A stretch of DNA of 64,000 nt. Source: Hyphomonadaceae bacterium (GTDB lineage: Bacteria > Pseudomonadota > Alphaproteobacteria > Caulobacterales > Hyphomonadaceae). Below the pieces are notes generated by a model, which worked only from the letters and a program-made list of their open reading frames with translations, was not told where the DNA came from and did not search any database. Shown in pieces: positions 1 through 64,000 of this stretch. The stretch spans positions 62,001 through 126,000 of the forward strand of contig JANQQC010000013.1 in NCBI GenBank assembly GCA_028285145.1, given 5' to 3'. Every line of letters starts with the position of its first letter. Positions within the stretch are counted from its first letter, which is position 1. The translations under genes were made by a program, and so were the position numbers.

Positions 1-37
1 TGGTATGACATATGCCGATGATGTGAGGAGACACGCA

Positions 38-496
38 ATGAAACGTTTTACTGGGCTGGCACTTGGCGGAGTGGTTTTGACCGGTGCAGCCATGGCTGAC
101 CCGCATGATGTTTACGGCGTGTGGCTGACCGAAGCGACGACTGCGAAGGTCGAAATCAGCGATTGTGGTGATGGTACACCGTGTGGGGATGTTGTCTGGC
201 TCGATCCAGATGCTTTGGAGCCGGGGTTGACTCCGGCGACTGCCGTTGACCGAAACAATTCCGACCCTGACTTGCGTGGCCAGCCGGTGATTGGCCTAAC
301 CATGCTGGCGGACTTCGAGAAGAAGCGGAGAGACTGGCGTGGCGGCACGATCTACGATCCCGAGAGTGGGAAGACCTACGGCTCACGCATCAAGCGGCTG
401 GAAAACGGAGACCTTCAGGTGAAGGGTTGTATCGGACCGATCTGCCAGACGCAGGTCTGGACGCCCGCCGATCTCATCGTCGAAACGGCAGGGTAG
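38..496 (+). CDS. DUF2147-type secreted protein
   Basis: This 152-residue protein begins with a typical signal peptide (basic MKR, hydrophobic stretch, cleavage near residue 20 after AMA), so it is probably exported to the periplasm. The mature part has the DUF2147 look: an early GVW, paired cysteines around 'CGDGTPCGDVVW', and a 'GGTIYDPESGKTY' segment. The biochemical role of this family is unknown to me. The ATG at 38 is preferred over an in-frame ATG at 5 because it follows a GAGGAG Shine-Dalgarno and starts directly with the signal peptide. Its last 23 bases overlap the end of the convergent gene on the minus strand. Confidence 0.75.
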   Translation: MKRFTGLALGGVVLTGAAMADPHDVYGVWLTEATTAKVEISDCGDGTPCGDVVWLDPDALEPGLTPATAVDRNNSDPDLRGQPVIGLTMLADFEKKRRDWRGGTIYDPESGKTYGSRIKRLENGDLQVKGCIGPICQTQVWTPADLIVETAG

Positions 497-860
497 CCAG
501 CCGCCACAGAACCCAGATGGGCAGGACGAGCGTGGCTCCAGCCAGCGCCGGCTTCCAGAAATTGCGCACGGTCCATCCGGCGGCCTCGATGGCTGAACGC
601 GCGGCGTTGTAGATCGCCGAGCCGACATTTACATCGGTGCCGGCCGGATCGAACTCGGCTGCCATTACGAAGAACCCAACAACCACGCAGATGACGGCGA
701 GTTTTATCGCGCCCCAGATTGAAATTCCGAACAGCCGGATGAGGACTGGGCGCGGCGGCGGCTTCTCCTTGCTGAACGGCCAAAGGCGACGTGGTTTGCG
801 CGCGGGCGCTTCGTCCGGCTCGACGACGTCTACAACTGGGTCTTCTGCATTGTCGCTCAT
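474..860 (-). CDS. small two-helix membrane protein (possibly DUF6460)
   Basis: This 128-residue protein has an acidic then basic, proline-rich cytoplasmic N-terminus (about residues 1-40). Two hydrophobic segments follow (about 47-68 and 103-122), and it ends in basic RR. The pattern resembles the short alphaproteobacterial DUF6460 membrane proteins, but I make that assignment only tentatively and know no function. It lies 23 bases downstream of the two MscS-type genes on the same strand and may be cotranscribed with them. Its 3' end overlaps the convergent DUF2147 gene. Confidence 0.6.
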   Translation of the reverse strand: MSDNAEDPVVDVVEPDEAPARKPRRLWPFSKEKPPPRPVLIRLFGISIWGAIKLAVICVVVGFFVMAAEFDPAGTDVNVGSAIYNAARSAIEAAGWTVRNFWKPALAGATLVLPIWVLWRLATLPFRR

Positions 861-883
861 TGTCGGCGACTATAGCGCGATGA

Positions 884-1720
884 TCAGTCGTTGGCGGCTG
901 TTTTCTGAATCTCGACCTGATGCGGATAGGGGATCGAGATGCCTTCGCGATCAAAGGCTGTTTTCACGGTCTTGGTGATGTGGAATTTTACATCCCAGTA
1001 GTCTTCGGATCGCACCCAGCTACGGGATGCGATATCGACCGAGCTGTCTCCCAGATTGACCACTTTGACGAAGGGTTCGGGGTCTTTCAGGATACGGTCA
1101 TCGGTGGCGATGACGCGTTTGATGATGTCGATGGCCTTGTCCATGTCGTCGTCATAGTCGATACCGAAAGTCACATCGACGCGCCGGCGGTCATACCCGG
1201 AATAGTTGGAAATCACGCCATCAATGGCCTGGCTGTTGGGTACCATGACTTTCACATTGTCCGGCGTCGCCATGACTGTCTGGAAGAGATTGATGTCCTT
1301 GATCGTGCCGGACTCACCGGCGATCTCCACGAAGTCACCAAGCTTGTAGGGCCTGAAGATCATGATCATGACGCCCGAGGCGATATTCCCCAGTGCGCCT
1401 TGCATGGACAGGCCGATGGCGAGCGTCAGCGCGCCAAGCACGGCCGCAAAGCTGGTCGCCGGAACACCGAACACCTGAAGGACCGTGATGAAGACTGCGG
1501 CCGTCATCGCCCAACGGACAATGGACCCGAAAAAGTTGCCGAGCGTGTCGTCGATGTCCTCGCGTTTCAGGGCCTGCGTGCGGACGAGGTTGCCCAGCCA
1601 TGATGCGACCCGGAGGCCGACGATGAGAACGATAAGTGCACCGACGGCCTTGGCTCCAAAGCTGAGAATAGACGGGCCATAGGTTTCCCAAAGCGCTTCG
1701 GCGTTGAAGGTGTCATTCAT
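884..1720 (-). CDS. mscS: MscS-family small-conductance mechanosensitive channel
   Basis: The product (278 residues) matches the length and architecture of classical MscS (286 in E. coli). It has three transmembrane segments near residues 18-40, 66-88 and 90-118. The third is the glycine/alanine-rich pore helix running into 'GVMIMIFRPYKLGDFVE', followed by the beta domain and the C-terminal vestibule. Such channels open under membrane tension during hypo-osmotic shock and release solutes from the cytoplasm. Its start overlaps the end of the upstream, longer MscS paralogue by 8 bases, so translation is probably coupled. It ends in 'IPYPHQVEIQ', which is shared with that paralogue. Confidence 0.9.
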   Translation of the reverse strand: MNDTFNAEALWETYGPSILSFGAKAVGALIVLIVGLRVASWLGNLVRTQALKREDIDDTLGNFFGSIVRWAMTAAVFITVLQVFGVPATSFAAVLGALTLAIGLSMQGALGNIASGVMIMIFRPYKLGDFVEIAGESGTIKDINLFQTVMATPDNVKVMVPNSQAIDGVISNYSGYDRRRVDVTFGIDYDDDMDKAIDIIKRVIATDDRILKDPEPFVKVVNLGDSSVDIASRSWVRSEDYWDVKFHITKTVKTAFDREGISIPYPHQVEIQKTAAND

Positions 1721-2864
1721 CGGAGGCGTCTCCCAGCACTGGTGTTTCCTGCGTCTGTTCCGGCATCGGTGTCAGCTTCTTGGATTGGCCCTGATACTGA
1801 ATTTCGACCTGGTGCGGGTATGGGATCGTGATTCCCGCTCCGTCAAAGGCCTCTTTGACAGCTTTGGTGATGTCGCCGCGGATCGGCACGAACTCGCGTG
1901 TGGGTACCCATGCGCGCAAGCGAATCTTCACCGAGAAGTCTCCAAGCGCGTGGATCGATGTCCATGTCTCATCCTTGGCGAGAACACGCCCGTGATTGTT
2001 GGCGGTCTCATGAACGATCTTGAGCGCCTTGGTCATGTCATCGTCGTAAGAGATATCAAAATAGAGATCGAGGCGGCGGCGTGTCTGCCGGGTGTAGTTG
2101 ATCAGTGGCTCACCCCAGACACGGTCATTGGTGATGAAGACGACCTTGTTATCGATTTGCTTGATGGACGTCTGGAAGGGTGTGATGTCGGCCACTTCGC
2201 CTTCAAGACCCGAAATCTCGACCCAATCGCCAATTCGGAAAGGCCGGAAGATGGCGAGCATCACACCGGCTGCGACAGCTTTCAGTGTGTCCTGCAGGGC
2301 GAGACCAATGGCCAGGCCTGCCGCACCCAGCAGCGCCACAAGGGAGGTCGTCTCCATGCCGAGCTGTGTCAGCGCGAGGACAAGCGCGATGGCAAAAATG
2401 ATGTACTTCAGTAGCGAGGACATGAAGGCGAACAGCGTGTCACCCGCTCCGGAGCGCCTCTGCGCCTTGTCGCCGAACCTTCGGATGGAGCGGGCCAGCC
2501 ATGTCGCAAAGACAATGGCGACGAGAAGCGTCAACGCCGCAGCGAAGACAGCGCCTGCGCGCGCTCTCACAAAGGCGAAGGCATCGAACCCGGCAATCTG
2601 GAGCGGTAGCGGCGCAAGAAGAAGGATGACGCCAAAGCGCGCTATGGACGAGCCTATGTCCCACGCAGAGCCTTCGAACTCCTCGTCACTGTGCAGCCGT
2701 CTCTGGCCGATCGCGCACATGGCACGCTTAGCAAGCCAGCCGGCGATCCAGACGACGAAAACAGAAAGGAGAATGAGGACGGCTCGTGTGGCGAGCTCGA
2801 AATTGTCGACGAGCCAAACTGGCCAGGTCGACGTGTCGATGTTCAGCGCGGTGATCAGGTCCAT
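1713..2864 (-). CDS. MscS-like mechanosensitive channel, long form
   Basis: This 383-residue MscS-family protein carries extra N-terminal membrane helices (hydrophobic segments near residues 27-45, 67-90, 98-125 and 145-165) before the conserved pore helix. The MscS core follows, with 'IFRPFRIGDWVEISG' and a C-terminal 'IPYPHQVEIQ'. It is thus a YbdG/YnaI-like long member rather than a second copy of classical MscS. Role: probable tension-gated channel of the inner membrane. It lies between a TspO-like gene, whose end it overlaps by about 10 bases, and the short mscS gene, in what looks like one minus-strand transcript. Confidence 0.85.
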   Translation of the reverse strand: MDLITALNIDTSTWPVWLVDNFELATRAVLILLSVFVVWIAGWLAKRAMCAIGQRRLHSDEEFEGSAWDIGSSIARFGVILLLAPLPLQIAGFDAFAFVRARAGAVFAAALTLLVAIVFATWLARSIRRFGDKAQRRSGAGDTLFAFMSSLLKYIIFAIALVLALTQLGMETTSLVALLGAAGLAIGLALQDTLKAVAAGVMLAIFRPFRIGDWVEISGLEGEVADITPFQTSIKQIDNKVVFITNDRVWGEPLINYTRQTRRRLDLYFDISYDDDMTKALKIVHETANNHGRVLAKDETWTSIHALGDFSVKIRLRAWVPTREFVPIRGDITKAVKEAFDGAGITIPYPHQVEIQYQGQSKKLTPMPEQTQETPVLGDASDE

Positions 2865-3661
2865 AATGGCGAGGCCTTAACCGAGTTCGTGTCGCGCGTC
2901 AGCCTCCAGCGCAGGATCAGGATCGCTGCGCCAGCTGCCGTCACCGCCAGCGGGTGCATCCCGGTGGTGAACCAGTTGTTGATCGCGATACAGGCGACGC
3001 CCCAGCCAAGGGCACCGAAATACCAGAGGCTGCGGCTGACGTAGGTGGTGAAAACCCAGGCACCGAAGGCTGCTGTCGCCAGAGTAAGGAACAGCATCTG
3101 CCAAGGATAATCGGATGCACCGAGCCCTGTGAGCGTGCGAATGGTCAGTGGGACTGAGATCGCAAGCGCGACGGTGATCCAGCCAGAGAGCAGCCCTGTC
3201 GCCGCGTCTGCGATCAGTTTGACAGGCGTACCGCCCATGCCGCGCACGCTCTCAAAAGCGTTTGCGGCGCGAAACGCGAAATAGGCGATGGGAAAGAGCA
3301 GCGCGAAATTGAGGAGCTGCAGGTTGATTGTTTGCGCGCTGAACATCCAGAGCATGTTGAAGAGGCCGGCGGCTGCAAGCGGAGCCCCGACGCGCCGGAG
3401 CGTTTCGTTGGTGCCGAGGAGCGCGGCGAGGGCGAAGGCAGCGTAGAAGCTGAAAATCACGCCCCAGATCGCGAAGGCGATGCCCGCCGGCTGTTCGGGG
3501 GGGAAGCCGCCATAATCGGCACGGGCGGCATCGCCGATAGGGGTCCCCAAACCGATCAGGTTCGGCAGGGCCGGAACAAGAAACTGGCCAATGGCCGCTA
3601 CGATGAGCGCGTATCTGATCATGAGCAGGGACTTAGACGGCTTTAGCGCGAGCGCAAGCAC
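2855..3661 (-). CDS. TspO/MBR-like tryptophan-rich membrane protein
   Basis: This 268-residue integral membrane protein has about six to seven hydrophobic segments. 'PAGIAFAIWGVIFSFYAAFA' resembles the signature start of TspO-like tryptophan-rich sensory proteins, and a later 'LGWGVACIAINNW' fits the same fold. Substrate and role cannot be read from sequence; members bind porphyrins or act as regulators. The start is probably GTG at 3661, which has a GGAG five to six bases upstream and lies three bases after the ligase stop. The alternative ATG at 3622 lacks a Shine-Dalgarno. It is cotranscribed with the DNA ligase upstream and the MscS genes downstream, judging by spacing. Confidence 0.6.
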   Translation of the reverse strand: MLALALKPSKSLLMIRYALIVAAIGQFLVPALPNLIGLGTPIGDAARADYGGFPPEQPAGIAFAIWGVIFSFYAAFALAALLGTNETLRRVGAPLAAAGLFNMLWMFSAQTINLQLLNFALLFPIAYFAFRAANAFESVRGMGGTPVKLIADAATGLLSGWITVALAISVPLTIRTLTGLGASDYPWQMLFLTLATAAFGAWVFTTYVSRSLWYFGALGWGVACIAINNWFTTGMHPLAVTAAGAAILILRWRLTRDTNSVKASPLWT

Positions 3662-3664
3662 GGT

Positions 3665-5290
3665 TCACTCCGTCGGGAGCAGGGCTTCCAGCGCTTCAAT
3701 TCGGTCTGCTTCGGCGGCGGGTTTGTCCCAACGGATACGATTAATGCGTGGAAAACGCATGGCGACACCGGATTTGTGACGGGGGGATCGCTGAAGGCCT
3801 TCAAAAGCAACTTCGAAGACAAGGCCCTGATCCGGGCTGGCTTCGACGGCGCGCACCGGGCCGAATCTGTCGACGGTATTGTCGCGGACATATTTATCGA
3901 TCTGTTTCAGCTCATCGTCGGTGAAGCCGAAATAGGCTTTGCCGACCGGGGTCAGCTCCACGTCTTCCTCGCCATCCCGCCAGACGCCAAATGTGTAATC
4001 GGAGTAGTAGCTCGACCGTCGGCCATGTCCGCGCTGGGCATACATCAGCACAGCATCAATCAGGAACGGATCACGCTTCCACTTGAACCATGGCCCTTTC
4101 GGGCGGCCAGCCTCGTAGATCGAGTCCCAGCGCTTCAGCATGAGTCCCTCGATTTCCGGGGCGGGTGGATTGTTGCGCGCAAGTTCCAGCGCGTCGAGCG
4201 AGGTTACCTCGACAAGGGGAGATAGGTCGAAGCGATCGGTGTCTAGACTGGCGATGAACCGTTCCAGCCGTTGGCGTCTCTCCATGAAGGGCAGCAAACG
4301 GAGATTTTCCTCGCCGAGGTGGAGGATGTCATAGGCGCGAATGAAAGCCGGGCGCGCGTCCATCTGCTTCTTCGTAACGGTCTTGCGGTTCAGGCGTTGC
4401 TGAAGATCGTTGAAGGGTGCGACGGAGCCATCGGCCCGTCGTACCAGCAATTCTCCGTCGATTGCTGCGTCGAAGTCCATTGCGGCGAGAACGTCCGGGA
4501 AAGTGTGGCTAATATCATCGCCTGTGCGTGTGTATATGCGGCGGGCATCGCCCTCGGCGGCGGCCTGTACGCGGATGCCGTCATACTTCCATTCAGCGGC
4601 GAATGTGTCCGCCGTGATCAGGGACGGGTCGATAGCGTCCGGATTATCCCGATCCGCCTTCGGGATCAGAGGGTGAGCCAACATGACCGGTCGGAAGGGG
4701 GCTGCGAGATCCGGTTTCGGCTTGTCCGCGTGGCCTTCCAGCCAGGCGAAGAGGCTTTCATAGGGCGCTTCGAGGCCGTGCCAGATTTCCTCGATTTCGG
4801 TGATGTCGACATCTCCGAACTGGGCGAGGGCGACTTTGGTGAGGCGCGATGAGACACCAATGCGAAGGCCGCCGGTCACGAGTTTCAACAGTGCCCAGCG
4901 GCCTTTGGCGTCGAGCGCGTCCAGCCATTGTTCGACGAGGCGAGGGCCTTCGGCGCGGCTGGCTTCCAGCAGTTGCTCGACGATTTCGCTGAGGCCGGGC
5001 GAGCGATTGGCCCCGCGCCTCTCAGGCCAGACGAGGCTGACGGTTTCGGCCAGGTCCCCGACATAATCGTAAGATAGCCCGAACAGGACATGGTCCATCC
5101 GGTCTTCGACAAGGCCTCGGATCATGCCGGCCTTGACGCTTGGAATGTCGAGATCGCGCGTGATTGCGGCGACCGCCCAACCGCGGTCTGGGTCGGGCGT
5201 TTCCCGAAAATACGTGACCATCAGCTCGATCTTGGCGTTGCGTGACGGCGTCAGGATCAGTCGGTCGAGGAGGTCTGCGAAGGCTTGCAT
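3665..5290 (-). CDS. ATP-dependent DNA ligase (bacterial ligase/exonuclease-system type)
   Basis: This 541-residue ligase seals nicks using ATP. The catalytic lysine is K235 in the motif 'EWKYDGIR' (motif I). The N-terminal ~200 residues form the helical DNA-binding domain, and later parts hold 'DGELL' (motif III), 'EGLMLKR' (motif IV) and the C-terminal OB domain with 'KWKR' (motif V). Its start 'MQAFADLLDRLILTPSRNAK' matches the usual beginning of this bacterial family, so I place the start at 5290 although the frame is open further upstream. The family normally sits beside a metallo-beta-lactamase-fold exonuclease. Here that partner is present but about 3.3 kb away (8588-9616). Confidence 0.9.
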   Translation of the reverse strand: MQAFADLLDRLILTPSRNAKIELMVTYFRETPDPDRGWAVAAITRDLDIPSVKAGMIRGLVEDRMDHVLFGLSYDYVGDLAETVSLVWPERRGANRSPGLSEIVEQLLEASRAEGPRLVEQWLDALDAKGRWALLKLVTGGLRIGVSSRLTKVALAQFGDVDITEIEEIWHGLEAPYESLFAWLEGHADKPKPDLAAPFRPVMLAHPLIPKADRDNPDAIDPSLITADTFAAEWKYDGIRVQAAAEGDARRIYTRTGDDISHTFPDVLAAMDFDAAIDGELLVRRADGSVAPFNDLQQRLNRKTVTKKQMDARPAFIRAYDILHLGEENLRLLPFMERRQRLERFIASLDTDRFDLSPLVEVTSLDALELARNNPPAPEIEGLMLKRWDSIYEAGRPKGPWFKWKRDPFLIDAVLMYAQRGHGRRSSYYSDYTFGVWRDGEEDVELTPVGKAYFGFTDDELKQIDKYVRDNTVDRFGPVRAVEASPDQGLVFEVAFEGLQRSPRHKSGVAMRFPRINRIRWDKPAAEADRIEALEALLPTE

Positions 5291-5319
5291 CGGTGGGAAC
5301 ATAGGCCCAAACACGGGCG

Positions 5320-5760
5320 ATGACAGACCGCGCGCCGCCCGAAGGCTATGATCGACATTTTCGCACATCGAAGTTCACCGACCCTTGGGAGCCTCTGTTT
5401 TCGCAGACAACGGAGCGCCAGGTTTCAATTGGGGTCTGGCTCGGCGAGCCACACTGTAACTCTCGCGGGCTGGTGCATGGCGGCCTGATTGCCTCACTGG
5501 CAGACAATGCGATGGGCCTGTCCTGCGTGACCGCACTCCGGAGCGAGGGGCGGGATGATATTGGCGGGCTCGTCACTGTCACCTTGAACACAGACTACAT
5601 TGGATCAGCTTCGCTTGGGGCGTGGCTGGCGACCGACACATATTTTGTGAAAACGGGAGGCTCGCTCTGCTTTGCGAGTTGTCTCGTCCGCGCTGATGGG
5701 GAGCCTGTTGCGCGCGCCAATGCTTCATTCAAAATCGTCAAAAACAAGCAGGGAGCCTGA
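5320..5760 (+). CDS. PaaI-type hotdog-fold thioesterase
   Basis: This 146-residue protein has the hotdog thioesterase pattern. 'CNSRGLVHGGLIASLADNAMG' corresponds to the conserved HGG(x)xxxLAD active-site helix, and 'LVTVTLNTDYIGSA' is the central strand pair. Members hydrolyse acyl-CoA or aryl-CoA thioesters in the cytoplasm; the substrate is not predictable here. It is divergent from the DNA ligase, with only 29 bases between start codons, and its stop is one base before the GST gene start. The two plus-strand genes are therefore almost certainly one transcript. Confidence 0.85.
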   Translation: MTDRAPPEGYDRHFRTSKFTDPWEPLFSQTTERQVSIGVWLGEPHCNSRGLVHGGLIASLADNAMGLSCVTALRSEGRDDIGGLVTVTLNTDYIGSASLGAWLATDTYFVKTGGSLCFASCLVRADGEPVARANASFKIVKNKQGA

Positions 5761-5761
5761 C

Positions 5762-6373
5762 ATGGCGCTTAAACTTCATCACCTGAACGCATCGCGTTCG
5801 CAGCGGCTGGTCTGGCTCGTCGAGGAAATGGGCATCGATTGCGAGATCGTGCATTATCAGCGCCATCCCGAGACGAACCTCGCGCCGCCTGAGCTTCTCG
5901 ACATTCATCCGATGGGCAAGTCGCCTCTGCTGGAAGATGACGATGTCGTTATCGCTGAGACGGGTGCTATTGCGGAATACCTGCTGGCCAAGCATGACCC
6001 GGATCACAAGCTTCACCCCCGTTCGGACAGTCCCGACTTCCCGCGCTACCTTGAGTGGGTGCATTCTGCTGAAGGCGCGCCGTTCCTGCCGGGATTGTTC
6101 GGATTTTACCTTCTGCGGTCTGAACTTACCGATATTCCACTGGCCCACGCGATGGCAGCTGAAGCGGCGAAAGCAGCGGCGCATATCGAAGCGCATCTGG
6201 CAAAGCATGATTACTTTGCGGGTGACAGCTTTACAGCAGCCGATTGCCTGATGGGCTTCCAGATCCAGAACACTGCGCTTCGCGCGGGCGCACTGCCGCC
6301 GGCCACACAGGCCTGGCTTGAGAGGGTTCAGGCGCGGCCAGCCTACAAGAAAATGCTGGAAATCGGCGTCTAG
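5762..6373 (+). CDS. glutathione S-transferase family protein
   Basis: This 203-residue protein has a complete GST architecture. The N-terminal thioredoxin-like domain has 'NASRSQRLVWLVEE' as the active-site region with serine, the glutathione-binding 'MGKSPLLEDDDVVIAETGAI', and an alpha-helical C-terminal domain ending with 'FTAADCLMGF'. It would conjugate or reduce electrophiles with glutathione in the cytosol. The start at 5762 follows the thioesterase stop by one base and is preceded by an AGGGAG-like Shine-Dalgarno within that gene. Its TAG stop is interlocked with the TAG stop of the convergent serine hydrolase in a CTAG palindrome. Confidence 0.88.
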   Translation: MALKLHHLNASRSQRLVWLVEEMGIDCEIVHYQRHPETNLAPPELLDIHPMGKSPLLEDDDVVIAETGAIAEYLLAKHDPDHKLHPRSDSPDFPRYLEWVHSAEGAPFLPGLFGFYLLRSELTDIPLAHAMAAEAAKAAAHIEAHLAKHDYFAGDSFTAADCLMGFQIQNTALRAGALPPATQAWLERVQARPAYKKMLEIGV

Positions 6374-7425
6374 CCGCGAAAGCAGGAAATGACATCTGAG
6401 AGCCAGGCGCGGGCATTCTCGCCCTGGCCGCTCTCTTCGTCGGAGTTTCCGTGTCGTACGACAATAAGGTCGAGTGCCGGGGCGAGGATGATGAACTGGC
6501 CTCTGTATCCGTTTGCCGAGAACGTGTCCGCGCCGCACATGCCAAGCCACCAGTGCGCGCCATAGGCTTGTTCTTCATCTTCCGGAACGGGCGTCGGTGT
6601 TCGTGCATAGTCGACCCAACCTTCCGGAAGAATACGCTGACCCTCCCAGACACCATCGCGCAGATAGAGCAGACCGAACCGCGCAAAGTCCCGCGCGGTG
6701 CAGAAGCAAAAGGACGATCCAATGAAGGTGCCGGCCGGATCGAATTTCGGGATCGGGCTCTTCATTCCCAAAGGCTCAAACAGGCGCTCGCGCATAAAGG
6801 CTTCGAAGTCTGCGCCGGTCCTGCCGATGGCGCGTGCGGCGCACCTCGCAACAATGTTGGTCGTCCCGCTGGAATAGCTCCACATGCTGTCTGGTGCGTG
6901 TGCGAGCGGGAAGTTCGCCGCATATGCGGCGACGTCCTGATTGCCGGAGCCGAATAGCATCTCGATAACGTGCGATACGCCAGCGTCGACATAATCTTCG
7001 GCGAATTCGAGCCCGCTCGACATGCGAAGGAGCTGGTCGAGCGTGATTGCCTTGCGGGCGTCATCATCGGCTTGCCATTCTGGCACGTTGGCTGGCGCGT
7101 GGATATCAATCAGACCGTCTTTAACGAGAATGCCGATCAGCGCATGCGTGATGCTCTTGGCGACGGACCATGAGGGCCAGGTGTCGGCTGGCCCCGCGTC
7201 TTGCCAGTAACGTTCGGTGACGATGCGGCCATTCTGGACAGCGAGGAAGGCGTGGGTCTCGCCCAGCTCTTCGGGCGGCGCTTTCGCGAAGGCCTTGTCG
7301 AGGAGGGCCGTCAGGCGGGAACTGTCTACGTTCGGAGCGAAGGATCCGCCGGACCATTCCTCGGTCGGAAAGTGTGTATCTGTTGGATGAGCGGGAAGCG
7401 GGATAGACGGATCGACGGGTCTCAT
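6370..7425 (-). CDS. class C beta-lactamase-related serine hydrolase
   Basis: This 351-residue protein shows the SxxK active site at S87-V-A-K90 ('SWSVAKSITHALIG') and a 'YSSGTTN' segment corresponding to the YxN motif of the beta-lactamase/D-alanyl-D-alanine carboxypeptidase fold. No signal peptide is visible, so it is likely cytoplasmic and more probably an esterase or peptidase than a resistance enzyme; the true substrate is unknown. It begins only 9 bases after the stop of the trypsin-like gene, suggesting cotranscription. Its stop overlaps the GST stop by four bases. Confidence 0.82.
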   Translation of the reverse strand: MRPVDPSIPLPAHPTDTHFPTEEWSGGSFAPNVDSSRLTALLDKAFAKAPPEELGETHAFLAVQNGRIVTERYWQDAGPADTWPSWSVAKSITHALIGILVKDGLIDIHAPANVPEWQADDDARKAITLDQLLRMSSGLEFAEDYVDAGVSHVIEMLFGSGNQDVAAYAANFPLAHAPDSMWSYSSGTTNIVARCAARAIGRTGADFEAFMRERLFEPLGMKSPIPKFDPAGTFIGSSFCFCTARDFARFGLLYLRDGVWEGQRILPEGWVDYARTPTPVPEDEEQAYGAHWWLGMCGADTFSANGYRGQFIILAPALDLIVVRHGNSDEESGQGENARAWLSDVISCFRG

Positions 7426-7434
7426 ATGATTGGC

Positions 7435-8535
7435 CTATTGGCAAAGGTCGGTGCTCGCGCACGTCGTTTCGACACGTGCGATCCAGTCAGCATAGCCCTG
7501 AAGGTTGATGTAGCTTCCGGCATAGTCGCCTGTGCAATACTCGCCTGTTTGCTCGTTCTGCCCGACGATCGACAGGACACCGACCACGGTCTTCGTCCCA
7601 TCATCCTCGGTGACGTAAAGCGGGCCGCCACTGTCTCCCACGCAAGGCCCAGCACCGTCGCGACTGACAACTCCAATGGTGGCCGGTCCGGCGTTTGTCA
7701 GTGTCAGCGTTGCGGCGAGGAGTTCGTTGGACAGACCTTGTTCGTAGCCGGTGAGGCCCCAGCCGGCCATTTCGACGTCAATGTAGGTCGCCGGGTTCAA
7801 GGGACGGGCTGTTGTTCCAAAGCGGGCGATCGGAACATCGGCCATGTTTTCAAGGGCGAGATCGTTGACCTTCAGCAGGGCGATGTCATTGGCGTAACCG
7901 CCGCTCAGGCCACCATAGCCGCCATGACAGATGGCGACGTCGGCCGAGACGGTCTGCGCCAACGGGCTGGATAGTGTTTCGGATCCGGTGATCAGGCGAA
8001 GCTCGTCGAATGTGTCGTCCACGCAGTGCGCCGCCGTCACGAACCAGTTTCTGGAAATCCGTGTCGCCCCGCAATGACCGCTCGTGATGCCGCCGCCATC
8101 TTCGATCGAGCGGGGCTCCAGCTTCACAATGCCCGGAAAGTTGGCAAGCGTTCCGGCCAAGCCGTTCACGGTTGCTGTTCCAAATGCCGGCGGCTGGATC
8201 ACGGTCACACCGGCCCGTGCCGCGACGGTGGGCGTCAGCGTCCCGTCTGGCACGGTCCCGCAAATCCGTGCATTGATCTCCGGAAGCGACTGGGGTGTGC
8301 CCGGCGCGCTCGCGGTAGTAACCGGTGTTTCAGGCGGGCCGCTCTCGGCGACAACTGTTCCTTCGGCGGCCGCTTCCTTATCAAGAACCGGGTTATCTCC
8401 AGTCTCGACGGGATCGGTCGCTTCGGTCACGGTTTGAGGGGCGGCGTCCTCTCCTGCGCCGGGCATACGCACAGCATCGCAGGCCGGGACAGCCAGAAGG
8501 CATAGCGTCAATGCTGTAGCGGCAACCGATTTCAT
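7435..8535 (-). CDS. trypsin-like serine protease, probable lipoprotein
   Basis: The 366-residue product is an S1-family protease with the full catalytic triad: H170 in 'VTAAHC', D217 in 'NDIALL' and S302 in 'GDSGGP'. The N-terminus looks like a lipoprotein signal with cysteine at position 19 ('AVPAC'). An acidic, proline/threonine-rich linker of about 65 residues follows, which would hold the protease domain away from the membrane. The ATG at 8535 is chosen because GGGAGAG lies seven bases upstream; a GTG two codons earlier is not needed. It probably acts in the periplasm or at the cell surface. Substrate unknown. Confidence 0.85.
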   Translation of the reverse strand: MKSVAATALTLCLLAVPACDAVRMPGAGEDAAPQTVTEATDPVETGDNPVLDKEAAAEGTVVAESGPPETPVTTASAPGTPQSLPEINARICGTVPDGTLTPTVAARAGVTVIQPPAFGTATVNGLAGTLANFPGIVKLEPRSIEDGGGITSGHCGATRISRNWFVTAAHCVDDTFDELRLITGSETLSSPLAQTVSADVAICHGGYGGLSGGYANDIALLKVNDLALENMADVPIARFGTTARPLNPATYIDVEMAGWGLTGYEQGLSNELLAATLTLTNAGPATIGVVSRDGAGPCVGDSGGPLYVTEDDGTKTVVGVLSIVGQNEQTGEYCTGDYAGSYINLQGYADWIARVETTCASTDLCQ

Positions 8536-8587
8536 GGGCACTCTCCCATAAACTTACAGTAACTGAGCCGAGCGGGCAGGGCGAGGG

Positions 8588-9616
8588 TCAATCGTTCTCA
8601 TCTTCGTATCCAACGAGACGCAGGGGCCTCGATTTGCGTCCTTCCAACTCTGCCCAGCGCACAAGCGCATCTTCGCGCCCATGGGTCACCCACAGTTCTT
8701 CAGGGTTCACCTCGCGGATTGTATCGGTCAATTCGTCCCAGTCGGCATGATCTGACAGGATCAGGGGCAGCTCGACACCGCGCTGTTTTGCACGCTGGCG
8801 CACGCTCATCCAGCCAGATGCGAAGGCTGGCACAGGATCGGGAAAGCGCCGACCCCACTTGTCCGCGAAGGCAGAGGGTGGACCAAGAACGATCTCTCCA
8901 CGGAACTTGTCCGACTCCCCGCGCTGACCTTTGTCCAGTGTCGCAGGCTCAAGCGGGCCGAGATCGACATCATGAGCTTCGTAGAGCTTGCATAGTTTTT
9001 CGAGGGCTCCGTGAATGAAAAGTGGCTTTTCGTAACCCGCCTCGCGGATCAGCTTGATTACACGCTGCGCCTTGCCGAGCGCATAAACGCCAACAAGGTG
9101 TGTTCGATCTGGAAAGGTCGCCACACTTTTCAATAGCTTCGTGATTTCGCCCCGATCGTCCGGGTGACGGAAGACGGGCAGTCCAAATGTTGCTTCCGAG
9201 ATGAAAACGTGGGTGCCTTCAACCGGCTCAAACGCTCTGCAGGTGGGATCCTGACGGCGTTTGAAATCGCCGGTGCAAACCATACGGAGGCCCTTGTAAT
9301 CGACGACGACCTGGGCCGAGCCGAGGACATGTCCCGCCGGCGACATCCAAACAGTGACGCCGTTGATCTCAACCGTCTCGCCGAACTCAAGCGGCTGGCG
9401 AGAGGCGGTGAACGATTCGCCATAACGGCTGGCCATAATGGCGAGTGTTTCCGGGGTGGCGAGCACTGCTCCGTGGCCGGCGCGGGCATGGTCTGCATGG
9501 CCATGCGTTACGACTGCGCGATCGACAGCTCCGCGCACGGGGTCGATGTAAAAGTCACCCGGCGGGCAATAGAGGCCCTGCGGGGTCGGGCGTAAAAGCA
9601 AATCCGGTCTGAGCAC
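8588..9616 (-). CDS. ligase-associated DNA exonuclease (metallo-beta-lactamase fold)
   Basis: This 342-residue protein has the metal-binding motif H38-x-H40-x-D42-H43 ('THGHADHA') followed by 'SPAGHVLGSAQV' and 'CTGDFKR', as in the beta-CASP/SNM1-like nuclease group. The overall sequence resembles the exonuclease that is usually encoded beside the ATP-dependent ligase in many bacteria, together with a DEXH helicase and a phosphoesterase; helicase and phosphoesterase are not in this window. It should act in DNA end processing during repair. The start is GTG at 9616; no better ATG is seen. The protease gene starts 52 bases downstream of its stop. Confidence 0.85.
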   Translation of the reverse strand: MLRPDLLLRPTPQGLYCPPGDFYIDPVRGAVDRAVVTHGHADHARAGHGAVLATPETLAIMASRYGESFTASRQPLEFGETVEINGVTVWMSPAGHVLGSAQVVVDYKGLRMVCTGDFKRRQDPTCRAFEPVEGTHVFISEATFGLPVFRHPDDRGEITKLLKSVATFPDRTHLVGVYALGKAQRVIKLIREAGYEKPLFIHGALEKLCKLYEAHDVDLGPLEPATLDKGQRGESDKFRGEIVLGPPSAFADKWGRRFPDPVPAFASGWMSVRQRAKQRGVELPLILSDHADWDELTDTIREVNPEELWVTHGREDALVRWAELEGRKSRPLRLVGYEDEND

Positions 9617-9673
9617 GAAGCTGATACTAGGCGTCGAGCGCGCTGTGGCGAAGGCCTTGCTTCAATCGACCGT

Positions 9674-10144
9674 CTATTGGCGACCGGTGGGGTTGCCCGG
9701 CGTGCGTTCATCCGTTGGCGGGAGAACCACCTGTCCGACCGTGCCAAAAAGCTGTTCAAGCAGGCCAAGCTCACGGCCGCGCGTTGCGGTTTCGCGTGCG
9801 GCATAGGAAATTACCCGGCCATCATCCTGATCATAGGTCAGCACTTCATCGACCACGTCTTCATCATCGAATCGAATGGCGACGACTGAGCGCTCTGCGA
9901 CCCTCGGATTGAAGTAGGCGAAGCGCTCGCGCGTCGTGGACATGTAAATCCAGGTATTGTCGTCGAATGCGCTTTTTGTGGACGGAGAGCCGAGATCGGC
10001 GAGCACGCTTGAGCGCGTCGCGACGCCTGGTTCGACGTCAGCTGGAATAGCTTCATCGACCACATAACCGTGAAAATCCCGGCTTGGAGAACATGCCGTG
10101 GCGGCCAAAAGAACCGCTGCGATAACAAACGCGCATCGCGTCAT
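9674..10144 (-). CDS. bamE: BamE/SmpA/OmlA-like outer membrane lipoprotein
   Basis: This 156-residue lipoprotein has a signal peptide ending in 'AATAC' with C18 as the lipidated residue. The SmpA/OmlA-type domain follows, with 'VEPGVATRSSVLADLGSPSTKSAFDDNTWIYMS', the conserved pattern of BamE proteins. It would serve the BAM complex, which inserts beta-barrels into the outer membrane. The ATG at 10144 starts right at the signal peptide. It is divergent from the cytochrome bc1 chaperone gene, with 68 bases between starts. This BamE/chaperone/plsX neighbourhood is typical of Alphaproteobacteria. Confidence 0.8.
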   Translation of the reverse strand: MTRCAFVIAAVLLAATACSPSRDFHGYVVDEAIPADVEPGVATRSSVLADLGSPSTKSAFDDNTWIYMSTTRERFAYFNPRVAERSVVAIRFDDEDVVDEVLTYDQDDGRVISYAARETATRGRELGLLEQLFGTVGQVVLPPTDERTPGNPTGRQ

Positions 10145-10212
10145 GGAGAAGCTCCTGCTAATTAGCTCGGACGTAACGCCAGCACCGCTGGTTTGGCAAG
10201 GAGCGCCGTGCA

Positions 10213-10740
10213 TTGTTGAACGCCCTGAAAAGTCTTTTCGCAAAGAAAGATGCCGAGATCTCGTCGGCTTACGAAAGTGTCATGTCTGCTGCGCTGTCGC
10301 CCGCGATTTATCAGCATGGACTGGCGGAAGACACTTTCGATGGCCGGTTTGCTATGGTGACAATACATACGGCCATCGCGCTGAGGCAGCTGCGCCGGGG
10401 TGGTGATGATGGGCGTGCCATGGCGGACGCCCTGTATCGCAGAGTGTTCGATGGCTTCGATTATGCGCTCCGCGAAGAGGGCGTGAGTGATTCGTCTATT
10501 GCGAGGAAAATCAGGGGGTTGGGAGAGCAATTCTTCGGTCTTGCACGGGCGCTAGATGAGGCGCTGGACGCGGATGAGAGCTTAAATCAGGTTCAGGATG
10601 TTGTGATCCGCAATGATATTGCCGGTGCCGATCCTGCCGGATTGTCGGCTCTGATCGTCGATCATGACAGGCGATTGGCAGCCCAAAGCGTCGAGTTGCT
10701 TATGTCGGGCGGCTTCGACTGGGCCGATTTGCAGGGCTGA
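10213..10740 (+). CDS. ubiquinol-cytochrome c chaperone (CBP3/UQCC1 family)
   Basis: The 175-residue helical protein fits the ubiquinol-cytochrome c chaperone family: '[22 protein letters not shown]', '[15 protein letters not shown]' and 'ARALDEAL' are characteristic. It is thought to help assembly of cytochrome b in the bc1 complex. The start is probably TTG at 10213 (or the adjacent TTG at 10216), with AAGGAG about nine bases upstream. In many Alphaproteobacteria a DUF177 gene follows and then plsX; here only 83 bases separate it from plsX, so DUF177 is absent at this place. Confidence 0.82.
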
Positions 10741-10823
10741 GATGCAGGTTAGCGGCGTTGCCTTTACAGAATGGCGTCTCTAGGTTGCCGCCAATTCGGG
10801 AAGCATTCGCAACGGACCCGGTC

Positions 10824-11861
10824 ATGACTCTATCCATCGACGCAATGGGAGGGGATTCTGCCCCTGACGTGGTGCTGGAAGGCCTGAAGCTTTTCTGTGC
10901 CCGGCGCAGCGGTGTCGATTTCCTTCTGCATGGCCGCGAAGACGAACTGGCTCCGTTTCTGTCTCGTGAGCCTGCGCTGGCGAAGCGAACGACGCTGCGC
11001 CATGCGGATGCGGTGGTGAAATCCTCCGACAAGCCATCCCAGGCGCTGCGACGGGCGCGCGGCACGAGTATGTGGAACGCCATTGAGTCGGTAAAAGCCG
11101 GTGAAGCTACCGCGGCGGTGTCTGCAGGGAACACCGGCGCGCTCATGGCGATCTCAATGCTTGTCCTGCGCAAGATGGACGGTGTGCACCGCCCCGCCAT
11201 GACCGCGATCTGGCCGACTGTGACCGGGCGTGCGATCGTGCTGGATGTCGGCGCGAATCTGGAGGCTGACGCCCAGCAATTACTGACCTTCGCAATCATG
11301 GGCGAGGCGTACTCGCGTGCCGTAACGGGCAGCGAGAAACCAAAGATTGGCTTGCTGAACATCGGCACCGAGGAGATGAAGGGGCATGATGAGATTCGTC
11401 AGGCGGCCGATCTCATTCGCAATAGTGGGCTCGATTTCGACTATATCGGTTATGTCGAGGGCAATGACATCGCTGGCGGGGTCGCCGACGTGGTGGTGAC
11501 CGATGGGTTTACTGGAAATGTCGCGTTGAAAACCGCTGAAGGCACAGCGCGGCTGCTCGGATCGTATCTGCGCGAGGCGCTGACGTCTGGGACCATGGCA
11601 AAAGCGGGTGCGCTAATTGCGTCGAATGGGCTGAAATCACTGAAGGCGCGGATGGATCCGAGCCGCGTGAATGGCGGCGTATTGCTTGGCCTGAATGGCT
11701 TGGTGGTGAAGAGCCATGGCGGCACGGATGCTGAAGGCTTTGCAACTGCGCTGGCGCTCGCGGCTGACCTAGGCGAGAGCCACTATCAGGAAGAAGTTGC
11801 GGCGAATCTGGCGCGGATTGCTAAAGCTCCCAAGGACACAGAATCGGAAACGGCCGCATGA
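10824..11861 (+). CDS. plsX: phosphate acyltransferase PlsX
   Basis: PlsX makes acyl-phosphate from acyl-ACP, the first step of the PlsX/PlsY route to phosphatidic acid, on the cytoplasmic membrane face. The 345-residue product starts with the signature '[14 protein letters not shown]' and includes '[10 protein letters not shown]', '[15 protein letters not shown]', 'VGLLNIG'-type '[13 protein letters not shown]' and '[13 protein letters not shown]'. The start at 10824 is chosen because it begins the conserved N-terminus; the open frame upstream is not conserved sequence. Its TGA overlaps the fabH ATG (ATGA), the usual coupled plsX-fabH arrangement. Confidence 0.96.
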
Positions 11862-12832
11862 GCGAGTTGCGTTGTGTAATCGAAGGCGTTGGCGGGTACC
11901 TGCCAGAGCGCGTCATGACCAATGCCGAACTGGCGGGAATGGTCGACACCTCGGATGAGTGGATTCGGGAGCGCACGGGCATTCGCGAGCGCCATATCGC
12001 GGCTGACGATGAACTGACCTCAGACATCGCGACAGCAGCCGCAAAAGCTGCGCTCGATCATGCTGGTATCGATGTGTCCGAGGTGGATCTTATCGTGCTG
12101 GCAACGACCACGCCGGACCAGACGTTTCCAGCAACCGCCACGGCAGTACAGGCGAAGCTTGGAATGGAAGGCGGCGCAGCGTTTGACGTTCAGGCGGTTT
12201 GCTCCGGTTTCCTGTTTGCACTGGCGACGGCCGACTCGATGATGAAGCAGGGCCTGTTCAAGACTGCGATAGTTATCGGAGCGGAGACGTTCACGCGAAT
12301 TCTCGACTGGTCTGACCGGGGTACGTGCGTTCTGTTCGGAGATGGCGGCGGCGCGGTTGTCATGCGGGCGATTGACGCTGCCGAGGCGGGTGAGCGCGGT
12401 TTGATTGCTCATCATGTGCGCACTGACGGCCGCAAGTCCGATCTGCTGCATGTGGATGGCGGGGTTTCCTCAACCGGAACGGTGGGGCAGGTCCGCATGA
12501 TCGGTAATCAAGTTTTCAAGCATGCGGTCACGAATATCTCCAGCGCCGTTAGGGCGGTGCTGGAGGAGACCGGCTATTCCGCGGACGATATCGACTGGTT
12601 CGTTCCGCATCAGGCCAATCAGCGTATCCTTGATGGCGTGGCGAAGAAGCTGAAGATTGATGAAGCAAAAGTCGTGTCCACAGTGGCCCTGCACGGGAAC
12701 ACGTCGGCCGCGTCCATCCCGTTGGCATTGTGGACAGCGGTGCAGGATGGGCGGATCAAGTCCGGTGACCTGATCCTGAGCGAAGCCATGGGTGGCGGGT
12801 TTTCCTGGGGCGCAAGCCTTTTCAGGTACTAG
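11858..12832 (+). CDS. fabH: beta-ketoacyl-ACP synthase III (FabH)
   Basis: FabH condenses acetyl-CoA with malonyl-ACP to start fatty acid synthesis. The 324-residue protein shows the thiolase-fold catalytic triad C115 ('AVCSGF'), H251 ('VPHQANQRI') and N281 ('HGNTSAAS'). The N-terminal '[13 protein letters not shown]' and '[13 protein letters not shown]' are typical. Overlap with plsX by four bases indicates one transcript for membrane lipid initiation. The IHF alpha gene follows after about 80 bases. Confidence 0.97.
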
Positions 12833-12913
12833 ATTTTTTCCCGACCCGGTTTCGCAACCTACAGATTTGATTAAGATTTACCCCATATCAGTTAACTCAT
12901 GCGGAGCACGGTC

Positions 12914-13219
12914 ATGACAGATACCGGCAAAACCAATCTGACGCTTACCCGCGCAGACGTCACCGACGCACTTGTTCGTGAAATTGGCTGCACCCGTCAG
13001 GAGTCAGCAGAACTACTGGACCGGACGCTTGAACTGATCGGGGAGGCGCTGGAGACAGGCGGTACGGTAAAGCTGTCGCGCTTTGGAAATTTCGTGGTCC
13101 GCGAGAAGTCCGCCCGGGAAGGGCGTAATCCCAAAACCAAGACCAAGGCGGAGATCAGCGCGCGCCGCGTCGTGACCTTCCGCCCTTCGCCGATGCTGAA
13201 GAGCATGGTCGATACCTGA
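12914..13219 (+). CDS. ihfA: integration host factor alpha subunit
   Basis: This 101-residue DNA-bending protein belongs to the HU/IHF family: 'TLTRADVTDALVREIG', 'ETGGTVKLSRFGNFVVREK' and the DNA-inserting arm 'GRNPKTKTKAEISARRVVTFRPS' are seen. IHF heterodimers shape DNA for replication, recombination and transcription. The ATG at 12914 is preferred to the one at 12899 since GGAG lies seven bases before it. The position after plsX-fabH and before a MerR gene is the common alphaproteobacterial order. Confidence 0.93.
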   Translation: MTDTGKTNLTLTRADVTDALVREIGCTRQESAELLDRTLELIGEALETGGTVKLSRFGNFVVREKSAREGRNPKTKTKAEISARRVVTFRPSPMLKSMVDT

Positions 13220-13236
13220 TCTGAAAGAGGACTCAC

Positions 13237-13722
13237 ATGGCCTTAGCCAAACTGAAGACTGATAAATCCGCCGATGCATTCCGTTCGATCGGCGAAGCGG
13301 CTTCAGAACTTGGTGTGCAAACTCATGTGATCCGATATTGGGAAACCAAGTTTCCCGCCCACATCAAACCGCTCAAGCGTCGTGACGGCCGCCGCTTCTT
13401 CAAGCCGGAAGATCTTGAAGCGCTTCGGGCGATCCAAGAGCTTGTCCACACACAGGGCATGACCCTTAAAGGAGCCCGCACACTTCTGGAGGATCAGGGG
13501 ATCGAGGCTGTGCTCGCGGGCGATATCCGGCTCGCTGCTTCTGCTGATGACGCCAAGCCGAGCCCGGCCAAGGCCCTTCAGGAGACTGTTCGTGCAGCGT
13601 TCGATGCTAAAGAGGAAGGCACGCCAGCCCTTGAAGGGCGCGAGCGTCTTGCTGCGATGCTCGAAGAAATGGCGGACATCAAGTCCCGGCTGGACGCTGT
13701 GCGGAGCCGCGCCGCAGCTTGA
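13237..13722 (+). CDS. MerR-family transcriptional regulator
   Basis: This 161-residue protein has an N-terminal MerR winged helix: 'FRSIGEAASELGVQTHVIRYWETKF' is the helix-turn-helix with 'RRDGRRFFKPEDLEALRAI' as the wing. An alanine/glutamate-rich C-terminal helix ('RERLAAMLEEMADIKSRLDAVRSR') is likely for dimerisation. No effector cysteines are seen, so it is not a metal sensor of the classical type. It is the conserved downstream neighbour of ihfA, 17 bases away, with AAAGAGG as ribosome binding site. Targets unknown. Confidence 0.88.
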   Translation: MALAKLKTDKSADAFRSIGEAASELGVQTHVIRYWETKFPAHIKPLKRRDGRRFFKPEDLEALRAIQELVHTQGMTLKGARTLLEDQGIEAVLAGDIRLAASADDAKPSPAKALQETVRAAFDAKEEGTPALEGRERLAAMLEEMADIKSRLDAVRSRAAA

Positions 13723-13787
13723 CCCCGTCGACATTCGGCAGAACCCGTTTGCAATCGCCAGCGCCAATAGCCTATAAGCCGCCCAGT

Positions 13788-13864
13788 CGGAGCGTGGCGC
13801 AGCCCGGTAGCGCACTCGCCTGGGGGGCGAGGGGTCGTAGGTTCGAATCCTATCGCTCCGACCA
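13788..13864 (+). tRNA. tRNA-Pro (anticodon GGG)
   Basis: A complete cloverleaf can be drawn. The acceptor stem CGGAGCG (13788-13794) pairs with CGCTCCG (13854-13860). The anticodon stem CTCGC (13815-13819) pairs with GCGAG (13827-13831) around a seven-base loop CTGGGGG, giving anticodon GGG at 13822-13824. The T arm contains GGTTCGAATCC. A discriminator A and an encoded CCA (13862-13864) follow. It lies between merR and rimO, 27 bases before the rimO start. Confidence 0.97.
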
Positions 13865-13890
13865 CTTTTACTCCCGTTTCGAAAGCCATC

Positions 13891-15225
13891 ATGGTCGCCA
13901 GTCCTGCCCCGAAAGTCGGTATCGTTTCACTCGGTTGCCCGAAGGCGCTAGTGGACTCCGAACGCATTGTGACGCGCCTGCGGGCCGAAGGTTACCAGAT
14001 CAGCCCCGACTATGGCGGGGCCGACCTTGTGCTCGTGAATACGTGCGGGTTTCTCGACAGTGCGCGTGAAGAAAGCCTCGATGCGATTGGCGAAGCGATC
14101 GAGGCGAATGGAAAAGTCATTGTAACCGGATGCCTCGGAGCGGAGCCGGAGGTCATCGAGGCGGCGCATCCCAAGGTGCTCGCCGTTACCGGTCCGCATC
14201 AGTACGAGCAGGTGATGGGCGCGGTACATGAGCACCTGACGCCGCCGCACAATCCGCACATGGACCTCGTGCCGGAAAGTGGTCTGCGTCTGACGCCGCG
14301 CCACTATGCCTATCTGAAGATCTCAGAGGGCTGCAACAATCGCTGCAGCTTCTGCATTATTCCGAAGCTGCGTGGCGACCTCGCTTCGCGCCCGATCCAT
14401 CACGTTCTGACCGAGGCGGAGCAGCTTGTGCGCGCTGGCGTGAAAGAGCTGCTCGTGATCAGTCAGGACACCTCCGCTTACGGTCTCGATGTGAGGTATC
14501 AGCGCGAGACCTGGCGTGGCGACGAGTACGACACGCGGTTCCTCGATCTGGCGCGCGGTCTCGGCACGCTCGGTGTCTGGACAAGGATGCATTACGTCTA
14601 TCCGTATCCCCATGTAGACAAAGTGATCCCCCTCATGGCGGAAGGACTGATCACGCCTTATCTCGACATCCCTTTCCAGCATGCCTCCGCATCTGTGCTG
14701 AAGGCTATGAAGCGCCCGGCGAAACAGGATCGCGTCCTTGAGCGCATTCAGGAGTGGCGGCGGGATGTGCCCGATCTCGCCATTCGCTCGACTTTCATTG
14801 TCGGTTTTCCGGGAGAGACCGAGGAGGACTTTGAAGTGCTGCTCGATTTTGTTCGGGAAGCGAAGATCGACCGGGCAGGGTGCTTCAAATACGAGAACGT
14901 TGCTCATGCAGATAGCCGGGATCTGCCCGGTCATGTGCCGGAGGAGGTCAAAGAAGACCGCTGGCGGCGCTTTATGGAGACGCAGGCGGGGGTCTCGGCG
15001 GCCCGCGCCGCAGCCCAGATCGGTACCGTGCAGGATGTGATTGTCGACGGCCCCAGCGAGACCGAAGGTGAATTGATTGCTCGAACCAGGGCCGACGCGC
15101 CTGAGGTTGATGGCGTCGTCTATCTCTCAAATGCAGACGGCCTGAACGCCGGAGACATTGTTGCCGCGCGGATTACCGATGCCGACGATTACGATTTGTT
15201 TGGTGAACCTGCCGAACTGAACTGA
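13891..15225 (+). CDS. rimO: ribosomal protein S12 methylthiotransferase RimO
   Basis: RimO is a radical-SAM enzyme that adds a methylthio group to an aspartate of ribosomal protein S12. The 444-residue product carries the N-terminal cluster cysteines C16, C52 and C81 ('[11 protein letters not shown]', 'NTCGF', 'TGCLG'). The radical-SAM cluster cysteines are C148, C152 and C155 ('[12 protein letters not shown]'), and a C-terminal TRAM-like domain is present. '[16 protein letters not shown]' is typical of MiaB/RimO enzymes. '[11 protein letters not shown]' points to RimO rather than MiaB. Start ATG at 13891. Confidence 0.95.
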
Positions 15226-15356
15226 GTCCGCCAACCTGACGATTCACTCAACTTGCCAGAACGTCCCCAGGGACACGGACCCCCGGGAGCGTTTCAAGCC
15301 TGACTGTAAGGTTCGCTACGATATTCGCTGGGGGTAGTAGACGGGGAGATGCTGGC

Positions 15357-15737
15357 TTAGCGCCGGCGAACCTGGTTCTCGATGCGAACATCAGCGCCGG
15401 CAGGAATGCCGAGATCATCGTATGACCAACTGACTTCGACACCGTCCGAGACAAGGGCGCGACAGCGGTCGGGCTTGGCCCGCATGATGCCCACCGAGTA
15501 TTTGTCGTTGCTCCGCCGGTCGACGTCGATGTCGAAGTAGGTCTCATCGGTACAGCCATTGCTGGTGACACGGAAGGTTACCACGTTTGCGACAATGTCA
15601 GCGCCGAAGACGGTTCCGATGTCGTCGTCGAAATCAATATCGTGGTCAAAGTCCAAGCCTTCGTCGCTTGCAATGACGACACAGCCGCCCAGTGCGAGGG
15701 TTGTGGAGAGGGCCAGAGCGGCCATGATTGTTTTCAT
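15357..15737 (-). CDS. hypothetical lipoprotein
   Basis: This 126-residue protein has a clean lipoprotein signal, with 'LALGGC' placing the lipidated cysteine at residue 19. A striking aspartate-rich run ('DFDHDIDFDDDIG') follows and then a small beta-rich domain with two cysteines that could pair. I do not recognise the family. The acidic stretch could bind divalent cations, but that is inference. It is divergent from the DUF2807 gene, with 87 bases between them that contain a perfect inverted repeat, so the two may be coregulated. Confidence 0.65.
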   Translation of the reverse strand: MKTIMAALALSTTLALGGCVVIASDEGLDFDHDIDFDDDIGTVFGADIVANVVTFRVTSNGCTDETYFDIDVDRRSNDKYSVGIMRAKPDRCRALVSDGVEVSWSYDDLGIPAGADVRIENQVRRR

Positions 15738-15824
15738 TGTGCTTTCTCCATATTGAAAAACAATATTTGACTTATCGTATTTCGATATGTACTCGTCAAG
15801 TATCGAAGTTAGGGAGATTGATCA
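15738..15824. promoter_or_regulatory. divergent promoter region with inverted repeat
   Basis: Between the divergent lipoprotein and DUF2807 genes lies an AT-rich region with a perfect inverted repeat, TATCG (15773-15777), five bases, CGATA (15783-15787). A minus-strand promoter can be read as TTGACG (15799-15794), 17 bases, GATAAG (15776-15771). On the plus strand TTGACT (15767-15772) could be a -35, but its -10 is poor. The repeat overlaps both, as expected for an operator of a shared repressor; the regulator is unknown. Confidence 0.4.
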
Positions 15825-16526
15825 ATGACACGAACACTCACTGCCACAGCGCTCGTCGCACTGGCTATGGCTGCTCCGGCCATCGCCGAAACACGCACTT
15901 TCGATATGGACGCATTCGAAGGAATTGACGTTTCTTCGGGGATCGACCTGACCTTTGAAGTCGGCCCGGCGCAATCCGTCACCATCGATCATGACGGCGA
16001 TGACTGGGACCGGCTCGAGATTGATGTCGATAATGGCATTCTCGAACTCAGCCGGCGGAGCCGGGGCATGATGAACTGGGGTCGAGGACCGGACTTCGAC
16101 GTCACGGTGACAGCGCCGGTGATTCACACGTTGAAGGTCTCATCCGGAGCGGATGCCGAGGGCAGCGGTATGTCGGGTGAGCAGGTTAAGATCAGCGTGT
16201 CCTCGGGCGCGGATGCTGACGTCTCCGGCGTTGATGCCGTTGGCGTGGAGCTCAGCTCGTCGAGTGGTGCGGATATGACCGTGTCCGGTACGTGCGACTC
16301 GCTTGAGGCATCAGCATCGTCCGGATCGGACATCGAAGCAGATGATCTTATCTGCCGAGTCGTCGAAGCGGACTCATCAAGCGGCGCTGATATTGAAGTC
16401 CACGCGACTGAGTCGATCGAGGCTGAAGCCTCAAGCGGTAGCGACATCGACGTGTCAGGTAGCCCGGTCAACGTGGAGATCGACAAGTCGAGCGGCGGAG
16501 ACGTGGACGTCGACCGTGTGAATTAG
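15825..16526 (+). CDS. DUF2807 (GIN-domain) secreted protein with SSGAD/SSGSD repeats
   Basis: This 233-residue exported protein (signal peptide cleaved near AIA, residue 20) has the DUF2807 beta-helical pattern. 'FDAFEGIDVSSGIDLTFEVG'-like opening strands are followed by repeated turns with 'SSGAD' and 'SSGSD' about every 14-20 residues through to the end. The fold is a repetitive beta-helix exposed outside the cytoplasm; binding partners are unknown. AGGGAG lies seven to eight bases before the ATG. A strong hairpin after the stop separates it from convergent pntB. Confidence 0.8.
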   Translation: MTRTLTATALVALAMAAPAIAETRTFDMDAFEGIDVSSGIDLTFEVGPAQSVTIDHDGDDWDRLEIDVDNGILELSRRSRGMMNWGRGPDFDVTVTAPVIHTLKVSSGADAEGSGMSGEQVKISVSSGADADVSGVDAVGVELSSSSGADMTVSGTCDSLEASASSGSDIEADDLICRVVEADSSSGADIEVHATESIEAEASSGSDIDVSGSPVNVEIDKSSGGDVDVDRVN

Positions 16527-16536
16527 GTTTGGCCGT

Positions 16537-16562
16537 GACGGGCTGCTTTCCAGCAGCCCGTC
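16537..16562. terminator. bidirectional hairpin between DUF2807 gene and pntB
   Basis: A perfect 11-base-pair stem, GACGGGCTGCT at 16537-16547 and its complement at 16552-16562, closes a TTCC loop in the 44-base gap between two convergent stops. There is no clear T-run on either side, so it may act as a weak intrinsic or Rho-assisted terminator, or as a 3'-end stabiliser for both transcripts. Confidence 0.6.
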
Positions 16563-16570
16563 CACACAGA

Positions 16571-17986
16571 TCAGAGTGACTTGACGATATCCTCGACCAT
16601 CTTCTTCGCATCAGCGAGCAGCATCATCGTATTGTCGCGATAGAAGAGTTCGTTGCCGATGCCGGCATAGCCCGAGCCAAGCGAACGCTTGATGAAGAGT
16701 ACCGTAGCTGCGTTCTCCACATCCAGAACTGGCATTCCGTAGATTGGTGAGGTGGTGTCTGTCTTGGCCGATGGGTTGGTCACGTCATTGGCACCAATCA
16801 CGAAGGCCACGTCTGAGGAGTTAAACTCGGAGTTGATGTCTTCGAGTTCGAACACTTCATCGTAAGGCACCTGCGCTTCAGCGAGCAGCACATTCATGTG
16901 CCCCGGCATGCGGCCGGCGACAGGGTGGATGGCGTACTTCACTTCCACACCTTCTTCCTTGAGCTTGTCTGCCATTTCTTTCAGCGCGTGCTGGGCCTGG
17001 GCGACGGCCATGCCGTAGCCGGGCACGATGATCACTTTCGACGCGTTCTTCATGATGAAGGCCGCATCATCCGCGGAACCACGTTTCACTGGGCGCTCAT
17101 CAGCACCACCGCCTGCCGCTGCAGCATCGTCGCCGCCAAAGCCGCCAAGGATCACCGAGATGAAGCTGCGGTTCATGCCCTTACACATGATGTAGGACAG
17201 GATCGCACCCGACGAGCCAACAAGAGCGCCGGTGATAATGAGCGCGAAGTTGCCCAGCGTGAAGCCGAGCGCTGCCGCGGCCCAGCCCGAGTAAGAGTTC
17301 AACATCGACACGACGACCGGCATGTCCGCGCCGCCAATCGGGATAATCAGCGTGATGCCGAGAATGAGGGCGAGCACCGTTAACGCACCAAAGGCCCAGA
17401 CGGCGGAGCCGTTTGAGGCGACCAGGACGACCACGAGCGCGATAATGCCAACGCCGAGCGCGATGTTCAGAAGGTGACGCGCTGGTAGAAGGATCGGCGC
17501 ACCGGACATGTTGCCGTTGAGTTTCGCGAACGCGATGACCGAGCCGGTGAAGGTCAGGGCACCAATCGCGGAGCCCAGCGATAGTTCGATCAGCGAGGCG
17601 GTGCCGATGGCCCCAACCGTCCCGATGCCAAAGCTCGCCGGCGCATAGAGCGCAGCGGCTGCCACGAGCACAGCTGCAAGGCCAACGAGGGAGTGGAAGG
17701 CCGCGACGAGCTGCGGCATGTCCGTCATCGGAATACGACGAGCGATAAACGCGCCGATCGAACCACCGACTGCGACGCCACCAAGTATGAAGGCCCATGT
17801 GATCGGGTCGAGCTGGTTGCCAAGCAGCACGAGCGTGGTGCCAACGGCGATCGCCATGCCGATCATGCCATTGCGGTTACCCGCGCGTGACGTGGCCGGG
17901 CTGGACAGGCCACGCAGGGCCAGAATGAAGAGAATGCCAGCTGCGAGATAGAGCAGCGGGGCCCAGGTGGATTGGAAAGCGTCCAC
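16571..17986 (-). CDS. pntB: NAD(P) transhydrogenase subunit beta (PntB)
   Basis: PntB carries the proton-translocating membrane domain and the NADP(H)-binding domain III of the transhydrogenase that makes NADPH from NADH at the expense of the proton gradient. The 471-residue protein has about eight to nine hydrophobic helices in residues 1-270. A soluble C-terminal domain follows, with 'VIIVPGYGMAVAQAQHAL', 'HPVAGRMPGHMNVLLAEA' and 'VIGANDVTNPSA', all diagnostic. It is the last gene of the pntAA-pntAB-pntB operon, four bases after pntAB. Confidence 0.97.
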   Translation of the reverse strand: MDAFQSTWAPLLYLAAGILFILALRGLSSPATSRAGNRNGMIGMAIAVGTTLVLLGNQLDPITWAFILGGVAVGGSIGAFIARRIPMTDMPQLVAAFHSLVGLAAVLVAAAALYAPASFGIGTVGAIGTASLIELSLGSAIGALTFTGSVIAFAKLNGNMSGAPILLPARHLLNIALGVGIIALVVVLVASNGSAVWAFGALTVLALILGITLIIPIGGADMPVVVSMLNSYSGWAAAALGFTLGNFALIITGALVGSSGAILSYIMCKGMNRSFISVILGGFGGDDAAAAGGGADERPVKRGSADDAAFIMKNASKVIIVPGYGMAVAQAQHALKEMADKLKEEGVEVKYAIHPVAGRMPGHMNVLLAEAQVPYDEVFELEDINSEFNSSDVAFVIGANDVTNPSAKTDTTSPIYGMPVLDVENAATVLFIKRSLGSGYAGIGNELFYRDNTMMLLADAKKMVEDIVKSL

Positions 17987-17989
17987 GGA

Positions 17990-18361
17990 CTATTCCCCCT
18001 TCTTCTTGTACATGGCCAGCATGCGCTGGGTGACGAGGAAACCGCCGAATATGTTCACCGCTGCGAGGCCCACTGCGACGCCGCCGAGCGACTTGGCGAT
18101 CCAGCCACCGTTCACGTCCGAGGAGGCGGCTGCCGCGATGATCGCGCCAACGATGATCACCGATGATATCGCGTTGGTCACGGCCATGAGCGGGGTGTGC
18201 AGGGCGGGGGTCACCGACCAGACAACGTAGTAGCCGACGAAGCAGGCCAACGCGAAAATAGCGGCAAGGAAGACGATCGAGTCGACCTCGCCCGAACCAG
18301 CCGCGTGCGCGGGTAAGGCCAGCGCCATTGCGCTCAGGCCTGCAAGGAGCAGTCTCATCAT
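17990..18361 (-). CDS. pntAB: NAD(P) transhydrogenase subunit alpha part 2 (PntAB)
   Basis: The 123-residue protein supplies the membrane helices that are fused to PntA in E. coli but encoded separately in Alphaproteobacteria. It has an N-terminal hydrophobic stretch and three further helices, including '[31 protein letters not shown]', the conserved core of this subunit. Its ATG overlaps the stop of pntAA by four bases, and pntB starts four bases after its own stop, so the three subunits are translated from one mRNA. Confidence 0.95.
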
Positions 18362-19467
18362 GTCAGCCTTTCATTCACCGTTTCGCCGCCGCGCGTCAGC
18401 AGCATGGCGGTCACAATTTCATCGTCCGTGTCGAGGTTCAGGGAGCCGTCTTCAGCCGTAATCAGAGGCAGGAATGCGAGGAGGTTTTTCGCAAACAGTG
18501 AAGAGGCGTCTGCAGGCAAGCGGCCCGGCAGGTTCGTGAAGCCGGCGATTTTTACGCCATCAGCGTTGACGACCTCATCGGGCTTGGACAGCGGGCAATT
18601 ACCGCCCTGCGCTACGGCCATATCTACGATCACAGAGCCTGGCTTCATCGACTTGGCCATCTCTTCAGTGATCAGGACGGGAGCCGGGCGGCCCGGGATG
18701 AGCGCCGTTGTGATGACGATGTCCTGTTTGGCGATGTGAGATGCGGTGAGTTCCGCCTGCTTGGCCTTGTACTCGTCCGACATTTCCTTGGCATAGCCGC
18801 CGGAGGTTTCCGCCGCCTTGAACTCTTCGTCCTCGACCGCGATGAACTTGGCCCCGAGCGAGGCGACCTGTTCCTTTGCGGCGGGGCGGACATCCGTGGC
18901 GGAGACAACGCCGCCAAGCCGGCGCGCCGTCGCGATGGCCTGAAGCCCTGCAACACCGGCACCCATCACGAAAACCTTTGCGGGGGCGACGGTGCCCGCT
19001 GCCGTCATCATCATTGGCAGCGCGCGTCCGTAGATCTGGGCACCTTCAATGACAGACCGGTAGCCGGCGAGGTTCGATTGGGAGGAGAGCGCGTCCATTG
19101 ACTGTGCCCGCGTGATTCGCGGTGTGAACTCCATCGCCAGCGTCGTCAGCTTGCGGGCGTTGATCGCGGGGAGCGCGGTGCTCAGCGCGAATGGGTTCAT
19201 CAGAGCAATCAGCGTTGTTCCTTCCGGAAGCTCGCCGATCTCATCAGCACCGGGCTCGCGGACCTTGAAGATGATGTCTGAACCGTTGGGGCCGCCAATG
19301 CTGGCTCCCTCGGCTTCGTAGGCAGAGTCGGGGAACCCTGCCGCTTCGCCTGCGCCTGACTCGATTGTCACGGAATGACCAAGCGCGGTCAGCTTCTTGA
19401 CAGTCTCTGGCGTCGCGGCGACGCGGTCTTCGCCAGTAAGGCGCTCTTTAAGAACAGCTATTTTCAT
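18358..19467 (-). CDS. pntAA: NAD(P) transhydrogenase subunit alpha part 1 (PntAA)
   Basis: This 369-residue soluble subunit binds NAD(H) (domain I). It starts with '[26 protein letters not shown]' and contains '[22 protein letters not shown]', the Rossmann loop shared with alanine dehydrogenase, and '[13 protein letters not shown]'. It hands hydride to domain III of PntB. The gene is divergent from the SDR gene with 59 bases between starts. The split PntAA/PntAB arrangement is normal for the lineage. Confidence 0.96.
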
Positions 19468-19526
19468 AGTAGCGGGACTTTCGACAAATTCTTGCGCAGT
19501 GCAACAAAAAAAGCGGAGGGGAAGGC

Positions 19527-20294
19527 ATGAACATGCTTTCGGTAGCAGGCAGAACGGCGCTTGTCACAGGGGCGTCTAGCGGCCTTGGGCGTTTTTTCGC
19601 GAAGACGCTTGCGGAAAACGGTGCGCGCGTTGCGATTGCTGCGAGACGGGTTGAGCGGCTGGAGATGCTGGCCGCCGAGATCGCCGAGGCGGGTGGTGAG
19701 GCGCTTCCGGTTGCGATGGATGTGACCGATCCGGCCAGCGTCGATGAGGGATTCGACGCGCTTGAAGCTCACTTCGGAGCGCCGGCGGACATCCTCATCA
19801 ACAATGCCGGCCTATCGCGCGACGCCTGGTCTATCGACATGTCTGAGGAAGACTGGAGTACAGTGGTCGATACCAATCTCACCAGCGTCTGGCGTGTGGC
19901 AAAGGCGACCGCATCACGCCTGAAGGAGGCGGGCAAGCCGGGCGCAATCGTCAATATCTCTTCTATTACCGCGCTTAGGCCAGCTCTCATGCTGTCGGCC
20001 TATGCGGCATCCAAGGCCGGTGTCGACCATCTCACCCGCGTCATGGCTGTCGAAATGGCACGTTATGGTGTTCGCGTGAACGCGATTGCGCCGGGCTATT
20101 TCAAGACAGAGATCAATGATGATTTTCTGGATGGAGAGCAGGGGCAGCAGATGATGAAGCGGGTGCCGATGCGGAGAATGGGCGAGTATCACGAGCTTGC
20201 CGGACCCCTCCTGCTGCTGGTGTCAGATGCCGGGTCGTACATGACGGGTGAAACGATCGTTGTTGATGGCGGTCACTCGCGAATGTCCCTGTAG
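19527..20294 (+). CDS. short-chain dehydrogenase/reductase (FabG-like)
   Basis: This 255-residue SDR has the nucleotide loop 'TGASSGLG' (about residues 15-22), 'NNAG' in 'LINNAGLS', the catalytic serine in 'VNISSI', and Y-x-x-x-K in 'YAASKAG'. The arginines after the second strand ('AARRVERLE') suggest NADP(H) preference. The substrate is unknown; an alcohol or 3-oxoacyl reductase role is the usual default. GGAGGGG precedes the ATG at 19527. It is divergent from the transhydrogenase operon, which supplies NADPH, but this link is only positional. Confidence 0.85.
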   Translation: MNMLSVAGRTALVTGASSGLGRFFAKTLAENGARVAIAARRVERLEMLAAEIAEAGGEALPVAMDVTDPASVDEGFDALEAHFGAPADILINNAGLSRDAWSIDMSEEDWSTVVDTNLTSVWRVAKATASRLKEAGKPGAIVNISSITALRPALMLSAYAASKAGVDHLTRVMAVEMARYGVRVNAIAPGYFKTEINDDFLDGEQGQQMMKRVPMRRMGEYHELAGPLLLLVSDAGSYMTGETIVVDGGHSRMSL

Positions 20295-20489
20295 ATTTCT
20301 GGGCGCAAGGGTTAACGGATCTTAGCTTTGCCGCGCGCCAAATGGGTGCGATTTGCGCGTCTCTGGTGAAATCGCATGAACTCGGACTGCTTGGTTCTCC
20401 CAGCAGGCGAATCGCCAGCGAAGAGCGCTCCAATCACCTGATTTTATGGGCGGTTGGAGTAACGGGTTGTTTAGCCCTGATCTCTAAAA

Positions 20490-20507
20490 GTCTCCGTAAT
20501 AGGAGAC
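20490..20507 (+). promoter_or_regulatory. hairpin covering a Shine-Dalgarno
   Basis: GTCTCC (20490-20495) and GGAGAC (20502-20507) form a perfect six-base-pair stem around the loop GTAATA. The second arm contains the GGAG ribosome binding site of the gene starting at 20512, so folding would hide it. This could be an RNA thermometer-like or translation-attenuating structure, or chance. Confidence 0.35.
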
Positions 20508-20511
20508 CGTC

Positions 20512-20760
20512 ATGGCTGATCCCGCACGCACTACGCCGACCCAGCCTGCTGCCGAACGCAGTGTTCAGCCGCGCCCATCGCTGGACATCCCGGAAGGGGC
20601 GAGCGAGGTCTCCCCAGCCGTTGCGCTGCAGGAGCAACTGGCCGACTCCCTCGGTCCGCGTGAGGAGAAGTTCCCGGCGCGTTATGTGACATCGACCGTT
20701 ATCGTGGTTTGCCTCGCCAGTTGGTTTGCGATGTACATGCTTGCTAATGCTCTGATTTAA
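20512..20760 (+). CDS. small single-pass membrane protein, unknown
   Basis: This 82-residue protein has a proline-rich, polar N-terminal half (about residues 1-55). A single C-terminal hydrophobic helix ('VTSTVIVVCLASWFAMYMLANALI') would anchor it with the N-terminus probably cytoplasmic. I do not recognise it; size and topology recall small accessory subunits of respiratory or cell-envelope complexes, but nothing confirms that. The upstream 217 bases after the SDR stop carry no other gene that I can see. Its GGAG Shine-Dalgarno lies in a short hairpin. galU follows after 84 bases. Confidence 0.6.
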   Translation: MADPARTTPTQPAAERSVQPRPSLDIPEGASEVSPAVALQEQLADSLGPREEKFPARYVTSTVIVVCLASWFAMYMLANALI

Positions 20761-20844
20761 GGCCGCTCTGGTCTGATCCTTGCGAGGCGCGTAGCGAACT
20801 CGCTACTCTTTGCGAAATTTAGATTAGACCTCGGAGCGTCAATT

Positions 20845-21711
20845 ATGCCCATCAGGAAAGCCGTGTTGCCTGTTGCCGGTTTCGGCACGCGCGTGCTGCC
20901 AGCCACGAAAGTGGTGCCAAAGGAAATGCTGCCTGTCGTGGATCGCCCGGCAATCCAGTATGTAGTAGACGAGGCACTGGCCGCCGGGATCGAACACATT
21001 GTCTTCGTGACGGGACGGAACAAGGGCGCGATCGAGGATTACTTCGACCATTCTTACGAGCTGGAAGAAGCCCTGAAGGCGAAGAACAAGACCGCAATTC
21101 TGGAAGACGTTGAGAAGGCGCGGCTGCCGGCCGGTGCGGCGAGCTTCGTGCGCCAGCAGAGCGCGCAAGGTCTCGGACATGCCATCTGGTGTGCACGCGA
21201 TATTGTTGGAAGTGAACCTTTTGCCGTCTTGCTGCCCGATGTTCTTGTGAAGGCGGCTCCGTCGTGTCTTGCGCAAATGGTCAGCGCGTACGACCAGGTT
21301 GGCGGCAACATTGTTGCTGTTGATGCTGTTCCGGAGGACCGCGTCTCCTCTTATGGCGTGATCGCACCGAAGTCCCGCGATGGCCGCCTGATCGAGATGT
21401 CGGGTATGGTGGAAAAGCCCGCTCAGGCGGACGCGCCATCGAATCTGAAGATCACCGGGCGGTACATTCTCCAACCTGAGATTTTTGATCTGCTCGAAGA
21501 CCAGGATCCCGGTGCGGGGGGCGAGATCCAACTGACGGACAGCATGGCCCGTCTGATGGAGAGCCAGAGTTTCCATGCCTATGAGTATGAAGGGCAGGAC
21601 TATGATTGCGGTTCGAAGATCGGCTACTTCGATGCCGTGCTCGCATACGCCTTGGCAAACGACGAAATCGGCGAAGAAGCCAAAGCGCTTGTTCGTGCCG
21701 CTGCGTCCTAA
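20845..21711 (+). CDS. galU: UTP-glucose-1-phosphate uridylyltransferase GalU
   Basis: GalU makes UDP-glucose from UTP and glucose-1-phosphate for envelope polysaccharides. The 288-residue protein has the nucleotidyltransferase opening 'KAVLPVAGFGTRVLPATKVVPKEMLPV', 'AIQYVVDEALAAGIE', 'QGLGHAIWCA' and 'VEKPAQADAPSNLKITGRYIL', all characteristic of bacterial GalU. CGGAG stands eight bases before the ATG. Its TAA stop interlocks with the TAG stop of the convergent beta-propeller lipoprotein gene (CTAA at 21708-21711). Confidence 0.95.
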   Translation: MPIRKAVLPVAGFGTRVLPATKVVPKEMLPVVDRPAIQYVVDEALAAGIEHIVFVTGRNKGAIEDYFDHSYELEEALKAKNKTAILEDVEKARLPAGAASFVRQQSAQGLGHAIWCARDIVGSEPFAVLLPDVLVKAAPSCLAQMVSAYDQVGGNIVAVDAVPEDRVSSYGVIAPKSRDGRLIEMSGMVEKPAQADAPSNLKITGRYILQPEIFDLLEDQDPGAGGEIQLTDSMARLMESQSFHAYEYEGQDYDCGSKIGYFDAVLAYALANDEIGEEAKALVRAAAS

Positions 21712-22571
21712 GGCGTCGTGGTGATATCCGCCTTGGCGGCGAAGGCGGCCGAAGCGTCAATCTCCATCATTTGTCCCTGACGGGAAAAGAAGAATGTCTC
21801 GCCGTCTTGTGAGATGGCCGGCGCATAGTCGATCAGGCCCGTATTGATGATCGCTCCGAGATTGACAGCCTCGGACCAACCTTCATCGGTACGGTCAGCA
21901 CGAAATATGTCTACGACACCGATCACATCGGGCAGATGTGCATAGAAAAAGACGGACTGACCATCTGGCGTAACCGAGGCGTGCGTGTCGGCCATTTGGG
22001 TGTTAAAGGGGACGGTTTCGACCATCCAGCCGGCCGTTGTCTCTTCTGCGCGATAGATGTCGAACCCGCCGATTCCACGTGTGTGATCGCTGGAGAAAAA
22101 GAACTCGCCATCATCTGTGAAGGAAGGCGACTCCTCGTTGGCACCGGTGTTGATGGCGTTTGACATGGGTCGGAGATCCGAGAGTTCACCGCTCTCGCCA
22201 AGAACGCCTGACCATATGTTTCGGTCACGCCGGCCCGGTCTCTCCGGATGTGGGGCATCGCTCGAATAATAGAGCCGACCATCAAGTCGGGAGAAATGCG
22301 GCGTTGTGTTTGTCTCCCTACGGGGAGCTTGCACAAGCACGGGCTCGCTCCATCCACTGTCTGTTCTGAGCACCATCATCAGGTCGGTTTCGTCGCCGCG
22401 CTGTGCGGCATAGACACGGACAGAGCCGTCGACACTTTCGACCTGCCCATAGTTGCGGTCGCGGGAGCCGAACGATTCCGGATTCGGGAGGAAGAGCTGA
22501 GGTTCGGGTGGATCCTGAGATGGCACCGCACAAGCGGGGATACACAGGCAGGCGATCAATAGCGAGCGCAT
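21708..22571 (-). CDS. PD40 beta-propeller protein, probable lipoprotein
   Basis: This 287-residue protein has a short lipoprotein-like signal (cysteine 14 in 'CIPAC'). Repeated WD40-like (PD40) blades follow: 'GSVRVYAAQRG', 'DGRLYYSSD', 'DDGEFFFSSDHTRGIGGFDIYRA', 'PDGQSVFFYAH' and 'QDGETFFFSRQG'. Such propellers usually act as periplasmic binding scaffolds, and the 'GGFDIYRA' blade is like those in OmpA-associated PD40 proteins. It is divergent from the large lipoprotein gene at 22860, with 288 bases between them that hold the Pho-box-like array. Confidence 0.75.
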   Translation of the reverse strand: MRSLLIACLCIPACAVPSQDPPEPQLFLPNPESFGSRDRNYGQVESVDGSVRVYAAQRGDETDLMMVLRTDSGWSEPVLVQAPRRETNTTPHFSRLDGRLYYSSDAPHPERPGRRDRNIWSGVLGESGELSDLRPMSNAINTGANEESPSFTDDGEFFFSSDHTRGIGGFDIYRAEETTAGWMVETVPFNTQMADTHASVTPDGQSVFFYAHLPDVIGVVDIFRADRTDEGWSEAVNLGAIINTGLIDYAPAISQDGETFFFSRQGQMMEIDASAAFAAKADITTTP

Positions 22572-22702
22572 TTTTTGAACCTCAGAACGCTTCGAACAAA
22601 CGCCGCCATCTATCTGTTGGTCATGACATTTTTATTACGCGAACACGTGCCGAGTGATGCGCACACAACACGCTCTCCATACGATTCCTGAGCGAACTGA
22701 CT

Positions 22703-22742
22703 TTGTCACATTACTGAAATGCAACCGTCATCGAACCGTTAT
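22703..22742 (+). promoter_or_regulatory. tandem Pho-box-like PhoB binding array
   Basis: Four 7-base units begin at 22703, 22714, 22725 and 22736, exactly 11 bases apart: TTGTCAC, CTGAAAT, CCGTCAT and CCGTTAT. They match the CTGTCAT half-site consensus at 5, 5, 6 and 5 of 7 positions, separated by AT/A-rich four-base linkers. A weak -10 candidate, GATAGG (22753-22758), follows ten bases after the last unit, the spacing expected when PhoB replaces the -35 element. The lipoprotein ATG is 118 bases downstream. The start of the divergent PD40 gene is about 130 bases away on the other side. Confidence 0.6.
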
Positions 22743-22859
22743 GCAGCCATGCGATAGGCGCATTGCGGATGCGACTCGCTAGGGAGAGTTGGGCTTTGGC
22801 CTGACGGTGGTGGGAAGTCTCCAGCAGCTCAATCAATCAGCCTTTTCGAGGGGGCATTC

Positions 22860-25754
22860 ATGATTTCCAAGGGTAAACTCAGCCAGATCCTGCTTGCTGG
22901 GGCGGCCGCAACTGTGCTTGCAGCCTGTTCTGATACGTCTATCGCGTCGCCGGGGGTCCCTACACCACCAGGTGGCGGAGGCGGCGGCACACCGCCGCCG
23001 GCTACGAGTGCGGTAGATGTCGTTCCAGCTGGTGGTTGTTACACGGGTACGACCTCCATTACGCTGGATCGTGGAACGCCTAGCGACACGACCGATGACA
23101 TCGTTGCGTGCGCGTTGTCTGGCGTAATTACAGCTGACGTGACTATCCCTGCCAATGCGATTGTTGCTCTAAGCGGAAACGTTCAAGTGGGTGAAGACGG
23201 CGGCACGTCGGCCACGCTGACAATCCGCCCTGGTGCCGTACTCTTCGGATCATCTGGTGCTGACTTCCTCGTCGTTAATCGTGGATCGCAGATTCAGGCT
23301 GAGGGAACCGCCACAAACCCTATCATCATGACGTCTGCATCTGACCTGAATAATGGTGCATCCGCAGACTCTGGTGATGCCGCCGTTGGAGCAATCACAG
23401 ATACCTCAATCCGGGGACAGTGGGGTGGATTGATCCTCAACGGTGATGCTCCGATCAATGCGTGTGACGACGCAACGGCTACCGGCGGAACAGCTGGCTG
23501 TGTGAAGTCCGGCGAGGGTTCGACGGGCGAATTTGGTGGTGCCGACCCAACAGATGACTCAGGGACACTTCGGTATATTCAAGTTCGTTATGCTGGTTTC
23601 GAGATTACGCCAGATAACGAGCTGAACGGTATCGCGTTTCAGGGCACTGGATCCGGCACAGAGGTTGAGTTCATCCAAGTCTACAACAACGCCGATGATG
23701 GTGTTGAGTTCTTCGGTGGAACGACGAACGCTGCGTATATCGCTTTGAACGGCAACGGTGATGACAGCCTCGACTACACCGATGGCTGGGTTGGCTCTGC
23801 CCAATTCATTCTCGTCCAGCATACCGACGATGCGGACCAAGGCTTCGAATTCGACAACAACGGCGACGACAATGCCGCTACGCCACGGTCAAACCCAACG
23901 ATCTCGAACTTCACTATCGTTGGCGACGCAGCCGACAGTGACATCGGTGTTCTGATCCGGGAAGGAAGCGGCGGCACCTTCGTCAATGGGGTCATCACAG
24001 GTCCCTTCTCGGATGGCGCGCTCAATATCGATCAAACCGAGACGTTCGACCGTCTTGGCGCAGGAACAGAGCCGATTGTGCTCGGTTCGCTCTTGTTGGA
24101 CGCAGACGTGGCGATCGTCGAGAATGATGAAGAAGACGCTGACGGTAATCCTATTGCGGACCCGTTTGATCTTAGTGACTTCATCGATGCAAATTTCGAC
24201 AATGTCGTGTCAGATACAGCGACGCTCGTGGACAGCTACTTCCCGGGCATGCGTGAGCTGTCCATACCAACCGTTGATCCAGTCTCGCTCGGTGGTTTCT
24301 TTGTAGCAGCTGACGCGATCGGTGCGTTCAGAACAACTGACGAAGCTGACGCAAACTGGGCCACCGGCTGGACCTTCAATCTTGTAGCCGACGGTACGAT
24401 TGATGAGTGTCCTGCTGGTACAACAGACACCGGTGAGGAAATCGGTGGTCAGAGTGTTTGTGAACTTACAGGTGTGGTTCGGAACGATCTCGAGCTATCG
24501 CCCGGCGTTCTCTACGAATTGGTTGGTAACACGCAGATCGGTGCCGATGCTGGTGCCGATGGGTCAGGTGGCGACCCGGCCATTCTGACAATCAATCCGG
24601 GTGTGACAATCTTCGGCTCGGATGGCGCGGACTTCCTGGTCATTAATCGTGGCTCTCAGATCAGGGCCAACGGTACGGCTGATGAGCCGATCATAATGAC
24701 AGCTCGTGTCGATGTTGAAGGCTTGGCGACGACCACTACACGTGGGGCCTGGGGCGGCCTAATCTTGAACGGCCGTGCCCCGATCAACGCTTGCGACAGC
24801 GCCCTTGCCACTGGAGGTACAGTGGATTGTGTGAAGGCTGGTGAAGGGTCTACCGGCGAGTTTGGCGGTGCCCTTGCCACCGACAACTCGGGTAACCTCT
24901 TCTATACCATCGTAAAGTTCGCGGGTAACGAAATCACGCCTGACAACGAACTCAACGGAATCGCCTTCCAAGGCGTGGGTAGTCAGACAGATGTTGATTT
25001 CATTCAAGTCCACAACAATGCGGATGACGGCGTCGAGTTCTTTGGGGGGACAGTGGATGCCAGTCATGTCGTTCTCACCGGCAACAGGGACGACTCAATC
25101 GACTGGACGGATGGTTGGATCGGCTCGCTTCAATTCGCCATTGTTCAACACAAGGCCGACGATGCTGACCAAGGCATCGAAGCTGACAATAATGGTGATG
25201 ACAATACTGCCACACCGCGGTCGAACCCAACTCTGTCCAACCTGACCTTGATCGGACAGGCCGGTGGAGACAGTGACATCGGTATCCTTTTGCGCGAAGG
25301 GACCGATGTGAAGCTGGTCAATACCATTGCCGTCGACTTCAACGAAGGCGGGCTTGATGTGGACCAGGCGGAGACATTCAACCGTCTCGCGCTGGATGGC
25401 GGTGCCGCTTCGGATCTTACGATTGATCCTGACGGTCTGGTTCTGCGTTCCATCTTCCTCGACAATGTTGTCAACTTCCTCGAGGGCGATGAGGAGGATG
25501 CCGATGGAAACCCAATCGCGGATCCTGCAGACTTGACGGATGGCCTGGAAGCCTCGGTTGTCGGCGGTACGTCTGATCTGTCCGGCCCGACTCTGGTGAC
25601 AGGTGCGCAGGGTCTTGTTCCAGGGACAAACATCACCGGTGCGGTCACGCCTGTTGATCCGCAGGCTGCGCTCGGTCTTGAAGCCGGGGCTTACCTTGGT
25701 GCCGTCGAAGACGCGGATGACACCTGGTATCAGGGCTGGACGTTCACCGACTAG
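22860..25754 (+). CDS. large lipoprotein with two tandem beta-helix-like repeats (ElpS-like candidate)
   Basis: This 964-residue protein begins with a lipoprotein signal ('LAAC', C23) and then a glycine/proline-rich linker with 'PPGGGGGGTPPP'. Two homologous blocks of about 456 residues follow. Each holds 'ADFLVxNRGSQI' (from residues 135 and 591), 'GLILNG.APINACD', 'GEGSTGEFGGA', 'EITPDNELNGIAFQG', 'NNADDGVEFFGGT' and 'DADGNPIADP'. The pattern suggests a right-handed beta-helix with acidic, possibly calcium-binding loops. Position beside the TonB receptor and gsp operon, and the Pho-box-like array upstream, suggest a secreted surface lipoprotein like ElpS of Caulobacter crescentus. That homology is from memory and needs alignment. 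Confidence 0.75.
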   Translation: MISKGKLSQILLAGAAATVLAACSDTSIASPGVPTPPGGGGGGTPPPATSAVDVVPAGGCYTGTTSITLDRGTPSDTTDDIVACALSGVITADVTIPANAIVALSGNVQVGEDGGTSATLTIRPGAVLFGSSGADFLVVNRGSQIQAEGTATNPIIMTSASDLNNGASADSGDAAVGAITDTSIRGQWGGLILNGDAPINACDDATATGGTAGCVKSGEGSTGEFGGADPTDDSGTLRYIQVRYAGFEITPDNELNGIAFQGTGSGTEVEFIQVYNNADDGVEFFGGTTNAAYIALNGNGDDSLDYTDGWVGSAQFILVQHTDDADQGFEFDNNGDDNAATPRSNPTISNFTIVGDAADSDIGVLIREGSGGTFVNGVITGPFSDGALNIDQTETFDRLGAGTEPIVLGSLLLDADVAIVENDEEDADGNPIADPFDLSDFIDANFDNVVSDTATLVDSYFPGMRELSIPTVDPVSLGGFFVAADAIGAFRTTDEADANWATGWTFNLVADGTIDECPAGTTDTGEEIGGQSVCELTGVVRNDLELSPGVLYELVGNTQIGADAGADGSGGDPAILTINPGVTIFGSDGADFLVINRGSQIRANGTADEPIIMTARVDVEGLATTTTRGAWGGLILNGRAPINACDSALATGGTVDCVKAGEGSTGEFGGALATDNSGNLFYTIVKFAGNEITPDNELNGIAFQGVGSQTDVDFIQVHNNADDGVEFFGGTVDASHVVLTGNRDDSIDWTDGWIGSLQFAIVQHKADDADQGIEADNNGDDNTATPRSNPTLSNLTLIGQAGGDSDIGILLREGTDVKLVNTIAVDFNEGGLDVDQAETFNRLALDGGAASDLTIDPDGLVLRSIFLDNVVNFLEGDEEDADGNPIADPADLTDGLEASVVGGTSDLSGPTLVTGAQGLVPGTNITGAVTPVDPQAALGLEAGAYLGAVEDADDTWYQGWTFTD

Positions 25755-25772
25755 CCTTTGCCGAACACGCGA

Positions 25773-25811
25773 TCCGGCCCGGCGTTTCTCTGCTGGGCCG
25801 GACTTTGTTTT
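25773..25811 (+). terminator. intrinsic terminator between lipoprotein and TonB receptor genes
   Basis: An 11-base-pair stem (25773-25783 with 25792-25802, one G-T wobble) closes an eight-base loop and is followed by CTTTGTTTT. It starts 18 bases after the lipoprotein stop and ends 26 bases before the receptor ATG, so it should end or attenuate the lipoprotein transcript. Confidence 0.75.
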
Positions 25812-25837
25812 CCAACTCCGGGGATCGGGGAACTAAA

Positions 25838-28546
25838 ATGTCCAGACTATCCATAGCGTTCAAAAGCGCGCTTCTGCTCTCAACCGCCTGCTTCAGCGTT
25901 GGCATTTCCATCGCGCAGGAAGCGGCAGAACCTGAAGAAGACCGCACCCTGGAAACGGTTGTTGTGCGCGGGGAGTTCATCCCTGATGAGAAGCGCTCGA
26001 CGTCGGAGATTTCCAGCCTGCTGGATTCCGCTGATTTCCAGGTTCAGGGCGACTCCGACGCAGCTGCCGCGCTCCGCCGCGTTACGGGCCTGTCGCTGTC
26101 TCGTGGCAAATTCATATTTGTCCGGGGTCTAAATGAGCGCTATTCGAGCGCAACGCTCAACGGATCGCCTTTGCCGAGCCCCGAGCCACTACGCCGCGTC
26201 GCACCGCTCGATCTGTTCCCAACATCGATTCTTGAGTCGGTACTTGTCCAGAAAACGTACTCGCCAGAGTATTCCGCTGAATTTGGTGGCGGCCTCGTGG
26301 AAATGCGCACGAAGTCGGTGCCTGATGAGCGCTTTCTTGAGGTGTCGTTGTCGGCCGGCGGTAATACCGAAACAACTGGGCAGGATGCGTTGCTCTACGA
26401 TGGTGGCAATACGGATTGGCTCGGTTTTGATGATGGAACAAGGAATATTCCGCCCGTTCTGTCGTCCATTTATACGACCCAGCGGGTGGACTCGCTTCCA
26501 GTCGAGCAACTCACCTTGGCTGGGCGCGAACTGGTCGATACGCCGCTCTGGGTGGTGCAGGAAGGCAATGCTAATGCCGATTTTGGAGCCGCGATTTCGC
26601 TCGGCGAGCGGGTTGATTTCTCGCCTGACGTGTCGATGGGGCTCATAGGCTCGTTGAGCTTTGACAATAGTTGGGACACCAAAATCGGTGAGCGCCGAAA
26701 TCTGCAAGCCAATGTTCGCAACGCAGATGGAACAGGCGGCTCGCTTGGTGCACCGGGCACGACGGTTGAGCTCGAAAGCGAGGACACCTTCAATCGGAAC
26801 TCGACCGAAAACGATATCCGCCTGACAGGGTTCGGCTCAATCGGCTTCGATCTCTATGACGATCACAGTATTGATTTTACGGGTCTTCTAACGCGCTCCA
26901 CAACGAAAGAGGTCCGTAATCTAATTGGCTTTTCCACCGTGGACTTTGCCGATGGCAACCGGGTGCGCGTCGACAAGCTCGAATGGTTCGAGCGCCAAGT
27001 GTACACAGGGCAGGCGCGCGGCGAGCACTATCTGACTTTCCTGGAAAACATCTCCGGCGATCTTGATGATGTCGCGTTCAACTGGCGCGCCTCCTATTCG
27101 GAGGCGTTCCGCGATGCCCCTTATGAACGTGAGGTCGTCTACGAAGAGACGAATGTTGACGATGTGTTCCAGATCGACAGCGCACGCCGAAACACGACGT
27201 CTTTCTCCAAGATTGAGGATAAGACCCAGGACATCGGTGCAGATATCACGATCCCTCTGATCGTTGATTGGCTTCCGGGTGAAGAAGTGGAGCTGAAAGC
27301 GGGCTGGACATACTTCGAGTCCAATCGGGACACGTTGACAAAGATCTATCGCTTCGATGGGACACTGCTGCCGGAGTTTCAGGACCGCCGTGTGGATGTC
27401 ATTTACGGCGACAGCAACATCGGGCCGGGTCGGCTGCAATTACGCGAAGTGGGCGGAAGCTCGTTCCCAGAGGCGTTTCGGGGTGAGCTTGAACTCGACG
27501 CTTACTACTTCAAGGCTGATGTGCAGCTGACGAACTTCCTGCGGATCGCAGCTGGCGTTCGCTACGAAGATTCGCTGCAGACGTCCGACACGTTCAATTT
27601 GACGCTGCCTGATGATGGTCTTCTTGAGGCTGGGATTTCTTCCCAGTACGGCCTGCCAAGCGTTACGGCAACGTGGAACTTCACCGACAATATGCAGGTC
27701 CGCGCCGGTTTCTCGCAGACCATTACTCGTCCTCAGTTCCGGGAGCTGGCGTTCGTTCAGTTCGTGAACTCCGAAACTGATGAGAGCTTCATCGGTAATC
27801 CATTCCTCGTGAATTCAGAAGTCGACAACTTCGATGTGCGCTGGGAGTATTATTTCGCGCGGGACGAGTTCATTACGCTTGGCTTGTTCTACAAGGACAT
27901 CACCAAGCCGATTGAAGAAGTTAGCTTCCGGTTCGGCGATTCAAACATCAACTCTTTCATCAATGCACCGCAGGCAGAACTCTTTGGGTTCGAAGGCGAG
28001 TTCGAAAAGATTCTGCCTATCCAAAACTGGATCGAATCAGATTGGCTGAGGACGAAGGACATCGTTCTGAAGGCAAACTACGCCTACACTGAGAGCGAAG
28101 TCTCAGCGACTGGGGAGGTGATCCGGGCCAGGTTCAACACCGGTACTGTGGAGGCCGACCCGACCTCGGGCGAGGCTTTCATAATCGATGGCCGGAAGCT
28201 GCAGGGGCAGTCAGATCACATTGCGAACGTACAGTTTGGGTTCGATGATGATGTTGCCCGGTCTCAGTTCAGACTGCTTCTGAACTATTCGAGCGAACGC
28301 ATTCGTCGCGCCGAGAACCGGACAGCCAATGAACCAGCGATTATTGAGCAGCTGCCTTTGACCGTGGACATGACATACAAACGCGACTTCGATTTCCGTG
28401 GTGGAGCTTATGAGTTCTCGTTTAGGGTGCAAAACATCTTTGGTGAGAGCTATGAAGCGTTCCAGGAAGGAACGAACCAAGAAGTTGTCGTTGACAGCTA
28501 TGAGCAGGGTCAGGCCTTCTCTGTGGGGATCAAGCGAACGTTTTAA
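25838..28546 (+). CDS. TonB-dependent outer membrane receptor
   Basis: This 902-residue receptor has a signal peptide cleaved near residue 26 and a TonB-box-like 'LETVVVRG' at about residues 38-45. A plug domain follows ('LRRVTGLSLSRGKFIFVRGLNERYSSATLNG', 'EYSAEFGGGLVEMRT'), then a beta-barrel ending in the terminal phenylalanine 'SVGIKRTF' needed for BAM insertion. It imports a ligand across the outer membrane using TonB energy; the ligand is unknown. The ATG at 25838 is chosen because GGGGA precedes it and the signal peptide starts there. Being beside the large lipoprotein suggests that the lipoprotein captures or processes the ligand. Confidence 0.93.
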   Translation: MSRLSIAFKSALLLSTACFSVGISIAQEAAEPEEDRTLETVVVRGEFIPDEKRSTSEISSLLDSADFQVQGDSDAAAALRRVTGLSLSRGKFIFVRGLNERYSSATLNGSPLPSPEPLRRVAPLDLFPTSILESVLVQKTYSPEYSAEFGGGLVEMRTKSVPDERFLEVSLSAGGNTETTGQDALLYDGGNTDWLGFDDGTRNIPPVLSSIYTTQRVDSLPVEQLTLAGRELVDTPLWVVQEGNANADFGAAISLGERVDFSPDVSMGLIGSLSFDNSWDTKIGERRNLQANVRNADGTGGSLGAPGTTVELESEDTFNRNSTENDIRLTGFGSIGFDLYDDHSIDFTGLLTRSTTKEVRNLIGFSTVDFADGNRVRVDKLEWFERQVYTGQARGEHYLTFLENISGDLDDVAFNWRASYSEAFRDAPYEREVVYEETNVDDVFQIDSARRNTTSFSKIEDKTQDIGADITIPLIVDWLPGEEVELKAGWTYFESNRDTLTKIYRFDGTLLPEFQDRRVDVIYGDSNIGPGRLQLREVGGSSFPEAFRGELELDAYYFKADVQLTNFLRIAAGVRYEDSLQTSDTFNLTLPDDGLLEAGISSQYGLPSVTATWNFTDNMQVRAGFSQTITRPQFRELAFVQFVNSETDESFIGNPFLVNSEVDNFDVRWEYYFARDEFITLGLFYKDITKPIEEVSFRFGDSNINSFINAPQAELFGFEGEFEKILPIQNWIESDWLRTKDIVLKANYAYTESEVSATGEVIRARFNTGTVEADPTSGEAFIIDGRKLQGQSDHIANVQFGFDDDVARSQFRLLLNYSSERIRRAENRTANEPAIIEQLPLTVDMTYKRDFDFRGGAYEFSFRVQNIFGESYEAFQEGTNQEVVVDSYEQGQAFSVGIKRTF

Positions 28547-28640
28547 CTCCCGGACAAGCTATTCCCATTAATTAATTAGTCGGCACGATTCATTAACGCT
28601 ATGCCCGCCAATGCTTTGGTTGGTTAAGTTTGGAGGCCGA

Positions 28641-29528
28641 ATGACCCTCAGCAGCGCGCTGTCAGGTCTGAATGTCAATGCAGCCGCGATCTGGCTGAAA
28701 CGAGCCGTGGTTGCGGGCTCGGTCATTGTGCTCGGCCTGATTTCTGCGCGCGCCTTCTGGTTGTTGGCGGACCCGCACGGCGCGGTCTCGAATGAAGTTG
28801 GTGTTGTTTCGATGAGCTCGACCGCTGCAGGTCAACCTGCTCTGCGAGCCGATCTGTCGATCCTGACACGCCTGAACCCGTTCTCCAAGGCAAATGCCGA
28901 ACTAACAGATATCGTTACCGAAGCGCCGGAAACGGCATTGAACCTGGTTTTGTCTGGTCTCAGGGCACAGACGGGTGAGGGGCAGGGATCAGCTGTTATA
29001 AAGACACCCGACAATCTGCAGGCGCTCTACGAACCCGGCGATGAGATACTCGCCGGTGTCTCTTTGGAGCGGGTGCTGAGCGATCGGGTCGAGATTCGGC
29101 GGAATGGGCGCCTTGAAAGCCTGTTTTTGACAGACGCGCGCGGTGCGCTCTCCGTGATTGAGGATCAGGAGACCCGACAAATCGTTTCGGGTGAAGCCGC
29201 CGAACCTGTGTCTCCCGTCGCGCCGAATACGCTCGTCGTCGCCAATATGAGTGAGTTTCTGGCGGCTATTCGATTGGACCCAGTTCGTGCGGACAATGTT
29301 ACAGTCGGGTATAGACTGCTGCCCCGCGACGATGGGTCGGCACTGGCCGCGGCCGGCTTCGAGACAGGTGATGCCGTGCTCGCCATTAACGGCGCAGCGA
29401 TTGGCGACATCGATGGCGAAGAATTTATTGAAGAATTGGAGTCGGCGAGAGGCGCGGATCTGACGGTCTTGCGGGATGGCGAAGAGACCACCCAGCGCCT
29501 CATTGTCGGTGGGAGGACAGAGCCGTGA
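28641..29528 (+). CDS. gspC: type II secretion system protein GspC
   Basis: GspC is the inner membrane protein that links the assembly platform to the secretin. This 295-residue protein has one N-terminal membrane helix ('AVVAGSVIVLGLISARAFWLL', about residues 21-41) and a homology region domain ('LSGLRAQTGEGQGSAVI', 'YEPGDEIL'). The C-terminal PDZ-like domain has 'YRLLPRDDGSALAAAGFETGDAVLAINGAAI'. It opens the gsp operon, 94 bases after the receptor stop. The ATG at 28641 has GGAGG upstream. Its TGA overlaps the GTG start of gspD. Confidence 0.92.
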   Translation: MTLSSALSGLNVNAAAIWLKRAVVAGSVIVLGLISARAFWLLADPHGAVSNEVGVVSMSSTAAGQPALRADLSILTRLNPFSKANAELTDIVTEAPETALNLVLSGLRAQTGEGQGSAVIKTPDNLQALYEPGDEILAGVSLERVLSDRVEIRRNGRLESLFLTDARGALSVIEDQETRQIVSGEAAEPVSPVAPNTLVVANMSEFLAAIRLDPVRADNVTVGYRLLPRDDGSALAAAGFETGDAVLAINGAAIGDIDGEEFIEELESARGADLTVLRDGEETTQRLIVGGRTEP

Positions 29529-31468
29529 ACACACGATTTCTGATGAGCGCTGCGCTCGGTGCGTACGCGGCAGCGCATGCTCAGGCGGAAATGCAGTCGC
29601 CGCAGGCTGCACGGCATATTCTGAACCTTGATGATGTCGAGATCAGCGCGCTGGTCGAAGACGTATCAATGGTGACCGGCTACACCTTCATCGTTCATCC
29701 CGATGTCCGTAAGGTCCGCGTGACCGTGATGTCTCAGACGCCGATGTCGTCCGACGATGTGTTTCAGGTGTTTCTGTCGACACTCCGCGTACACGGGTTT
29801 GCCGCAGTTCCAGCCGGACGGGACACCTACAAGATCATTCCCGAGCAGAGCGCTGTCGGAGAGGCATTCGTTACGGGCTCCGGTCCAAATGCCTTTGTTA
29901 CCGAGATTCTCAAGCTGAACCACTTCAACGCGGTCGAAGCCGCGCAGATGATCAAGCCGCTCATCGATGCTCAGGGACAAGTGGTTGCCAACGCCAACTC
30001 CAATACGCTGGTGGTTGTCGATTACGCGTCGAACCTTTCCAAGCTCCGCACGATTGTCGCAGAACTCGACAAGGATCGTTCTGTCGTCGAGACCGTGGCG
30101 CTGCGCAATGTGCCGGCCTCCGAAATGGAAACTATCCTGAACAAGGTTCAGGGTGAGAGGGCACGCGAAGGCGGGCCACGGATCAATTTCTCCGCCGTGG
30201 CCTCGGAAACCAGCAATTCAATCGTCATTCGGGGCGATGAACTGATGGTCGAGCGCGCCAAGCAGGTCGCGGCTGAGCTCGATCAGACTGATCCAGTGCG
30301 TGACAATATCCGCGTGATCTCACTGAATAATTCCGATGCGGTCGAGATCGTGCCGATCCTTGAGCGTGTCGGCGTAACGATGGCAGCCCGGCAATCGCCG
30401 GGTGAAGGCGGCACGTTTGAGCCAACCATCGCGCATCATGAGCCGACAAACTCTCTTGTGATCAGTGCCAACTACGAAACGCTTCTTGCCATGGAGCGCG
30501 TGATCGAAGCGTTGGACGTGCGCCGTGCGCAGGTGCTTGTTGAAGCGATTATCGTTGAAATGTCAGACGACACCGCGCGTGAGCTCGGCGTTCAGTTCCT
30601 TGTATCGGGAACCGAAGGCGATGCGCCTTTCGCTTCTACCAATTTCTCTCGGTCTGCTCCGAACCTTCTGGCGCTGACGGGAGCGCTCGCGGGCGATGGT
30701 CTGTTCGGGGGCGATGACAGCGTGAACAAGACGTTCCGCGATGCGGCCGTCAGCTCGCTGCTCGGCGCAAATGGTGTGACGCTGGGCTTTGGCGGGCAGG
30801 ATGGCGACACGCTGTTCGGCGCGATCATCAATGCCGTTGAAGACGACACCGAGTCGCGTATCCTCTCTACGCCGTTCGGCATGACACTCGACAATGCAAC
30901 GTCAGCACTCGTTGTTGGTCAGGAAATTCCGATTACGACGGGCGAAGTGCTTGGTGACGCAAATACGAACCCGTTTCGGACCGTTGATCGCAAAGAGATC
31001 GGTGTGAAGCTGAATGTAACGCCGCGGATCGGGGAAGAGGACACTGTTCGACTTGATATCGAGCAGGAGGTCTCGAGCATTTTCGGGTCAGTCAACGCAG
31101 CGACACCCGATCTGATTACCAATCTGCGATCAATTCAGACGAGCGTGATTGCTGACGATGGTGAGATCATCGTTCTGGGCGGCCTCGTTGAGCAGACCGA
31201 GACGGATGTGACCAGCCAGGTGCCGATCCTGGGCGATATTCCGGGCATCGGCCGGCTTTTCAGGTCCGAGGGCAAAGGGCAGACCCGAACAAATCTGATG
31301 GTTTTCATTAAACCGACGATTGTTCGGGACGATTTAGATGCTCGCGCAACAACGGCACAGAAGTACACTTACATACGCGCTGAAGAGATTATGCGTGGCG
31401 GTAGCGATGATAGCTCTCTGGACCGCTTCATTGAGGACGTCGTCGGCTCTACGGTTCCCCGTCGCTGA
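29525..31468 (+). CDS. gspD: type II secretion system secretin GspD
   Basis: GspD forms the outer membrane channel of the type II system. The 647-residue protein has a signal peptide (cleaved near AHA, residue 18-20) and an N0 domain starting 'ILNLDDVEISALVEDVSMVTG'. N1-N3 repeats ('NANSNTLVVVDYASN', 'ETSNSIVIRGDE') come next. The secretin core has 'VGQEIPITTGEVLGD', 'VGVKLNVTPRI'-type 'IGVKLNVTPRIGEEDTVRLDIEQE' and 'VPILGDIPGIGRLF'. No S-domain for a GspS pilotin is obvious. GTG start at 29525 overlaps the gspC stop. Confidence 0.97.
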   Translation: MNTRFLMSAALGAYAAAHAQAEMQSPQAARHILNLDDVEISALVEDVSMVTGYTFIVHPDVRKVRVTVMSQTPMSSDDVFQVFLSTLRVHGFAAVPAGRDTYKIIPEQSAVGEAFVTGSGPNAFVTEILKLNHFNAVEAAQMIKPLIDAQGQVVANANSNTLVVVDYASNLSKLRTIVAELDKDRSVVETVALRNVPASEMETILNKVQGERAREGGPRINFSAVASETSNSIVIRGDELMVERAKQVAAELDQTDPVRDNIRVISLNNSDAVEIVPILERVGVTMAARQSPGEGGTFEPTIAHHEPTNSLVISANYETLLAMERVIEALDVRRAQVLVEAIIVEMSDDTARELGVQFLVSGTEGDAPFASTNFSRSAPNLLALTGALAGDGLFGGDDSVNKTFRDAAVSSLLGANGVTLGFGGQDGDTLFGAIINAVEDDTESRILSTPFGMTLDNATSALVVGQEIPITTGEVLGDANTNPFRTVDRKEIGVKLNVTPRIGEEDTVRLDIEQEVSSIFGSVNAATPDLITNLRSIQTSVIADDGEIIVLGGLVEQTETDVTSQVPILGDIPGIGRLFRSEGKGQTRTNLMVFIKPTIVRDDLDARATTAQKYTYIRAEEIMRGGSDDSSLDRFIEDVVGSTVPRR

Positions 31469-31501
31469 CGGCGCCGGTTTTCGGAGGTAGACTGGATTCC
31501 A

Positions 31502-33001
31502 ATGGAGCCCTCGACACCGCACCGATTGTCCTATGCTTTTGCCAAGGAGAAAGGGCTTGTGGTCATGACTGACCGCGAGCCGCTAACCGTGGGCGTGCGG
31601 ACAGGCGCGGATCCTTATGGGCTTGTCGAGGTTCGGCGTGTAATGGGCCAGCCTTTTGCGCTTGAGCCGCTGGAGCCAACAGTGTTCGAGCGGCACCTTT
31701 CCGAGACCTATGGCCGGAACGATCTTGACGGCGAAGAAGCTGAAGCTGCTTTGGGTCTTGAGAGCGATCTTGAAAGCCTTGTGGACGGAATTCCGCAGGC
31801 TGCCGACCTTCTGGACGGCGACGATGATGCGCCAATTATCCGTTTGATCAACGGTCTCATCTACGAGGCGGTCAAACGCAAAGCCTCCGACATTCATATC
31901 GACCCATTCGAAGAGAAGCTCTCCATTCGATACCGGATCGATGGGTCGCTTCAGGAAGTTCTGACGCCATCGCGCCGGCTTGCGTCTCCTTTGGTCTCAC
32001 GAATCAAGGTGATGAGCCGGTTGGACATCGCGGAAAAACGTATGCCCCAGGATGGGCGGATATCTCTGACGCTTGGAGGGCGCTCACTCGATGTTCGGGT
32101 GGCAACTCTGCCGACGCGATATGGAGAGCGGGTTGCGCTTCGAATTCTCGATACACGCAATGCACTGATCGGGCTTGATCAACTCGGCATGGACGAAGCA
32201 ACGCTTGGCCGTTTCCGTTCGGCGCTGAGCCAGCCTAACGGCGTGATCCTTGTCACCGGACCGACAGGTTCCGGAAAGACCACCACGCTGTACTCAGCAC
32301 TGTCGCTGCTCAACACAGGCAGCGTAAACATCATGACGCTTGAAGATCCGGTCGAGTACGGTCTTGAGGGCATCAGCCAGACACCTATGGACCATAAGGT
32401 CGGGCTCAACTTTGCCGCGACCCTTCGCTCGATCCTGAGGAACGATCCGAACATCGTCATGGTCGGTGAGATTCGCGATGTAGAAACAGCGGAAGTCGCG
32501 CTGGAGTTCGCGCTGACAGGGCGGCTGGCGCTCTCGACCATCCACACAAACAGTTCCGCCGGCGCGATTACCCGCCTGCGGGATATGGGCGTGGAGAGTT
32601 TTCTGCTGGCATCCACGTTGCGCGGTATCCTTGCGCAACGACTGGTACGCAGGCTCTGTCCGTCCTGCCGTGAGCCCTATCAGCCCTCGCCAGACGAGCT
32701 GCAGCTGATGGAGATGGCATCCGAAGACGTCCCGACGCTTTATCGACCGAAGGGGTGTCTTGCATGCGGGAATACCGGCTTCGACGGGCGGCTTGGTGTG
32801 TATGAGTTGCTTACTGTCGATAGCGACATACGAAAGCTCATTCATTCCGGGGCTAATGAGGGTGAGATCGAGCAGGTCGCCTTCCGTGACCACGATATGC
32901 TGTTCCAGAATGGCCTGCGCTACGTTTTGAGCGGCGAAACAAGTCTTGAAGAAGTGCTGCATGTCTGCCGCCGTGAGGGATGGGCTGATGGCGGCGTTTG
33001 A
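31502..33001 (+). CDS. gspE: type II secretion ATPase GspE
   Basis: GspE powers pseudopilus assembly from the cytoplasmic face. The 499-residue ATPase contains Walker A 'GPTGSGKTT' (about residues 253-261), the Asp box 'LEDPVEYGLEGISQ', Walker B 'VMVGEIRDVETAEVA' and the His box 'STIHTNSSAGAITRL'. The C-terminal zinc-binding tetracysteine element has 'LCPSCREP' near 386 and 'GCLACGNTG' near 419. It starts 33 bases after gspD and overlaps gspF by 14 bases. Confidence 0.97.
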   Translation: MEPSTPHRLSYAFAKEKGLVVMTDREPLTVGVRTGADPYGLVEVRRVMGQPFALEPLEPTVFERHLSETYGRNDLDGEEAEAALGLESDLESLVDGIPQAADLLDGDDDAPIIRLINGLIYEAVKRKASDIHIDPFEEKLSIRYRIDGSLQEVLTPSRRLASPLVSRIKVMSRLDIAEKRMPQDGRISLTLGGRSLDVRVATLPTRYGERVALRILDTRNALIGLDQLGMDEATLGRFRSALSQPNGVILVTGPTGSGKTTTLYSALSLLNTGSVNIMTLEDPVEYGLEGISQTPMDHKVGLNFAATLRSILRNDPNIVMVGEIRDVETAEVALEFALTGRLALSTIHTNSSAGAITRLRDMGVESFLLASTLRGILAQRLVRRLCPSCREPYQPSPDELQLMEMASEDVPTLYRPKGCLACGNTGFDGRLGVYELLTVDSDIRKLIHSGANEGEIEQVAFRDHDMLFQNGLRYVLSGETSLEEVLHVCRREGWADGGV

Positions 33002-34202
33002 ATATACCGCAATCGGAGCCGATGGCCGCAGGACCAAGGGGGTCATTTCGGCAGACAGTCCTCGTGCAGCGCGCAAGGAACTGCGCCTGCGGCAGCTGAC
33101 GCCGCTCAAGGTTGCCGAAACCAGAGGCGAAGAAGCAGCTGGTGCTCTAAAGATCCGCGGCGGTCTGTCGGCAAAACAACGCGCCCTCATCACGCGACAG
33201 CTCGCAATGCTGCTGCAGTCAGAGATGACGGTTGAACAGGCGCTGGCTGCAGCGGCCGGCGACGGCGAGAACCCTGCAACGCGGAAGCTGCTCCTTGGGA
33301 TGCGGGCACAGGTGATGGAGGGCAACCGCCTGGCGGACGCGATGTTGTCTGCGCCAAAGGCGTTTCCGCCACTATATCGATCCGTCGTTGCCGCGGGCGA
33401 AGCGTCCGGCAAGCTCGGCGAGGTGATGGAGCGACTCGCTGACTATCTTGAGAAAACTTACAAGCTGCGCACGAAGGTGCAGTCCGCGCTGATCTACCCA
33501 GCAGTGCTCGGTGTGATGGCGCTGGGCATGGTGACGGCACTAATGGTGTTTATCGTTCCGCGTCTCATAGAGCAGTTCGATATGCTCGGGGCGGACCGAC
33601 TGCCCCTCATCACGCGCGTTGTCATCGCCGCATCCAATTTCGTTCGAGACTACGGTTTGATCATGCTGGCGGTTATCGTCATTGGCGGGTTCCTGTTTCA
33701 ACGCGCGGCGCGAACGCTAGCGGTGAAACACGCGATTGATCGGGTCGTGCTGCGAGTCCCGTTCTTCGGCAGTATGAACCGAACGGTGTCCGCCGCCCGT
33801 TTCGCACGCATTTATGCGACTCTCTCCGGCAGTGGCGCGCCAGTGCTCGAATCACTCAGTGCCGCCAAGGGAGCCATGACGAACTCCGTTTTCGCCAATG
33901 CGGCAGACGATATCGCGGAAGCCGTTCGTGAAGGGCGGTCCTTTTCCGGTGCAATGCGGACCACAGGTGTGTTTCCTGCGGTCATGACGCACATGGTCGC
34001 CAGCGGCGAGGCGGGGCGGAATCTTCCCGGCATGATGAATCGTTCTGCGGAGTTTCTCGAAGCTGAGTTCGAGAATGCATCCAGCGTTGCGCTTGGTCTG
34101 CTGGAACCGCTGATCATTATCATTCTTGGCGTGGTTGTCGGCCTAATTGTTCTCTCGATCATGCTGCCCATCATGCAACTCAACACTCTTGCTCTTGGAT
34201 AG
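32988..34202 (+). CDS. gspF: type II secretion inner membrane platform protein GspF
   Basis: GspF is the polytopic platform protein that couples GspE to pseudopilin assembly. The 404-residue product begins 'AAFEYTAIGADGRRTKGVI', the conserved GspF start, and has two cytoplasmic helical repeats ('RQLAMLLQSEMTVEQAL', 'RFARIYATLSGSGAPVLESL'). Three membrane helices are seen near residues 165-190, 215-235 and 370-395. The ATG at 32988 is chosen since the conserved N-terminus begins there; it lies within the end of gspE. Confidence 0.96.
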   Translation: MAAFEYTAIGADGRRTKGVISADSPRAARKELRLRQLTPLKVAETRGEEAAGALKIRGGLSAKQRALITRQLAMLLQSEMTVEQALAAAAGDGENPATRKLLLGMRAQVMEGNRLADAMLSAPKAFPPLYRSVVAAGEASGKLGEVMERLADYLEKTYKLRTKVQSALIYPAVLGVMALGMVTALMVFIVPRLIEQFDMLGADRLPLITRVVIAASNFVRDYGLIMLAVIVIGGFLFQRAARTLAVKHAIDRVVLRVPFFGSMNRTVSAARFARIYATLSGSGAPVLESLSAAKGAMTNSVFANAADDIAEAVREGRSFSGAMRTTGVFPAVMTHMVASGEAGRNLPGMMNRSAEFLEAEFENASSVALGLLEPLIIIILGVVVGLIVLSIMLPIMQLNTLALG

Positions 34203-34211
34203 GATCGCATC

Positions 34212-34661
34212 ATGCGCATTGAAAAAGCCAAGCCGTCCCGGCGCTCCGAAGCCGGCTTCTCCCTCGTCGAACTCATGGTTGTTATTCTGATCATGAGCCT
34301 GCTTGCGGCCGTAATTTTCGTGAACGTGGCACCTGTCGGTGATAGCTCCCGAGTTGCGAAAGCGAGAGCAGATATTGCAACTCTTGAGGGCGCGCTGGAG
34401 CAGTACAGTCTCGATATGTACGGTTATCCGTCAGAGGCGGACGGCCTGGAAGCACTCTCGACGCCGCCAGCGGGGGCAAACACGGCGAACTATCGCCCCG
34501 GCGGTTACATTCGCCGCATTCAACTCGATCCCTGGGGTAACTCCTATCAGTATGTGAACCCATCGGAGCGTTCCAACGCCGCGTTCGACCTCTACTCTTT
34601 CGGCGCGGATGGCCAACCCGGTGGTGAAGACATGAACGCCGATATCGGCAACTGGGACTAA
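34212..34661 (+). CDS. gspG: major pseudopilin GspG
   Basis: This 149-residue pseudopilin has the prepilin peptidase site 'AGFSLVELMVVI' (cleavage after G, glutamate at +5) preceded by a 16-residue basic leader. The globular domain is typical of GspG: 'ALEQYSLDMYGYPSEADGLEAL', 'YIRRIQLDPWGNSYQYVNP' and 'DLYSFGADGQPGGE', which includes the calcium loop. It forms the main body of the pseudopilus. The prepilin peptidase GspO is not encoded in this operon. Confidence 0.97.
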   Translation: MRIEKAKPSRRSEAGFSLVELMVVILIMSLLAAVIFVNVAPVGDSSRVAKARADIATLEGALEQYSLDMYGYPSEADGLEALSTPPAGANTANYRPGGYIRRIQLDPWGNSYQYVNPSERSNAAFDLYSFGADGQPGGEDMNADIGNWD

Positions 34662-34663
34662 GT

Positions 34664-35137
34664 GTGATCGAGGCGCGCCCGTCCATGCAGTCCGGCGTGA
34701 GCCTCGTTGAGGTGCTGATGACCTTGTTTATCATGGCGCTGGCGACTTCGCTTATCGTGATGACGATTCCCGAGAGGGACAGAGCGGTGGACCGGGAGGC
34801 GGAACGGCTTGTGACTGTCCTCGACAAGTCTCAGCGGCTTGCAAAAGTCAGCGGTCAGACGGTTGGGTTCCGCGCGGATGTTGACCGGTTCGAAGTTGTG
34901 AAACGCAACAATGAGGTCTGGCAGAGCATTCCCGATGGTGAGTTTCGGTTGGAGCCAGGTGTTCGTCTAAACTTGGATGAACTTCCTGAGCAGGACGGTG
35001 AACGCCCAGAGAATTGGCCTCAGATTTCTTTCGATCCTCTCGGACATGATTTGGAGGCTCGTATTCTTGTCGAAGAGGGGCGGGAGCGGCGGATTATCAT
35101 GCTCGGCCCGGACGGTGTAGAGGTCGAGGCACAGTGA
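34664..35137 (+). CDS. gspH: minor pseudopilin GspH
   Basis: This 157-residue protein has a short leader and the prepilin motif 'SGVSLVEVLMTL', with valine instead of phenylalanine at the +1 position after the cleavage glycine and glutamate at +5. The C-terminal half has 'VEVEAQ' and 'ISFDPLGHDLEARILV', as in GspH-like minor pseudopilins. The start is GTG at 34664, two bases after the gspG stop. It overlaps gspI through TGATG. Assignment rests mostly on position between gspG and gspI. Confidence 0.85.
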   Translation: MIEARPSMQSGVSLVEVLMTLFIMALATSLIVMTIPERDRAVDREAERLVTVLDKSQRLAKVSGQTVGFRADVDRFEVVKRNNEVWQSIPDGEFRLEPGVRLNLDELPEQDGERPENWPQISFDPLGHDLEARILVEEGRERRIIMLGPDGVEVEAQ

Positions 35138-35505
35138 TGGGGCGCGGGCAACAAGGATTCACGCTGGTTGAAGTGCTTGCTGCGCTGGTTGTTTTCTCTG
35201 TTGCGGCGATGGGGCTCATCACCCTTACGAACAATAGCACGCGGGCCTCAGCCTATCTGGAGGATCGGTTACTCGCGCAGATCGTTGCCGAGAATGTGAT
35301 GACGGATGCGATGACAGACCGTGACGTCTTGCACAGAGGTGTTCTGACCGGACGCGAGACGCAACGTGAACGAACGCTGGACTGGACGCGTCTCGTTGAA
35401 GAGACGGGGACAGATGGGCTCAAGAGCATTGAAGTTTCCGTTGCTGATGCGGAGTCTGAGCAAACCCTTTTCACGCTGAGCGCCCTGCGGCGGGATCCAC
35501 GATGA
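35137..35505 (+). CDS. gspI: minor pseudopilin GspI
   Basis: This small pseudopilin (122 residues from ATG 35137) has the cleavage motif 'QQGFTLVEVLAALVVF' right at the N-terminus and a compact C-terminal domain with 'EDRLLAQIVAENVMTD', characteristic of GspI. A GTG three bases earlier is possible, but GAGG lies seven bases before the ATG. It forms the pseudopilus tip with GspJ and GspK. Its stop overlaps the gspJ ATG by four bases. Confidence 0.9.
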   Translation: MGRGQQGFTLVEVLAALVVFSVAAMGLITLTNNSTRASAYLEDRLLAQIVAENVMTDAMTDRDVLHRGVLTGRETQRERTLDWTRLVEETGTDGLKSIEVSVADAESEQTLFTLSALRRDPR

Positions 35506-36125
35506 CCGAGCGCGCGACGGGGACTGAGGGCTTCACCCTGATTGAAACGCTGATGGCGCTGTTCGTCATTAGCATTCTGACCGTGTCTGGCGCATCGATG
35601 CTGTTGACCACGCTGCAAGCCGGGCGGCAGGTTCAGGAAAGGGGCAACGTGCTGGCCGAACTGCAGGTGGCGCATGCATTTCTTCGGAATGATTTCGCCT
35701 CGGCGGTGGTGCGTGAGACGGAGCCTGAGAACAGTCTCGAATCCGCATCCATTTTCAGAGGGACCGAAGGCGGGGCAACAGGCGACCTCGTTGCATTCAC
35801 GCGCGGTGGCTGGGCGAACCCGGGCGGCTTTGAAGCGCGCAGCGATTTGCAGCGGGTCGAATACAGCTTCGAAAACGGTGCTTTGCTTCGACGGTCCTGG
35901 GCCCGACCTGACGCGGCGCGGGCAACTCCGATGGTTGAGCAGGTTATCCTTGATGATCTTGAACGCGTGGATATGCGGTATCTCGGTGGGCAGGAGTGGT
36001 CGGATGTCTGGCTGGCGGTCGGCAGTGTGCAAGATGTTGGTTTGCCAGATGCGGTGGAAGTATCGCTCGCCTTTTCCCGGGATGATCAGATTGTTGCCCG
36101 CTTCATCACTGGGGGTACCCGATGA
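35502..36125 (+). CDS. gspJ: minor pseudopilin GspJ
   Basis: The 207-residue protein carries 'TEGFTLIETLMALFVISIL' as the prepilin motif and membrane helix. The C-terminal domain has 'VAFTRGGWANPGG' and 'LQRVEYSFENGALLRRSWARPD', hallmarks of GspJ. It is part of the GspIJK tip complex. ATG at 35502 overlaps the gspI stop (ATGA) and its own stop overlaps the gspK ATG in the same way. Confidence 0.95.
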   Translation: MTERATGTEGFTLIETLMALFVISILTVSGASMLLTTLQAGRQVQERGNVLAELQVAHAFLRNDFASAVVRETEPENSLESASIFRGTEGGATGDLVAFTRGGWANPGGFEARSDLQRVEYSFENGALLRRSWARPDAARATPMVEQVILDDLERVDMRYLGGQEWSDVWLAVGSVQDVGLPDAVEVSLAFSRDDQIVARFITGGTR

Positions 36126-37105
36126 TGGAGCGACGTAGCGAACAAGGCGCGGCGCTATTGTCTGTTCTGCTGATCGTCTCAGCGATGACAGTTGCCGCAA
36201 TTGTCGCTGTTGATGCCGTCTCGCGTTCGGTGTCGCTCGCAAAGTCCGCTCAGTCGAGGAGCCAGGGATACTGGTATGCCCGATCGGCTGAGGCGATTGC
36301 GGTCACTGCTGTTGAAGAATTGGAAGCCCTGACAGCGATGAACCTGACTCCTGAGACACCACGCCTTGGTGAAATCGTTACATTCGACGCTGGCACGGCC
36401 CTCATCGAAGCGCGCCTGAGTGACGCCACGAACTGCTTCAATCTGAATGGTTTGGCCGCTTCGCTCAATGAAGATGCTGAGAGCGATCCTTCGAATTCGG
36501 TCGATGCCTATCGCCGCCTTCTGGAAAGCGTCGGCATTTTTGAGAGTGATGCTGATTTGCTGGTCGATACCCTTGCAGACTGGATCGACCGCGACCGTCA
36601 ACCAAGAACACGCGGTGCCGAGGATGGATACTATGTATCTCAGACTCCGCCTTATCGTACGTCCGGAACGATATTGGAGAACCGGCGAGAATTACGAGCG
36701 ATCATGGGTTACACCGCCGAAGTTCGCGCCATTATTGCGCCAGTCACCTGCGTCAGGCCGGAGACAGATCAATCTTCGCTTAATGTGAATATGCTCACCG
36801 AGGAGCAGGCCCCACTTCTGGTGGCGCTTTACAGCGGCGGACTCGATACTGAGGACGCCCAACGACTGCTATTTCGTCGTCCGCAAGGCGGGTGGCCAGA
36901 TATTGAGAGCTTTAAGGCAGAGCCATTGATCCAGCAGATCGCCCCAGACAATCGGAATGACACGTTGATCGATGTGCGCTCGCAGTTCGTCCGTGTTGAT
37001 GGATTTGTCAGTCATGATGGCGGCCAGCTACCGTTCGAGATACTGATTGCCGCCAAGCCTAATGAGCCGGTTCGCGTCATCTGGCGCAGATACGGAGACC
37101 CGTGA
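36122..37105 (+). CDS. gspK: minor pseudopilin GspK
   Basis: The 327-residue GspK begins with 'EQGAALLSVLLIVSAM', a prepilin motif lacking the +5 glutamate, as is usual for GspK, which caps the pseudopilus tip. The large alpha-helical domain includes 'DATNCFNLNGLA' and 'LVDTLADWIDRDRQPRTRGAEDGYY', as in family members that bind calcium here. Two adjacent in-frame ATGs (36122 and 36125) could serve as start. It overlaps gspJ and gspL. Confidence 0.95.
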   Translation: MMERRSEQGAALLSVLLIVSAMTVAAIVAVDAVSRSVSLAKSAQSRSQGYWYARSAEAIAVTAVEELEALTAMNLTPETPRLGEIVTFDAGTALIEARLSDATNCFNLNGLAASLNEDAESDPSNSVDAYRRLLESVGIFESDADLLVDTLADWIDRDRQPRTRGAEDGYYVSQTPPYRTSGTILENRRELRAIMGYTAEVRAIIAPVTCVRPETDQSSLNVNMLTEEQAPLLVALYSGGLDTEDAQRLLFRRPQGGWPDIESFKAEPLIQQIAPDNRNDTLIDVRSQFVRVDGFVSHDGGQLPFEILIAAKPNEPVRVIWRRYGDP

Positions 37106-38271
37106 TGGCGCGCCTTATCTATGGATGGCTTCCTGAGGAGCGCGACTGTGATGTTCAGGTCGCCGTCCGGGTGCAGGGCCAGTGGAACGTCATGGCTGCG
37201 TCTGACGCGTCAATCCGGGACGATGACGAGGTCATCCTGTTCGCACCAGCCACAGCGGTTGCTCGTCACGAGGTCGACCTTCCGGCGCGCGGTGAGATGG
37301 AAGCACGCCGGGCCGCGCCTTATGCCGTGGAGGAGGAGATCGCGGTCGCGGCGGAGTCCCAGCATGTGGCGCTCGGTCCGCGTATGCCGCTCGGCGAGCC
37401 ACGGATTGTTTATGTGATCGAAGAGTCCTTCATGGACCACTGGGCGGAGCTCATTGAAGAGATCGGAGCCCCCAAAGCGGTTATCGCTGCCGAGCAGGAA
37501 GTGATACCAGAAGAGCCGACCGTGATCGAACTCGGCGATCGAGCACTGGCCAATCTCGATGACCGGAAGTTCGCTGTTGATATGGCGATGGCGTCCAATC
37601 TTCTGCGCGCACTTATTCGTTCGCACGATGAGGCGATTGAAGTCGTGGGGGCCGATCTGGCCGCTGCTCTCGGCGCGACGATGGCTCGACCTGTCGAGGG
37701 CCATCCGCTCCTGCAACTGATCTCCATGGCCGAAGCGCGGCCACCGCTCGTTGACTTGCGCCAGGGCCGTTTCAAACCTCGGCGTGATTTTTCCGGCGTC
37801 GATGTGGGAGCCTGGCGCTGGCCGGCGGCTCTGGCTGCAGCCGCAGCCATGGGGTGGCTTCTGGTTAGTGTGCTTGAGACGGCTTCACTGAATTCTGCTG
37901 CAGAAGAGATGCGTGCTGAAGCTGAGCGCCGCTACGCTGTGGCCTATCCGAACGAGCCGGTGCCTCGCAATATCGTACAAGCTACCCGCCGAAATACTTC
38001 TGGTAGTGGCGCGAGCGGTGCGATCGACTTTGTTAGCGCAGCGGCCCTGCTCTATGAGGGACTTCAAGACGTGGAAGGAACCTCGCTTCGGTCGATCCGC
38101 TTCGACAGAGACGCCGGCTCCATGCGTGCAAACATCGGGTATCCCAATTATGGTGCCGATACTGAGCTGGCGCAGCGACTTGAGCAGTCCGGGCTGACCG
38201 TAACTTTGGGTGATTCCCGTCAGGATGGCTCGCAAGTCATTGGCGACGTCACCCTGGAGGTGTCGCGATGA
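37105..38271 (+). CDS. gspL: type II secretion protein GspL
   Basis: This 388-residue protein has a cytoplasmic actin-like half, which in GspL recruits the GspE ATPase. A single membrane helix near residues 243-262 ('WPAALAAAAAMGWLLVSVL') and a periplasmic ferredoxin-like domain with 'LRSIRFDRDAGSMRANIGY' follow. Sequence similarity is weak, as usual for GspL, but order and topology fit well. ATG at 37105 overlaps the gspK stop (TGATG) with GGAG upstream. Confidence 0.88.
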   Translation: MARLIYGWLPEERDCDVQVAVRVQGQWNVMAASDASIRDDDEVILFAPATAVARHEVDLPARGEMEARRAAPYAVEEEIAVAAESQHVALGPRMPLGEPRIVYVIEESFMDHWAELIEEIGAPKAVIAAEQEVIPEEPTVIELGDRALANLDDRKFAVDMAMASNLLRALIRSHDEAIEVVGADLAAALGATMARPVEGHPLLQLISMAEARPPLVDLRQGRFKPRRDFSGVDVGAWRWPAALAAAAAMGWLLVSVLETASLNSAAEEMRAEAERRYAVAYPNEPVPRNIVQATRRNTSGSGASGAIDFVSAAALLYEGLQDVEGTSLRSIRFDRDAGSMRANIGYPNYGADTELAQRLEQSGLTVTLGDSRQDGSQVIGDVTLEVSR

Positions 38272-38753
38272 TGGATTGGTGGCGCGCGCGGGAGCCTCGT
38301 GAGCAACTGCTCGTCGCGCTGGGTGGCGTAGTCTTCGTTTTGGTGATGCTGATCCAGTTTGTTGTTATTCCAGTGGTGACCGGAAAAGCCGAAGCCCGGC
38401 GGGCTTTCGATAATGAGGCGCGGGTTCTCGACGCCCTTGTCGCCGAATTGGCGGCACGCCCGGTGGCGCTCGCAGCAGGGACCAGCACCGCGCAATCGAG
38501 TCTTTCTGGCGACGCGCTGCGAACGGCTGTCACGACCCTTGCACGGGAGCGAGGACTCTCCGTGGCGCGCGTTCAGTCTGGTGCGGACGGACGCATATCG
38601 ATTGCGATGGACAGTGCCGATCCGAAAGCAGTGTTTGGCTGGATATCTGAGTGTCGCGCCCAGTACGGCGTAGTGGTTTCACGGGCGACCTTGTCTCAAT
38701 CGCGGGATGGCACCGTTCGCGCGTCTGTCGAAGTGCAGGGCAGTGGATCATGA
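38268..38753 (+). CDS. gspM: type II secretion protein GspM
   Basis: The 161-residue protein has a short cytoplasmic 'DWWRAREPREQLL' start, a membrane helix at about residues 16-36 and a periplasmic ferredoxin-like domain. This is the usual GspM layout; GspM pairs with GspL in the inner membrane platform. A GGAGG ribosome site lies within the end of gspL. Two adjacent ATGs (38268 and 38271) are possible. Its stop overlaps gspN by four bases. Confidence 0.9.
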   Translation: MMDWWRAREPREQLLVALGGVVFVLVMLIQFVVIPVVTGKAEARRAFDNEARVLDALVAELAARPVALAAGTSTAQSSLSGDALRTAVTTLARERGLSVARVQSGADGRISIAMDSADPKAVFGWISECRAQYGVVVSRATLSQSRDGTVRASVEVQGSGS

Positions 38754-39505
38754 CTGGACGGGTTCTTCTGATCGTTCTGTTTCTGGCGGCTGCGATTTTG
38801 GCAGGGCTGTCTCAGTTGCCGTTGTCATATGTCTTAAAGCAGTCAGGTGCTTCGAGCTCAGGACTCAGCTGGGCTCGCGCCGAGGGTACCATCTGGAAAG
38901 GGCGGATCACGGGGCTGGCCTATGGCGCTCAACCGATTGGTGCGGCGCATCTGCGCCTTAGGCCAGCATCCTTACTGGGTGGACACGTCTCCTATGATGT
39001 TCAATGGGCAGGTCCGCCCGGGCGAGGATCTGGGACGCTGAGTGCCGGGCGAAATGAGGATTATGCGATTGCGGATCTGAGACTCGAGGCCAGCATCTCG
39101 GCGCTGAATGGAGCGGCGGACTGGGTTCGCGCCAATGGCGGTGAGCTGCGGATTCGCGCGGACAAGATCAGGTTTTCCGGTGGGCGCTGCATGGAAGCTG
39201 TTGGGACCGTGTCGACGGATGTGCTGACGCGCGCGGCGATGGCATGGGGCCAGACATGGCCCGATGTTTCAGGTGAGTTGAGCTGTGACGCCGGGATGCT
39301 TCTGGTGCCGCTGGAAGGCGAGAGAAACGGGGCGGAACGCGTTCAGGCCGTTGCCCGGATCGGGATCGTTGAGGCCTCCAGCGTGGAGGCGAGCGTCGTG
39401 AACGCGGACCCTCAATTGGAAAATGCATTGGCACTGATGGGGTTTGTGTACGAGAACGACGCTTACATTTTTCGTCAGTCGGCGGCGATATCAGGAGCGG
39501 GATAA
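38750..39505 (+). CDS. gspN: type II secretion protein GspN
   Basis: This 251-residue protein has an N-terminal membrane anchor (about residues 4-22). The GspN domain follows: 'GLSWARAEGTIWKGRITGLAYG', 'GAAHLRLRPASLLGGHVSYDVQW' and 'LSALNGAADWVR'-like 'ISALNGAADWVRANGGELRI'. GspN is an optional component of unclear role. ATG at 38750 overlaps the gspM stop, and its TAA overlaps the next ATG (TAATG), which ties the following small lipoprotein gene to the operon. Confidence 0.9.
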   Translation: MTGRVLLIVLFLAAAILAGLSQLPLSYVLKQSGASSSGLSWARAEGTIWKGRITGLAYGAQPIGAAHLRLRPASLLGGHVSYDVQWAGPPGRGSGTLSAGRNEDYAIADLRLEASISALNGAADWVRANGGELRIRADKIRFSGGRCMEAVGTVSTDVLTRAAMAWGQTWPDVSGELSCDAGMLLVPLEGERNGAERVQAVARIGIVEASSVEASVVNADPQLENALALMGFVYENDAYIFRQSAAISGAG

Positions 39506-39987
39506 TGATTAAGACACATGCGCTGGCACTGGCCGGCTTCTTTCTTCTTGGAGCTTGTGTCTCGTCTCCCGCTACCGAGCCGGGCACTGCGCCAGCCCGC
39601 AATGTGACCGAGGCGGTTCCGACAGACGGCCTCCCACCGCAGACTCTGAATGCAGGTGAATGCGGCCTTTTCCTCTGGAGCCGTACACCGCCATCACGAT
39701 TTATCTTTTTTACCAAGGCTGACAGCGGAGCGGCCACTATGCTGAATGGCGATGAAGTGCGCGAGCTTCGTTTGACCCGGCAGGCTGGCGAGATTTTTGG
39801 TCAGTTCACGACAGAGCAGGACTTCGCGTTTGCCAGAGACGGATCGAACGTAAACCTGACGGTGACCCCAGGCGATGTGCTTGAAAACGGCCAGCGGATA
39901 TCCGAGGGCCGGATCGTTGTGAGGGATGCCGAAGGCTGGGAGACCATACTTCCGGTTCTGGGAGTGCGCGCGTGTCAGGCTTCCTAG
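39505..39987 (+). CDS. small lipoprotein encoded at the end of the gsp operon
   Basis: This 160-residue protein has a textbook lipobox 'LLGAC' (C18) and a proline/threonine-rich linker. A compact beta-rich domain follows, with 'CGLFLWSRTPPSRFIFFTKADSG' and a terminal 'VRAC', whose two cysteines may pair. I do not recognise the family. Its ATG overlaps the gspN stop, so it is translated with the secretion genes. It may be a pilotin-like or other accessory lipoprotein, which is inference from position. Its 3' end overlaps the GTG start of the dehydratase gene by 16 bases. Confidence 0.75.
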   Translation: MIKTHALALAGFFLLGACVSSPATEPGTAPARNVTEAVPTDGLPPQTLNAGECGLFLWSRTPPSRFIFFTKADSGAATMLNGDEVRELRLTRQAGEIFGQFTTEQDFAFARDGSNVNLTVTPGDVLENGQRISEGRIVVRDAEGWETILPVLGVRACQAS

Positions 39988-40964
39988 GGCGTCTGCCAAC
40001 CGCCGCCGATGTCGAAGATGCTGCACGCCGTCTGCAGGAAGCCGGGATTGTGCGCGAAACCCCCGTCTTAACTACCGAAGCGCTCGATGAGATTGCCGGA
40101 GCGGAAGTTCATGTGAAGGCCGAATGCCTTCAGACGACCGGCAGTTTCAAGATCCGTGGAGCCTACAACAAGCTCAGTCAAATCCCAGAAGACAGACGGC
40201 CAAACGGCGTCGTCGCCTTTTCATCTGGCAATCATGCGCAGGGCGTTGCGCGGGCGGCGCGACTGCTTGGCATGCCGGCGCTGATCATCATGCCGTCGGA
40301 CGCCCCCGCCGTGAAAATCGAAGGCGTGAAACGCGATGGCGCTGAGATCCTGCTCTATGATCGCCACAACGAAAACCGCGAAGCCATTGCGGCTGAAAAA
40401 GCGCAAGCACGCGGGGCGGTGATCGTCCCCAGTTTTGACGACGCCGACATCGTCACCGGTCAGGGAACGGCCGGTCTCGAACTCGCCAAGCAAGTGCCAG
40501 CGCTTGATCACGTGATTTGTTGCGCCGGGGGTGGCGGCCTGATCACCGGCTCGGCGCTGGCCCTTAAAGCTGCAAGCGATCGGACTCAGGTGTGGACGGC
40601 AGAGCCGGCAGGCCATGACGATTGGGCGCGCTCGCTTGCGAGCGGCGAGATTGTATCCAATGAGCCGGGCACACGATCAATCTGCGATGCCATTCTGACG
40701 CCTCAGCCGGGAGAGGTGACCTGGGCCCTTGGCAAGACCCTTCTGGCCGGCGGGCAGGTTGTTACCGATGATGAGGTGCGCGCGGCGGTCCGCTTTGCCT
40801 TTCGTCACCTGAAGATCGTACTGGAGCCAGGCGGTGCTGCGGCTCTTGCTGTCGCTGTGCGTGGTTTGCCCTCAGAAATGAAAGGACAACGCGTTGGCGT
40901 TATCGCAACCGGCGGCAATGTTGATGCCGATCAATTTGCTGAAATAATCTCAACTGCAAGCTAA
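39972..40964 (+). CDS. threonine/serine dehydratase (PLP-dependent)
   Basis: This 330-residue fold-type II PLP enzyme has the Schiff-base lysine K60 in 'TTGSFKIRGAYNK', the phosphate-binding 'SSGNHAQG' and the glycine loop 'CAGGGGLITG'. It lacks a C-terminal ACT regulatory domain, so it resembles the short catabolic threonine dehydratase or a serine racemase more than biosynthetic IlvA. It would make 2-oxobutyrate and ammonia from threonine. The GTG start at 39972 sits within the preceding lipoprotein gene. Its TAA interlocks with the convergent slt stop (CTAA). Confidence 0.88.
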   Translation: MSGFLGRLPTAADVEDAARRLQEAGIVRETPVLTTEALDEIAGAEVHVKAECLQTTGSFKIRGAYNKLSQIPEDRRPNGVVAFSSGNHAQGVARAARLLGMPALIIMPSDAPAVKIEGVKRDGAEILLYDRHNENREAIAAEKAQARGAVIVPSFDDADIVTGQGTAGLELAKQVPALDHVICCAGGGGLITGSALALKAASDRTQVWTAEPAGHDDWARSLASGEIVSNEPGTRSICDAILTPQPGEVTWALGKTLLAGGQVVTDDEVRAAVRFAFRHLKIVLEPGGAAALAVAVRGLPSEMKGQRVGVIATGGNVDADQFAEIISTAS

Positions 40965-42979
40965 CGGAAGCGTCCGCGCTCAATGTCTTCTGCTGTCTGA
41001 ACCTCGGCGGGCTCACCGGTCAGGCGATGGCGATAGACCTGCGTGTTCTCGATCACGCGCTGTACGTAATTTCGCGTCTCCGAGAACGGAATCAGCTCAA
41101 TCCAATCGAGGAATTCAACATTGCCGGCACGTGGGTCGCCATAGTCCGATAACCAGCGCGTGGCGCGCGTCGGCCCGGCATTATAGGCCGCCGCGGTCAT
41201 GATGTAGGAGCCGTTGTAGCGGTCGAGCAAGGAGTCCAGATGCGCGCCGCCCAGCGTCATATTGTAGGCGGGATCGTCCGTCAGCCATGAGGTGCGGTAG
41301 GGCAGGCCGCTGATGCGCGCTTGACGACGCGCCGTAGCCGGAATGAACTGCATCAGGCCGCGAGCATTCGCGTGAGAGATCGCGCTAGGGTTCATTTCAC
41401 TTTCCTGCCGAGACAGGGCCAGCATCAGCGGACGTTCCACGCGAGGTTCACGTAGCAGGTCGTAGTCGACAAGCGGGAAGGCTGCGTCTGGGGCCACCAC
41501 GCCCTTTGCAAGGCCAGCCTTCGCGCCACGTACGCCGACATCCCGGTAGTGGTACTCGTCGGCGATTTCGGAGAGCAGAAGGTAATCCTGAGGCGTCTCC
41601 AGCAGGTCGTCGATATGGTAGGAAAACCTGCGGAAATTGGACTCGTCTCCTGCTTCACCAAGCAGGCGTAGCGCTTTCACGATCGGGCGGGCGTTGAAAG
41701 CCAGCCGGTCATCATCGGTCGGATCGCTGGCGGGTGCGAGCGCGATTTCTCTGCCGCCAAGTTCCTGCGCCGCGAGCTGTCCATAGAATGTGTAGTCGAA
41801 GACCGCCGCCATTGTGTAAGCCGCCTCGGCCGCCTCGGTTTCGCCAATGGCGGTAAGCGCCCGGCCAGACCAGTAGTCCGCGCGTGCCTTGCTGATCGGG
41901 CTGGAGACGCCATTGCCTAGTGTCTCGAAGTGTTCGGCAGCGCGGGCCGGGTCTTTCAGAAATCGCAGTGAGATCCATCCGGCGGCCCATTCTGCTTCGG
42001 CAAAGCGGACACCTTGAGTCAGGCCATGGTCGACTGCAAGCGCGTAGGCTGTCCGGTAATCTGCCTCCTTGAGCCTGTTGCGCATTGCAATGTTGCGCTC
42101 GGCCCAGAGGCGCTCGCGGCCTGCCATCGGTACTTCGGCACCGTTGATCCCCGTCAGAAGCGATGTGGCCCCATCCTGATTGCCGCGTTTGCGACGCCAT
42201 CGCGCGCGTTCGTACTGGAGCCCCGGATGATCCTGCAGGGAGGTCGGCACCGCGTCGATCAAGCCATCGACTCCGCGTCGGCTGGCAGCAAGGGCGATCC
42301 GCGCATCGACGAGCCGTCGCCAGTCATTGGTCAGATACGACTTCATGCGGTTGGCTTCGCTGCGCTGATTGGTCCAGAGCAGGAAGTCCGTACGCGCGCG
42401 GTGATCGTCCTGAGTGAGTACGCCGCCAAACTCGGCAATCAGTTCGCTTTTGAAATCTGAGGGGAGGCTGTTTGAACGCCACGCATCCCGCGCCATGGCA
42501 TTCGCGTCGTCGATCTGACCAAGGCGTTTGTAGGCGCGTGCCAGTTCCAGCTTGCCTGGGCCTGTCAGTGGACCGTTCTCAGTCAGCCAGTTGATCTTGT
42601 CACCGGCACCCAACGCGCTGAGATTGATGATTGCCTCGGCCCGGATGCGCATTGTTGTCAGCATCGGCCAGCCGTCGAGTTCTTCAATGGCACCGGACAC
42701 TTCATCGAAACCCATGCCGGGCGGACCAGCGGTCGCTCGGCGCCAGAGGATCAAATCCGCCACTGTTTCGTCGCGGGCGCTGCGCTGCAGGCTCGCTACG
42801 GTTGACCAGCGACCGGCATCGGCAGCCCGAAATGCGTCCCGCAGGACTTCCGCATCATACGTCGAAACCAATTCCGAAGCATGAATCTTGTCAGGTTTCA
42901 GGCTTGGTGGACTTGGCAATGCGACCGCAGGTGCGGCGGCGAGGGCTGCGGTCAGGACATAAAGGCAAATACGCATCAT
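40961..42979 (-). CDS. slt: soluble lytic murein transglycosylase
   Basis: The 672-residue periplasmic enzyme has a signal peptide (to about residue 20). A long helical superhelix domain rich in short repeats follows, and the C-terminal SLT catalytic domain has the catalytic glutamate E526 in 'SRQESEMNPSAISHANARGLMQFIPATA', then 'YNMTLGGAHLDSLLDRYNGSYIMTAAAYNAGP'. It cleaves peptidoglycan glycan strands, leaving 1,6-anhydro ends. It is divergent from dapA with about 100 bases between starts. Dense RW/RR pairs in the superhelix fit Slt70-like proteins. Confidence 0.93.
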   Translation of the reverse strand: MMRICLYVLTAALAAAPAVALPSPPSLKPDKIHASELVSTYDAEVLRDAFRAADAGRWSTVASLQRSARDETVADLILWRRATAGPPGMGFDEVSGAIEELDGWPMLTTMRIRAEAIINLSALGAGDKINWLTENGPLTGPGKLELARAYKRLGQIDDANAMARDAWRSNSLPSDFKSELIAEFGGVLTQDDHRARTDFLLWTNQRSEANRMKSYLTNDWRRLVDARIALAASRRGVDGLIDAVPTSLQDHPGLQYERARWRRKRGNQDGATSLLTGINGAEVPMAGRERLWAERNIAMRNRLKEADYRTAYALAVDHGLTQGVRFAEAEWAAGWISLRFLKDPARAAEHFETLGNGVSSPISKARADYWSGRALTAIGETEAAEAAYTMAAVFDYTFYGQLAAQELGGREIALAPASDPTDDDRLAFNARPIVKALRLLGEAGDESNFRRFSYHIDDLLETPQDYLLLSEIADEYHYRDVGVRGAKAGLAKGVVAPDAAFPLVDYDLLREPRVERPLMLALSRQESEMNPSAISHANARGLMQFIPATARRQARISGLPYRTSWLTDDPAYNMTLGGAHLDSLLDRYNGSYIMTAAAYNAGPTRATRWLSDYGDPRAGNVEFLDWIELIPFSETRNYVQRVIENTQVYRHRLTGEPAEVQTAEDIERGRFR

Positions 42980-43079
42980 TGTTTAAGGTCACCGAAAAGA
43001 CAGGACTTCGCCACGTGCAACGCAAGCGAAGCTGGGATAGTCACTGTCGTTTGAACTTCAGAATCAGGGCGAGAATACG

Positions 43080-43961
43080 ATGTTCCAAGGCTCCATCCCA
43101 GCATTGGTCACCCCTTTCAAGAATGGTGCCGTGGACTTCGATGCCTTCGACGCGTTGGTGGAACGCCAGATTGCAGGCGGCTCCTCAGCGCTTGTTCCTG
43201 TAGGAACCACGGGCGAAACATCCACTCTTTCGCAGGATGAGCACAAAGCTGTCGTGGAACGCTGCGTTTCGGTGGCTGCGGGGCGCGTGCCGGTGATCGC
43301 CGGGGCTGGCGCAAATGCAACGGCAGAGGCCGTTGAACTGGTCCGTCATGCCAAAACAGTGGGTGCCGACGCCGCTTTGGTGGTTTGCCCCTACTATAAC
43401 CGCCCGGATCAGCGCGGTATGGAGGCCCATTTCCGGGCGATTAATGACGCCGTCCAGATGCCCGTTTTTCTCTACAACGTGCCGGGACGGACCATCGTAG
43501 ACTTGGCTCCTGACACCGTCGGACGGCTCGCGCAGCTTCCCAACGTCATCGGGATTAAGGATGCGACCGCTGATCTCTCCCGGGTGGCAGCTCACAAAAA
43601 GCTTGCTGGTGAGGGTGCTCAGTTCATTCAATTGTCCGGAGAGGACGGGACAGCGCTGGGACATCGGGCTCATGGCGGAACGGGATGCATCTCCGTCACA
43701 GCGAACGTGGCGCCCGAAGCCTGTGCGGCGATGCATGCAGCGGTGGATGATGGAGACTGGAACACGGCGCGCGAGATCGATGCGGCTCTGAATGACCTTC
43801 ACGCCGCCTTGTTCGCGAGCCCGAGCCCTGGGCCTGCAAAGTATGCGCTGTCGCGTCTTGGCTTGTGCACGGAAGATGTTCGTCTGCCGATCCTGCCGCC
43901 GGACGACGCCGTGAAGGCGCAGATCGACGCCGCTATGGAACGCGCAGGCGTCAGCGCTTAA
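43080..43961 (+). CDS. dapA: 4-hydroxy-tetrahydrodipicolinate synthase
   Basis: DapA condenses pyruvate with aspartate semialdehyde in lysine and peptidoglycan precursor synthesis. The 293-residue TIM barrel has the pyruvate-binding lysine K160 in 'VIGIKDAT', the 'GTTGETSTL' phosphate-loop motif and 'CPYYNRP' and 'FLYNVPGRT' with the catalytic tyrosines. It directly precedes smpB (9 bases), as in many Alphaproteobacteria. Start ATG at 43080. Confidence 0.95.
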
Positions 43962-43970
43962 GTATCCGGC

Positions 43971-44441
43971 ATGGCTCAAACCAAAGGCAGATCTGACGGC
44001 CTCGTCGCCGAAAATCGCGCAGCGCGCCGTAACTATGCTGTGGAGGACACGCTCGAGGCGGGTCTCGTGCTTCAGGGGTCGGAGGTCAAATCGCTGCGTC
44101 AGGGGCGGGCGAACATCGCCGAATCTTATGCCAGCGTGGAAGAGGGTGAGCTGTGGCTGATCAACAGCGATATCCCGATCTACACAGCGGCTAACCGTTT
44201 CAATCACGAACCGAAGCGCAAGCGGAAGCTTCTTGTAAAGGAACGTGAGCGCATGCGCCTTGCGCAGGCGGTCGAGCGTCAGGGTCGAACGATTGTGCCG
44301 CTCAAGCTTTATTTCAACGAGCGCGGGATTGCGAAGCTTCTGATTGGCATTGCGACGGGCCGGAAAAGTCACGACAAGCGAGAGGTCGAAGCCAAACGCG
44401 ACTGGCAACGCCAGAAGGCGCGCATCCTCAAGGACAGTTAG
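43971..44441 (+). CDS. smpB: SsrA-binding protein SmpB
   Basis: SmpB carries tmRNA into stalled ribosomes for trans-translation. The 156-residue protein has the OB-fold core '[42 protein letters not shown]', '[16 protein letters not shown]' and the basic C-terminal tail '[22 protein letters not shown]'. The ssrA RNA itself is not seen here. Its TAG stop is interlocked with the TAA stop of the convergent glycosylase gene (TTAG). Confidence 0.95.
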
Positions 44442-45085
44442 CCGAGCACCGATACCGCTTCACGGAAGACATCCTCGAACATGGATGGCGTTAGGCGGCG
44501 GGTATTCGTGTTGTAACGCGAGCAATGATAGCTCGAAATCACGGAAAGCAGCCGACCGTCATGCTCAATATCGTATCTGGCAGCATGGCCGAACGGATGG
44601 TCTTTCAATTTCAGTCCCAATGCGCGGATCGTTGAGTCGTGAGAGATCTTCCCCAGTGTGATCATGGCGCGTAGCCGTGGCAGGGCATCGATACGCGACA
44701 GGAGAAACGGCCGGCATTGGTTGATTTCAGCACCGACGGGCTTGTTCTGTGGCGGCACGCAGCGAACAGCGTTGGTGATCATGCAGCGCCGCAACTTTAA
44801 ACCGTCATCCGGGCTCTGTGCGTAGGCACCGTCCGAGAGGCCGAACTTGTCAATCGTGGCATAGAGCAGGTCCCCGGCCCAATCGCCGGTGAACGGGCGA
44901 CCGGTCCGGTTCGCTCCGGTCACGCCGGGGGCCAGGCCGACTATGAGCAGCTCAGCATCGTCTTCGCCGAAGGATGGCACTGCGCCGTTAAACCAGTCCG
45001 GTTCTTTGGCCGCCACCGAGGCGCGGTACTCGACAAGCCGGGGGCAAAGTGAGCAGTCTTTCGGAGCTTCAGGCGGCGTGGTCAT
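44438..45085 (-). CDS. uracil-DNA glycosylase, family 5 (UdgB)-like
   Basis: This 215-residue protein has the iron-sulfur cysteine pair 'CSLCPRL' near the start, the motif '[21 protein letters not shown]' diagnostic of family 5 glycosylases, and a second motif '[17 protein letters not shown]' near the C-terminus. It excises uracil and other deaminated bases from DNA. In motif 2 a tyrosine stands before the histidine, and HC replaces the common HPS. It is divergent from rpoZ and convergent with smpB. Confidence 0.88.
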
Positions 45086-45230
45086 GTGGGCCTTTGCGAG
45101 TTGGAAACCTAGAGTCGCCGCGCACCTGTGTGTTTGGGACAGCTACGGGCCTATTGAAATCAATGGAATCGGGGTGTTAAGGGCCTTCGCTGAGCGTTAA
45201 ACGAGGGCTGTGAACGGCGCAACTGCTGTG

Positions 45231-45259
45231 TTGCTTGTCCATGCTGCACCGCATATACT
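45231..45259 (+). promoter_or_regulatory. sigma-70-type promoter of rpoZ
   Basis: TTGCTT (45231-45236), 17 bases, TATACT (45254-45259) is a near-consensus -35/-10 pair. An AGGAG ribosome site (45270-45274) and the rpoZ ATG at 45286 follow, so the leader would be about 20 bases. It would drive the rpoZ-rsh-pyrE-pdxJ-acpS-rnc-era-recO block. Confidence 0.6.
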
Positions 45260-45285
45260 GATCACTTACAGGAGATTCCGACGAT

Positions 45286-45636
45286 ATGGCTCGAGTGACC
45301 GTTGAGGACTGCATTGAGCAGATCCCAAACCGTTTTGAACTTGTTCTTATGGCCGCACACCGCGCCCGTATGATCCGTGAGGGTTCGCCCATCACGATCG
45401 ACCGTGACAACGATAAGGACCCGGTCGTGGCGCTGCGTGAAGTAGCTGACACGTCCGTTGATCTGAAAGTGGTCAAGGAAGCTCTCGTCTCCAGCCTGCA
45501 GGAAGTGCAGCCGGATGAAGAGAATGAGCGCGAAGCAGACCGTCTCGCGCTGGAAGCCGGACCGGCTGCGACCGAGGAAGACGTTATGCGCGCCTACCAG
45601 GCCGAGCTTGAGTCGGGCCGCGACGACCGGCTCTAA
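45286..45636 (+). CDS. rpoZ: RNA polymerase omega subunit
   Basis: The 116-residue omega subunit begins '[29 protein letters not shown]', the conserved motif that wraps the beta-prime C-terminus and helps polymerase assembly. A longer acidic C-terminal part than in E. coli (91 residues) is usual in Alphaproteobacteria. It stands five bases before the rsh gene, the common rpoZ-spoT pairing that links polymerase and ppGpp control. Confidence 0.95.
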
Positions 45637-45641
45637 CCGCC

Positions 45642-47855
45642 ATGGCCGACGACGCCACGGCGCTCAAGGCAGATATCGCTGAAGAGCTTCCGGGCGTCAT
45701 CAGCAGGCAAGACTTGCTGGAACGCGTTGCTGAGTATCATCCTGATCTGGATGAGGACCGGCTCGGCCGCGCCTACGACTATGCCAAGGAAAAGCATGGC
45801 GTTCAGGCGCGGGCTTCCGGCGATCCTTATTATTCCCACCCGGTCGCTGTGGCGGCTCTCTTGGCACAGATTAAGCTGGACGATGTCACCATCATTGCCG
45901 GTCTGCTGCATGACACGATCGAAGACACGGACGCGACCCATGCCGAAGTCGCCGGCCTTTTTGGTGAGGACGTGGCTGATCTCGTTGATGGCGTCACGAA
46001 GCTTACCCAGCTTGAGTACCGATCAGAAGAGACCAAGCAGGCCGAGAACTTTCAGAAGTTCATTCTCGCAACCATAAATGACATTCGTGTCCTGCTCGTA
46101 AAACTCGCTGACCGTGTGCACAATATGCGCACCATCCACCATCTGAACAAAGCCGATAAGCGCCTACGGATCGCTCGCGAGACCATGGATATCTACGCGC
46201 CGCTCGCTCACCGCGTCGGGCTTTATCATGTCGCGTCAGAGCTTGAGGATCTGTCCTTCGAGCAGATCAATCCGGACGCGCGTAAAGCGATTCAGCATCG
46301 GCTCACTGAACTCTCAGCTGAGAACGCAAACGATCTCGAGCGGATCCGGCAAGACCTCATCGTTCTCATGGAAGGCGAGGGTATTGACTGCCGCATCAAG
46401 GGGCGGCGGAAACAGGCTTATTCGATTTGGCGGAAGCTTGAGCGGAAGTCGATTTCGTTCCGCGATGTGGCGGACATCTTTGCGTTCCGGGTTATCGTTG
46501 GCTCGGTCGAGGACTGCTACAAGGTCCTTGGGTCGGTTCACTCGGTCTGGGCCTGCCTGCCGGACCGTTTCCGCGACTTCATCTCCGTGCCTAAGCCGAA
46601 CGGATACAAGTCGCTTCACACCACGGTCCGGGCATCAGGCAATCGGCGTGTTGAGCTCCAGATCCGCACCGAGGACATGGACGACAGTGCCGAACGAGGC
46701 GTCGCGGCACATTGGAACTACAAGAACCAAGCTTACGGATTTGACGCTGAGTCGGCTCGTGCCGCTGGTCTCGACGCAGAGGCCAATCTGCGCTCGTTTT
46801 CAGAACTTCTGCAAGATGGTGCTGAGCCTGCGGAGTTTCTTGAGCACGCCAAGCTCGAAATGTACCGCGAGCATGTTTTCACCTTCACCCCGAAAGGCCG
46901 CCTGATCGTTCTTCCAGGTGGGGCGATGCCGCTCGATTTTGCCTATGCTGTTCATACAGCGGTTGGGGACACCTGTAAGGGCGCACGGATCAATGGCGAG
47001 TTGCGTCCGCTCCGCTCTGAGCTCCGAAATGGCGATGTTGTGGAGGTCATTCGGGGATCGGAGCCCGCCCCTGTCGCCGGATGGGAAGCAATGACGATTA
47101 CGGGCCGGGCGCGTTCAGCCATTCGCCGGCTTGTGCGTTCGCGGGAGACACGTGAGTTCCGGAATCTGGGCGTCGGTCTGATCGATCAGGCCATGCGCCG
47201 TCACGGCATCGATCCGCTGGATGTGAAGCTGGAAGATATCGCCGAGCGGGCGGGTTTCGATTCGCTGACAGCCATGGCGCTTGCCGTCGGTCGAGGGCGT
47301 TACCAGACGGCCGATCTGATCGCTGAAGCCTTTCCTGGTCATGCGACCATGCCCGATGCCGGTGCGAGGAAGCTGCCGATCGACGATGACAATGCAAGCT
47401 TACTGGTGGCCGGGCAGGACCTGACACCCGGAGTCACGTTGCATCTGGCTGAGTGCTGCTCTCCACTCCCGGGCGACCGTATCATTGGAATCCAGGAGCC
47501 GGAGCGTGGAGTCGTCGTCCACACGATCAGCTGCGCACGTCTGACCGAGTTCGATGACAATCCGGAGCTCTGGGTCGATCTGCGCTGGACCGAACTGGCT
47601 GAAACCGGGGCCGTGGCCGTTGGCCGGATTCGCGTGACGGCGGCCAACAAACAGGGCGTTCTGGCGACTCTCTGCGCCGCGGTGGCGCAGGCGAATGGGA
47701 ACATTTCGCGAGTGGAGACCGATGCGCGCGGTGCTGACTTCATTGATCTTTTGTTCGACATCGAGGTTGAGGATTTGAAGCGGCTGACGCAAATACTGGC
47801 CGCCCTGCGATCGCTGTCCGTTGTGGACAAGGCGGTACGCGAACAGGAGGCCTGA
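45642..47855 (+). CDS. rsh: RelA/SpoT bifunctional (p)ppGpp synthetase/hydrolase
   Basis: This 737-residue enzyme sets ppGpp levels during the stringent response. The HD hydrolase domain is intact: H66 in '[13 protein letters not shown]', H90-D91 and E94-D95 in '[10 protein letters not shown]'. The synthetase domain has '[13 protein letters not shown]' and '[13 protein letters not shown]' (about residues 316-328). TGS ('[27 protein letters not shown]'), a central zinc-finger-like region and a C-terminal ACT domain follow. It is thus the usual single alphaproteobacterial Rsh. It is the second gene of the rpoZ block. Confidence 0.96.
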
Positions 47856-47856
47856 T

Positions 47857-48438
47857 TTGGACACCGCCGCTGTACTCGATGTTTTCCGGCAATCTGGAGC
47901 GTTGCTCGAAGGACATTTCATTCTGTCTTCGGGCCGGCGCAGCCCCGTCTTCCTGCAGAAAGCCCTGGTCTTTTCTCAGCCTGACAAGTCGGAAGCGCTG
48001 TGCAAGGCGCTGGCGGACAAAGTGCGCGCAGCTTTCGGTGAGATTGATGTGGTGGCTGGGCCGGCGGTTGGTGGAATCATTCCCGGCTACGAGATCGCGC
48101 GCCATCTCGGCGCTCGTGCGATTTTTGCAGAGCGTCAGGATGGGAAGCTGACTTTCCGGCGTGGTTTTTCGATTGCACCGGGCGAGAAGGTCTTGATCGC
48201 CGAAGACATCGTAACAACGGGGCTCTCTTTCAGGGAGACGGTTGAAGCCCTCGAAGGCTTGCCGGGCGATGTCGTCGGCGGGGCCTGCGTGATCGACCGA
48301 TCGAACGGCAAGGCGGATGTTGGCTGTGAGCTGATCGCGCTCGCATCGGTCGATTTTCCTGACTACGCGCCTGACGATCTGCCGGCAGACCTCGCAGAGC
48401 TTGAGGCTGTCAAGCCTGGTAGTCGGGGGCTTGCCTGA
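47857..48438 (+). CDS. pyrE: orotate phosphoribosyltransferase
   Basis: PyrE converts orotate and PRPP to OMP in pyrimidine synthesis. The 193-residue enzyme has the PRPP loop '[13 protein letters not shown]' and '[19 protein letters not shown]', with '[17 protein letters not shown]' at the front, as in the long form of bacterial PyrE. I choose the TTG at 47857, one base after the rsh TGA, because CAGGAGG precedes it by about seven bases; the open frame further upstream lies inside rsh. Its stop overlaps the pdxJ ATG (TGATG). Confidence 0.92.
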
Positions 48439-49181
48439 TGGCGGAACGTATCCGCTTGGGCGTCAATATCGATCACGTCGCGACGATCAGGAACGCAAGA
48501 GGAGGGGAGCACCCGGACCCTGCGCGGGCGGCTGAGATCGCGACGGCAGCTGGCGCTGACGGAATCACCTTTCACCTCCGCGAAGACCGACGCCACATTG
48601 TCGACCCGGACCTTCAGGCGATCCGGGCTGCAACCGACCTGCCCATCAATATGGAGATGGCGGCGACCGATGAGATGCATGTCATCGCTATGGACTTCAG
48701 ACCGCAGACCGCGATGTTCGTGCCCGAAAAACGCGAGGAGCGAACGACTGAGGGTGGACTGAATGCGGCGCGCGAACACAACAAGCTGGCACCGATGATC
48801 CGTGAACTGCAGGATAACGGCTCTCGCGTTTCCTTGTTCATAGAACCGGACAGCGTGCAGCTGGCCGCCGCCAAGTCGCTTGGTGCTGATATTTGTGAGT
48901 TTCACACTGGCCGCTTTGTTGAGCTGATGCAGGCTGGAGATCATAAGCTTGCCGAGGTTGAGCTGGAGCGCATCTCCGTCAGTGCTGCGCAGGCCGTTGA
49001 GATTGGGATCGAGCCGCAGGCGGGGCATGGCCTGACATACGACACAGTGAAGCCCGTCGCAGCGATCCCTGAACTGGCAGAGCTGAACATCGGCCACTTC
49101 CTTATGGGTGAAGCGATTTTCGTTGGCCTTGAAACCTCCATTCGTCAGATGCGCGATCTTATGGACGAGGCACGCGCATGA
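48438..49181 (+). CDS. pdxJ: pyridoxine 5'-phosphate synthase
   Basis: PdxJ performs the ring-closing last step of the DXP-dependent vitamin B6 pathway. The 247-residue TIM barrel starts '[24 protein letters not shown]' and has '[16 protein letters not shown]', '[14 protein letters not shown]', '[11 protein letters not shown]' and '[11 protein letters not shown]', all conserved. ATG at 48438 overlaps the pyrE stop; its own stop overlaps acpS by four bases. Confidence 0.97.
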
Positions 49182-49579
49182 TCATCGGCATGGGCAATGA
49201 CCTCTGCAATATTGACCGCATTCGAAAGACTCTCGACCGTTTCGGGGACAGGTTTCGCCAACGGGTCTTTACAGAAAAGGAAATCGCACTCGCAGAGCGC
49301 CGGAAGCTGTCGGCTGAGACTTACGCGAAACGATTTGCCGCGAAAGAAGCCTGCGCCAAAGCGCTGGGCACAGGCGTGCCGAGGCGCGGCGTGCACTGGA
49401 AGCATATGGGTGTGGTCAACCTGCCATCAGGCAAGCCGACGGTGGCGCTGACGGGAGGAGCCGCTGAGCGGCTCCAGGAGATCACCCCGGAAGGATATGA
49501 GTCCATCATCCATCTGACGATTACCGATGACGACCCGTGGGCCTCTGCGGTTGTGATCATCGAGGCGCTGCCGAAATGA
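49178..49579 (+). CDS. acpS: holo-acyl-carrier-protein synthase
   Basis: AcpS transfers the phosphopantetheine arm from CoA to apo-ACP. The 133-residue protein has the magnesium site '[12 protein letters not shown]' and the second motif '[18 protein letters not shown]', both characteristic. In many Alphaproteobacteria lepB follows it, but here rnc starts directly with an ATGA overlap. Confidence 0.95.
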
Positions 49580-50328
49580 ACGGTGGTCGCCCAAAACGAA
49601 CGCGTCTACGAGCGGGCGGTAAGCACCCGGAGCAGCGTTTAAGCGATGCGTCCATGGAGGCGGTTGAGACAGCGCTCGGTTACACGTTCAAGGACAAACC
49701 GCGCCTTGAACGAGCCATGACTCATCCAAGCGCTGTATCATCTGCCGAGGCAGTGAAGCATTCGAACCAGCGGCTCGAATTTCTTGGTGACCGCGTACTT
49801 GGCCTTGTCATCGCCGAACGCCTGTTCGAGCGCTATCCGACAGAACGCGAAGGTAACCTCGCACCGCGCCTTAATCGGCTGGTCAGCAAGACCGCATGCG
49901 CCAATGCCGTTCGGAGCATTCAGATCGCCGATCATATCGTGATGGCCGACAATGAGGTGCGTGCTGGAGGACGGGATCGCGACAGCACGCTCGGTGATGT
50001 GTGCGAGTCCCTTATTGCTGCGATCTATCTTGATGGCGGGTTGAAAGCGGCGCGCGCATTCGTCGAACGTGCATGGGCGCAGCAGTTCAATGCGGTGCCG
50101 CTTCGCGTGAAAGACAACAAGACCCTTTTACAGGAATGGGCGCAGGGGCGCGGCCTGGGATTGCCGGTTTACAAGGTGATTGACCGGGATGGGCCAGATC
50201 ATGCGCCGGTGTTCAGGATCTCGGTCGAGGTGACGGGAGCAGGGACAGCCGAAGGCACGTCCGCTTCCAAGCAGGATGCAGAACGAGCCGCCGCAGGCGC
50301 GTTGCTCGACAGAGTTGAGGGCACATGA
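49576..50328 (+). CDS. rnc: ribonuclease III
   Basis: RNase III cuts double-stranded RNA in rRNA maturation and mRNA decay. The 250-residue enzyme has the nuclease domain with '[21 protein letters not shown]' and '[20 protein letters not shown]', and a C-terminal double-stranded RNA binding domain with '[21 protein letters not shown]' and '[14 protein letters not shown]'. A polar basic extension of about 25 residues precedes the domain. ATG at 49576 overlaps the acpS stop; a longer open frame upstream lies inside acpS. Its stop overlaps era. Confidence 0.95.
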
Positions 50329-51272
50329 CCGAGCAGGACATCAAACACGCAGGCTTTGCCGCCATTATCGGTGCGCCGAATGCCGGTAAGTCCACACTGA
50401 CCAACAGGCTGGTCGGTACGAAAGTCGCTATCGTCACGCACAAGGTTCAGACGACACGGTTTCCCGTGCGCGGCGTCGCGCATCATGGCAGTGCGCAGAT
50501 TGTCCTGATCGATACTCCCGGGATTTTTCGGGCAAAGCGGCGTCTCGACCGGGCAATGGTTCAGGCAGCCTGGAATGGGGCCGACGACGCAGATGCTATT
50601 GTCCATTTGATCGATGCCGCCTCCTGGGTCGCGGAGAAAACGGGCAAACCGACCCCAGCTCAGATCAAGTCTCTTGAGGATGACCGACGAGTTATCGAAC
50701 AGTTGCAGGAAACGGGTCGCAAAGTGTTCCTTGCGCTGAACAAGATTGATTTGTTCCCGCATGAGCAGACGCTACCCATTATGTCTGAGCTCAGCGAGAC
50801 CGGGGTCTACGAAGAGATCTTCATGATCTCGGCGGAGAATGGCGATGGCGTGGAGCGGCTCGTGGATGCCTTGGCGGCGCGCATGCCTGCAGGTCCACCG
50901 CTCTATCCGCCAGAGCAAACGGCCGACCTGCCAATGCGGTTGCTTGCGGCCGAGATAACACGCGAGAAACTGATGCTGCGATTGCATCAGGAGTTGCCTT
51001 ACCAACTGACCGTGGAGACTGAGAGCTGGGATGAACGCAAAGATGGGTCCGCGCGGGTGCAGCAGGTCGTGATTGTTGGGCGCGAAGGTCACAAGGCGAT
51101 GGTGCTGGGCAAGGGCGGGTCCGTGATAAAGAGCGTTGGTGAAGCGGCGCGTAAGGAACTCTCGGAAATGTTGGACCAGAAAATCCATCTCTTCCTGTTT
51201 GTGAAGGTTGATGAGCGCTGGCAGGAAAAACGCGAGCGCTATGATGGGCTTGGCCTGGAGTTCGACGTTTGA
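50325..51272 (+). CDS. era: GTPase Era
   Basis: Era is an essential 16S rRNA-binding GTPase in small-subunit assembly. The 315-residue protein has G1 'GAPNAGKST', G3 'DTPGIF' and G4 'NKID', with the KH domain 'GREGHKAMVLGKGGSVIKSVGEAARKEL' at the C-terminal side. It overlaps rnc by ATGA and recO by four bases (TTGA). Confidence 0.97.
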   Translation: MTEQDIKHAGFAAIIGAPNAGKSTLTNRLVGTKVAIVTHKVQTTRFPVRGVAHHGSAQIVLIDTPGIFRAKRRLDRAMVQAAWNGADDADAIVHLIDAASWVAEKTGKPTPAQIKSLEDDRRVIEQLQETGRKVFLALNKIDLFPHEQTLPIMSELSETGVYEEIFMISAENGDGVERLVDALAARMPAGPPLYPPEQTADLPMRLLAAEITREKLMLRLHQELPYQLTVETESWDERKDGSARVQQVVIVGREGHKAMVLGKGGSVIKSVGEAARKELSEMLDQKIHLFLFVKVDERWQEKRERYDGLGLEFDV

Positions 51273-52006
51273 AATGGCGTGACGAGGCGATTGTCCTCGG
51301 CAGCCGCCGATTTGGTGAAGGCGGTCTGATCCTCGACGTACTCACAAAGACAAAAGGACGGCGCTCCGGGCTGGTGTATGGCGGGGCGTCTCGCAAACGG
51401 CGCGCACAATATGAACCTGGCAATACGCTGGCAGTCTCATGGACAGGACGATTAGAGGAACATCTGGGACGTTTCGATGTTGCAGAACCGATGGCAGAGC
51501 GGGCCTCGCGCCTGCTCGACATGCCGGACACGCTAGCAGCGATTTCGTCGATCGTGACGCTGCTGCGGTCGGCCGTTGATGAGGGCGATGCCGCGGGGTC
51601 CGCGCTATATGGAGCAACAGAAGTTGTACTTAATGCGCTGGAACAGCGGGATCTGTGGCCTGCGCTCTATGCAAGATGGGAGCTTGGTTTACTCGCGGCG
51701 CTCGGGTTTGGGCTGGACCTCTCCGAGTGCGCAATCTCCGGCGAGAATGACGGGCTGACTCATGTCTCACCCAAGACGGGCAGGGCCGTTCGCGGCTCTG
51801 AAGCTGAAGACTATGTCGACCGGCTGCTCGTCCTGCCGCCATTTCTTGTAGACTCAGGTGCGCCGATCAGGCCCGGAGAGGTCCTGATCGGATTGAAGCT
51901 GACGGGATACTTCATTGAGCAACGCCTCTACGCGGCGATCAACAAGACCACACCAGAAGCGCGCGCCCTGCTGATCCGCCGACTGGAGAAGCTCGAAGCG
52001 GCTTAA
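51269..52006 (+). CDS. recO: DNA repair protein RecO
   Basis: RecO works with RecR to load RecA at gaps. The 245-residue protein begins with the family start 'KWRDEAIVLGSRRFGEGGLILDVLTKTKGRRSGLVYGGASRKRR', the OB-fold, followed by the helical domain. The zinc-finger cysteines seen in some RecO proteins are not obvious: only one cysteine, in 'LSECAISG', precedes 'VSPKTGRAV'. TTG at 51269 is the start that gives the conserved N-terminus and overlaps the era stop. Its TAA interlocks with the TAA stop of the convergent CoA-transferase gene (TTAA). Confidence 0.92.
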   Translation: MKWRDEAIVLGSRRFGEGGLILDVLTKTKGRRSGLVYGGASRKRRAQYEPGNTLAVSWTGRLEEHLGRFDVAEPMAERASRLLDMPDTLAAISSIVTLLRSAVDEGDAAGSALYGATEVVLNALEQRDLWPALYARWELGLLAALGFGLDLSECAISGENDGLTHVSPKTGRAVRGSEAEDYVDRLLVLPPFLVDSGAPIRPGEVLIGLKLTGYFIEQRLYAAINKTTPEARALLIRRLEKLEAA

Positions 52007-53199
52007 GCCACCACGCCGCGCTCGCGGTAGTCCGCGATAACATCTTCGGAAAAACCGATCCCTGCGAGCACTTCAGACGTGTGCTGGCCGGTGCTGGGAG
52101 ATGGACCTTTCGGGCCATCGTCGGTCCCTGGAAATCGGATCGGCGAGGCAGGCGAGGAAAACGTGCCTTCGCCGCTCTCTGAGGGCGTTTGCGTGATGGC
52201 ACCGGCTGCGTGAACCTGCGGGTCTTTCGCGACCTCGGCCAGCGTTTGAACCGGGGCCCATGCGATCTGCTCCTTGTCGAGACGTTCGGCCATCTCCGCC
52301 TTGGTGAACTTGGCGAAGGCGGCGTCCAGCAGATCGACAAGCTCGGCCGAATTTGCGCGTCGGCTTTTGGCTCGCGTGAAACGCTCGTCTTCGATCAGGT
52401 CGTGAAGATCGAGCGAGCGGCATATCGGAGCCCAGTCGACATTTCCCTGCCGTGAAACAATGCAGATCCATGCGTCATCGCTGGTCTTGAAGAAGTTCAT
52501 GAGGGGCTGGATCTGTTCATGCCGGGACTTGGTGGATCCAATGCGGTCAAAGAAAAGCTGGATCGCGAAGTCGGAGCCAAGCGCATACAGACCGGCGCGG
52601 AGGAGTGATGCTTCAACAAATTGACCTTTGCCCGTCCGTCCGGCTTTTACGAGTGCAGCGCAGATACCGGCGGCGGCGGCCATTGATGTTGTGTGGTCAC
52701 CGAAGGCTGTGCGGAGCGCGAATGGTTCCTGTCCCTTAGGCACAGTTAGCGAAGCAACGCCCGAGCGAGACCAGAAGCTGGCAACATCAAAACCGGGCTT
52801 GTCTGCATCGGGGCCTTCGATGCCATATCCGGTCAGCGCACAGTAAACGAGCTTGGGATTGGCCTTTGACAGGCTGTCGTAGCCCAAACCTGATCTTTCC
52901 AGCCCGCCGGGGCGAACATTGGTCAGAAATACGTCAGCTTCTTCCGCAAGCTTGCGAACAATCGCGTTGCCTTCATCGGTCCGTGTATCGACCACAATCG
53001 ACTTCTTACCGCGATTGTCGAAGGCGAAGACAGGGTTGTCTTCTATGTCTGTGCCGATTGTTTGAAAGAAGGCCCGAATCGGGTCGCCACCCGGCGGTTC
53101 GATCTTTATGACCTCCGCCCCCCAGTCCCGGAGCATCGATCCGCACCCCGGAGCCGCCATGTAGGTGGCGTATTCGACGACTTTTATGCCTTCGAGCAT
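52003..53199 (-). CDS. CoA transferase family III (CaiB/BaiF; alpha-methylacyl-CoA racemase-like)
   Basis: The 398-residue protein has the family III pattern: 'LEGIKVVEYATYMAAPGCGSMLRDWGAEVIKIEPPGGDP', 'VDTRTDEGNAIVRKLAEEADVFLTNVRPGGLERSGLGYDSL' and 'GDHTTSMAAAAGICAAL'. The aspartate in 'FGDHTTS' would form the acyl anhydride intermediate. Such enzymes move CoA between carboxylic acids or racemise 2-methylacyl-CoA; the substrate is not clear. It is convergent with recO and divergent from the DUF2336 gene. Confidence 0.88.
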   Translation of the reverse strand: MLEGIKVVEYATYMAAPGCGSMLRDWGAEVIKIEPPGGDPIRAFFQTIGTDIEDNPVFAFDNRGKKSIVVDTRTDEGNAIVRKLAEEADVFLTNVRPGGLERSGLGYDSLSKANPKLVYCALTGYGIEGPDADKPGFDVASFWSRSGVASLTVPKGQEPFALRTAFGDHTTSMAAAAGICAALVKAGRTGKGQFVEASLLRAGLYALGSDFAIQLFFDRIGSTKSRHEQIQPLMNFFKTSDDAWICIVSRQGNVDWAPICRSLDLHDLIEDERFTRAKSRRANSAELVDLLDAAFAKFTKAEMAERLDKEQIAWAPVQTLAEVAKDPQVHAAGAITQTPSESGEGTFSSPASPIRFPGTDDGPKGPSPSTGQHTSEVLAGIGFSEDVIADYRERGVVA

Positions 53200-53235
53200 G
53201 TGTTTCCTCTCTCAAATCCGTTGACGGCCCAGATG

Positions 53236-53251
53236 GTAAACAAGTGTTAAC
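53236..53251 (+). promoter_or_regulatory. CtrA-like box GTAA-N7-TTAAC
   Basis: GTAA (53236-53239), seven bases, TTAAC (53247-53251) differs by one base from the CtrA consensus TTAA-N7-TTAAC of Caulobacter-like bacteria. It lies 56 bases before the DUF2336 start and 37 bases before the start of the divergent CoA-transferase gene. One such near match can occur by chance. Confidence 0.3.
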
Positions 53252-53306
53252 CGCTGCGCCGAACAGTGCGGTTGATTACGCTAGGGATTGCAAGAGGCAA
53301 ACCGCC

Positions 53307-54464
53307 ATGACCGTCGCGTCGATTCGTCCGCAGCTGACAAATGATGACATTAATCGCCTCATGAAGGGTGAAACGCCGGAGGCGCGGGCCTCTGTCGCGC
53401 ATCGTTTGTGCCGGCGTATCTCGCTGGATGTGCTGACTGAGGCAGAAAAGGCGCATGCGAAGGAGATCATGGCGATCCTGGCGGAAGATGCGGCTGACCT
53501 CGTCCGCCGGACGATGGCCGTGACCCTGCGCAGTTCTCCCGTGCTGCCGCGCGAGATCGCCCTGAAACTCGCGCAAGACATTGAATCCGTTGCAATACCA
53601 GTGCTGGAACACTCGCCAGCCTTCACCGAAGACGATCTGATAGAGCTTGTGCTCGCCTCAACAGCTTCCAAACAGGCTGCGATCGCAGCGCGTGAGGAGA
53701 TTGCCGGGCCTCTGACAGAAGTCATTTCGGAGCATGGCGCGCAGGACGCGGTTCAGGTGCTTAGCGGAAATGATGGAGCGGAGTGGACAGACAAGGCCTA
53801 CGAAAATGCGCTTGGACGCTTTGCCGAAGATGACGGAATCAAAGGTGCTCTGATCTCGCGTGACCACATCCCGGTCCATATCGCCGAGAAAATGGTTTCG
53901 CTCGTATCCGGCCAAATGTTCGACATGCTTGTGAACAAGCATGAGCTTCCCGCACAAATGGCGATCGATCTGGCGTCAGGTGCGCGTGAGCGTGCTACGG
54001 TCGATCTAGTCGAGCAGGCCGGCCGGACCAACGATCTTCCGCGGTTTGTGTCACAGCTGAACCTCAACGGCCGCCTTAGTCATTCACTGATCATGCGTGC
54101 TCTGTGCATTGGTCACATGTCGTTTGTTGAGCATTCGCTGGCGGAACTGTCGGGCGTGCCGCATCAGCGGGTCTGGTTGATGATTCACGATGCTGGTCCG
54201 CTTGGGCTGCAAGCCGTGTTCGACCGTGCCGGGCTGCCACGCAAGATGCTGCCAGCCTTCCGCGCAGCGGTCGCGGTCTTCCATGAGACGTCTTATGATG
54301 GCGGCCCGAACGACCGCGCGCGTTTCCGCATGCGGATGATCGAACGGGTTCTTACTCAGTTTCAGGCCATTCCAAAGGAAGACCTCGATTATCTTCTGGA
54401 TAAGCTTGATATGTATTCCGAGCAGGCGGCTCGCGAAGAATTGCAGGCTTACGATGCAGCCTAG
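53307..54464 (+). CDS. DUF2336 domain protein
   Basis: This 385-residue, mostly helical protein fits DUF2336, a HEAT-like repeat family common in Alphaproteobacteria: 'RASVAHRLCRRISLDVLTEAEKAHAKEIMAILAEDAADLVRRTMAVTLRSSPVLPREIALKLAQD' is the typical front repeat. The family is often found near signalling genes; no catalytic motif is seen. The ATG at 53307 follows AAGAGG. Its TAG is interlocked with the stop of the convergent degenerate EAL gene (CTAG). Confidence 0.85.
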   Translation: MTVASIRPQLTNDDINRLMKGETPEARASVAHRLCRRISLDVLTEAEKAHAKEIMAILAEDAADLVRRTMAVTLRSSPVLPREIALKLAQDIESVAIPVLEHSPAFTEDDLIELVLASTASKQAAIAAREEIAGPLTEVISEHGAQDAVQVLSGNDGAEWTDKAYENALGRFAEDDGIKGALISRDHIPVHIAEKMVSLVSGQMFDMLVNKHELPAQMAIDLASGARERATVDLVEQAGRTNDLPRFVSQLNLNGRLSHSLIMRALCIGHMSFVEHSLAELSGVPHQRVWLMIHDAGPLGLQAVFDRAGLPRKMLPAFRAAVAVFHETSYDGGPNDRARFRMRMIERVLTQFQAIPKEDLDYLLDKLDMYSEQAAREELQAYDAA

Positions 54465-55144
54465 GCGTCTGCCTTCAGTCCTGACCCATATTCCACGCCG
54501 AGGCGGATAAGCGCTTCGCTATCGCGATACTTCGCATTCTGCGCAATCACGTCCATGCCGGCTTCTCTGGAGAGGGCCACTTTGTCCTGAAGGGACGGGT
54601 CGCTCCATATGGCGTCGGCTTCAATACGAACGGTATCGAGCATCAGGCGGAGATTGCTGCAAAGCTTGGTTTCGAATGACTTGCGCGCATCAAGTGCGAT
54701 GCGAAACCCCCGGCGGCGCAGCGATTCAATGTGCGTGAGCAGATCGTGGCGGGCAACCTGTGTTGCCGCATCCTCGAACTCGATCACGAACTCCTGCGCA
54801 CAGAACCTTGTCTGTCGCACGGCAGCATCGCAGGCGATCGCTGTGTTTTCGTGCGCAAGAGCGGTCATCGGTGCCGCGATGTGGATCGGGCGTTCGATGA
54901 GGTCAACCGTCATTGCGCCTGCTGCCGCGTTCTGAATTGCGTCTGCGAGCCATGTAGCTGGAGAGGCCTGCTCGTTCTGAGCCGCTGCCGGGCCAAATGC
55001 GGCGCGTTCTGAGAAACGCATGTCCGTGACAGCCGTCGCCGCGACCTGATCGCCGCTGTCCAGATGCACAATCCGGTCAAAGCGGAGACGCCGCTTGCGA
55101 GTGGCGACAACGGTTTCAGGAAGGTGAGAGCTCGGATGAGGCAT
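54461..55144 (-). CDS. degenerate EAL-domain protein (probably catalytically inactive)
   Basis: This protein (227 residues from ATG 55144; an ATG at 55228 would add 28) aligns by eye with EAL phosphodiesterase domains: 'FVIEFEDAA', 'LRRRGFRIALDARKS' (where DDFGTG is expected), 'VRIEADAIWSD' and 'GMDVIAQNAKYRDSEALIRLGVEYGSGL' (where VIAEGVET...LG...QGY is expected). The signature EAL glutamate motif and several metal ligands are replaced, so it probably does not hydrolyse c-di-GMP and may act as a binding or scaffold protein. It is divergent from the Nudix gene. Confidence 0.65.
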   Translation of the reverse strand: MPHPSSHLPETVVATRKRRLRFDRIVHLDSGDQVAATAVTDMRFSERAAFGPAAAQNEQASPATWLADAIQNAAAGAMTVDLIERPIHIAAPMTALAHENTAIACDAAVRQTRFCAQEFVIEFEDAATQVARHDLLTHIESLRRRGFRIALDARKSFETKLCSNLRLMLDTVRIEADAIWSDPSLQDKVALSREAGMDVIAQNAKYRDSEALIRLGVEYGSGLKADA

Positions 55145-55258
55145 GAGGGACGGTGCTTTGCGTTGACGAAAAACCCGTCTACCAAAAGGGGCTAAAGATC
55201 GAGCGGACGGAACCGCTACGATTTGCATTGAATTTTATCTTTCTCGGGGGGAACGAGT

Positions 55259-56059
55259 GTGTCGAAGCAACCAGCAGAGCCGCGTCTGTCATCAACTGTC
55301 CTGCTTTTGAGGGACCGGCCAGACCTGCAGGTTCTAATGGTTGAGCGCCACTATGAGATCGATTTCGCGGCTGGTGCGCTCGTTTTTCCCGGCGGCAAGT
55401 CGACGGAAGATGATTTCCGCGAAGAGTGGGTCGACCACAGCGACGGTGAGCACGGCGACGAGGAGCAGGCTGCACGCATCTCAGCGGTTCGCGAGGCTTT
55501 TGAGGAAACGGGTGTCGTTCTGGCGCGCGCCCGCTCAAATAGGGGTGAGGGTGCACCGCTCGTCGGCAGCGATCTGGTCGAGGTGATGGCACCGCACCGC
55601 GCGGCCGTCGATCGAGGAGAGGAGAGCTTCCTGGAGCTTATCCGGAAGCATGATCTTGTACTGGCGCTCGATACGCTGGTTCACTTCGGTCATTGGATTA
55701 CCCCTGACATGATGCCGAAGCGTTTCGATACGCACTTCTACATTGCAGCCGCGCCGGAAGAGCAGATTGCCCGGCATGACGGTCGCGAAACAACAGATGC
55801 CGTTTGGCTTGGGCCTCAGGAGGCGCTGGACAAGGAAGCTGCTGGTGAGGCCACGATCATATTTCCTACGCGGATGAACCTCGGAAAACTGGCTGAAGTC
55901 GATACAGCCACCGCTGCGATTAAGCGGTTCCAGCAGGAGCCCGTGGTGACTGTGCTGCCTGTCATGGGCAAAACCGACGATGGCAAACCCTGCCTCAATA
56001 TTCCTGCAGAGGCTGGCTACATTCAGAGCGTGGAATTGCTCGAGCGTGTGAAGGTTTAG
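55259..56059 (+). CDS. Nudix hydrolase with an insertion in the Nudix region
   Basis: The 266-residue protein has 'FPGGKSTEDD' and then, after about 25 acidic residues, 'SAVREAFEETGVVL', the REx2EExG part of the Nudix box. The long spacer between the GG and REx2E parts is like the NUDT19/acyl-CoA-type Nudix group rather than MutT. It would hydrolyse a nucleoside diphosphate-linked substrate, possibly CoA derivatives. GTG start at 55259. Its TAG stop interlocks with the Hpt gene stop (TTAG). Confidence 0.8.
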   Translation: MSKQPAEPRLSSTVLLLRDRPDLQVLMVERHYEIDFAAGALVFPGGKSTEDDFREEWVDHSDGEHGDEEQAARISAVREAFEETGVVLARARSNRGEGAPLVGSDLVEVMAPHRAAVDRGEESFLELIRKHDLVLALDTLVHFGHWITPDMMPKRFDTHFYIAAAPEEQIARHDGRETTDAVWLGPQEALDKEAAGEATIIFPTRMNLGKLAEVDTATAAIKRFQQEPVVTVLPVMGKTDDGKPCLNIPAEAGYIQSVELLERVKV

Positions 56060-56646
56060 CCGGCAACCGCCACTTCATGCTGGCGAACGCTGCTCTCTAG
56101 CGCCTCGCAGACTTGGGAGGTCGCGGCGTCATCGTCTAAAGACTTCGCATTGGCCGCGTGCGCCGCTTTGCAGGCATTTACGTGGAGCTCAATCAGCGCC
56201 GGGTCTGCCGCATCGCCGGCAGCGTCCAGGAGGCGGCAAAGCGAGCCGCAAAGCCTCGATATCGATGGATAACCATAGGATCCCGCGGCTCCGTGCAAAT
56301 CATGCGCTGCAGTTGCCACTTCGCGCCAGATGTTCTCGGTCGCATCACCGCGCGATGCCCGGGTCCAAGCCTCTGTGAGCGTGCGAAGGTCGTTTTCCAG
56401 CCATTCATCAAATCGGTCGCTGTAGCTCGACACGGCGTCTTCGGCACGCGCAGATAACTCGTCGACCGAAAAGTCTGTCGATTGAGCAGAATTTGTCTCC
56501 AAGGGAGCCGGATCTGCCGGTTCCACTGAGGTGGCGGATGCCGGACTGACGGGAAGAACCCTGCTGATGTCAGGCACGATGACCGGCTCGTCCGCTTTTT
56601 TTCGGACAGGGAGGACTTGAGCGAGACGCGAAACAAGACTTTTCAT
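56056..56646 (-). CDS. Hpt-domain protein (histidine phosphotransfer)
   Basis: This 196-residue protein has an unstructured, proline-rich N-terminal half (to about residue 60). A helical Hpt-like bundle follows, with 'VATAAHDLHGAAGSYGYPSISRLCGSLCRLL'; H115 would be the phosphoacceptor, and the usual HxxKG lysine is histidine here. It could relay phosphate in a multistep two-component chain, but no kinase or receiver is encoded nearby. NAD kinase follows on the opposite side upstream of it, 48 bases from its start. Confidence 0.7.
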   Translation of the reverse strand: MKSLVSRLAQVLPVRKKADEPVIVPDISRVLPVSPASATSVEPADPAPLETNSAQSTDFSVDELSARAEDAVSSYSDRFDEWLENDLRTLTEAWTRASRGDATENIWREVATAAHDLHGAAGSYGYPSISRLCGSLCRLLDAAGDAADPALIELHVNACKAAHAANAKSLDDDAATSQVCEALESSVRQHEVAVAG

Positions 56647-56694
56647 GAGCGTTTCTATAGCTTGAGATGCTTAACATCTGCCTGACAAAAGCTC

Positions 56695-57462
56695 TTAGAA
56701 AGCAAACTGCTCGCTGAGAATCCGCTCCTCCAGCGCATGGCCGGGGTCAAACAGCATTGTCAGCCGCATTGAGCGGTCTTCATCGATTTCGATGGTGGAA
56801 ATGTCCCTAACTTCCTGATTGTCGGCTGCAGCCGCAACGGACCGTCTTTCCGGGTCAGTCACTTCAATCAAGACATGCGCGTCGTGGCGGAGCAGCGCGC
56901 CTTTCCATCGACGCGGCCGAAAAGGGCTAACGGGCGTGAGCGCAAGCAAGTTCGAACCTATGGGCAGAATAGGACCCTGCGCAGAAAGATTGTAGGCGGT
57001 GGAGCCAGCTGCGGTGGCAACCATGACCCCATCGCAAGAGAGTTCCGGCAACCTTTCCTTCCCGTCTACACAGATCCGCAACCGGGCCGTTTGCGCTGTC
57101 TGACGAAGCAGCGACACCTCGTTAATCGCCAACGCTCGATGTGTTTGATCGTGGATGTCGGTCGCGGTCATGCGAAGCGGATTGACTGACACGCGTTCCG
57201 CCCGGTCCAGCCGCGCGGGGAGATCGGCTTCCTCATACTCGTTCATAAGAAAACCAATGGTGCCCCGGTGCATCCCATAGATTGGCTTCTTGTCTTCAAA
57301 GCGGCGTCGCATTGCGTCGAGCATCGCACCGTCTCCGCCAAGGGCGACAACGACATCGGCATCGCTCTCGTCAACCTGGCCATATCGCTTTGTCAGGCGA
57401 ACAAGGGCCTCCTGGGCTTCAGGTCGCTGAGAGGCGCTAAAAGCTATTCTAAGGTCGCTCAT
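56695..57462 (-). CDS. nadK: NAD kinase
   Basis: NadK phosphorylates NAD to NADP. The 255-residue protein has the family core 'VVALGGDGAMLDAMRR' (GGDG), 'YGMHRGTIGFLMNEY', 'NEVSLLRQ' and 'CDGVMVATAAGSTAYNLSAQGPILP'. The ATG at 57462 is chosen because GGAGAG lies just before it and the conserved start 'LRIAFSASQRPEAQ' follows; upstream in-frame ATG and TTG codons have no Shine-Dalgarno. It is divergent from the class II aldolase gene, 121 bases apart. Confidence 0.93.
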   Translation of the reverse strand: MSDLRIAFSASQRPEAQEALVRLTKRYGQVDESDADVVVALGGDGAMLDAMRRRFEDKKPIYGMHRGTIGFLMNEYEEADLPARLDRAERVSVNPLRMTATDIHDQTHRALAINEVSLLRQTAQTARLRICVDGKERLPELSCDGVMVATAAGSTAYNLSAQGPILPIGSNLLALTPVSPFRPRRWKGALLRHDAHVLIEVTDPERRSVAAAADNQEVRDISTIEIDEDRSMRLTMLFDPGHALEERILSEQFAF

Positions 57463-57583
57463 GCTCTCCATGTCGGCTGCGCTGGCATGAGCGTCAAGCA
57501 ATAGACCGGTCAGGATTGGTATTCCCGGCGCGCTGGATTATGGTGGCGAGGAAATAAGTATAGCAACGCTTACGGAGGACGTT

Positions 57584-58360
57584 ATGGCAGACGGGATGGG
57601 CATTGGCAGCCTGAAAGATAAGGTTAGCGCTGAAGAGTGGCAGGCGCGGGTGGACCTCGCGGCGATGTATCGGCTAACGGCCGTTTACGGCTGGACCGAT
57701 ATGATCTTCACCCACATTTCCCATCGCGTTCCCGGCCCCGATCATCACTTCCTGATCAACCCCTACGGCATGTTTTTCGAGGAGATCACTGCTTCATCGC
57801 TGGTCAAGGTCGATCTGGATGGGAACATCATTCAGGAGACGCCTTACTTCGTGAATCCAGCAGGCTTTACGATCCACTCGGCCGTTCACGCCGCTGCCGA
57901 CAACCATCATGTTGTGATGCACCTCCACACAGATGATGGCGTTGCTGTCTCGGCGCAGAAGGAAGGTCTGCTTCCGCTTTCACAGACGGCCATGGTGGCT
58001 ATGTCGGATCTGTCCTATCACGACTATGAGGGCATCGCGCTCGACCACGACGAACGAGAGCGCCTCGTGGCGGATCTTGGTGATACCCACGCCATGATCC
58101 TTCGCAACCACGGAACGTTGACGGTGGGTGCAACCGCCGCTGAATGCTTCCTCAGAATGTTCTTCCTCGAACGCGCCTGTTCCATGCAGGTGCGTGCGCT
58201 CAGCGTTGGCCGCGAGGGCGTGTTGATGGGCACCGAGGACGTCCAGAACGTTGTGAAAGGCCAGAACAACCCGCAGGGCAGCGCCACTCTGGCGAACAAA
58301 CTCGCCTGGCCGGGCCTGCTGCGTAAACTTGATCGGGAGAGCCCCGGATACGATAGCTAA
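57584..58360 (+). CDS. class II aldolase/adducin family protein
   Basis: The 258-residue protein has the class II aldolase fold, with zinc-site histidines in 'VVMHLHTDDGVAVSAQ' and 'HAMILRNHGTLTVG', and 'GWTDMIFTHISHRVPGPDHHFLINPYGMFFEEI' at the front, a pattern of the adducin-like subgroup. The substrate is unknown; these proteins include fuculose- and ribulose-phosphate aldolases and diverse relatives. GGAGG precedes the ATG. hemA follows after 95 bases. Confidence 0.85.
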   Translation: MADGMGIGSLKDKVSAEEWQARVDLAAMYRLTAVYGWTDMIFTHISHRVPGPDHHFLINPYGMFFEEITASSLVKVDLDGNIIQETPYFVNPAGFTIHSAVHAAADNHHVVMHLHTDDGVAVSAQKEGLLPLSQTAMVAMSDLSYHDYEGIALDHDERERLVADLGDTHAMILRNHGTLTVGATAAECFLRMFFLERACSMQVRALSVGREGVLMGTEDVQNVVKGQNNPQGSATLANKLAWPGLLRKLDRESPGYDS

Positions 58361-58455
58361 AGCGCGACATTAGCGCCTGCGGCCATTGCGCTCCTGTTGA
58401 ACAATGAGTCGCGCGGCTATATCGCCTGTCATTCGAAGATTTCCGGATTGCCGAC

Positions 58456-59673
58456 ATGAAACATCTCAAGGCTTTTGAGGACGCACTTGCGACCATCCAT
58501 GATGAGGGTCGCTATCGAGTCTTTGTCGATCTACACCGCCACCGTGGTCGTTTTCCCAAGGCAACGGCGCGTTTTGAAGACGGCGAGCGTGAGATTACCG
58601 TTTGGTGCTCGAACGATTATCTCGGCATGGGGCAGGATGACGATGTGATTGAGTCCATGCACGAGGCGGTCGACAGCTTCGGTGCAGGGTCTGGCGGGAC
58701 ACGCAATATTTCGGGCACGACTAGGTTTCATGTCGATCTGGAGCGTGAACTCGCCGATTTGCATGGCAAAAGCAGCGCCCTGTTGTTCACATCGGGCTAC
58801 GTTGCAAACGAGGCAACCTTGTCGACGCTCGGCAAGATCTTTCCGGACCTGATCATCTATTCTGACGCGCAAAACCACGCCTCCATGATCGAGGGGATTC
58901 GCCGCTCTGGTGCCGATCGCCGTGTGTTCCGCCACAACGATGTCGACCATCTGCGAGCGCTGATTGAAAACGACCCCGCCGACCGGCCGAAGCTGATTGC
59001 CTTTGAAAGCGTCTATTCGATGGACGGCGATGTCGGACCGCTTGAGGCGCTGTGTGATCTCGCGGACGAGTTTGATGCGCTAACTTATCTCGACGAAGTG
59101 CATGCGGTTGGTCTCTACGGCGACAACGGCGCGGGTGTTGCTGAACGCGACGAGTTGATGGACCGTATCGACATTATCGAGGGCACGCTTGCCAAGGCTT
59201 ATGGCGTAATGGGCGGCTATATCGCGGCCGAAGACACCGTTGTTGATGCGATCCGATCTATGGCGTCCGGCTTCATCTTCACGACCTCGACCTGTCCTGT
59301 GATGGCAGCCGGTGCGCTCACCAGCGTCCGCAAGTTGCGTACGGATGCGGGCAGGGCCCTCCGGCAGGAGCAACAAGCCAATGCAGCCCTACTCAAACGC
59401 AAGTTTCAGGACGCTGGCTTGCCGGTTATGATGACCGAAACGCACATCGTACCGCTCATGGTGGGTGATCCAGAGCGTTGCAAAGCCCTGTCAGACACGC
59501 TGCTGTTCGACTTCGGAATCTACGTCCAGCCAATCAACTATCCAACGGTGGCCAAGGGCACAGAACGCTTGCGGTTCACACCGAGCCCAGTTCACGACGA
59601 GGCCATGATGGACGAGCTTGTTGAGGCGCTGCTGGCCGTGTGGAAGCAGTTGGGGCTCGATAAAGCGGCTTGA
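58456..59673 (+). CDS. hemA: 5-aminolevulinate synthase
   Basis: ALA synthase condenses glycine and succinyl-CoA in the alphaproteobacterial heme pathway. The 405-residue PLP enzyme has '[11 protein letters not shown]', '[19 protein letters not shown]', '[20 protein letters not shown]' and the PLP-binding lysine K247 in '[13 protein letters not shown]'. Many ALA synthases read LAKAFG there, so the tyrosine is a minor variation. glyA, a source of glycine, lies 132 bases downstream on the same strand. Confidence 0.96.
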
Positions 59674-59805
59674 TTTCGCGATGCTTCTTTAGGCGGCGCG
59701 ACCATCAACAACAGATTTTCTAGCTGCGGGTTCGCTTGAAGCGATCGCGCCCGCGCTGTAACTGTCCGTGCAAGAATCGCATGGCGACCAGACGAGAGAT
59801 TACAA

Positions 59806-61113
59806 ATGCCCGATACTGCCAGTCCCAGCACATTCGCGTCCCCAGAATTCTTCAGTCGATCGCTCGACAGCAGCGACCCTGAACTGTTCGCTGCGATTGC
59901 CAAGGAACAAACACGGCAGCAGCAGCAGATCGAACTGATTGCTTCGGAGAACATCGTCTCCAAAGCGGTGCTTGAGGCGCAGGGTTCCATCCTTACAAAC
60001 AAATATGCCGAAGGTTATCCCGGCCGCCGTTACTATGGTGGATGTGAGTATGTCGATATCGCTGAAAACCTTGCGATCGAGCGCGCTAAGGAGCTGTTCT
60101 CGGCGGGCTTTGCCAATGTTCAGCCAAGCTCCGGGAGCCAGGCAAACCAGGCTGTGTTTCAAGCCCTGATCAAGCCCGGCGACACGATACTGGGGATGAG
60201 TCTCGCCGCTGGCGGGCACCTCACCCACGGTGCGAAGCCGAACCAGTCGGGCAAGTGGTTCAATGCTGTGCAGTACGGCGTACGCCGCGAAGACGATCTG
60301 ATCGATTTCGATGAGGTTGAAGCGCTCGCTCGTGAGCATCAGCCTCAATTGATCATTGCTGGTGGCTCTGCTTATCCACGCCAGATCGATTTTGCACGCT
60401 TCCGTCAGATTGCTGATGAAGTCGGCGCGTTTTTCATGGTCGATATGGCCCACTTCGCCGGCCTCGTAGCCGGAGGAGTCCATCCTAATCCGCTAGATCA
60501 TGCGCACGTGGCAACAACAACCACGCATAAGACCCTTCGCGGACCGCGCGGTGGCATGGTCGTGACGAATGACGAAACGATCGCGAAGAAGGTGAACTCC
60601 GCTGTCTTCCCAGGCATTCAGGGCGGCCCGCTAATGCATGCGGTTGCCGGTAAGGCGGTTGCGTTCGGTGAAGCGCTGACGCCGGATTTCAAACGATACG
60701 CTGCAGCTGTCATTGAGAATGCGCAGGCGATGGCCGCCGCCGCAAAGGATAGCGGGCTGGACGTCGTCTCAGGCGGAACGGACACCCACGTGGCGCTAAT
60801 TGACCTCCGCCCGAAAGGGGTGAAGGGCAATGCGGCAGAGCAAGCCCTCGAGCGTGCTTTCATCACATGCAACAAGAATGGTGTTCCGTTCGACCCTGAA
60901 AAGCCCGCGATCACCAGCGGCATTCGCGTAGGCTCGCCAGCGGGCACAACGCGCGGTTTTGGCGTCGAGGAGTTCACCCAGATCGGCAATTGGATTGGCG
61001 AGGTTGTTGATGCCGTAGCGCAGGGCGACAGCGCCGCAACCGAAGCGAAAGTGAAAGCAGAAGTGCTTGAGCTGACATCCCGCTTCCCCATCTATGAAGG
61101 GCTTGGCGGATAG
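59806..61113 (+). CDS. glyA: serine hydroxymethyltransferase
   Basis: GlyA interconverts serine and glycine with tetrahydrofolate. The 435-residue enzyme shows '[43 protein letters not shown]' and the PLP lysine K242 in '[15 protein letters not shown]'. It is followed immediately by nrdR, whose GTG start directly abuts its TAG stop, so the two are cotranscribed, the normal alphaproteobacterial glyA-nrdR-rib order. Confidence 0.97.
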
Positions 61114-61575
61114 GTGCGGTGTCCGTTCTGCGGAGCTGAAGACACGGCGGTCAAGGACTCCCGTCCGGCCGAAGAAAACACCGCTGTGCGCAGACGCCGC
61201 GTTTGCAATGTATGTGGTGGCCGCTTCACCACATTCGAACGTGTGCAACTCCGTGAAATCATAGTTGTGAAACGGGACGGCAAGCGCGCCTTGTTTGATC
61301 GGGATAAGGTCGCTCGCTCCGTTAAGATCGCCTTGCGTAAGCGGCCTGTGGAGCCGGAGCAAATCGATCAGATGGTATCGGGCATTGTCAGGCAGCTGGA
61401 AAGCGCCGGTGAAGCGGAAGTAGATTCCGCCGCTGTTGGTGAACTCGTCATGGCTGCGCTGCGCGACATCGATCCCGTCGGTTATGTGCGATATGCCAGT
61501 GTCTATAAGGACTTCCGGGATCCGGGAGACTTTGCCCAGTTCATCAAGGGCGCTGCACTGGACGATGAGGGGTGA
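61114..61575 (+). CDS. nrdR: transcriptional repressor NrdR
   Basis: NrdR senses ATP/dATP and represses ribonucleotide reductase genes. The 153-residue protein has the zinc ribbon with C3, C6, C31 and C34 ('CPFCG', 'CNVCGGRF') and the ATP-cone domain from about residue 49 ('[29 protein letters not shown]'). GTG start at 61114 abuts the glyA stop. Its own TGA overlaps the GTG start of the ribD-like gene (GTGA). Confidence 0.95.
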
Positions 61576-62213
61576 GCGTCTCGGTCACGCTTAAGCTCGC
61601 CACGTCGATGGACGGGCGGATCGCGCTCGCTGACGGGACGAGCCAGTGGATTACGGGACCCGAGTCGCGTGCAAAGGCGCATGAGATGCGGGCGGCCCAT
61701 GATGCGGTGCTCGTTGGCATTGGAACGGCGCTCGCCGACGATCCGCTGCTGACAGCGAGAACCGTTCCACCTCCAGCGCGACAGCCTGTCAGAATTGTTG
61801 CGGACTCCAAAGGACGACTCTCACCCAACTCGCGGCTTGCAAAGTCGACCGGGCTTGGCCGCGTGGTCGTTGCAACGGCTGGCGGCCAGCATGACGCCCT
61901 AACCGCGATTGGCGTTGAGACATGGGCTTGCGGGACGGGGCAGGTGGACCCCGAAAGCTTCCTGAGGCGCGCTGAAGCTGAAGGCGTGTCGTCTCTGTTT
62001 CTTGAGGGGGGTGGCGGGTTGGCTGCGTCTTTTGTTAGTGCCGGACTCGTCGACACGCTTCACTGGTTTCGTGCACCGATCCTGATCGGCGGCGATGGTC
62101 TCCCGGCCTTGGGTAATCTAGGACTGACCAAAATGGAAAACGCGGCGCGATGGCGCATTTCCGCCACGGCACGGATTGGGGACGACGTTCTCGATACGTA
62201 TGTACGCGCCTGA
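61572..62213 (+). CDS. ribD: RibD reductase-domain-only protein
   Basis: This 213-residue protein is the C-terminal reductase half of RibD only: it begins '[59 protein letters not shown]', which in bifunctional RibD follows an N-terminal deaminase of about 145 residues. No H-A-E or PCxxxxRTPPC zinc motif of the deaminase is present, and nrdR ends right at its start, so the first domain is not hidden upstream. It would reduce the ribosyl-aminopyrimidine in riboflavin synthesis; the deaminase must be elsewhere. GTG start overlaps nrdR. Confidence 0.88.
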
Positions 62214-62228
62214 GAGGAACGACCCAAA

Positions 62229-62861
62229 GTGTTTACTGGTCTAGTCACCGACGTCGGCAGAATCCGAAAAGCCGAGCACAGAAACGGCCTCACACGGTTT
62301 GAGGTCGAGAGCGCTTATGCGCCCGATGGCGTGGAAATGGGCGCGTCGATCATGCATTCCGGTGTCTGCCTGACTGTCGTCGATCATGGAGCCACGGAAA
62401 CGGGTGCTTGGTGGGCTGTCGAGGCCGTCCCGGAAACGCTGGAGATGACAATTCTCGGCGGTTGGCGCGAAGGTGGATCGGTCAATCTGGAGCAGTCCCT
62501 CAAGCTTGGAGATGAACTTGGCGGCCACTTCGTTTTCGGCCACGTGGATGGCGTCGGCGAAGTCGTATCGGTGGAACCTGAAGGCCAGAGCTGGCGACTG
62601 ACGATCCGGCCACCGGCAGACATCGCGCGCTACTTTGCGAAGAAGGGTTCAGCCGCGGTCGACGGAGTATCGCTGACAGTGGCCGATGCGCTTCCCAACG
62701 GCGACTTCGAGCTCGCCATCATTCCACACACCTGGGAAGCGACGACATTGAGCAGTCTGAAGCCCGGTGACAGTGTGAACCTTGAGATTGATATGCTCGC
62801 CCGCTACGTGGCGCGGATGATTGGCGCAGATGCGCCTCAAACCGGAGAAGACCATGGCTGA
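62229..62861 (+). CDS. ribE: riboflavin synthase alpha subunit
   Basis: Riboflavin synthase dismutates two lumazines to riboflavin. The 210-residue protein has the two homologous beta-barrel halves: 'FTGLVTDVGRIRKAEHRNGLTRFEVES' with 'GVCLTVVDHG' and 'ETLEMTILGGWREGGSVNLEQSLKLGDELGGHFVFGHVDGVGEV', then 'GSAAVDGVSLTVADA'. GTG start at 62229, 15 bases after the ribD stop. It overlaps the ribB gene by eight bases. Confidence 0.95.
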   Translation: MFTGLVTDVGRIRKAEHRNGLTRFEVESAYAPDGVEMGASIMHSGVCLTVVDHGATETGAWWAVEAVPETLEMTILGGWREGGSVNLEQSLKLGDELGGHFVFGHVDGVGEVVSVEPEGQSWRLTIRPPADIARYFAKKGSAAVDGVSLTVADALPNGDFELAIIPHTWEATTLSSLKPGDSVNLEIDMLARYVARMIGADAPQTGEDHG

Positions 62862-63981
62862 AGACTTCTCCGCGGCGATTTCGTCGATTGATGAAATCAT
62901 TGAGGATGCCCGCAATGGGCGCATGTACATTCTCGTAGATGCCGAAGATCGCGAGAACGAAGGCGACCTCGTCATCCCTGCCACCTTTGCGACGCCCGAG
63001 CAGGTGAACTTTATGGCGCGCTATGGGCGCGGACTGATCTGCTTGGCGATGACACCCGAGCGTGCTCACACGCTGAACCTGGACATGATGGCGCGCGACA
63101 ATCGGGAAAGCATGAAGACAGCTTTTACAGTGTCGATTGAGGCCAAGGATGGCGTGACCACTGGTATATCGGCACATGACCGGTCGCATACGATCGCAGT
63201 CGCGACCGATCCTTTGAGAGATGCAGATGATATAGTTTCTCCCGGACATGTCTTCCCACTTGTCGCCCGCGAGGGCGGTGTACTTGTTCGCGCCGGCCAC
63301 ACCGAAGCAGCTGTCGATGTGTCACGTATGGCTGGGCTCTATCCGGCGGGTGTGATCTGCGAGATCATGAACGATGATGGCTCAATGGCGCGCCTGCCAG
63401 AGCTCGTCTCGTTCGCCCAACTGCACAATCTCAAGATCGGTACGATCGCTGATCTTATCGCCTGGCGTCGCAAGAATGATCGCTTCCTCGAACGCCGGAT
63501 CGAGGGCCCGCTGGACAGTGCTTACGGGCAAGGGTTCAAGACCGTCGTCTTTCGCAACGCTCTCGACAATTCAGAGCACGTCGCGATCGTTCATGGTGAG
63601 ATCACGCCGGACTGCACCACCATCGTGCGCGTTCACAGAACAGATGTTCTTTCTGATATTCTGGGTGAAAAGGGGCCTCGAGAGGGGCTTGTCGAGCGCG
63701 CGATGAAGCAGATCGCGGCCGCCGACGAACCCGGCGTTGTGGTCTTCGTGAACACGATGCGTCCAAACGCACTGGCCGCCCGTCTTGGTCTCAAGGTTGC
63801 CGACGAAACCGACCAGACGACCCCGCTCCGCGAGTATGGTGTTGGGGCTCAGATCCTGCGCGAGCTTGGCGTTCGCAAAATGATTTATCTGTCCGACACG
63901 CAGCCAACTCGCGTTGCAGGACTTGACGGATACGGCCTCTCAATAGAGGGGTGGCGCGCACTTTCAGAGGACAAGACATAA
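62854..63981 (+). CDS. ribB: 3,4-dihydroxy-2-butanone-4-phosphate synthase with degenerate GTP cyclohydrolase II domain (RibBX type)
   Basis: The N-terminal ~205 residues are a complete DHBP synthase: '[17 protein letters not shown]', '[23 protein letters not shown]'-type '[23 protein letters not shown]', '[25 protein letters not shown]'. The C-terminal ~170 residues resemble GTP cyclohydrolase II but lack the zinc cysteines (no GECLxxDxxxSxxCDC stretch; only one cysteine in 'TPDCTTI'), so this half is probably inactive. This matches the RibBX variant described for Proteobacteria. 375 residues; its TAA overlaps the next ATG. Confidence 0.88.
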
Positions 63982-64000
63982 TGACTGACCGCGTTCTTCT
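63981..64000 (+). CDS. ribH: start of probable lumazine synthase gene (truncated by window end)
   Basis: Only the first six codons are in the window (ATG overlapping the ribB TAA, then TDRVL). The call as 6,7-dimethyl-8-ribityllumazine synthase rests on gene order alone, as ribH normally follows ribE-ribBA in this lineage. Confidence 0.45.

What the first reader, a model, noticed from the sequence alone, without database searches (positions are those of the whole stretch)
22703..22742. Four phased Pho-box half-sites upstream of the giant lipoprotein gene
Seen: TTGTCAC, CTGAAAT, CCGTCAT and CCGTTAT start exactly 11 bases apart at 22703, 22714, 22725 and 22736, each matching CTGTCAT at 5-6 of 7 positions, with a -10-like GATAGG ten bases after. 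Known: PhoB binds direct 7-base repeats at 11-base spacing and replaces the -35. Inference: the lipoprotein is induced by phosphate starvation. The divergent PD40 lipoprotein start is about 130 bases away on the other side and could share the control.
Basis: partly seen in the sequence, partly recalled or inferred. Interest (0 to 1): 0.75.

Follow-up and report, generated by a model that had tools for sequence, protein, structure and literature searches.

The report
Phosphate-starvation switch upstream of ElpS lipoprotein
Four evenly spaced DNA repeats sit in front of a large lipoprotein gene, and similar repeats recur in front of the same gene in most of the related bacteria examined; they are predicted to be the landing pad of the phosphate-starvation regulator PhoB, a link shown by others for the likely counterpart gene in Caulobacter, so this is a well-supported new example of a known kind of switch.

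Summary
In detail: half-sites at 22703, 22714, 22725 and 22736 match CTGTCAT at 5, 5, 6 and 5 of 7 positions, 11 bases apart, with GATAGG 10 bases on. It is the only placement of its score among 127,922 in the window; shuffles give 0.01 per 64 kb and 0 of 20,000 for the intergenic region. A PhoB matrix from relatives' pst promoters ranks the first pair 2nd of 127,966; the top one lies inside an ORF. Three-repeat arrays at this spacing recur upstream of the gene in 21 of 29, 18 of 18 and 16 of 20 loci, and arrays peak only at 11-base spacing. The neighbouring TonB-receptor upstreams are at background. The gene is the syntenic ElpS homolog. In Caulobacter, elpS production under phosphate starvation (PMC2996285) and PhoB dependence of its promoter (PMC5172544) are published. 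So: a likely PhoB promoter, new member of a known kind. Against: this genome's own pstS and phoR promoters score weakly, opposite-strand scores are raised in two sets, nothing was measured in this organism. Shared control of the divergent PD40 gene is not supported as stated.

The parts
22703..22720 (+). Distal PhoB-like pair: half-sites TTGTCAC (22703-22709) and CTGAAAT (22714-22720)
   Evidence: Matrix score 15.07, 2nd of 127,966 placements in the window; positions and matches
22725..22742 (+). Proximal PhoB-like pair: half-sites CCGTCAT (22725-22731) and CCGTTAT (22736-22742), next to the -10
   Evidence: Matrix score 8.77, 16th of 127,966; in phase with the distal pair
22753..22758 (+). 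Putative -10 GATAGG, 10 bases after the last half-site
   Evidence: Read; in the window's own family 7 of 29 elpS upstreams have an NATA at offset exactly 10 after the best pair, every other offset 2 or fewer; the other two sets (18 and 20 loci) show no such peak
22860..25754 (+). ElpS-like lipoprotein, 964 aa, lipobox LAAC; two halves 54% identical
   Evidence: synteny
25773..25802 (+). Terminator-like hairpin (12 pairs, then CTTTGTTTTC) between elpS and the TonB receptor
   Evidence: by a script's own criteria, hairpin plus T-run found after elpS in 14 of 28 family loci
25838..28546 (+). TonB-dependent receptor, counterpart of CC_0171 (start codon uncertain: TTG 25805 or ATG 25838)
28611..33001 (+). 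gspC, gspD, gspE: first genes of the type II secretion block, which appears to go on to about 39505
   Evidence: C, D, E by profile; later genes read from ORF order only
21708..22571 (-). Divergent PD40 lipoprotein gene
22623..22640 (-). Weak PhoB-like pair GCGTAATAAAAATGTCAT facing the PD40 gene
   Evidence: Score 8.09; 24 of 127,966 placements in the window score as well
22683..22687 (.). GANTC (GATTC) upstream of the array; a second (GACTC) at 22773-22777
   Evidence: not enriched in relatives

Best explanation
The four phased half-sites are most likely a two-dimer PhoB operator that would switch on the ElpS-like lipoprotein gene when phosphate runs out. Shown here: the array, its 11-base phase, its 10-base distance to a -10-like hexamer, the recurrence of such arrays in front of the same gene in most relatives examined, and a PhoB in this genome whose recognition helix is nearly identical to that of E. 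coli PhoB. Inferred: phosphorylated PhoB binds head to tail, the proximal pair standing in for the -35 and contacting sigma-70 while the distal pair adds occupancy. Inferred from Caulobacter: the lipoprotein goes to the cell surface, is released with the help of the neighbouring type II secretion system, and raises extracellular phosphatase activity. A terminator-like hairpin after the gene suggests that the receptor and secretion genes are mostly driven by other promoters.
For: Uniqueness and phase of the array. Matrix from 18 pstS and pst-operon sites of relatives: site 15.07, 2nd of 127,966. Upstreams of orthologs (the window's own counted among the 29 of its family): summed best scores 321.3 against 114.9 +/- 15.7 in shuffles, 19 of 29 at p < 0.05; with 300 bases, 21 of 29 (family), 18 of 18 (named Maricaulis kin), 16 of 18 (families f4 and f5), 9 of 20 (Caulobacteraceae-like family f2) at p <= 0.05. 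Mean best four-repeat array at spacing 11 is 4.47, 9.98 and 3.00 in sets f1, f4/f5 and f2, against at most -3.54, -2.19 and -3.93 at the seven other spacings. TonB-receptor upstreams are background: elpS higher in 28 of 28, 18 of 18, 17 of 18 and 18 of 20. PhoB: TIGR02154 354.4 bits, cut-off 296.2; recognition helix RTVDVHvgRLRKAL against RTVDVHirRLRKAL in 1gxp. Papers: PMC2996285, PMC5172544, PMC11208175.
Against: This genome's own pst promoters have no good site: pstS 1.8, phoR 6.8. The matrix training sites were picked by likeness to CTGTCAT, so the matrix is not de novo. The opposite strand of the family upstreams also exceeds shuffles (sum 233.6), and opposite-strand maxima pass the 95% control level in 11 of 29 family and 7 of 20 f2 loci, though in 0 of 18 in each of the other two sets. 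8 of 29 family and 11 of 20 f2 upstreams do not reach p <= 0.05 for a pair. The possible near kin of C. crescentus (L157, four GANTC) scores only 4.2. In the window the best-scoring pair is the one farther from the -10, and the offset-10 peak is absent in the other two sets. TGTCA pairs at 11-base spacing are not clearly over-represented genome-wide (7 of 68 exact pairs over 13 spacings). The receptor upstreams used as control are partly elpS coding sequence. No binding or expression data exist for this organism.
Confidence: 0.86

Rival explanations
1. The repeats are a site for another OmpR/PhoB-family regulator that also reads 11-base direct repeats, and phosphate is not the signal.
For: Ten Trans_reg_C matches are in the genome; the own pst promoters fit the matrix poorly.
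Against: The matrix was built from pst promoters of relatives; PhoB dependence of the likely counterpart promoter in Caulobacter is published (PMC5172544).
Confidence: 0.08
2. Chance likeness: the four heptamers are background and the promoter lies elsewhere.
For: Each half-site has 1-2 mismatches; GATAGG is a poor -10 (3 of 6); sites of similar matrix score occur inside ORFs at 5565 and 25061.
Against: 0 of 20,000 intergenic shuffles and 0.01 per 64 kb; phase kept in three lineage sets.
Confidence: 0.04
3. A PhoB site whose main role is on the divergent PD40 gene, or on both genes, rather than on elpS.
For: Short shared intergenic region; a weak minus-strand pair at 22623-22640.
Against: The strong array reads toward elpS, and sites are kept in front of elpS in 18 of 18 named loci in whose held upstream DNA no PD40 homolog was found (0.6 to 5 kb held); where PD40 was found in relatives it is codirectional, 15 of 15.
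Confidence: 0.05

Closest known systems
P169, the elpS (CCNA_00169 / CC_0170) promoter of Caulobacter crescentus
   Same: Same gene neighbourhood (lipoprotein, TonB receptor, type II secretion genes); published induction by phosphate starvation and PhoB dependence (PMC2996285, PMC5172544)
   Different: P169 carries four GANTC sites shielded by MucR; the window has two GANTC and relatives show no enrichment. The lipoprotein here is a tandem duplicate of 964 aa; it is about 480-510 aa in the Caulobacteraceae-like set
Classical Pho boxes of E. coli (phoA, pstS)
   Same: 7-base direct repeats with 4-base linkers, CTGTCAT motif (PMC4415409, passages), near-identical PhoB recognition helix. The 10-base distance to the -10 and the two boxes of pstS are recalled, not looked up
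   Different: Half-sites here depart from the motif at 1-2 of 7 positions each; four in one array
PhoB sites of pstS and the pst operon in the same family
   Same: Same matrix by construction
   Different: Mostly pairs: 4 of 30 pstS and 3 of 22 pst-operon upstreams (the 22 with a pair scoring above 8) have three or more in-phase half-sites, against 11 of 29 for elpS

Membership tests
PhoB-dependent promoter (Pho box) | Direct 7-base repeats, 4-base linkers, same strand | tested here: met
   Four in phase, unique in 127,922 placements; other spacings fail
PhoB-dependent promoter (Pho box) | Half-site sequence fits the clade's PhoB sites | tested here: met
   15.07, 2nd of 127,966; but the genome's own pst promoters fit poorly
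PhoB-dependent promoter (Pho box) | Last repeat about 10 bases before a -10, no own -35 | tested here: inconclusive
   10 bases to GATAGG, only 3 of 6 to TATAAT; no sigma-70 consensus promoter; 7 of 29 family loci share the offset, the other two sets do not
PhoB-dependent promoter (Pho box) | A PhoB with the matching recognition helix in the genome | tested here: met
PhoB-dependent promoter (Pho box) | Conserved in front of orthologs | tested here: met
   weakest in the Caulobacteraceae-like set (9 of 20 pairs, 16 of 20 three-repeat arrays)
PhoB-dependent promoter (Pho box) | PhoB binding and induction in low phosphate | not testable with these tools
   Needs experiment in this organism or a close cultured relative
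ElpS (CC_0170) locus | Lipoprotein followed by a TonB receptor and gsp genes | tested here: met
   Window; relatives
ElpS (CC_0170) locus | Sequence homology to C. crescentus ElpS itself | tested here: inconclusive
   Compared only with unnamed Caulobacteraceae-like genomes (5 tried, 32-38% over the best segments); the C. crescentus protein was not identified by name
ElpS (CC_0170) locus | Surface lipoprotein released in a T2SS-dependent way, no phosphatase activity of its own | not testable with these tools
   Published for Caulobacter (PMC2996285)
MucR/CcrM-shielded GANTC promoter (P169 type) | Cluster of GANTC sites at the promoter | tested here: not met
   Two GANTC in the region; 31 against 36.1 in shuffles for the family, 15 against 27.6 in the Caulobacteraceae-like set, although a MucR and a RAMA-domain protein are present

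The most novel reading that the evidence does not exclude
A phased array of three to four PhoB half-sites is an ancestral, order-wide hallmark of elpS, setting it apart from the mostly two-site pst promoters, so that the lipoprotein, TonB-receptor and secretion block works as one phosphate-scavenging island that PhoB enters through up to two doors: at elpS throughout the order, and in several lineages again in front of gspC. The window's lineage has doubled ElpS into a two-unit protein and lost, or never had, the second door.
Probability: 0.45. Interest if true: 0.45.

Novelty: new member of a known kind. Interest (0 to 1): 0.32.

Why it matters
It carries a regulatory link known from one model species to an unstudied genome and to relatives across the order, with the operator named base by base. 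It makes a clean prediction for cultured Maricaulis-type bacteria: elpS should be among the phosphate-starvation genes, while the TonB receptor next door should not share its promoter. The array form, and the second site in front of gspC in several relatives, give a way to ask why secretion and phosphate scavenging are tied together there.

Tried and rejected
Divergent control of PD40 by the same array: rejected as stated. MucR/CcrM GANTC switch as in Caulobacter: GANTC not enriched. Genome-wide spacing test with exact TGTCA pairs: 7 of 68 at 11-base spacing over 13 spacings, uninformative; the one-mismatch pattern gave 145 against 48 for the reversed pattern, which may only reflect word composition. 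Own pstS, phoR, pstC and phoB upstreams as validation: no clear site; the 10.3 hit upstream of phoB lies inside phoU. A PhoB site in front of gspC in the window: none (best 1.5). Ranking among placements outside all frames of 100 codons or more: first of 302, but only 0.4% of the window is left by that mask, so this adds little. Fold of ElpS: model mean pLDDT 75.7, pTM 0.52, mostly strands; among Foldseek's 10 hits at E <= 0.001, 9 are PL6 alginate lyases and one a beta-1,3-glucanase, with TM-scores of 0.20 or less, so only a hint of a beta-helix; no PDB sequence relative. The 2016 Caulobacter PhoB regulon paper (10.1128/JB.00658-15) is not held, so whether elpS is on its list was not seen. 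Rows dropped or not fetched: L029 had no start found, so 29 of 30 family loci were used, the window's own among them; 30 loci were returned although 55 of 61 family genomes matched; of the order search (150 genomes, 115 with a match) 18 further loci were returned and 20 of the 21 family-f2 genomes listed with a match were fetched; named loci L101-L118 and L122-L139 overlap in species and were counted apart; L119-L121 were not used; the array test left out the named set.

Full report
WHAT IS THERE. Among 127,922 four-repeat placements on both strands of the window this is the single best; 100 dinucleotide shuffles of the window give 0.01 such places on average, 20,000 shuffles of the intergenic region give none, and no other spacing from 8 to 15 exceeds 15 of 28 in that region. 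Ten bases after the last repeat stands GATAGG, a weak -10 by itself; no ordinary sigma-70 promoter is found in 22540-22900.

WHICH GENE. The downstream gene encodes a 964-residue lipoprotein with no Pfam or NCBIfam match, followed by a TonB-dependent receptor and gspC, gspD, gspE and ORFs in the order of a complete type II secretion block (read from ORF order only). This is the neighbourhood of Caulobacter crescentus elpS (cc0170), cc0171 and gspC-N, which the authors also drew for Hyphomonas neptunium (PMC2996285, passages). The order elpS, receptor, gspC, gspD recurs in 17 of the 18 named Maricaulis, Marinicauda, Oceanicaulis and other loci (L114's contig ends after the receptor), and the receptor follows elpS in all other loci that hold that side except L024, whose contig ends. 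The two halves of the window's protein are 54% identical over 446 columns; the homologs in the set that I call Caulobacteraceae-like (family f2, unnamed; the label is my inference) have 482-512 residues, and the five compared match each half. That the organism belongs to the order Caulobacterales is inferred from the named relatives.

IS IT A PhoB SITE. The genome has a PhoB (TIGR02154, 354.4 bits, cut-off 296.2), a PhoU over its cut-off and a PhoR-like kinase (best profile phoR_proteo, 270.1 bits, below its cut-off of 334.2), in one run phoR, pstC, pstA, pstB, phoU, phoB (pstC by profile, pstA and pstB read from the ORFs). Its recognition helix aligns with that of E. coli PhoB in a PhoB-DNA entry (1gxp) with two differences in RTVDVHxxRLRKAL. 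I built an 18-base matrix from 18 distinct sites in the pstS and pst-operon upstreams of family relatives, the window's genome and all elpS regions left out. The sites were chosen by likeness to CTGTCAT (at least 10 of 14 for pstS, 9 of 14 for the operon), so the matrix is not de novo. It gives 15.07 to 22703-22720, second of 127,966 placements; the first (5565) lies inside an ORF and the third (25061) inside elpS itself.

CONSERVATION. In 29 family upstreams, the window's own included, the summed best score is 321.3 against 114.9 +/- 15.7 in shuffles, 19 of 29 at p < 0.05; the opposite strand sums to 233.6, also above shuffles. With 300 bases the counts at p <= 0.05 are 21 of 29, 18 of 18 named loci, 16 of 18 loci of families f4 and f5, and 9 of 20 Caulobacteraceae-like loci. 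Against real windows of the same loci, 24 of 29, 18 of 18, 17 of 18 and 11 of 20 exceed the 95% level; on the opposite strand 11 of 29, 0 of 18, 0 of 18 and 7 of 20 do so, a raised background that I cannot explain for two of the sets. The next gene is an internal control: 200 bases upstream of the receptor score at background, lower than elpS in 28 of 28, 18 of 18, 17 of 18 and 18 of 20; part of that stretch is elpS coding sequence. Arrays of three and four half-sites stand out at spacing 11 and at no other spacing from 8 to 15 in the three sets tested (f1, f4/f5, f2); four-repeat arrays reach p <= 0.05 in 19 of 29, 17 of 18 and 10 of 20, three-repeat arrays in 21 of 29, 18 of 18 and 16 of 20; for the window both give p = 0.005, the least possible with 200 shuffles. 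Downstream of the best pair, half-site likeness peaks at +11 (and at +22 in f4/f5 and f2); in the family an equally high peak stands at +13, which I put down to the -10 region, since it itself looks like a half-site. Runs of three or more half-sites are commoner at elpS (11 of 29) than at pstS (4 of 30) or the pst operon (3 of 22). The sequences are related, so these counts are not independent events.

THE -10. In the family an NATA lies exactly 10 bases after the best pair in 7 of 29 loci, all other offsets having 2 or fewer, for example CTGTTAA, ten bases, GATAG in L018. This matches the spacing of the window's proximal pair and GATAGG, although the window is not among the 7 because its best-scoring pair is the distal one. 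The f4/f5 and f2 sets show no peak at 10.

WHAT IS KNOWN. In C. crescentus ElpS is produced specifically in phosphate starvation (PMC2996285, section read), is surface anchored and released with help of the type II system (abstract), and its overproduction raises extracellular alkaline phosphatase activity although it seems not to be a phosphatase itself (section read). The promoter fusion P169-lacZ is induced by phosphate starvation in a PhoB-dependent way (PMC5172544, passages), and the C. crescentus PhoB regulon includes the type II secretion system (PMC11208175, section read). In the listings I saw no paper whose title or abstract start reports Pho boxes at elpS in Maricaulis or Hyphomonas; the regulon paper of 2016 is not held.

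BEYOND THE FINDING. A terminator-like hairpin separates elpS from the receptor in the window (25773-25802), in line with the separate regulation reported in Caulobacter. Several relatives carry another PhoB-like pair between the receptor and gspC (5 of 17 named and 6 of 20 Caulobacteraceae-like loci at 8.4 or more, up to 22.0 in L144), but the window does not (best 1.5). The Caulobacter-type GANTC cluster is not a conserved part: 31 GANTC against 36.1 in shuffles for the family, 15 against 27.6 in the Caulobacteraceae-like set.

VERDICT. It is a new member of a known kind. The main weak points are the lack of good sites at this genome's own pst promoters, the raised opposite-strand background in two sets and the absence of any measurement in this organism.

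Noticed in passing
window 22860-25754: The ElpS-like protein is a tandem duplicate: its halves are 54% identical, while Caulobacteraceae-like homologs are single units of 482-512 aa. The predicted model is mostly strands, with weak likeness to right-handed beta-helix proteins.
   Followed up: partly
L144, L155, L104 and others, between the TonB receptor and gspC: A second strong PhoB-like pair stands in front of the secretion genes in several relatives (up to 22.0), absent in the window.
   Followed up: partly
L193 1926-1943 (G000:C17 about 60426): TTGACACATAACTGTCAT, score 17.5, stands just upstream of an ORF with a weak YkwD-like match (44 bits, below its cut-off of 171): another possible PhoB target of this genome.
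   Followed up: partly
L040 upstream of phoR; L041 upstream of pstS: This genome's own phoR-pst and pstS promoters lack a clear PhoB site although many relatives have one.
   Followed up: partly
window 21708-22571: The PD40 lipoprotein is divergent from elpS here, but in the 15 relatives' loci with a hit it lies upstream in the same direction.
   Followed up: partly
L157: This Caulobacteraceae-like elpS upstream has four GANTC sites, the number published for C. crescentus P169, and may be that species or its near kin.
   Followed up: no
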